This document shows positions 1 to 20,212 of a stretch of DNA of 20,212 nucleotides, piece after piece. The stretch covers positions 1 to 20,212 of the IMG/VR virus record IMGVR_UViG_3300044994_000022; one strand, written 5' to 3'. The stretch comes from a virus. The notes beneath the pieces were generated by a model. The model had not been told where the DNA came from. It saw only the letters and a program-made list of their open reading frames with translations, and searched no databases. Position 1 is the first letter of the stretch; the number at the start of each line of letters is the position of its first letter. The translations under genes were made by a program, and so were the position numbers.

Positions 1-1190
1 AAGGCGCCAGCGGCTGCACCGAACGGCGCACCGCCGATCGCGCCCATCAGCGCGTCGCCGAACGTTCCCTGCATGGGGTCGAGATTCGTGCCGGCCGCCT
101 GATTGACCCCGCTGCGGGTGGCGATGGTCTCGCCCGCTTCCTGCACGCCCTCCTCAAGCCCGGACAGCGCCGCGGTTCCGGCAATGCGTGCTGCCGCGTT
201 CCTGCCCGCCAGCGCCGCGGCGCCCTTGCTGAACACTTCTTCCGTGGCGGCGCCACCGACAGCACCTGCGGCTGCGGCTTGCAGTCCGGCGATCCGCTCT
301 GCGGCGCGGGCGGTTGTTTCCACCGCCGTGTCGTGGTCCATGCCGCGCGCGCGAAGTTCGCGGTAATAGGCGGATTCCCTGGCGATCAGCGGCTGGCCGT
401 CCGGGGCTGTCTGTTCAGCCATTTCCATGACGATCCGGCGGGCGGTGTCGGCCCCCTGGCCGCCGCTCATGGCCGCGCCGACCGCCGCCGTCGCGGCCGG
501 GCTGCGGGTGAGCAAGGCCGTTGCAGCCACCGGCAGGAACGAACCGAACACATCGGCCGCCAGCATGGCATAGCCCCGCAGCGAGGGATCCTTGCCCATC
601 GTCCACGTTGACGGCTCCATGATCTGTCCGTCAGGCTGCGAATCGGCCAGCGCGTCCCTGGTGGCCTGCGACACGCCTCCCTGGATCGCCTCGCCCCAGC
701 CCGCAACGGCCGCGCCAGCCTTGTCGGCGATCTGCCGCGCAATGGTCGGCTCGGCGCCAGCGGGCAGCCCTTGCCCGCCGGTGGCGGCTTCCTCTGCCGC
801 AATGCCCAGCATCCTGATGCCCAGCCCGGTCCCCCGGACAAGCGATCCGCCCAGCATCCGGCCGAAGTCGCCGACAATGCCGGGTTCGCTCTTCGGCGCC
901 TCGGGCGCGGGAGGACGCGGGTAAAGCCGATCCGCGATGTCGTAGGCCCGGCTCATCACCTCGGGCGGCACCAGGGCGTCGAGCGGCGTCCCGGCCGCAA
1001 TGTTCCGGCCCAGCACCGGCGCGTCGGCATCCGCCTTTCCGCCCGCTTCCTCGATCGCCATCAGGACGTTGACCGGCACCCGGTATTGCCTCGACAGCAT
1101 TTCAAGCCGGGCGCGCACATCCTGCGGGGCAAGTGCCTGCGGTTGCGGTTGCAGTTGCGGGAGTCCGAAGCCGAGAATGTCGCGCGCCAT
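1..1190 (-). CDS. Large Ala/Gly-rich phage protein, probable ejection (internal virion) protein, partial at its C-terminus
   Basis: The frame is open from an ATG at 1190 to the left edge, giving at least 396 residues; the C-terminus is missing. An in-frame TAG at 1248-1250 bounds the start upstream, and GGGGA just before the ATG is a moderate ribosome-binding site. Residues 22-50 (SRQYRVPVNVLMAIEEAGG) resemble the first helices of a lytic transglycosylase domain, but the conserved GlxQ part is not evident. Hydrophobic, glycine-rich stretches lie near residues 205-245, 300-325 and 385-396. The segment around 343-396, with an EEGVQEAGE motif followed by a Gly/Ala hydrophobic run, is a pattern I associate with very large phage virion or polyvalent proteins. 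It is the last visible gene of the late cluster, after other ejection-type genes. Injection into the host at infection is inferred from size, composition and position; the exact role is unknown. Confidence 0.6.
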   Translation of the reverse strand, partial: MARDILGFGLPQLQPQPQALAPQDVRARLEMLSRQYRVPVNVLMAIEEAGGKADADAPVLGRNIAAGTPLDALVPPEVMSRAYDIADRLYPRPPAPEAPKSEPGIVGDFGRMLGGSLVRGTGLGIRMLGIAAEEAATGGQGLPAGAEPTIARQIADKAGAAVAGWGEAIQGGVSQATRDALADSQPDGQIMEPSTWTMGKDPSLRGYAMLAADVFGSFLPVAATALLTRSPAATAAVGAAMSGGQGADTARRIVMEMAEQTAPDGQPLIARESAYYRELRARGMDHDTAVETTARAAERIAGLQAAAAGAVGGAATEEVFSKGAAALAGRNAAARIAGTAALSGLEEGVQEAGETIATRSGVNQAAGTNLDPMQGTFGDALMGAIGGAPFGAAAGA

Positions 1191-1280
1191 CTTGTCCCCA
1201 TCAGGCAAAGCGAACGGCGCTGCATCCTGCGGCAGCCTGCGCGCACCCTACCTCATGCAGGGGGTGGCGGCAAGGATGTG

Positions 1281-3131
1281 CTAGGGCTGCGGACGATACA
1301 GGACGTAGGGCGGCGCGGCATCGGGCCGGGCAATGGAGCCAACGCCGACAGCGCCCTGCGCTTCCTGCATTGCCTGCGCCATCGTGTAGTTCGGGTCCAG
1401 CGCGCTTTTGGCCTTGAAGATTTCCAGCGCCATGTCGCGCAGGTTTGCTGCTTCTTCTGCTGCCGCCTTCCGGGCATCTTCCGCAATGCCGCGCTGCGCT
1501 TCCGCAATGCCGCGCTGCGCTTCGGCTGCCGCCTTGCGCTGCTCCATCCAGTAGGTTGCCGCGTTTTCGGGAGCAAGAATGGTGGCCCCGAGCGCCAGCA
1601 TGTCGTCGGCGGTCACGATTCGCTCGGTCTCCTTGCCCGATCTGTCGGTCATCACGAGAAGCGCGCCGGTCGGCCGTCCGTAATCGTCCTCGACGATGCG
1701 GGACTTGCTCTTGTTCACCGTCATGCCATCGGGAAAGTATGCCTCGTTGTTGTAGAGGTCCATCATGCGATCCACGAAGCCGTCGAAGTTGCCTGTGGCA
1801 GCGTCGAACATGGCAGATGCGTAGTCCCGCATGGCGGCTCTGGTCGAGTGCGCGTCCATGAACTCCTGGTAGGCCATGGCGCCCTTGATGTCGCCGCGTT
1901 TCAGGTAGCCTTCGATCACCATGGGCACACCGACCTCCATGTAGCGGTCGATGAACGCCCGTTCGCCACGCTCGCGTTGTGCCTTTGTGACGGGTTTTCC
2001 GGCGGTCAGGCCCAGGCCTTTGGTGGCGGCGGCGGCGCCTGCCTGTGCCGCGTCCACGGCTGCGGGCGGGGCACTCTCCCGGATTGCTGCCACGTCGGCT
2101 GCGGCATCGGCTTCGGCTGTCGGGGATGCCATTGGCGGGGCATCCGTCCTGACGGGGGCTGTCCTGACGGGGGCTGTCCTGTCTGGCGGCGGTGGGGAAA
2201 CTTCGGTCGTAATCGGGGCGGTTTCCAGCGTGCGCGGGTCGACCGGCGCCTTGCCCATTCGATCGGTGAGGCCGTACAGGAAGTTGCGGCCTGCTGCCGT
2301 CACAGTTTTCCGGCCTGAGTCGATCAGCATGTCTCCGGTCTCGGGGAACCCGAGCGCCGCCGCGCCCGCGCCTGCACCTTGCAGGACAAGGCCGTATGGA
2401 TACTGCCCTGCCGCCGCCAGTTTCCCTGCGATGTCATCGGCAATGGCAAGCGGAACATTCCGTGCCTGCGCCGCCGCATCGGCAATACGCCGGCCGAGTG
2501 TCCGGGTGTCGGGCGGGGTTGCGTAACTGTAGCCCTGCGGCATGTCGGGCGGGGGCGGCACCAGCGGGCCGGGCATGTCGGGCGGCGGGCCGGAAGGCCG
2601 CGCCACCTGCGGGACTGCGGCAGCGGCTGCGGATTGCGCCGGGGCAGGGACCGCAACCTGTGCCGTTCCCTGCGTCAGCGCGCGATGCAACGCCATGCCG
2701 CGCTGATCGGCCTGTGTCGCGTCAGGAAGCCCCGGAACCGGAAGCCCGAGCACCCGCGCCACACTCTGCGCACCGGGCGTCAGCGGGGCGCCGGCGGGCG
2801 CCCCGGCGGGGGCAGGAATCACGCCTGCACCGGCAGGAGCCCCGGCCGTTCCCATGGCCGGATCGGGCACAGGCGGCTGTCCTGCCGCCACTGTCGCGTT
2901 GTAGGCGGCGATGGCGTCGGCCTCCGCCGCATCCCGCAGCCGGATTCCGCGCTGCAACTCGCGCATCCGCAAGTCCCATTCCGCCCGGTCGCGCGCATCG
3001 CGGCCGAACACGATCTCGTCCATGCGCTGCTGCCGCTCACGGTCCTTCTTGCGATCTTCGAGGTTCTTCCTGAACGTCACACCACCAAGAAGGCCCGCGA
3101 CGAACTCGGATACAGGGCTTGTGACCATCAT
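1281..3131 (-). CDS. Low-complexity phage structural protein, probable ejection protein (616 aa)
   Basis: I do not recognise a named family. The protein starts with ATG-ATG at 3131/3128, overlaps the stop of the transglycosylase gene, and has a strong GGAGG site. Residues 20-75 are highly charged and helical (KKDRERQQRMDEIVF region). Residues 80-250 are rich in Ala, Pro and Gly. A more globular part follows at about 385-520 (AFIDRYMEVGVPMVIEGYLK, then a segment with FDGFVDRMMDLYN). A charged coiled-coil-like helix near 535-575 contains two copies of the heptad AQRGIAE. Internal DNA repeats encode APVRT and AQRGIAE duplications. Its place among ejection-type genes and its helical, low-complexity make-up suggest an internal virion protein; this is inference. 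No enzymatic motif is visible. Confidence 0.6.
   Translation of the reverse strand: MMVTSPVSEFVAGLLGGVTFRKNLEDRKKDRERQQRMDEIVFGRDARDRAEWDLRMRELQRGIRLRDAAEADAIAAYNATVAAGQPPVPDPAMGTAGAPAGAGVIPAPAGAPAGAPLTPGAQSVARVLGLPVPGLPDATQADQRGMALHRALTQGTAQVAVPAPAQSAAAAAVPQVARPSGPPPDMPGPLVPPPPDMPQGYSYATPPDTRTLGRRIADAAAQARNVPLAIADDIAGKLAAAGQYPYGLVLQGAGAGAAALGFPETGDMLIDSGRKTVTAAGRNFLYGLTDRMGKAPVDPRTLETAPITTEVSPPPPDRTAPVRTAPVRTDAPPMASPTAEADAAADVAAIRESAPPAAVDAAQAGAAAATKGLGLTAGKPVTKAQRERGERAFIDRYMEVGVPMVIEGYLKRGDIKGAMAYQEFMDAHSTRAAMRDYASAMFDAATGNFDGFVDRMMDLYNNEAYFPDGMTVNKSKSRIVEDDYGRPTGALLVMTDRSGKETERIVTADDMLALGATILAPENAATYWMEQRKAAAEAQRGIAEAQRGIAEDARKAAAEEAANLRDMALEIFKAKSALDPNYTMAQAMQEAQGAVGVGSIARPDAAPPYVLYRPQP
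1479..1520. repeat. Perfect 21-bp tandem duplication inside the 616-aa gene
   Basis: Two adjacent identical 21-base units occupy 1479-1499 and 1500-1520. Being a multiple of three, they keep the frame and duplicate seven residues (AQRGIAE heptad) in a predicted helix. This looks like a recent slippage or expansion event. Confidence 0.9.
2146..2175. repeat. Perfect 15-bp tandem duplication inside the 616-aa gene
   Basis: The unit GTCCTGACGGGGGCT occurs at 2146-2160 and 2161-2175, followed by a partial third copy (GTCCTG). It encodes a repeated RTAPV-type pentapeptide in a Pro-rich linker and preserves the frame. Confidence 0.9.
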
Positions 3132-4054
3132 GTTCCTCCAATGGGCAGGCCGCGCGGGCGCGGCGGCGGGGCCATTCCTGCCTGTTCCGTCACGCCGATG
3201 GCGTAGTCGAGCAGTTCATCCGGCACCGCGCGGAATCCTGCCCATTCGGCGCGCAGCTTTGCCCGCTTGGTGGCGGGGGCGTCGTTCGGCGTCCACGTCC
3301 CGCCGAGAAAGGCCGCGGCCTTCTCCCGATGCGGTCCCATGCCGGCCACCTTGTCGGCCACGGTGCCGGGGGCGCCCCCGTTATGGGCATCGCTGGCGTT
3401 CATGCGCCCGACCGCCCCGGCGTTGATGGCGCTGTAGATTTCAGGAAGGCCCATGCCGGGGCGCACCCCTGCGCCTTCCAGATAGCGCCACACCGCGCCT
3501 GTGTCCGGGTCCAGTTGGGATCGCCACGCGGCGTCCGGGCTGCTGAAATCCGCCCCATGCTTCCGCGCCTGCGGCTCGCCGAACTGGATCAGGCCCCTGT
3601 GCGTGCCCCATCGGGTTGTCGGCCCCGCGATCATGGGATCGAACCGCCCGCCGGTCTCGTAGGAGATCGCGGTTGCCACGTCGATGGGATCGAGCCCGCG
3701 CGCCTGCGCGCCTGCGATCAGCATTTCCTGCGGGGTCATGGTTGCGCTGCCGAATCCGAGCGATGATTCGCCCTGCGGCGCCCGCCCGTCATAGGTCATC
3801 GGCCCGACGGATCCGTGAAACGGCAGATCGGTGGGCTTCGGCCCCGGCGGTGCCGGGGTCCATGTGCCGCTGACGCCCGCGCCCTCCATGCCGCTCCGGG
3901 GCGCCGGGGTCTGCCTTCCCATGGCGCGCGCGTAGGCTTCGGTCTGCGCGTCCAGCCGTGCGTTCAGCGCGTCGGCTTCCTTCTTCCGCCTGCGCATGTC
4001 GATTCCGCGCCCGAGGCCGTCCAGAAAGCCGGTGGCAACGGCCAGCGCGGTCAT
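3128..4054 (-). CDS. Virion-associated lytic transglycosylase-like protein (308 aa)
   Basis: Residues about 107-175 match the pattern of a lysozyme-like lytic transglycosylase domain. The segment LDPIDVATAISYETGGRF supplies the probable catalytic glutamate E133, and GLIQFGE at 154-160 is the equivalent of the family's GLMQ motif. Enzymes of this family cleave the glycan strands of peptidoglycan; in short-tailed phages they open the cell wall for DNA injection. Residues 1-60 are basic and helical, with a hydrophobic start but no clear cleavable signal peptide, which fits a particle-borne enzyme better than a secreted one. The ATG at 4054 overlaps the upstream stop (ATGA) and has a strong AGGAGG site. 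The neighbours are ejection-type proteins. An alternative is a lysis endolysin, but no holin or spanin gene is next to it. Confidence 0.75.
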   Translation of the reverse strand: MTALAVATGFLDGLGRGIDMRRRKKEADALNARLDAQTEAYARAMGRQTPAPRSGMEGAGVSGTWTPAPPGPKPTDLPFHGSVGPMTYDGRAPQGESSLGFGSATMTPQEMLIAGAQARGLDPIDVATAISYETGGRFDPMIAGPTTRWGTHRGLIQFGEPQARKHGADFSSPDAAWRSQLDPDTGAVWRYLEGAGVRPGMGLPEIYSAINAGAVGRMNASDAHNGGAPGTVADKVAGMGPHREKAAAFLGGTWTPNDAPATKRAKLRAEWAGFRAVPDELLDYAIGVTEQAGMAPPPRPRGLPIGGT

Positions 4055-5040
4055 GCGGAGGCCCTCCTGCCCGGACGGCCATCCCCGGACGCGGACGGGC
4101 GGGCGGGCTTCCGCGCGGCCATGTCATCGACCTTGTCCGCGAGTTCCCGGACCGCGCCCATGGTCACGCCAAGCGCGGAAATGACATCGATCGTCTTGCC
4201 GTCGCCCATGCCGGTTGCGGCCTGAAAGTCCTCTGCATACGGTCCCACATGCGTTCCGCCATCGCCCATGCCGGGCTTGTAGGTCCACTGCTCCACCGGC
4301 ATGGACCTGACCGCATCCAGCGCCCCCGACACCGGCGCCCTGCCGGTCTTGGCGTCCTTGCTCGACGGAAAGACAGGCGCCAGAAGCAGCCCGCCCAGCG
4401 TGCCGAGGCCCGAGGCAAGGCCGCCGAGCATCCCCTGCCTTGCCGCCCATGCCTGATAGCGGTTGTTGTAGTCCTGGTTCAGGATGTTTGCCTGCTGGCC
4501 GTATCCCTGCATTGCGCCGCCGAACCCGGCCTGCCCGGCGTTGTTGGACAGTCCCATGCTGGTGCCGGGGTTCACGGCAAGGCCCTGCCCCATGTTGATC
4601 GCGGCGGCGCGCATGTTGCGCGCCTGATCCTCGACCTGCCTGCGCGCCAGATTGCGGGCGCCCGCGGTGGCCAGCGCGGTATCCATGGCCATGTTGCCGA
4701 AGGCGCCCATGGCACGGCCAGAGGCAGGGCTGATGCCCATGGCGCCCAGCTGCCGCTGCATCTGCCCGCGCTGCTGGCGTGCCGCCAGCGCCACGTCCGC
4801 CCCCGCCCGATCCGCCGCCGCGCTCATCCGTTCCGGCGAATCGTATGTGTCCGCTTCCCTGATGAAGGCGTCCTGCATCGGGATGAAGATGTCCTGGTAT
4901 CGCTGGCGGTCCTCCTCCGCCCACCTGTTGGTCACGTTGGCCTGCTCCCGCATCCAGTCGAGCATCATGCGGCCCGTTCTTGCGGAAAGCAGGGCTGCAC
5001 GCCCCATGTTCGGGTCCTGGTCTGGTGCCGATCCGCCCAT
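4051..5040 (-). CDS. Alpha-helical virion protein with C-terminal S74-like (endosialidase chaperone-type) domain (329 aa)
   Basis: Residues 20-200 are mostly helical and Ala/Gln/Met-rich (YQDIFIPMQDAFIREADTYD at 48-67, AARQQRGQMQRQL at 86-98), like internal or ejection proteins of short-tailed phages. A glycine-rich hydrophobic stretch at 202-224 could insert in a membrane. Residues 226-305 resemble the intramolecular chaperone domain of the peptidase S74 family. SSKDAK at 226-231 keeps the Ser-to-Lys spacing of the usual SDxRxK self-cleavage motif. MPVEQWTYK, then HVGPYAEDFQ, then a C-terminal helix with AVRELADKV follow the family order. S74 domains fold a trimeric partner and then cut themselves off. 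The second and fourth motif residues are changed, so cleavage is uncertain. The ATG at 5040 has GGAG upstream and follows the acetyltransferase stop by six bases. Confidence 0.65.
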   Translation of the reverse strand: MGGSAPDQDPNMGRAALLSARTGRMMLDWMREQANVTNRWAEEDRQRYQDIFIPMQDAFIREADTYDSPERMSAAADRAGADVALAARQQRGQMQRQLGAMGISPASGRAMGAFGNMAMDTALATAGARNLARRQVEDQARNMRAAAINMGQGLAVNPGTSMGLSNNAGQAGFGGAMQGYGQQANILNQDYNNRYQAWAARQGMLGGLASGLGTLGGLLLAPVFPSSKDAKTGRAPVSGALDAVRSMPVEQWTYKPGMGDGGTHVGPYAEDFQAATGMGDGKTIDVISALGVTMGAVRELADKVDDMAARKPARPSASGDGRPGRRASA

Positions 5041-5046
5041 GCCGGT

Positions 5047-5490
5047 TCACTCCGTTTCGCTGAGCCTGGCAGCGGCTCGGGCAGGGTTGCTCATGGACAG
5101 GACAATAGCATCTTCCCCGCCTGCCATGCCAGCGCGCTTGCGATACTCGAACTCGAAACCTGCGCGCACGGCCGCAGCTTGCGCCAGACGGTTCCGCGCC
5201 GGGATGATGGCCCACACCTTGTCCAGCCCTGCGCCGCGATCATGGAAGGCCAGCCACATGAACGTATCCAGCACGTCGCGGCGAAACCGGCCGTCCAGCA
5301 TGGCGAAATGAAACTCGGCCTCGCCCCCGACGAACCGCTGGAACACGCCGACCGCGACCTCGCGCGGTTCCTGCCGGCTTCTGTCCACCGCAAGGAATCC
5401 GTGGGCATCCCGCGCCCAGCCGGTCGAACCGGTGGCCTGCGCCGCCTTGGCCAGAATGTAGTCCTGATCGGATCGTTGGAAGGGCAGCAT
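5047..5490 (-). CDS. GNAT-like N-acetyltransferase encoded in the tail cluster (147 aa)
   Basis: The protein is the usual length of a small GNAT-fold acyltransferase. The C-terminal half carries the recognisable part: VWAIIPARNRLAQAAAVRAGF at about 92-112. It matches the GNAT pattern in which a conserved Asn precedes a helix and then a G-F strand, followed by an aromatic and basic YRKR segment. The mid region (EFHFAMLDGRFRRDVLD, about 59-75) would be the central beta strands and acetyl-CoA-binding arm, although a textbook Q/RxxGxG/A loop is not clear. GNAT enzymes transfer an acyl group from acyl-CoA to an amine. The substrate here is unknown. It sits between the tail fibre and an ejection-type gene, with an AGGAG site before its ATG. 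It may be a virion component, a modifier of virion or host proteins, or a catalytically dead structural use of the fold. Confidence 0.65.
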   Translation of the reverse strand: MLPFQRSDQDYILAKAAQATGSTGWARDAHGFLAVDRSRQEPREVAVGVFQRFVGGEAEFHFAMLDGRFRRDVLDTFMWLAFHDRGAGLDKVWAIIPARNRLAQAAAVRAGFEFEYRKRAGMAGGEDAIVLSMSNPARAAARLSETE

Positions 5491-5509
5491 GGCAGGTGCT
5501 TTCTCCTGG

Positions 5510-6559
5510 TTACTGGCGGAAGATCATCGACACGGTTCCCCCATCGAAGGCGCCGCCGAGGGTGCCGACGAACCTGACGCGGGTCAGCGCGTCGGCAAGC
5601 AGCCCGCAAATGCCGGTTCCGGCCGATGCCGCGCCATCCGAGGCGGCAATGGTGCTGTGCGATGCCGCCCATCGGTGGATGTCCTTGCCCATGCGGGTCA
5701 GCGTGAGGCTGCCGTAGAGATCGCGGGAGGCAAGACCGGCGCGGATCACGAATCCGGTCTGGTTCGTCACCGCCCCGTTGTTGTATTGCGAGAAATAGCC
5801 GGTGCTCACAATGTCATCAGCCGTGCCCAGGCGCACCAGAAGATCGTCGTTTCCCGCGAAGGACAGCCCGGAAAAGGTCACGTCCACGATGTTTGCCCAC
5901 GAAGGGATGCCCACGAGGTTGAAGCCAGTGCCTGTTGCCGTCACTGGCCCGGCCCATCGCGGGCGGGGGCGGGAATCTTCCAGCCTTGCGGGCGTTACCA
6001 GCTTGTCGGTCACGGTACCGGCGTTCACTTCGCCGAGGTTTGCAATCCAGTCTCCGGCCGCCGTGGTCGCGCGCAGGACGCCGGTCACGGTCAGCCCGTT
6101 GGCCGTGGTGGCGGCGCGCACGGTGTTGTTGTGGTAGAGCGTGACAGGACCGTTCTTGTCGAACACGGCCATGAGCTCGCCGCTCTCGGTCTGGAGCGTG
6201 ATGTCAGGTCCGTTGGTTTCCAGCACCAGCCCGCCCTCGCCCGTATCGCGCACGATGCTGGCGGCGCCATTGTTCGTCAGCTCGAAGGCGTTGGTGAGGC
6301 GAATCCTGCGGTTTTGCGTGACGATCACATCGGCATCGAAGGTCTTGACCCCCGTGATGGTCTGGTTCGCCCCCACCGACACGATGCCCGATCCGGGGAT
6401 GGCCACAGGAAGGTCGGGATAGGCGGTCGTGCCGTCGCCGATCTTCACGTTCCGGGTGTTGCGCTCCAGCGCCAGTTCGCCCTGCGCCAGAACCGGGGCC
6501 ACATTGTTGAAGTTCGCTGCGGTGTCGTTTCTGATCTGGATTCTGCGATTTTCGGACAT
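5510..6559 (-). CDS. Tail fibre protein with Mtd-N-like N-terminal domain (349 aa)
   Basis: Residues 1-50 follow the pattern of the N-terminal domain of phage fibre proteins such as the major tropism determinant: a RIQIRNDTAANF start, then APVLAQGELALE, then KIGDGTTAYPDLP. This domain anchors the fibre to the particle. Residues 60-180 are beta-rich with short repeats (ITGVKTFDADV, LTVTGVLRATT), as in fibre shafts. The C-terminal 130 residues end in LTRVRFVGTLGG then FDGGTVSMIF, a motif I associate with receptor-facing ends of phage tail fibres (FDaGxinI type). The likely role is host recognition. The ATG at 6559 follows the previous stop by 17 bases with only a weak ribosome-binding site. No C-type lectin fold or variable repeat is seen at the end. 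Confidence 0.75.
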   Translation of the reverse strand: MSENRRIQIRNDTAANFNNVAPVLAQGELALERNTRNVKIGDGTTAYPDLPVAIPGSGIVSVGANQTITGVKTFDADVIVTQNRRIRLTNAFELTNNGAASIVRDTGEGGLVLETNGPDITLQTESGELMAVFDKNGPVTLYHNNTVRAATTANGLTVTGVLRATTAAGDWIANLGEVNAGTVTDKLVTPARLEDSRPRPRWAGPVTATGTGFNLVGIPSWANIVDVTFSGLSFAGNDDLLVRLGTADDIVSTGYFSQYNNGAVTNQTGFVIRAGLASRDLYGSLTLTRMGKDIHRWAASHSTIAASDGAASAGTGICGLLADALTRVRFVGTLGGAFDGGTVSMIFRQ

Positions 6560-6576
6560 GGCTCAGTCTTTCATGG

Positions 6577-7326
6577 TCATGGCGCGACGAAATACCCGGC
6601 GGTGGCACGCCAGATGACGCCGGTTGTGGCCGGGCAGACGATGGTGACGCTCGTGTTTTGCGCCGAGGCCGCTACCGGGAAGGCATACTCCTCATGAAAG
6701 CGGTCCAGTGTGCCCTGCGCGGCAGTGTCAGCCGCGAACGAGAAGGCCAAAGACCCCGGCAGGTTCGTGGTTGTCACCGTGACCGGCGTGGCCGCTGCTG
6801 TCAGCAGCGCCGAGGCAAAGCGGTCGATCGACAGCCATGTGAGGTATTGACGGAGCCCGGCGCCCGGCGCGGGCAGGGTCAGCGTGACGCTGGCGGACGC
6901 CGCGCCGACCGCCGTCTCGATGCGCGCGGCGGTGGGGGCGAAGAACGGGCCGGCGAGCCCCTGGTCTGCGCTGAGGCACGCGGTTGCCGCTCCCGATGTG
7001 TAGGCCGTGACCCGCGCCCGCACCTGCCGGAATGGGCTGCAATCGCCCGTAAAGATGCCCGCTGTGCTGCCCGCGATCGCCGCGACATGGCCGACCGCTG
7101 CGACGTTGACCTGCCGCACGGGGATCAGCGTCCAGTTGGTGCCATCTACCGTGCCTGCAATCTCCACTGTGAGGTTGAAGGTGCCGCGCAGGTCGATGGA
7201 CACGGTGTTGCAGCCATCGGCGGCGATGGAAATCTCGGCGTTCAGCGCGCCAAGGGTGCCGGTGGCGAAGATCGTCTCGCGCGGGTGCAGCGTGCGGTTG
7301 GTGAGGTCCGTGGACAACTTAGGCAT
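6577..7326 (-). CDS. Unknown beta-rich phage protein, possible tail appendage (249 aa)
   Basis: I recognise no family. The sequence is rich in Thr, Ala, Ser and Val with alternating strand-like patterns (VSIDLRGTFNLTVEIAGTVD at about 42-61, then VTLTLPAPGAGLRQYLTWLS later). That suggests two beta-sandwich-type domains of about 120 residues each. There is no signal peptide or membrane segment. Its ATG at 7326 overlaps the stop of the preceding fibre-like gene by eight bases, so the two are likely translationally coupled. Lying between two fibre-type genes, it probably contributes to the adsorption apparatus; this rests on position and composition only. Confidence 0.55.
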   Translation of the reverse strand: MPKLSTDLTNRTLHPRETIFATGTLGALNAEISIAADGCNTVSIDLRGTFNLTVEIAGTVDGTNWTLIPVRQVNVAAVGHVAAIAGSTAGIFTGDCSPFRQVRARVTAYTSGAATACLSADQGLAGPFFAPTAARIETAVGAASASVTLTLPAPGAGLRQYLTWLSIDRFASALLTAAATPVTVTTTNLPGSLAFSFAADTAAQGTLDRFHEEYAFPVAASAQNTSVTIVCPATTGVIWRATAGYFVAP

Positions 7327-7843
7327 GGGCTATCCAGTTCAGCTTGATCGGGCCTGCCGATGGGGCGGAGAACGCCATTGTGACCGAGATCGTGCCGGTT
7401 CCGGCGCGGCCGGACATGCCCGCAAGGTCCAGCATGTCGGCGCTGTTTTCGTCGCTGTCATCATGCGGGGCGATCGACAGCAGCACGCGATGCGCGGCGG
7501 TCACGCCTGGCGCGGCCAGCGTGCCGGATGCCTCCATGGCATTGTTCGGCACCACCACGTGCCCGGTGCCGGACAGCACGCCTGCCGGAGCGGCCCAGGT
7601 TCCATCCGCCCGCAGGAAGGTGGCCGTGCCGCCGCCGGATGCAGGGACCAGCCCGTTGCTCGTGGCGCTGAACACCGGAATGGCGGTGCCGGTGCGCGGG
7701 CGTGTCAGCGCATCGAACACCACGCCGCGCACCAGCGCGTCCAGTTCGCGCAGGCGGACGGCGCGTTCGGGGCCGGGGCCGCGCGTGCCCAGAAGTTCGT
7801 CCAGTCTGGCGTTGCGGATGCTATCGGCGGGGGTTGCAGCCAT
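7319..7843 (-). CDS. Tail fibre-like protein (174 aa)
   Basis: The ATG at 7843 shares its A with the TGA of the upstream gene (TGATG) and is preceded by a G-rich stretch; a longer reading frame starts inside that gene but is less plausible. Residues 1-45 are helical. Residues about 58-85 contain SNGLVPASGGGTATFLRADG followed by TWAAP, the LVPAPxxG...FLRGDGTWA motif commonly seen in phage tail fibre and tail collar proteins. The rest is beta-rich (GTISVTMAFSAPSAGPIKL). It probably forms or joins part of the tail fibre. It is short for a full fibre, so it may be a connector or a reduced fibre. Confidence 0.65.
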   Translation of the reverse strand: MAATPADSIRNARLDELLGTRGPGPERAVRLRELDALVRGVVFDALTRPRTGTAIPVFSATSNGLVPASGGGTATFLRADGTWAAPAGVLSGTGHVVVPNNAMEASGTLAAPGVTAAHRVLLSIAPHDDSDENSADMLDLAGMSGRAGTGTISVTMAFSAPSAGPIKLNWIAHA

Positions 7844-9561
7844 CAGCCCGCCCCCCGCAATTCGTCGATCGTGCCCGCCACCTGCACCGACACGACAGGG
7901 ACATTTGCCAGAATCTCGACCTGCCATTCCTCGGCCATGCGCCCGGCCGGAAGCCGCGCGATCCGGTTCGCCCTGGTGATGCTGGCGATCTGCGCATCAT
8001 TGGCGAACACGCGAACCTCGAACTCGTCCTCGCTCAGCAGGGGGCGCTCTGTCCGCGCAAACAGCGCCCCGAAGCTGATGGGCGACACGCTCGAGAACAG
8101 CTTCGACCGCCAGCGGAAGCGCGCGTTGGGCCGGGCGGGGTCCGACCACAGGAAGATGCTGCGGTTGTCGTCGCCCAGGAAATACAGGTTGTTGGTGGTT
8201 TCGTCGCGCCACATGGCGGCGGGCGTGGCCAGGTTGATGCGCGTGAAATCGGGCGGGTCCGCCGTCAGGTCGATCGACGCGAACTGCCTGCCGCCGAAGG
8301 TCGAAAAGGCATTGCCGCCATGCAGCGGCGCCATGTCGCCGGACCAGCCGCCCGCATTGCCGCCGTAGATCGTATCCACGGCAGGCGGGGTATCCCAGCC
8401 ATCCGCGTTCCCGCCATAGATCACGTCCCGCGCGCCTTCCTCGTAGCAGAACAGGTACCGGCCCTTGTGCCGCTCCGCAATGAAGGTGTCGGGCTCCATC
8501 GCCTGCCACTGGCCGGTGGTGAATACACCCTGCGTCAGAATGCGCGTCTCGGTCTGGCTGATGAGCGCCAGACCTTCCGGTGCCGGATAGACCGCCGCGT
8601 AGCCGACATCCACGATGCCGCGGCGCGACAGGCAGGGGACGCCGGTTTCCATCTTCACCATTGCCATGGTGTCAGGGCTCAGTCCCTGCGCGATGTATGG
8701 CGATCCCGTTGTCAGGATGGCAAGGTTGTCGCCGAAGCACGCCAGCCCGACCACATCCCAGTCCACCGTCAGCATGTATTTTCGCGGCCATGCGTGCGGC
8801 TGCCAGGGCTCGCAGAAGTAGACCGCCTTCCCGGCAAAAGCCGCCATCATGCCGTTGGGCATGGCTGTCAGTCCTGAAAGACCGGCCGCCGGCGTGTCGT
8901 AGTCTTGCGTCTGGAGCGGTTCCTTCAGGGGGTTGGCGGCAATGTTGTAGGTCGTGGAGGTGGTCGCAATGGGGATTTGCTTGGCGAAGTAGAAGCCTGT
9001 CACCCCTGCCGCCGATGTCTGGCTGCGGTAGATGCGGCGATGGGTGATCGCGCGCCCGCCGGGGACCGTCTCGAAACCGGCGATCTGGTTCACGACGCCC
9101 GGCGACCAGTCCAGCGCCTCGGAGGGCGGCGACGGCGCCGATTCCTCGCCCAGCGACGTGACATAGGTGTAGACGTAGAGGATCGTCTCCAGATTGTCGG
9201 GGTCCGGGCTTGTCAGGTTCGTGACCGTGGGGGGCGTTTCCGGTGCGGGCAGGGCAAGGTTGTAGACGATGCCGTTGTCGCGCACCTTGGGTGCCCCGTC
9301 CCCGGTGTAGTAGATGCGATTGGCGGCAATGGGCGCCCGCGCCACGCTCACATGCCCCGCCCATCCGAGCCACGTCTCGCCGAACCGGTAGAACGTGCTG
9401 GCATTGGCGTTGAGCGTCTCGACCAGTCCGGCCTTGCGGACAGGCGCCAGCGTCGTGCGCTCGAACTCGCAGTTGATCGCCATTGCCGCATGGGTTTCGG
9501 GCAGGTTGCGAGCTGTAACCCGTGGGATGCTGCCGCGGAAGTTGGCGAGATCGATCCGCAT
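7843..9561 (-). CDS. Probable tail nozzle / packaged-DNA stabilisation-type propeller protein (572 aa)
   Basis: The N-terminus (MRIDLANFRGSIPRVTARNL, then AINCEFERTTLAPVRK) is typical of a widespread phage tail-tip protein that starts by listing 'nFrG..Pr' and 'A.NC....G.L.P'. The central part alternates beta strands (YVYTYVTSLGEES at about 129-141; later YFCEPWQPHAWP; EGLALISQTETRILTQGVF), as in beta-propeller nozzle proteins of the T7 gp12 or P22 gp10 kind. Such proteins close the portal channel and form the short tail's exit. It directly follows the two neck genes, which supports the role. The ATG at 9561 lies four bases after the TAA of the upstream gene, within a small stem. The exact family is uncertain; the structural role is likely. 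Confidence 0.55.
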   Translation of the reverse strand: MRIDLANFRGSIPRVTARNLPETHAAMAINCEFERTTLAPVRKAGLVETLNANASTFYRFGETWLGWAGHVSVARAPIAANRIYYTGDGAPKVRDNGIVYNLALPAPETPPTVTNLTSPDPDNLETILYVYTYVTSLGEESAPSPPSEALDWSPGVVNQIAGFETVPGGRAITHRRIYRSQTSAAGVTGFYFAKQIPIATTSTTYNIAANPLKEPLQTQDYDTPAAGLSGLTAMPNGMMAAFAGKAVYFCEPWQPHAWPRKYMLTVDWDVVGLACFGDNLAILTTGSPYIAQGLSPDTMAMVKMETGVPCLSRRGIVDVGYAAVYPAPEGLALISQTETRILTQGVFTTGQWQAMEPDTFIAERHKGRYLFCYEEGARDVIYGGNADGWDTPPAVDTIYGGNAGGWSGDMAPLHGGNAFSTFGGRQFASIDLTADPPDFTRINLATPAAMWRDETTNNLYFLGDDNRSIFLWSDPARPNARFRWRSKLFSSVSPISFGALFARTERPLLSEDEFEVRVFANDAQIASITRANRIARLPAGRMAEEWQVEILANVPVVSVQVAGTIDELRGAG

Positions 9562-9564
9562 GGG

Positions 9565-10230
9565 TTACACCCATTGCGCCTTGGTGCGGATGGGCGTGCG
9601 TTGCTGCCCCCGCAAGTTTCCGCTGGCGTGCGATGCGATCCTCTCCTCGAACATCGCGCGACAGACGGCTGCACGGGCCTCGTCGGTCCACGTCTCGCCG
9701 GGGAGGGCAAAAATGCGGGCAAGGGCGCCGAAGGCAACGCATTCTGCGTGCTGGCTGACGAGGAAGGGCGGCACCACGTTCAGCGGGTCAGACAGCGGGC
9801 TGACCGGGTTCATGCCGAACTGGGTGCCGTGCTGCGGTTTCAGGAAAACGGAAACCCGCAGCGTGCCGGGCCGGAACGGGATCACGGTCAGGTGCCCCGG
9901 CTCTGTCTGCGTCACATACATCGGGGCGGATTCCATGACCGTCCCTGTGAGCGACGGGTGATCGGAATCCGTGAAGCTGATCGGGATCAGCGTCTGGCCG
10001 TCGAATGTCGCCTGCTCGATCTCATGGATCGTGGTGAAGGCGGGCGCGGCCAGTGTGCGCGTGTCTGCGGTGAGCGATGCTTCCGCCAGGTGCCGCCAGC
10101 ATCGGGTTCGTTCGCAGAACTCGATGGCGGCAAGGCGAAGGTTGAACTCGGCGGTGGGGTCGGGGCAATCCGGCACATGCGGGATCACGTAGGGCAGAAG
10201 CGCCGAGATGGGCTGGATCGGGGTTGCCAT
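9565..10230 (-). CDS. Probable head-tail connector / neck protein (221 aa)
   Basis: The opening resembles small phage neck proteins that begin with an 'lPyV.P.vPgCPdp.ae..lr.AaiEFCerT..WR' pattern: here ISALLPYVIPHVPDCPDPTA, then AAIEFCERTRCWRHL (about 33-47). The middle is beta-rich (ATFDGQTLIPISFTDSDHPS). The end is helical, with CVAFGALARIFALPGETWTD and a basic tail. The family occurs next to adaptor genes in short-tailed phages. I infer that it joins the portal/adaptor ring to the tail. The ATG at 10230 follows the upstream TGA by three bases, so translation is probably coupled. No good Shine-Dalgarno is visible. Confidence 0.5.
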   Translation of the reverse strand: MATPIQPISALLPYVIPHVPDCPDPTAEFNLRLAAIEFCERTRCWRHLAEASLTADTRTLAAPAFTTIHEIEQATFDGQTLIPISFTDSDHPSLTGTVMESAPMYVTQTEPGHLTVIPFRPGTLRVSVFLKPQHGTQFGMNPVSPLSDPLNVVPPFLVSQHAECVAFGALARIFALPGETWTDEARAAVCRAMFEERIASHASGNLRGQQRTPIRTKAQWV

Positions 10231-10233
10231 GCG

Positions 10234-10938
10234 TCACGCCACCCTTGCGGCCGAACCTCCGCCGCCTTCGCCTCCGGCCAGCGCCTGAATCTGCGCGACG
10301 AACATCTGCATGTAGGCGGCCGCGCGCGCCTCGGCTGATGGCACCGCCGCGTCCTTGGCGTAGGCGCGGGCCAGCACGTAATCCCGCAGGGCGTTCTTGT
10401 ATTCGTCGCCCAGCGGGATGGTGGCGGTGTAGCTGGCGATGGCATTGGCCCCGGAAACCGGCGCTGCGAGGGTCGGCGGAAGCGCGAGCACAACCGCCTC
10501 GATCTTTCCGGTGCCGTCATTCCCCGGAAGCACGTAGTACCGGCGCGGGTCGGCGAGGTCGTAGATGACATGCTTCACCTCGGCGCCGAAGGTGGATTGG
10601 TCCGATTGCCAGTTCGGCAGGAGCGCGTCGATGTTGCGGCTGGACGGCAGGGCGCGGATTGCATTGCCGCCGACCGGCCCGCCGGGCTCGCCGTGCCCCA
10701 CGGTCAGGTTGCGGGTGATCCGGCGGATGCTGCGGTAGGCGGCGGGCAGCGTTTGCAGGGTGCCGCGGACCAGCGGGAGCGTGACGGTTTGCGACCAGGC
10801 GTTGGGTTTTTGCTCTGCCACCGCCTTCAGACCGTCGTTGAGGTAGGCGAACAGTTCCGGCGCGGGCCAGCGCACCGCGTCCTCGTCCAGAAGGGCGCGC
10901 GCGGCATCCAGCATTACGTCCCGGGCCTTGTACGGCAC
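10234..10938 (-). CDS. Phage adaptor protein, DUF6682-like (234 aa)
   Basis: The start is a GTG at 10938 with a GGAGG site about ten bases upstream. The N-terminal 45 residues (ARDVMLDAARALLDED, then RWPAPELFAYLNDGLKAVAE) match the pattern of the DUF6682 phage adaptor family, where a helical pair contains RWs..ELl.yLNdgq.aiv. A beta part follows (TLPLVRGTLQTLPAAYRSIR, about 49-68; then YYVLPGNDG). The C-terminal helices (EYKNALRDYVLARAYAKDA) are as in tail tubular protein A / gp11-type adaptors. It ends in an Ala/Gly-rich tail. The protein would form the ring below the portal that links head to tail. Confidence 0.7.
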   Translation of the reverse strand: MPYKARDVMLDAARALLDEDAVRWPAPELFAYLNDGLKAVAEQKPNAWSQTVTLPLVRGTLQTLPAAYRSIRRITRNLTVGHGEPGGPVGGNAIRALPSSRNIDALLPNWQSDQSTFGAEVKHVIYDLADPRRYYVLPGNDGTGKIEAVVLALPPTLAAPVSGANAIASYTATIPLGDEYKNALRDYVLARAYAKDAAVPSAEARAAAYMQMFVAQIQALAGGEGGGGSAARVA

Positions 10939-10959
10939 CCGTCAGCCCTCCGGTTGGGG

Positions 10960-11463
10960 CTAGGCGCCCCGTGCTTCGCGGTTGGCGAGGATTTTCGCCA
11001 CCAGAACCTCCGCGCCGCTTCTTGGCGACGCCGCCTTTCCGGTTTCCTGCGTGTATTGCAGGCGCAGCTGCCCCATCGTCATCTTTTGCAGCGCGGCCTC
11101 ATCCGGCAGGCTTTCAGGCAGGGCGTCATCGCGCGGGGCAGCGGGCGCCGCTTCGCCGTCATCCTCATCGGCGACCGGCGCTTGCCGCCGCGCCTGCGCC
11201 CTTTCCATGTCGGCGGCCAATGGCCCGGTCGGCTGCATCCCCGCCACGATGGACGGCGGCGCACCATCGTCCGCGACGCCGAAGAACCGGAACCCTTCGG
11301 TGATGGACAGGAACAGTTGCTGGTGCTCCCTGTCGGCGATCACCGCGACCTGCGCGCCGCTGCCACGGTCCTCGAAGGAATAGGCGGTGCCGTCCCTGGT
11401 GAAATGGACGTTCTGCCCTGTGGGGCGGCGTTGCAGGCACTCGATCAGCATGGATGCGGGCAT
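10960..11463 (-). CDS. Unknown phage head-region protein with C-terminal SAP/LEM-like helix motif (167 aa)
   Basis: I chose the ATG at 11463 because it has a GGAG site eight bases upstream. A longer reading frame would run into the upstream gene and begins with poor, proline/serine-rich sequence. Residues 1-70 look beta-rich (GQNVHFTRDGTAYSFEDRG, then LFLSITEGFRFFG). A charged Ala/Asp/Glu linker covers about 80-115. The end (ALQKMTMGQLRLQYTQETGK, then VLVAKILANRE) resembles the short 'eLr.lYneltGk...R..a..ki' helix-turn-helix motif found in several small phage and bacterial proteins. The function is not known. Lying between the capsid and adaptor genes, it may act in head completion. Confidence 0.6.
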   Translation of the reverse strand: MPASMLIECLQRRPTGQNVHFTRDGTAYSFEDRGSGAQVAVIADREHQQLFLSITEGFRFFGVADDGAPPSIVAGMQPTGPLAADMERAQARRQAPVADEDDGEAAPAAPRDDALPESLPDEAALQKMTMGQLRLQYTQETGKAASPRSGAEVLVAKILANREARGA

Positions 11464-11518
11464 GGCAGATGCTCCGGCGCGTTGCAGGGACGGGAATGAA
11501 CGGGCGCCGCAGCGCCCA

Positions 11519-11965
11519 TCAGTAGAACTCCACCTCGAAGGTGATCGTCTTGTTCGCGGCGGCGGTGATGTTCGAGGCGGGCTGGAGGCCGACACCAAGC
11601 GGCGTATCGCCGTTCTTGCCGACGGTCACGCGCTGCAAGAGCGTGGACACCATCGTGGTGTTCGCGGCTGTCGCGGTGATGAGCCTGTTTGTGACAAGCG
11701 CCCGCGACCCGGCCGTATCCCCCAGCGTGCCGGTCATGGGTCCGATTTCGACGTTGATCGCGCCAACGTTGGCCGTGATGGCGGTGAACAGGCCGAAGCG
11801 CGCGTGCGCGGGCCATTCGAACAGTTCCAGAATGTCCGTCGACTCCACCGTGGCCGCAAACGTGTGCGTGTGGACGAACTTGATGGGCGACCCGACACGG
11901 AACCGCGTGGGCGGCCAACCGGGGCGACCCATGCCGGTGAAAAGCGCAGTCTGGATGATAGCCAT
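11519..11965 (-). CDS. Putative head decoration or capsid-associated protein (148 aa)
   Basis: This small, beta-rich protein has no charge clusters. It opens MAIIQTALFTGMGRPGWPPT and later has FVHTHTFAATVESTDILELF and INVEIGPMTGTLGD. It contains no recognised catalytic motif. The ATG at 11965 has an AGAGGA site. Its position right after the major capsid gene is where head decoration or fibre proteins are usually encoded. The strand-rich make-up and 148-residue length fit such a role, but I cannot assign a family. It is separated from the capsid gene by a strong hairpin, which could set its expression relative to the capsid protein. Confidence 0.55.
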   Translation of the reverse strand: MAIIQTALFTGMGRPGWPPTRFRVGSPIKFVHTHTFAATVESTDILELFEWPAHARFGLFTAITANVGAINVEIGPMTGTLGDTAGSRALVTNRLITATAANTTMVSTLLQRVTVGKNGDTPLGVGLQPASNITAAANKTITFEVEFY

Positions 11966-11995
11966 GATCGCATCCTCTGGCGTGTGGTGTGGCAG

Positions 11996-12019
11996 GCCGG
12001 GCGCTTGCGCGCCCGGCCC
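11996..12019 (-). promoter_or_regulatory. Strong GC hairpin with GNRA loop after the major capsid gene
   Basis: A perfect 10-bp inverted repeat (11996-12005 with 12010-12019) has a 4-base loop. Read on the minus strand the loop is GCAA, a GNRA tetraloop. The stem starts about eight bases after the capsid stop codon. There is no T-run behind it, so it is not a classical intrinsic terminator. It may stabilise the 3' end of the capsid mRNA or attenuate downstream transcription. Confidence 0.7.
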
Positions 12020-12026
12020 GGGCGGG

Positions 12027-13127
12027 TCAGTTCGGGTTCCGGCAGGCCGCGTCGATGGCGATCACGCCAAAGTCGAGCCCGTTGAATCTGGTCTTCTTCC
12101 AGCCGCAGATCGTCCCGGCGTAGATCGATACCTGATTGTCGGCGTCGGTCAGCTTCTCGACCCACGTCATCCGCGTGCCGTTGCCTGCCGCGCCGTAGGC
12201 GATCACGCCCGCCTGCGCGCCCATCAGCAGGGACCGGCTTGCGGCCACGTTGCCGCCCGAGCCGTAGTCGGCGAAGCGCCGCACCCGCTTGTGCGTGTGC
12301 AGCACGATGTCGGCGATCATGCCAACCCCGCCCTTGAACAGCGGCGAGTTCCTGCCTTCCGCCGTCGCGGCTGCCTGCTGGTAGCGAATCCATCCGGCCT
12401 CGCCCGTTTCCGTGCGCAGGTCGTACTGGTTGTAGGGGTGCATCACCAGCACGAAATAGTTGCCGCCATCGACCGAGACCGGCGTCATGTCGACGGCGTT
12501 GACGTTCTCCTGGTTGAGGGTCATCGTCTTGACCGCAGCGCGCTCGATCAGGTTGACCGTCATCTTGTCGGCCACGGTCAGGGTGTTCTTCGACGTTGCA
12601 GCGCCCGCATACATCAGATGGGTGCTGTCGGGCGCCTGAATCGGGTTTCCGGCAAATTGCGCCTTGAACTTCGAGTCGGCGTTGATGGCGGCCAGCGTCG
12701 CGTCGCCGGACAGGTAGACGAACAGGCCGTCATCCATCCATTCCGCGATGTAGGTGCCCGTCAACTGGCGGGCCAGCGCGCGATAGTCGTGCAGCGTGCG
12801 CTTGCGGGTCATCCGGCCACCGGCCGACGCACCCTTGCGGGCCTGGTCGATCCGCACCGTGTCCTGATAGAACGACAGCGGGTCTTCGTTGCCCTCCACA
12901 ATGTCATCGCCATACGTCATGTCGCCGCGCAGGCGCATGGCGAGATCGAACCGGATTTCGTCGCCCGCATCGTCCTCCAGATCAACCTTGCGTTCGATGA
13001 TGTTGTTCGGGCCGGTGCCGATGAACCTGCGGCCAAAGTAGGACTTGGTGTCCACATCCATTGCCAGGCCGGTGGCCCAGCGTTTCACAGCCTGCGGGCT
13101 GTTGACTCCGGTGGTGGTGGTAGACAT
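12027..13127 (-). CDS. Major capsid protein, N4-gp56 family (366 aa)
   Basis: The length and motif order fit the N4-gp56 family of HK97-fold capsid proteins. IIERKVDLEDDAGDEIRFDL comes near residues 43-62, then GDMTYGDDIVEGNEDPLSFY (about 68-87), then VRIDQARKG. RTLHDYRALARQLTGTYIAE follows at about 108-127, leading to a Leu-Ser-Gly segment; VLVMHPYNQYDLR is in the second half. The protein assembles the icosahedral shell around the scaffold. The ATG at 13127 has a clear GGAG site nine bases upstream, as expected for a highly expressed gene. A run of nine C residues (minus strand) lies just upstream of that site. It sits between the scaffold region and a putative decoration gene. Confidence 0.88.
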   Translation of the reverse strand: MSTTTTGVNSPQAVKRWATGLAMDVDTKSYFGRRFIGTGPNNIIERKVDLEDDAGDEIRFDLAMRLRGDMTYGDDIVEGNEDPLSFYQDTVRIDQARKGASAGGRMTRKRTLHDYRALARQLTGTYIAEWMDDGLFVYLSGDATLAAINADSKFKAQFAGNPIQAPDSTHLMYAGAATSKNTLTVADKMTVNLIERAAVKTMTLNQENVNAVDMTPVSVDGGNYFVLVMHPYNQYDLRTETGEAGWIRYQQAAATAEGRNSPLFKGGVGMIADIVLHTHKRVRRFADYGSGGNVAASRSLLMGAQAGVIAYGAAGNGTRMTWVEKLTDADNQVSIYAGTICGWKKTRFNGLDFGVIAIDAACRNPN

Positions 13128-13150
13128 GACTGACGCGCTCCAAAGTCAAA

Positions 13151-13159
13151 GGGGGGGGG
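13151..13159. repeat. Nine-base G/C homopolymer in the capsid gene leader
   Basis: Nine G on the plus strand (nine C in the minus-strand mRNA) lie about 24 bases upstream of the capsid start, before its ribosome-binding site and outside any coding region I call. Such tracts can change length by slippage. Confidence 0.9.
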
Positions 13160-13196
13160 ACCGAGGCACGTCCTGCGCTTCGTTGGCCACTTGCTA

Positions 13197-13388
13197 TCAC
13201 ATCTGGCCCGGCTTCGCAACCGGGACGCGGCGCGGCTCGATCTCGTAGGCCAGCATCACGCTGGACGGCGCGTTGATGTTCAGGACATAGTCGCCATCGG
13301 CGTTCCGCCACAGGTGCACGCTGATGTCGTTGCCGATATAGGCGACCGCTTCCTCGCATCGGCGCAGGTTCAACTTGCGGGACCACAT
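13197..13388 (-). CDS. Small unknown protein between scaffold and capsid genes (63 aa)
   Basis: The ATG at 13388 lies seven bases after the scaffold stop and gives 63 residues. An in-frame TTG at 13415 would add nine residues and overlap the scaffold gene by 20 bases. Neither has a convincing Shine-Dalgarno, so translation is probably coupled to the scaffold gene. The protein has a basic start (MWSRKLNLRRCEEAVAYIGN) and a beta-rich remainder (ISVHLWRNADGDYVLNINAP). No family is recognised. Its place in the head-assembly cluster suggests a minor head function, without direct evidence. Confidence 0.55.
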   Translation of the reverse strand: MWSRKLNLRRCEEAVAYIGNDISVHLWRNADGDYVLNINAPSSVMLAYEIEPRRVPVAKPGQM

Positions 13389-13395
13389 CGGGAGA

Positions 13396-14265
13396 TCAGG
13401 AAAAGTAGGCTTCAAGCTGCGATGGGGTCAGCTTGGCGATCATCGCCTCCCGCCTGATCGGGTCTTCCGTGGCGTCGATCGCCGCGAAAAGCCCGGCGTT
13501 CAGGTCGCTGGTCGTCTCGCCGTTGACGCCCGCAAGGGTCTGGATCGGCGGCTCGCGCGGATCGGTGCGCAGTTGCGGCTTGCCGGGATCGGCGGGGGCA
13601 GCCGCACCGATCACCTTGCCGGTGCGCGCGGTGTAGTTCAGGCGGTAGGAATCCGCCGCCCGGTCCAGCATTTGCTGCATCGTCAGGTGCGACAGCCCCG
13701 GATCGCCGGTCACGGCGCGCACGGCCTGATCGAACCCGGCAAGGTGCTCATCGGAGAAAAGCGCCGGGTGCTGCGCCCTGTATGTCTCGCACGCCGCTTC
13801 CCATTGCCGGACAATGGCCTGACGCTGGGCCGCCATCTGGCTTTCCTGTGCCTTTTGCAGGGCGGCAGCGGCTTCCAGCGCGGCCTTGGCCTCGGCGTGC
13901 TCGCGCGCAATCCGGGTCAGCTGCTCCTGCATCTCGGCGCGGGTAATCTCGCCGTCGTCGTAGCGGGTGGTGATCTCATCCATCTCGGCGTCGAAGCGGG
14001 CGAGCTTCTCGGCGGCGCCTGCGGTGTCGGGAATCTCGATCTGCACCGGCTGTGGCGCAGCCGCGGGCGCCTGCGGTTCCGGTTCGTGTCCAGGCTGCGC
14101 GGGTGTCTCCGGCTCTGCGGCGTTCAGCATTTCCGGAAATGCCGGGTCGTCGCCTTCATTGAGGGCGTCGATTTCCTGCTGGCTGAATCCGGCGGCTTGC
14201 AGGTTTTCCAGCGTGAAATCCTCGGGCAGGTGATCGAACGGCGTGGTTCTCAGCTTGTTGGACAT
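13396..14265 (-). CDS. Probable scaffolding protein (289 aa)
   Basis: The protein is acidic and helical, without hydrophobic core motifs. Residues 1-45 carry LPEDFTLENLQAAGFSQQEI and an acidic stretch. Residues 45-80 are a Pro/Glu/Ala linker. Residues about 84-155 form a long charged coiled coil (FDAEMDEITTRYDDGEITRA onward, then EAKAALEAAAALQKAQESQM). The C-terminus is helical and ends EAMIAKLTPSQLEAYFS. This composition, and the position between portal and major capsid genes, are characteristic of phage scaffolding proteins. These direct shell assembly and leave the head before packaging. The ATG at 14265 has a GGGAG site. Sequence alone cannot confirm a family, since scaffolds diverge quickly. 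Confidence 0.75.
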   Translation of the reverse strand: MSNKLRTTPFDHLPEDFTLENLQAAGFSQQEIDALNEGDDPAFPEMLNAAEPETPAQPGHEPEPQAPAAAPQPVQIEIPDTAGAAEKLARFDAEMDEITTRYDDGEITRAEMQEQLTRIAREHAEAKAALEAAAALQKAQESQMAAQRQAIVRQWEAACETYRAQHPALFSDEHLAGFDQAVRAVTGDPGLSHLTMQQMLDRAADSYRLNYTARTGKVIGAAAPADPGKPQLRTDPREPPIQTLAGVNGETTSDLNAGLFAAIDATEDPIRREAMIAKLTPSQLEAYFS

Positions 14266-14305
14266 GTCAGTCTCCCATCGTCGTGGCAGGTGCGAGGTCG
14301 ATTTG

Positions 14306-16534
14306 TCATTGCGACAGCGGCAAGGGCGGCGCGGCGGCCTGCGCCATCGCGGCAGCGGCGGGGTCGGGCGACTGCCCGGCCGCCACGCGGGCTTCCATCA
14401 GCACGCGATCCGTGGCGGCCGCGACCGCAGGCGCTCCGGCGATCCTGATCGCCGCTTCCAGCGCGGCCGTGAGTTCGGCAATCCGGTCGGCAGACAGCGA
14501 TTGCTCCACCTTTCTGGCGTCGGCAAGCGCCTTGGCCGCGCGGCCTTCCTTCTCCGCGATCTCGGCTTCGGCCCTGCGCTGCTGCATCTGGTCCTGCGCC
14601 GCCTTCTGCGCCTGCATCGCCACCGTTTCGGGGTCAGGGTTGTTCGGGTCGGCGTCGGGATCGGCTGCACCGGTAATCTGCCGGATGCGCTTGACCAGTT
14701 CGCTGCCGCGCGGCACGTCCAGCATCTCGACAACCAGATCAAGGATGCCGATCACCAGCTGCGGCGCGGTCGCGGCCAGTTGCTGCGCCAGTTCGAGGAT
14801 CAGCGCGGCCTGCGACTGCCGCGCCGACACGCGCCATTCCTCCTCGCTGATGACAAAATCGGCCTTGTGCGCCGCGATCGCGTTTTCGGGCGCCCCATCG
14901 TTGATCGGCGCGAACTGCGTGTTGCCCCGACTGTCGATCACGCGGATTTCGTCGGCTTCGCTGTAATACTGCTCGATCAGGACAAGCAGCTTCTCGCCCT
15001 GCGCCAGTCTGGACCGCCTCAGATTGTCGAAGAACAGATCGGTCGCCAGCGCGCCCTGCTCCTGCCGCCGCTGGATCGCAATACCGGAGGTCGCATTCGT
15101 CTTGCGCCCGAGGTTCTCGTCGGTGACGCCGCCTACCTGCTGGATCAGCCGCCGGTCGATCTCCATCAGTTCGACGTGCGCCTGCCCCACAGCCAGGTCG
15201 GCCTGAATGGCGGGCGGCGGGCGGCCCGGCTTGTATTCGATCACCGCATCCGGCCGCGCGGCCTCGTTGCGCAGCGTCTCGATGTCGTCCACCGCACCCT
15301 GCTCGACCAGCACCGTCTTGGCGCTCAGGTGGTGCAGCGCCTTGGAAAACCGCCGGTTGAAGTCGCGCTGCGGGTCGCGGATGCCACGGATCACGCCGTA
15401 CGGCATCCCGTCGCGGGCGCGGCGATACCCCCATACCGGCGTGAAGGGAAACCGGTTGTGCCGGTAGGGGCTGCGGCGAACATCCAGAAAACCGGCGTCG
15501 GTCATCAGCGCCACGTGGACGACCTGCATCGGCCGGGTGGCCAGCGTGGCGCGCTCCGCGATCAGGTCGCTGACGTGGCCGGGCGACCATTCGTCGAACA
15601 GCTCGCCATGGAATTGCCCGCCGCGCATGATTTTCGCCTCGACCGGCATCCTGAACCACATCTCGATGATGCGCACCCGATCCCGCACGGCCGCGACGGC
15701 ATCCCGGCCGTGGCTTCGGCCGATCGCCTGAAAGTGCTCCAGTTCGATCGCGTCCATCACGTCGTCGCCGAGGGCGTCCACGGTCGACACGCCGAGGGTC
15801 TGCGACCGGGCGGACGTTTCCAGCACGCCGCGCCGGTTCCACCACAGGGACGAGGCCAGATCGAGGTCGACCCATTTGGTGCGGCTGACATACCGGGCAT
15901 CCTGGAGATCGTAGCGGATCGCGGTCGAGTCCCACAGCATCGCGCGCCAGTTCTCGGCGCGCTCGTAGAGGATCGTCCCGTCGTCGGGATTGCCCCTCGC
16001 GCACTCCATCCAGCCCAGCCCTGTCTTCACCGCGCTGGCGAATGCGTCGGACCACTCGAAATCGGAGCGGTTCTCGTCGCGGACGTGAAACAGCAGCTGC
16101 GTTTTGCGCTCCGCCGCTTGCTGGCCATCCCGCTTGCGGGGCAGGATGCGGAAATCCTTCTTTGTGCGCCGTTCGATGCCGATCAGCCAGTTGACCGAGG
16201 TCTGGATGAGGTTGAACGTCAGCGCCGCCTGCCCGCGCTCGGCGAGGATTGCCAGATCCTCGTCGCTGTATTGGCGGTGATCGTAGAAGTCCTCGTCCAC
16301 GGCCATCTGCATCCGGTTCTCGGCCTGGCGTTCGAGTTCGCGCTGGTAGTGGCCCATCAGCCGCGCGTGCAGCGCCTTGGCGTCGTGGCTGTCCAGCGCG
16401 GATTCCACATCGCGCGGCGCCGGGCTCCTGACCGACAGGCGGTCCATGATGTCGTCGCCGGGCTGGCGGGGGCGGCGGGCAGACCACTCGATCCAGCCAC
16501 CGGACGTGCTGCGCGATTTCTCGGGGTCAAACAT
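14306..16534 (-). CDS. Portal protein, P22-type (742 aa)
   Basis: The length is close to that of P22-like portals (about 725 residues). Family-like features include QMAVDEDFYDHRQYSDEDLA (about 76-95), AALTFNLIQTSVNWLIGIER near 103-122, then RDENRSDFEWSDAFASAVKT, GLGWMEC, and the central SPYRHNRFPFTPVWGYRRAR. The dodecameric portal forms the DNA entry channel at one capsid vertex and docks the terminase. From about residue 636 to the end is an Ala/Gln/Glu-rich helix (QAQKAAQDQMQQRRAEAEIA), which may form the long barrel seen in P22-type portals. The ATG at 16534 overlaps the upstream stop by eight bases and follows a GAGGAGG site. Another ATG at 16447 is less likely. Confidence 0.85.
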   Translation of the reverse strand: MFDPEKSRSTSGGWIEWSARRPRQPGDDIMDRLSVRSPAPRDVESALDSHDAKALHARLMGHYQRELERQAENRMQMAVDEDFYDHRQYSDEDLAILAERGQAALTFNLIQTSVNWLIGIERRTKKDFRILPRKRDGQQAAERKTQLLFHVRDENRSDFEWSDAFASAVKTGLGWMECARGNPDDGTILYERAENWRAMLWDSTAIRYDLQDARYVSRTKWVDLDLASSLWWNRRGVLETSARSQTLGVSTVDALGDDVMDAIELEHFQAIGRSHGRDAVAAVRDRVRIIEMWFRMPVEAKIMRGGQFHGELFDEWSPGHVSDLIAERATLATRPMQVVHVALMTDAGFLDVRRSPYRHNRFPFTPVWGYRRARDGMPYGVIRGIRDPQRDFNRRFSKALHHLSAKTVLVEQGAVDDIETLRNEAARPDAVIEYKPGRPPPAIQADLAVGQAHVELMEIDRRLIQQVGGVTDENLGRKTNATSGIAIQRRQEQGALATDLFFDNLRRSRLAQGEKLLVLIEQYYSEADEIRVIDSRGNTQFAPINDGAPENAIAAHKADFVISEEEWRVSARQSQAALILELAQQLAATAPQLVIGILDLVVEMLDVPRGSELVKRIRQITGAADPDADPNNPDPETVAMQAQKAAQDQMQQRRAEAEIAEKEGRAAKALADARKVEQSLSADRIAELTAALEAAIRIAGAPAVAAATDRVLMEARVAAGQSPDPAAAAMAQAAAPPLPLSQ

Positions 16535-16997
16535 CGGCCTTGTAATCCTCCTCGTGCAGCACCCGGCCTGTGTCCGGGTCGAGAATCGAGACGGTGGCGA
16601 GGGATTTCAGGCCGCCTGCCGGGCGTGGCGGCATCAGCAGCAGGTCGCGCAGGCGGGAGTCGATCGCGTTGAGGATGCGCAGCCGGTCGCGGCGATTGCC
16701 GGGCTCGCCGGGCAGCAGGCCGGCCGCCATCCATTCGTCGGCGGATCGGGCGCAGTGGATCGGGTCGCCGACGCCGTCGTGCAGCGCCCAGCGCCACGCC
16801 TCGCGGAGCGGGACGACGACCGGAATCACGCGGCCGCGGCGCACCGGCCGGGAGGCGTCCAGCAGCACCAGACACGGCTCGTGGTCGCGCGTCTGCACGT
16901 CGTAATACCACGTGCCGATCACGCGGATACCGGCGTGCGTGTGCGAGAACCGGACCTTGGCCAGATCGACGATTGGGATGAGAGGATCGGCGGTCAT
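16527..16997 (-). CDS. Unknown protein between large terminase and portal (156 aa)
   Basis: The ATG at 16997 overlaps the terminase stop (ATGA), and the stop lies inside the portal start, so the gene is tightly packed into the packaging operon. The sequence shows a beta-rich first half (VIGTWYYDVQTRDHEPCLVL, about 26-45; then RVIPVVVPLREAWRWALHD). A helical second half follows (RDRLRILNAIDSRLRDLLLM), and then a short beta-like end (LATVSILDPDTGRVLHEED). I recognise no family and no catalytic motif. Coupled translation with TerL and portal suggests an accessory role in packaging or portal assembly, but this is only positional. Confidence 0.7.
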   Translation of the reverse strand: MTADPLIPIVDLAKVRFSHTHAGIRVIGTWYYDVQTRDHEPCLVLLDASRPVRRGRVIPVVVPLREAWRWALHDGVGDPIHCARSADEWMAAGLLPGEPGNRRDRLRILNAIDSRLRDLLLMPPRPAGGLKSLATVSILDPDTGRVLHEEDYKADV

Positions 16998-18643
16998 GCG
17001 GTCATCCCCGTCGCGCGGCGGACGGGACGCGTGCGGTGCGCCGCCCGGCCGGCCGCATCGTGGCCGGGCACGTAGCCCTGCGCTTTCTGGCGCAGCGCGT
17101 CGGCCGCGTGGCTGTGCTCGTCGTGGCGCGGGTAGTCCGCCCAGCACTGGAGGCGGGTATTCCACTCGCGGGAGTACGCCTCCAGGTGCAAGAGGCCTTC
17201 CTTGCAGCCTTCCTCGTCGAAACAGTAGGTGGCGAAATCGGTCCTGAGCAGGTCGATTCCGTGCTGCACCGACGACACGCGGGGCACAACGCGCCAGTCC
17301 CACGACGGGCGCATTTCGCGCAGCATCGACAGCGGCGACGTGGTGGCCTCCACGCCCTGCCGGGTCTGGCTGGCGTCGTGAGGCAGGAAATGCGACCCCC
17401 ACAGATAGCCGTGCGCTTCCATCCATTGGACGAAATGGAGATAACCTGCGCCCGATTGCTCGTGGTAGTGTATCCACCGGTCCATCGGTCCGACGCGCTG
17501 GTGCAGCCAGATTGCCGTATCGTCGGACGCGCCCAGGTCCCAGAAGCTGTTGACGGGAACGTGCCTGAGCACGGGAAATCTGCCGATCCGCTGCTCGCGG
17601 CGCGCGATTGCCAGCGGAACCGCCAGATACTTTCCTTCCGTGGACGCTTGCCAGCACTCGTCGGGTGTGGCCGGGTATTCGCGCCACAGCAGGTCGGGAG
17701 TCGCGGCGAATTCGGTGTCGCGTTTGGCGATATACCACGCGCGCTGCGGCAGGTCGATCGTCGTGTTCATGGTGCCTTCCACGGTGTCGAAATACTCGTG
17801 CTCGGCGGCGCTGATTCTGGTGCGTCTGGCGTGCTCGACCGGCAGCCGATAGCCGGGGTCGATCCACCACGGGAAAAAGTGAAAGCGGTATTCGGCCGGG
17901 GACAGGGGCTGGGTCGCTTCGGTGGCGGCGCGACGCCGGGCGCGCTGGCAGAGCTCGTAGAACGCGCCGCCCTGACCCTCGGCCGTGGACTCGACAAACA
18001 CGAATCCGGACAGCGGGACGCCCTGGAGCGATCCGGTGGTGATCTCGACTGCCTTGTTCGGGGCTGTGGCCGCGATTTTGCCGAATTCGGAGATGTGCAG
18101 GAAGTGGGGCGTTCCCCCGCGGGCGCTGGTAGTCACCTCGATCGACGATCCGTTGGCGAATACGATCTGGCTCGCCGACCGTTTCAGCGCCGGGATCGCG
18201 TCCCGCACCTCGGGCCGGAGCCGGTCGTAGGCGAAAAGGACTTTCTTGCGGAACAGTCGGAACGCGGCGGCCTCGGTCTGCGCGATTATGACGACCTCCT
18301 GATTCGGGACGAACAGTGCGTGATCCAGCGCGAGAATTTCGATCAGGGTCGAAAATCCGAGTTGGCGCGCTTTCAGGATCACATTTCGCGTGTGCAGGTT
18401 TTCGAGCAGCAGCGCCTGCGCGGCGTTGGGGCGGAACGGCTGCGCGGCGTCGGGCTGCGCGTCGCTGTCGCTGTCGCCTTTGGTCGTGATCCAGTAGAGC
18501 TGCCCGCTGCCGATCCGCCAGTCCCACGAGGCGAGGCAGGCGCGCAATTCGGCCTCGGTGCCGGGCACGGTCTGCGGCGTGACGGGCGGCTGCGCGGCAG
18601 GCGCGGGGGCGGCGAATCCGGGCTGGTGGCGCTGCATCGTCAT
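16994..18643 (-). CDS. terL: Terminase large subunit (549 aa)
   Basis: The protein has the two-domain layout of phage packaging motors. In the ATPase part, KARQLGFST at 91-99 is the Walker A-like motif, LHISEFGK at 182-189 holds the Walker B strand with catalytic E186, and VFVESTAEG at 215-223 is the coupling motif. The usual Walker B Asp is Ser here, as in a subgroup with the HISEFGK signature. In the RuvC-like nuclease part, D369 (SFWDLGASDD), D423 (FLPHDAS) and D515 (HSHAADALR) are likely metal ligands. The enzyme translocates DNA into the procapsid and cuts the concatemer. The ATG at 18643 overlaps the small-subunit stop (ATGA), so the pair is co-translated. Confidence 0.92.
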   Translation of the reverse strand: MTMQRHQPGFAAPAPAAQPPVTPQTVPGTEAELRACLASWDWRIGSGQLYWITTKGDSDSDAQPDAAQPFRPNAAQALLLENLHTRNVILKARQLGFSTLIEILALDHALFVPNQEVVIIAQTEAAAFRLFRKKVLFAYDRLRPEVRDAIPALKRSASQIVFANGSSIEVTTSARGGTPHFLHISEFGKIAATAPNKAVEITTGSLQGVPLSGFVFVESTAEGQGGAFYELCQRARRRAATEATQPLSPAEYRFHFFPWWIDPGYRLPVEHARRTRISAAEHEYFDTVEGTMNTTIDLPQRAWYIAKRDTEFAATPDLLWREYPATPDECWQASTEGKYLAVPLAIARREQRIGRFPVLRHVPVNSFWDLGASDDTAIWLHQRVGPMDRWIHYHEQSGAGYLHFVQWMEAHGYLWGSHFLPHDASQTRQGVEATTSPLSMLREMRPSWDWRVVPRVSSVQHGIDLLRTDFATYCFDEEGCKEGLLHLEAYSREWNTRLQCWADYPRHDEHSHAADALRQKAQGYVPGHDAAGRAAHRTRPVRRATGMTA

Positions 18644-19341
18644 GCGGTGTCGTCCGCGCCGTCGTGTGCGGCCGGGTCGTGGCGCAGGCGCATGGAGCCC
18701 ATCTGGCCGGCGGCCTGGAGTTCGGCGATCAGGCGGGCGACCGCGTTGCCCTGACGCTCGTCGCGTTCACGGAATACGCCGGTGTGCTCGGCGAGTTCGT
18801 GCAGCGCGCGCAGTTTGTCGTGCAGTCGTATCCGTGTCCTGCGGACAGTCGGGACTGTGGCGCCGGTGCTGTCGGCCGACTGGCCGTCGACGACGGTCTC
18901 GGTGATCACCTCGGCGAGAGCGTCGAGAGCGTCGGGGCCTGCGGCGCTGAGGTCGATCTGCGGCTGGCCGTCGCGGTCGATACGGACGAAGGACCGCATC
19001 GAGGCGAACGCGATCTTTGCGATTTCCTCGACGACGCGATCGGCGGTGACGCCTGTGCGCGCGGCGCGGAGTTGCTGGGCGCGCTGGATTGCGGCGTACA
19101 CGTGCGGCTTGGTTTTACCATTGCTGACCCAGGTGTACGCTTTGCTGGCCGCCATCGTGCGGCTGTAACCTGCGGCGAGCGCGGCGCGGCGTGGGTTGAG
19201 GTCGATCAGGAACTCGTCGACGAATCGCCGCTCGCGGTGGTCGAGTGGTTTGGCGGCAGGGTTGTGGTGCGGCGTGCGTGCTGGCGCGCGGCCGGTTGCG
19301 GCGTTTGCTGCGGATTTGGTCAGGGGACGGGTTTTTGGCAC
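18640..19341 (-). CDS. terS: Terminase small subunit, Terminase_2 type (233 aa)
   Basis: I place the start at GTG 19341, which has a GGGAG site eight bases upstream. The frame stays open to 19710, but that part is low-complexity and antisense to a plus-strand gene. A basic tail leads into LDHRERRFVDEFLIDLNPRR, then AALAAGYSR (about 33-61). This is the N-terminal DNA-binding helix-turn-helix of the family, and TGVTADRVVEEIAKIAFASM follows as in XtmA-like proteins. The C-terminus (LHDKLRALHELAEHTGVFRE) is a typical TerS helix. The protein recognises the packaging site and recruits TerL. It is the first gene of the leftward late transcript. Confidence 0.85.
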   Translation of the reverse strand: MPKTRPLTKSAANAATGRAPARTPHHNPAAKPLDHRERRFVDEFLIDLNPRRAALAAGYSRTMAASKAYTWVSNGKTKPHVYAAIQRAQQLRAARTGVTADRVVEEIAKIAFASMRSFVRIDRDGQPQIDLSAAGPDALDALAEVITETVVDGQSADSTGATVPTVRRTRIRLHDKLRALHELAEHTGVFRERDERQGNAVARLIAELQAAGQMGSMRLRHDPAAHDGADDTA

Positions 19342-19368
19342 GCTGTGGCTCCCGCGTGGGGTCTGGGG

Positions 19369-19397
19369 ATTTTGCCGTATTGCGAGGCTGGAATCAA
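19369..19397 (-). promoter_or_regulatory. Weak candidate late promoter for the leftward operon
   Basis: On the minus strand TTGATT (19392-19397) and CAAAAT (19369-19374) are separated by 17 bases. Each matches 4 of 6 sigma70 consensus positions. The start would fall about 20 bases before the terminase small-subunit GTG. It is the best candidate I see, but the match is modest. Confidence 0.3.
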
Positions 19398-19431
19398 CGG
19401 CGGCGGGCGGGGGCGGCGGAGGGGGCGGCGG
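19398..19431. other. G-run-rich segment in the divergent region
   Basis: The plus strand carries successive runs of two to five G separated by single bases. The run pattern could fold into a two-tier G-quadruplex on that strand. It lies upstream of both transcription units. No function is shown. Confidence 0.4.
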
Positions 19432-19436
19432 TGCGG

Positions 19437-19464
19437 CCGCAGCGTTGTGTGCGCTGCGCTGCGG
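19437..19464. repeat. 8-bp inverted repeat in the divergent region
   Basis: CCGCAGCG at 19437-19444 is the exact reverse complement of CGCTGCGG at 19457-19464, with a 12-base spacer. The core hexamer GCAGCG/CGCTGC also makes up the 12-bp palindrome at 19510-19521, so this may be a second binding site for the same regulator. Confidence 0.45.
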
Positions 19465-19496
19465 CACGGCGGCTGAATTGGCGCATGGCGCGCGTT

Positions 19497-19510
19497 CCGA
19501 TTGCAATCGG
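19497..19510. promoter_or_regulatory. 14-bp perfect palindrome over the -35 box (candidate operator)
   Basis: CCGATTGCAATCGG is a perfect 14-bp palindrome. It contains the -35 hexamer TTGCAA of the rightward promoter, so a dimeric regulator bound here would block or recruit RNA polymerase. Confidence 0.6.
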
Positions 19511-19529
19511 CAGCGCGCTGCGCTATATT
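19501..19529 (+). promoter_or_regulatory. Sigma70-like promoter for the rightward small genes
   Basis: TTGCAA (19501-19506) and TATATT (19524-19529) have a 17-base spacer. The -10 matches five of six consensus bases and the -35 four of six. Transcription would begin near 19536, leaving about 40 bases before the ATG at 19576. It is one of the few AT-containing spots in a very GC-rich gap, which adds weight. Confidence 0.65.
19510..19521. promoter_or_regulatory. 12-bp perfect palindrome in the promoter spacer (candidate operator)
   Basis: GCAGCGCGCTGC is a perfect palindrome that abuts the 14-bp one (they share the G at 19510). It fills most of the spacer between -35 and -10, a standard place for repressor operators. 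Confidence 0.55.
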
Positions 19530-19560
19530 GGAAACGTGGAAACGGGGCGAGGCCCCACAG

Positions 19561-19575
19561 AGAGGAGAGACGACG
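19561..19575 (+). promoter_or_regulatory. Ribosome-binding leader, copy 1
   Basis: AGAGGAGAGACGACG ends directly before the ATG at 19576 and contains a strong AGGAG Shine-Dalgarno. The same 15 bases recur before the next gene. Confidence 0.85.
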
Positions 19576-19851
19576 ATGGCGACCACGATCCGCAAGACCG
19601 ACACCAACGAGGTGACGCTGAACGCGGTGGACCCGCTGACCGGCGAGGCCGTGTCCCGGACCTACTGGGTTCCCCGCTGCGGCGGCTACGTCCGCGAGGG
19701 CGCGCTGCACCTGCCGACCGACCCGCAGGTGTGCGCCGGGCTGGGCCGCCGGGGCAACACGCTGACCGCGACGGACGGCGACGACCTGCTGCGCACGATC
19801 CGCCGCGAGTGGGCTGCGTACCGCCGCGCTGCCGCGCGCTGGGCGGCCTGA
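19576..19851 (+). CDS. Small phage protein of unknown function (91 aa)
   Basis: The ATG at 19576 has a strong AGGAG site and a promoter about 47 bases upstream. The protein opens with MATTIRKTDTNEVTLNAVDP, a beta-like segment, followed by RTYWVPRCGGYVREG (about 28-42). It ends in a basic helix (DDLLRTIRREWAAYRRAAAR). The compact fold, many Arg and absence of a membrane segment suggest a small cytoplasmic, perhaps nucleic-acid- or protein-binding, early phage protein. I do not recognise a family. It is transcribed away from the late operon together with the gene at 19916, so it probably belongs to an early or middle unit. Confidence 0.75.
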   Translation: MATTIRKTDTNEVTLNAVDPLTGEAVSRTYWVPRCGGYVREGALHLPTDPQVCAGLGRRGNTLTATDGDDLLRTIRREWAAYRRAAARWAA

Positions 19852-19858
19852 TCTTCAA

Positions 19859-19884
19859 GTGTCCGGCCCTGCCGGGCCGGACGC
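19859..19884 (+). promoter_or_regulatory. Intergenic hairpin between the two small rightward genes
   Basis: GTCCGGCCC (19861-19869) and GGGCCGGAC (19874-19882) form a perfect 9-bp stem with a TGCC loop, extendable by a T-G wobble and a G-C pair. No T-run follows, so it is not a standard intrinsic terminator. It may be an mRNA processing or stability element or an attenuator. Confidence 0.65.
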
Positions 19885-19901
19885 GCAAACCGACACACAC
19901 A

Positions 19902-19916
19902 AGAGGAGAGACGACG
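19902..19916 (+). promoter_or_regulatory. Ribosome-binding leader, copy 2
   Basis: The 15-base leader AGAGGAGAGACGACG is repeated exactly here. Its last G is the first base of the GTG start codon at 19916, which supports that start. Confidence 0.8.
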
Positions 19917-20200
19917 TGATCGGGAAAAAATGCATCATCCGCTGCTACGCCTCCGGCGTGCACTACGGGACGGTCACCGCGCACGAGGGGCGGCAGGTGA
20001 CGCTGGCGGACAGCCGCCGTCTGTGGCGCTGGCACACGGGCGGGCGGCACAACGGCGTCAGCCTGTCGGGCGTGGCGATCAACGGGATCGACGCGGCGAA
20101 GAGCATTGTCGAACCGGTGCTCCCGCTGATCGTGCTGCTGGACGCGCTGGAGATCATCCCGGCGAGCGAAAAGGCGCAGGCGACGATCGAGGGGGCGTGA
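19916..20200 (+). CDS. Small phage protein, DUF6948-like (94 aa)
   Basis: The GTG at 19916 is chosen because a strong AGGAG site precedes it; the frame is open further upstream but enters the hairpin. The sequence runs CIIRCYASGVHYGTVTAHEG, then VTLADSRRLWRWHTGG, then GVAINGIDAAK, then VLPLIVLLDALEIIPASEKA. This order (YsaGV.yG, then tLt.arRLWyW.G, then LsqLA..G, then i.l..aiEIlp.t..A) matches a small phage protein family that I believe is DUF6948, of unknown function. It follows the 91-residue gene on the same strand and is followed one base later by another ATG. Confidence 0.7.
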   Translation: MIGKKCIIRCYASGVHYGTVTAHEGRQVTLADSRRLWRWHTGGRHNGVSLSGVAINGIDAAKSIVEPVLPLIVLLDALEIIPASEKAQATIEGA

Positions 20201-20201
20201 G

Positions 20202-20212
20202 ATGGAGGACTA
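20202..20212 (+). CDS. Start of a further rightward gene, cut by the window edge
   Basis: An ATG lies one base after the previous stop, and only three codons (Met-Glu-Asp) are visible. In the family context I recall, a short Gly/Tyr-rich protein often follows; that cannot be tested here. Confidence 0.35.

Follow-up and report, generated by a model that had tools for sequence, protein, structure and literature searches.

What acts on a phage promoter whose −35 element and spacer are both occupied by perfect palindromes? The question is raised by the 234-bp intergenic region that separates the gene for the terminase small subunit (TerS) from divergent small genes in a window that comprises an entire IMG/VR virus record (20,212 bases). 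Judged by its encoded proteins, the window is part of a podovirus with a P22-type portal, a Phage_capsid_3 capsid protein and a Bcep22-like terminase. DNA searches of phage records found no relatives of it, near or distant. The nearest terminases belong to Rhodobacteraceae prophages, those of Frigidibacter at 65–67% and those of Cereibacter and Cypionkella at 62–65%, and protein searches with the large subunit (TerL) found nothing above about 67% in viral contigs or in 84,980 species (one genome per species). All virion genes run leftward, with terS first, and two small genes run rightward, followed by the contig end. The features on which the analysis turns are these:

16994–18643, minus strand: terminase large subunit TerL, 65–67% to a Frigidibacter prophage
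18640–19341, minus strand: terminase small subunit TerS, heading the divergent leftward operon (PF03592, E = 1.5e-21)
19369–19397, minus strand: weak leftward promoter candidate for TerS, TTGATT-17-CAAAAT (8/12)
19497–19510, no strand: perfect 14-bp palindrome CCGATTGCAATCGG, proposed operator site 1, centred on the −35 TTGCAA
19501–19529, plus strand: sigma70-type promoter TTGCAA-17-TATATT (9/12 match; start expected near 19536)
19510–19521, no strand: perfect 12-bp palindrome GCAGCGCGCTGC within the promoter spacer, either incidental or proposed operator site 2
19576–19851, plus strand: 91-aa orphan without homologs, first rightward gene
19916–20200, plus strand: DUF6948 protein, 94 aa, second rightward gene (PF22253, E = 3.3e-23)

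Two palindromes on one promoter

The original prediction described two perfect, abutting palindromes forming a 26-bp block. Both are exact, but they have G19510 in common, and the block is 25 bp long. As predicted, the 14-bp palindrome holds the −35 box, being centred on TTGCAA at 19501–19506, and the 12-bp palindrome fills most of the spacer, 12 of the 17 bases that precede TATATT. The −35 hexamer, which is itself palindromic, matches TTGACA at four of six positions and the −10 hexamer (19524–19529) matches TATAAT at five of six. Between 17000 and 20212 this is the only 9/12 sigma70-type match (0.1 expected in shuffles of these 3.2 kb), and a relaxed promoter scan of the whole window yielded no further match above 8/12. 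The search for further copies in the rest of the window found none: the block occurs once in 20 kb, CCGATTGCAATCGG has no second copy even with up to 2 mismatches allowed, and the GC-rich GCAGCGCGCTGC has six matches at up to 2 mismatches against 8.2 expected.

We read the 25-bp block as an operator for a dimeric phage repressor that would shut off the early rightward operon of small genes, and put the probability of this reading at about 60%. What is directly observed is the sequence itself, its match to a promoter, the divergent order of the genes and an architecture that returns in related prophages. A twofold-symmetric site overlaps the promoter core, from −35 towards −10, as in Cro- and Aca-type autorepressor operators. 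We infer that a small dimeric helix-turn-helix phage repressor, its gene presumably lying past the right end of the contig, occupies the 14-bp palindrome over the −35 element, with the 12-bp spacer palindrome possibly a second repressor site. Bound repressor would block RNA polymerase, so that the operon would be on at once upon infection and off afterwards. The sequence of the block is new; the kind of switch is well known, an ordinary phage control element. Most likely it is where a phage repressor binds, one comparable to the repressors that silence early or anti-CRISPR genes, and its mode of action would be that of operators in Cro/CI-type switches and in Aca-regulated anti-CRISPR operons.

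Published promoters with similar palindromes

Aca proteins provide the closest precedent: a dimeric Aca repressor occupies a palindrome that covers the −35 and the spacer and thereby keeps RNA polymerase off (PMC8434428, PMC9410906, PMC9410881). In acr–aca operons the core promoter invariably contains one inverted repeat (PMC9410906), as it does in the window. Aca-repressed promoters (Aca2 of phage ZF40, Aca10) share with the window inverted repeats over −35 and spacer and a phage operon of small genes, and the Aca2 site GTTCGCAATTGCGAAC resembles the block in size and core words. The closest published look-alike is the acrIC7–acrIC6–aca10 promoter of P. citronellolis, TTGCAA-N16-TATTCT, which has a 10-bp palindrome on the −35, enclosing TTGCAA as in the window, and a 21-bp one over core and spacer (PMC9410881). 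The window differs from Aca systems in that its sequence is another one, its 91-aa gene is an orphan and no known acr or aca gene was found in the rightward operon as far as the contig end, DUF6948 not being an Acr family. Moreover, when a published Aca promoter has two repeats, IR2 usually resembles IR1; the two palindromes of the window are dissimilar. Immunity operators of the CI/Cro type are also alike in combining a short perfect palindrome, an early promoter and a divergent region; in mycobacteriophage BPs the 12-bp palindrome CGACATATGTCG is half of OR (PMC4557955), and a related prophage described below offers a second case. In the window, unlike in those systems, the opposite gene is terS and not a repressor gene.

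The original prediction further suggested that one or two dimeric regulators read the block. An operator on the rightward promoter is still the best reading, given the same architecture in related prophages and in published acr–aca promoters, but two different regulators are not indicated: the window encodes no candidate regulator or helix-turn-helix gene, the rightward operon being cut off by the contig end, and the look-alike aca10 promoter is bound at one repeat, the larger (PMC9410881).

Chance occurrence of the palindromes

That such palindromes are unlikely by chance, as had been proposed, holds for their joint placement and not for either one, each being at chance frequency. Neither is remarkable alone, because observed counts match expectation: the window has 11 palindromes of at least 12 bp (12.7 expected) and 4 of at least 14 bp (3.9 expected). 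By contrast, nowhere else in the 20-kb window do two palindromes of 10 bp or more abut. For an abutting 14 + 12 pair, chance predicts 0.05 occurrences in a window and 1.5e-4 in an intergenic region of 234 bp. With the hexamers TTGCAA and TATATT fixed, the probability that the −35 carries a palindrome of 14 bp or more and the spacer one of 12 bp or more is 0.5–1.3e-4. All of these values are post hoc, to be discounted accordingly.

Against an operator count the palindromic nature of TTGCAA, which favours the first palindrome, and the fact that a lone 12- or 14-bp palindrome is expected by chance. The promoter could thus be real and the palindromes incidental, TTGCAA having extended to 14 bp by chance and a GCGC-rich spacer having yielded the 12-bp one. 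Besides the window counts, two observations favour this account, which we consider doubtful though it deserves weight. The aca10 repressor leaves the −35 TTGCAA palindrome unbound (PMC9410881), a caution that palindromes centred on TTGCAA may be incidental, and the 14-mer is elsewhere coding sequence: almost all of its 79 other copies in viral contigs lie inside reading frames. One copy (L162) has TATAAT at 17 bases, which is about chance level, and a relaxed form of the whole block gave five matches in viral contigs, none in promoter context. The joint chance of about 1e-4 given the hexamers, and the singularity of the abutting pair, speak against incidental palindromes.

Palindromic promoters in terminase-related prophages

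The palindrome-on-promoter architecture recurs, with other sequences, in the related prophages L051, L103 and L231. Less favourable to the operator reading is a survey of 172 related loci: it counted 11 perfect palindromes of 12 bp or longer on 9/12 promoters where about 5 were expected, and several of the 11 are AT-rich repeats. Promoters near TerS with an inverted-repeat score of at least 9 numbered 4 of 241, compared with 0 of 528 in simulated sequence; on this scale the block of the window scores 7, and it counts against an operator that 16 of the 528 simulated promoters (about 3%) reach this value.

In L051 (Sediminimonas), the promoter TTGACA-CCTGTTGCAACAGGTTG-CATACT (region TTGACACCTGTTGCAACAGGTTGCATACT) carries a perfect palindrome on its core and is flanked by an HTH_3 repressor gene (E = 9.6e-13) on one side and by a divergent early gene on the other; this locus is a classical immunity region, a switch between repressor and early gene. 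L103 (Pluralibacter) has TTGACA-TATGACGCGCGTCATAT-TATATT twice. Its first copy is about 20 bp upstream of the TerS gene and directed away from it, and its second comes after a 63-aa gene without Pfam match, overlapping the end of that gene. The two L103 promoters, TTGACATATGACGCGCGTCATATTATATT at 9350(−) and 7639(−), are identical. L231 also has two copies, of TTGACTGCGCAATCATTGCGCATTAATATT, symmetric except for the central base and directed away from terS; the first, divergent from TerS, has a helix-turn-helix gene before it and an AcrF8 anti-CRISPR gene after it. The palindromic promoter is repeated at L231:3240(−). The AcrF8 homolog and the helix-turn-helix gene (L231:4303–4545(−), PF25699, E = 6.5e-16, with L231:4684–4890(−)) adjoin each other in this Bcep22-like prophage record. 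L103 and L231 resemble the window in terminase group, in a promoter directed away from terS and in a palindrome-filled spacer; they differ from it in having palindromes of 17–18 bp, two copies per prophage and a consensus-like −35, as against one copy in the 20 kb of the window.

The nearest prophages (L039, L015, L040 and L042) have no comparable divergent region and promoter upstream of terS. Judged by visual inspection of sequence and ORF lists, their small genes upstream of terS are apparently co-directional with it; antisense ORFs led a crude automatic ORF call to disagree in the case of L039 and L015.

Leftward transcription, packaging and DNA structure

The absence of such a promoter in the nearest relatives speaks against another part of the original prediction, a possible switch by which one or two phage regulators at the block would choose either the small rightward genes or the late leftward operon. 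The arrangement is divergent with TerS, and a half-site-like GCAATACGG (19375–19383) lies inside the candidate leftward promoter; however, similar half-sites (CCG, 0–1 base, ATTGC) occur several more times in the window. That promoter (19397–19369), the sole leftward candidate, lies about 100 bp away and does not overlap the palindromes, too distant for the block to occlude it, and an early/late switch is therefore not indicated. We regard it as improbable.

Sites of the pac or cos kind lie mostly in or near terS, and the block, about 155 bp upstream of terS, might instead be a packaging element bound by TerS. The exact register with the only good promoter and the lack of further copies argue against this, and TerS rings typically do not read short perfect palindromes; the chance that the block serves packaging is in our view very small.

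Equally slim is the prospect that the sequence forms one large imperfect hairpin or cruciform (19481–19523), a structured DNA element in place of two dyads. As single-stranded DNA it folds with 16 pairs (z = −2.67), and only 2 of 200 shuffles were equally stable. Yet the arms are out of register through bulges, leaving the duplex without an extended dyad, and there is no support for an N4-like virion RNA polymerase, an enzyme that would read hairpins. An N4-type hairpin promoter was rejected on the match of the giant virion protein, which is not to an RNA polymerase domain. The N-terminal part of this protein is encoded at 3–1208(−); its weak match to phrog_2206, named virion RNA polymerase, covers the N-terminal part only, and its best-matching relative (Achromobacter phage CF418P1, 2,684 aa) contains LPD3, LPD38 and pyrophosphatase-like domains.

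The rightward genes

If the block is a repressor operator, it marks the site of an early accessory operon in this group of phages with a Bcep22-like terminase and rhodobacterial relatives, a site divergent from terS and under a palindromic promoter. The AcrF8 gene at the corresponding position of L231 suggests that palindromic promoters may serve as bait for unknown anti-defence genes, and the rightward operon of the window is a possible acr–aca operon; when the relatives' genes divergent from TerS were compared with Pfam, L231 alone yielded an Acr family. Searches with the 91-aa gene gave chance-level matches at most in viral contigs, phage records and 397 genomes of the family of Frigidibacter G001, and its product matched no Pfam or PHROG family. 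Its predicted structure (mean pLDDT 46) is a low-confidence fold and was left unused. We think it quite improbable that the block is a composite operator whose dissimilar palindromes, one on the −35 and the other in the spacer, serve two different dimeric regulators, heading a new terS-divergent anti-defence operon with the 91-aa orphan as a defence inhibitor.

The DUF6948 protein has 14 viral relatives with identities up to 90%, in varied gene contexts where palindromes and an evident regulator neighbour were both absent. In L025, L026, L032 and L036, the open frame that follows DUF6948 often consists of low-complexity repeats (for example, ATATAPAPAT... or GSGYGDGSGYG...). The L025–L034 group has a promoter, TTGACAAGCTGCACGGTCAACCTGTAACGT, about 60 bases upstream of DUF6948, the −35 of which is half of an inverted repeat, TTGAC-N10-GTCAA.

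Searches of the window for RNA families gave no match. An identical 15-nt leader, AGAGGAGAGACGACG, directly precedes both rightward start codons (19561–19575 and 19901–19915). Between the two small genes, at about 19860–19883, lies a strong hairpin without a T run, GTCCGGCCCTGCCGGGCCGGAC, with similar ones in L024, L033 and L039; it recalls intercistronic hairpins upstream of DUF6948 or of terS-proximal small genes in other phages. Elsewhere in the window, 13197–13415(−), just upstream of the capsid gene, gave a weak CsrA-like match below the cut-off (E = 0.074), and BcepIL02 carries a CsrA-like gene at the corresponding place upstream of its capsid gene.
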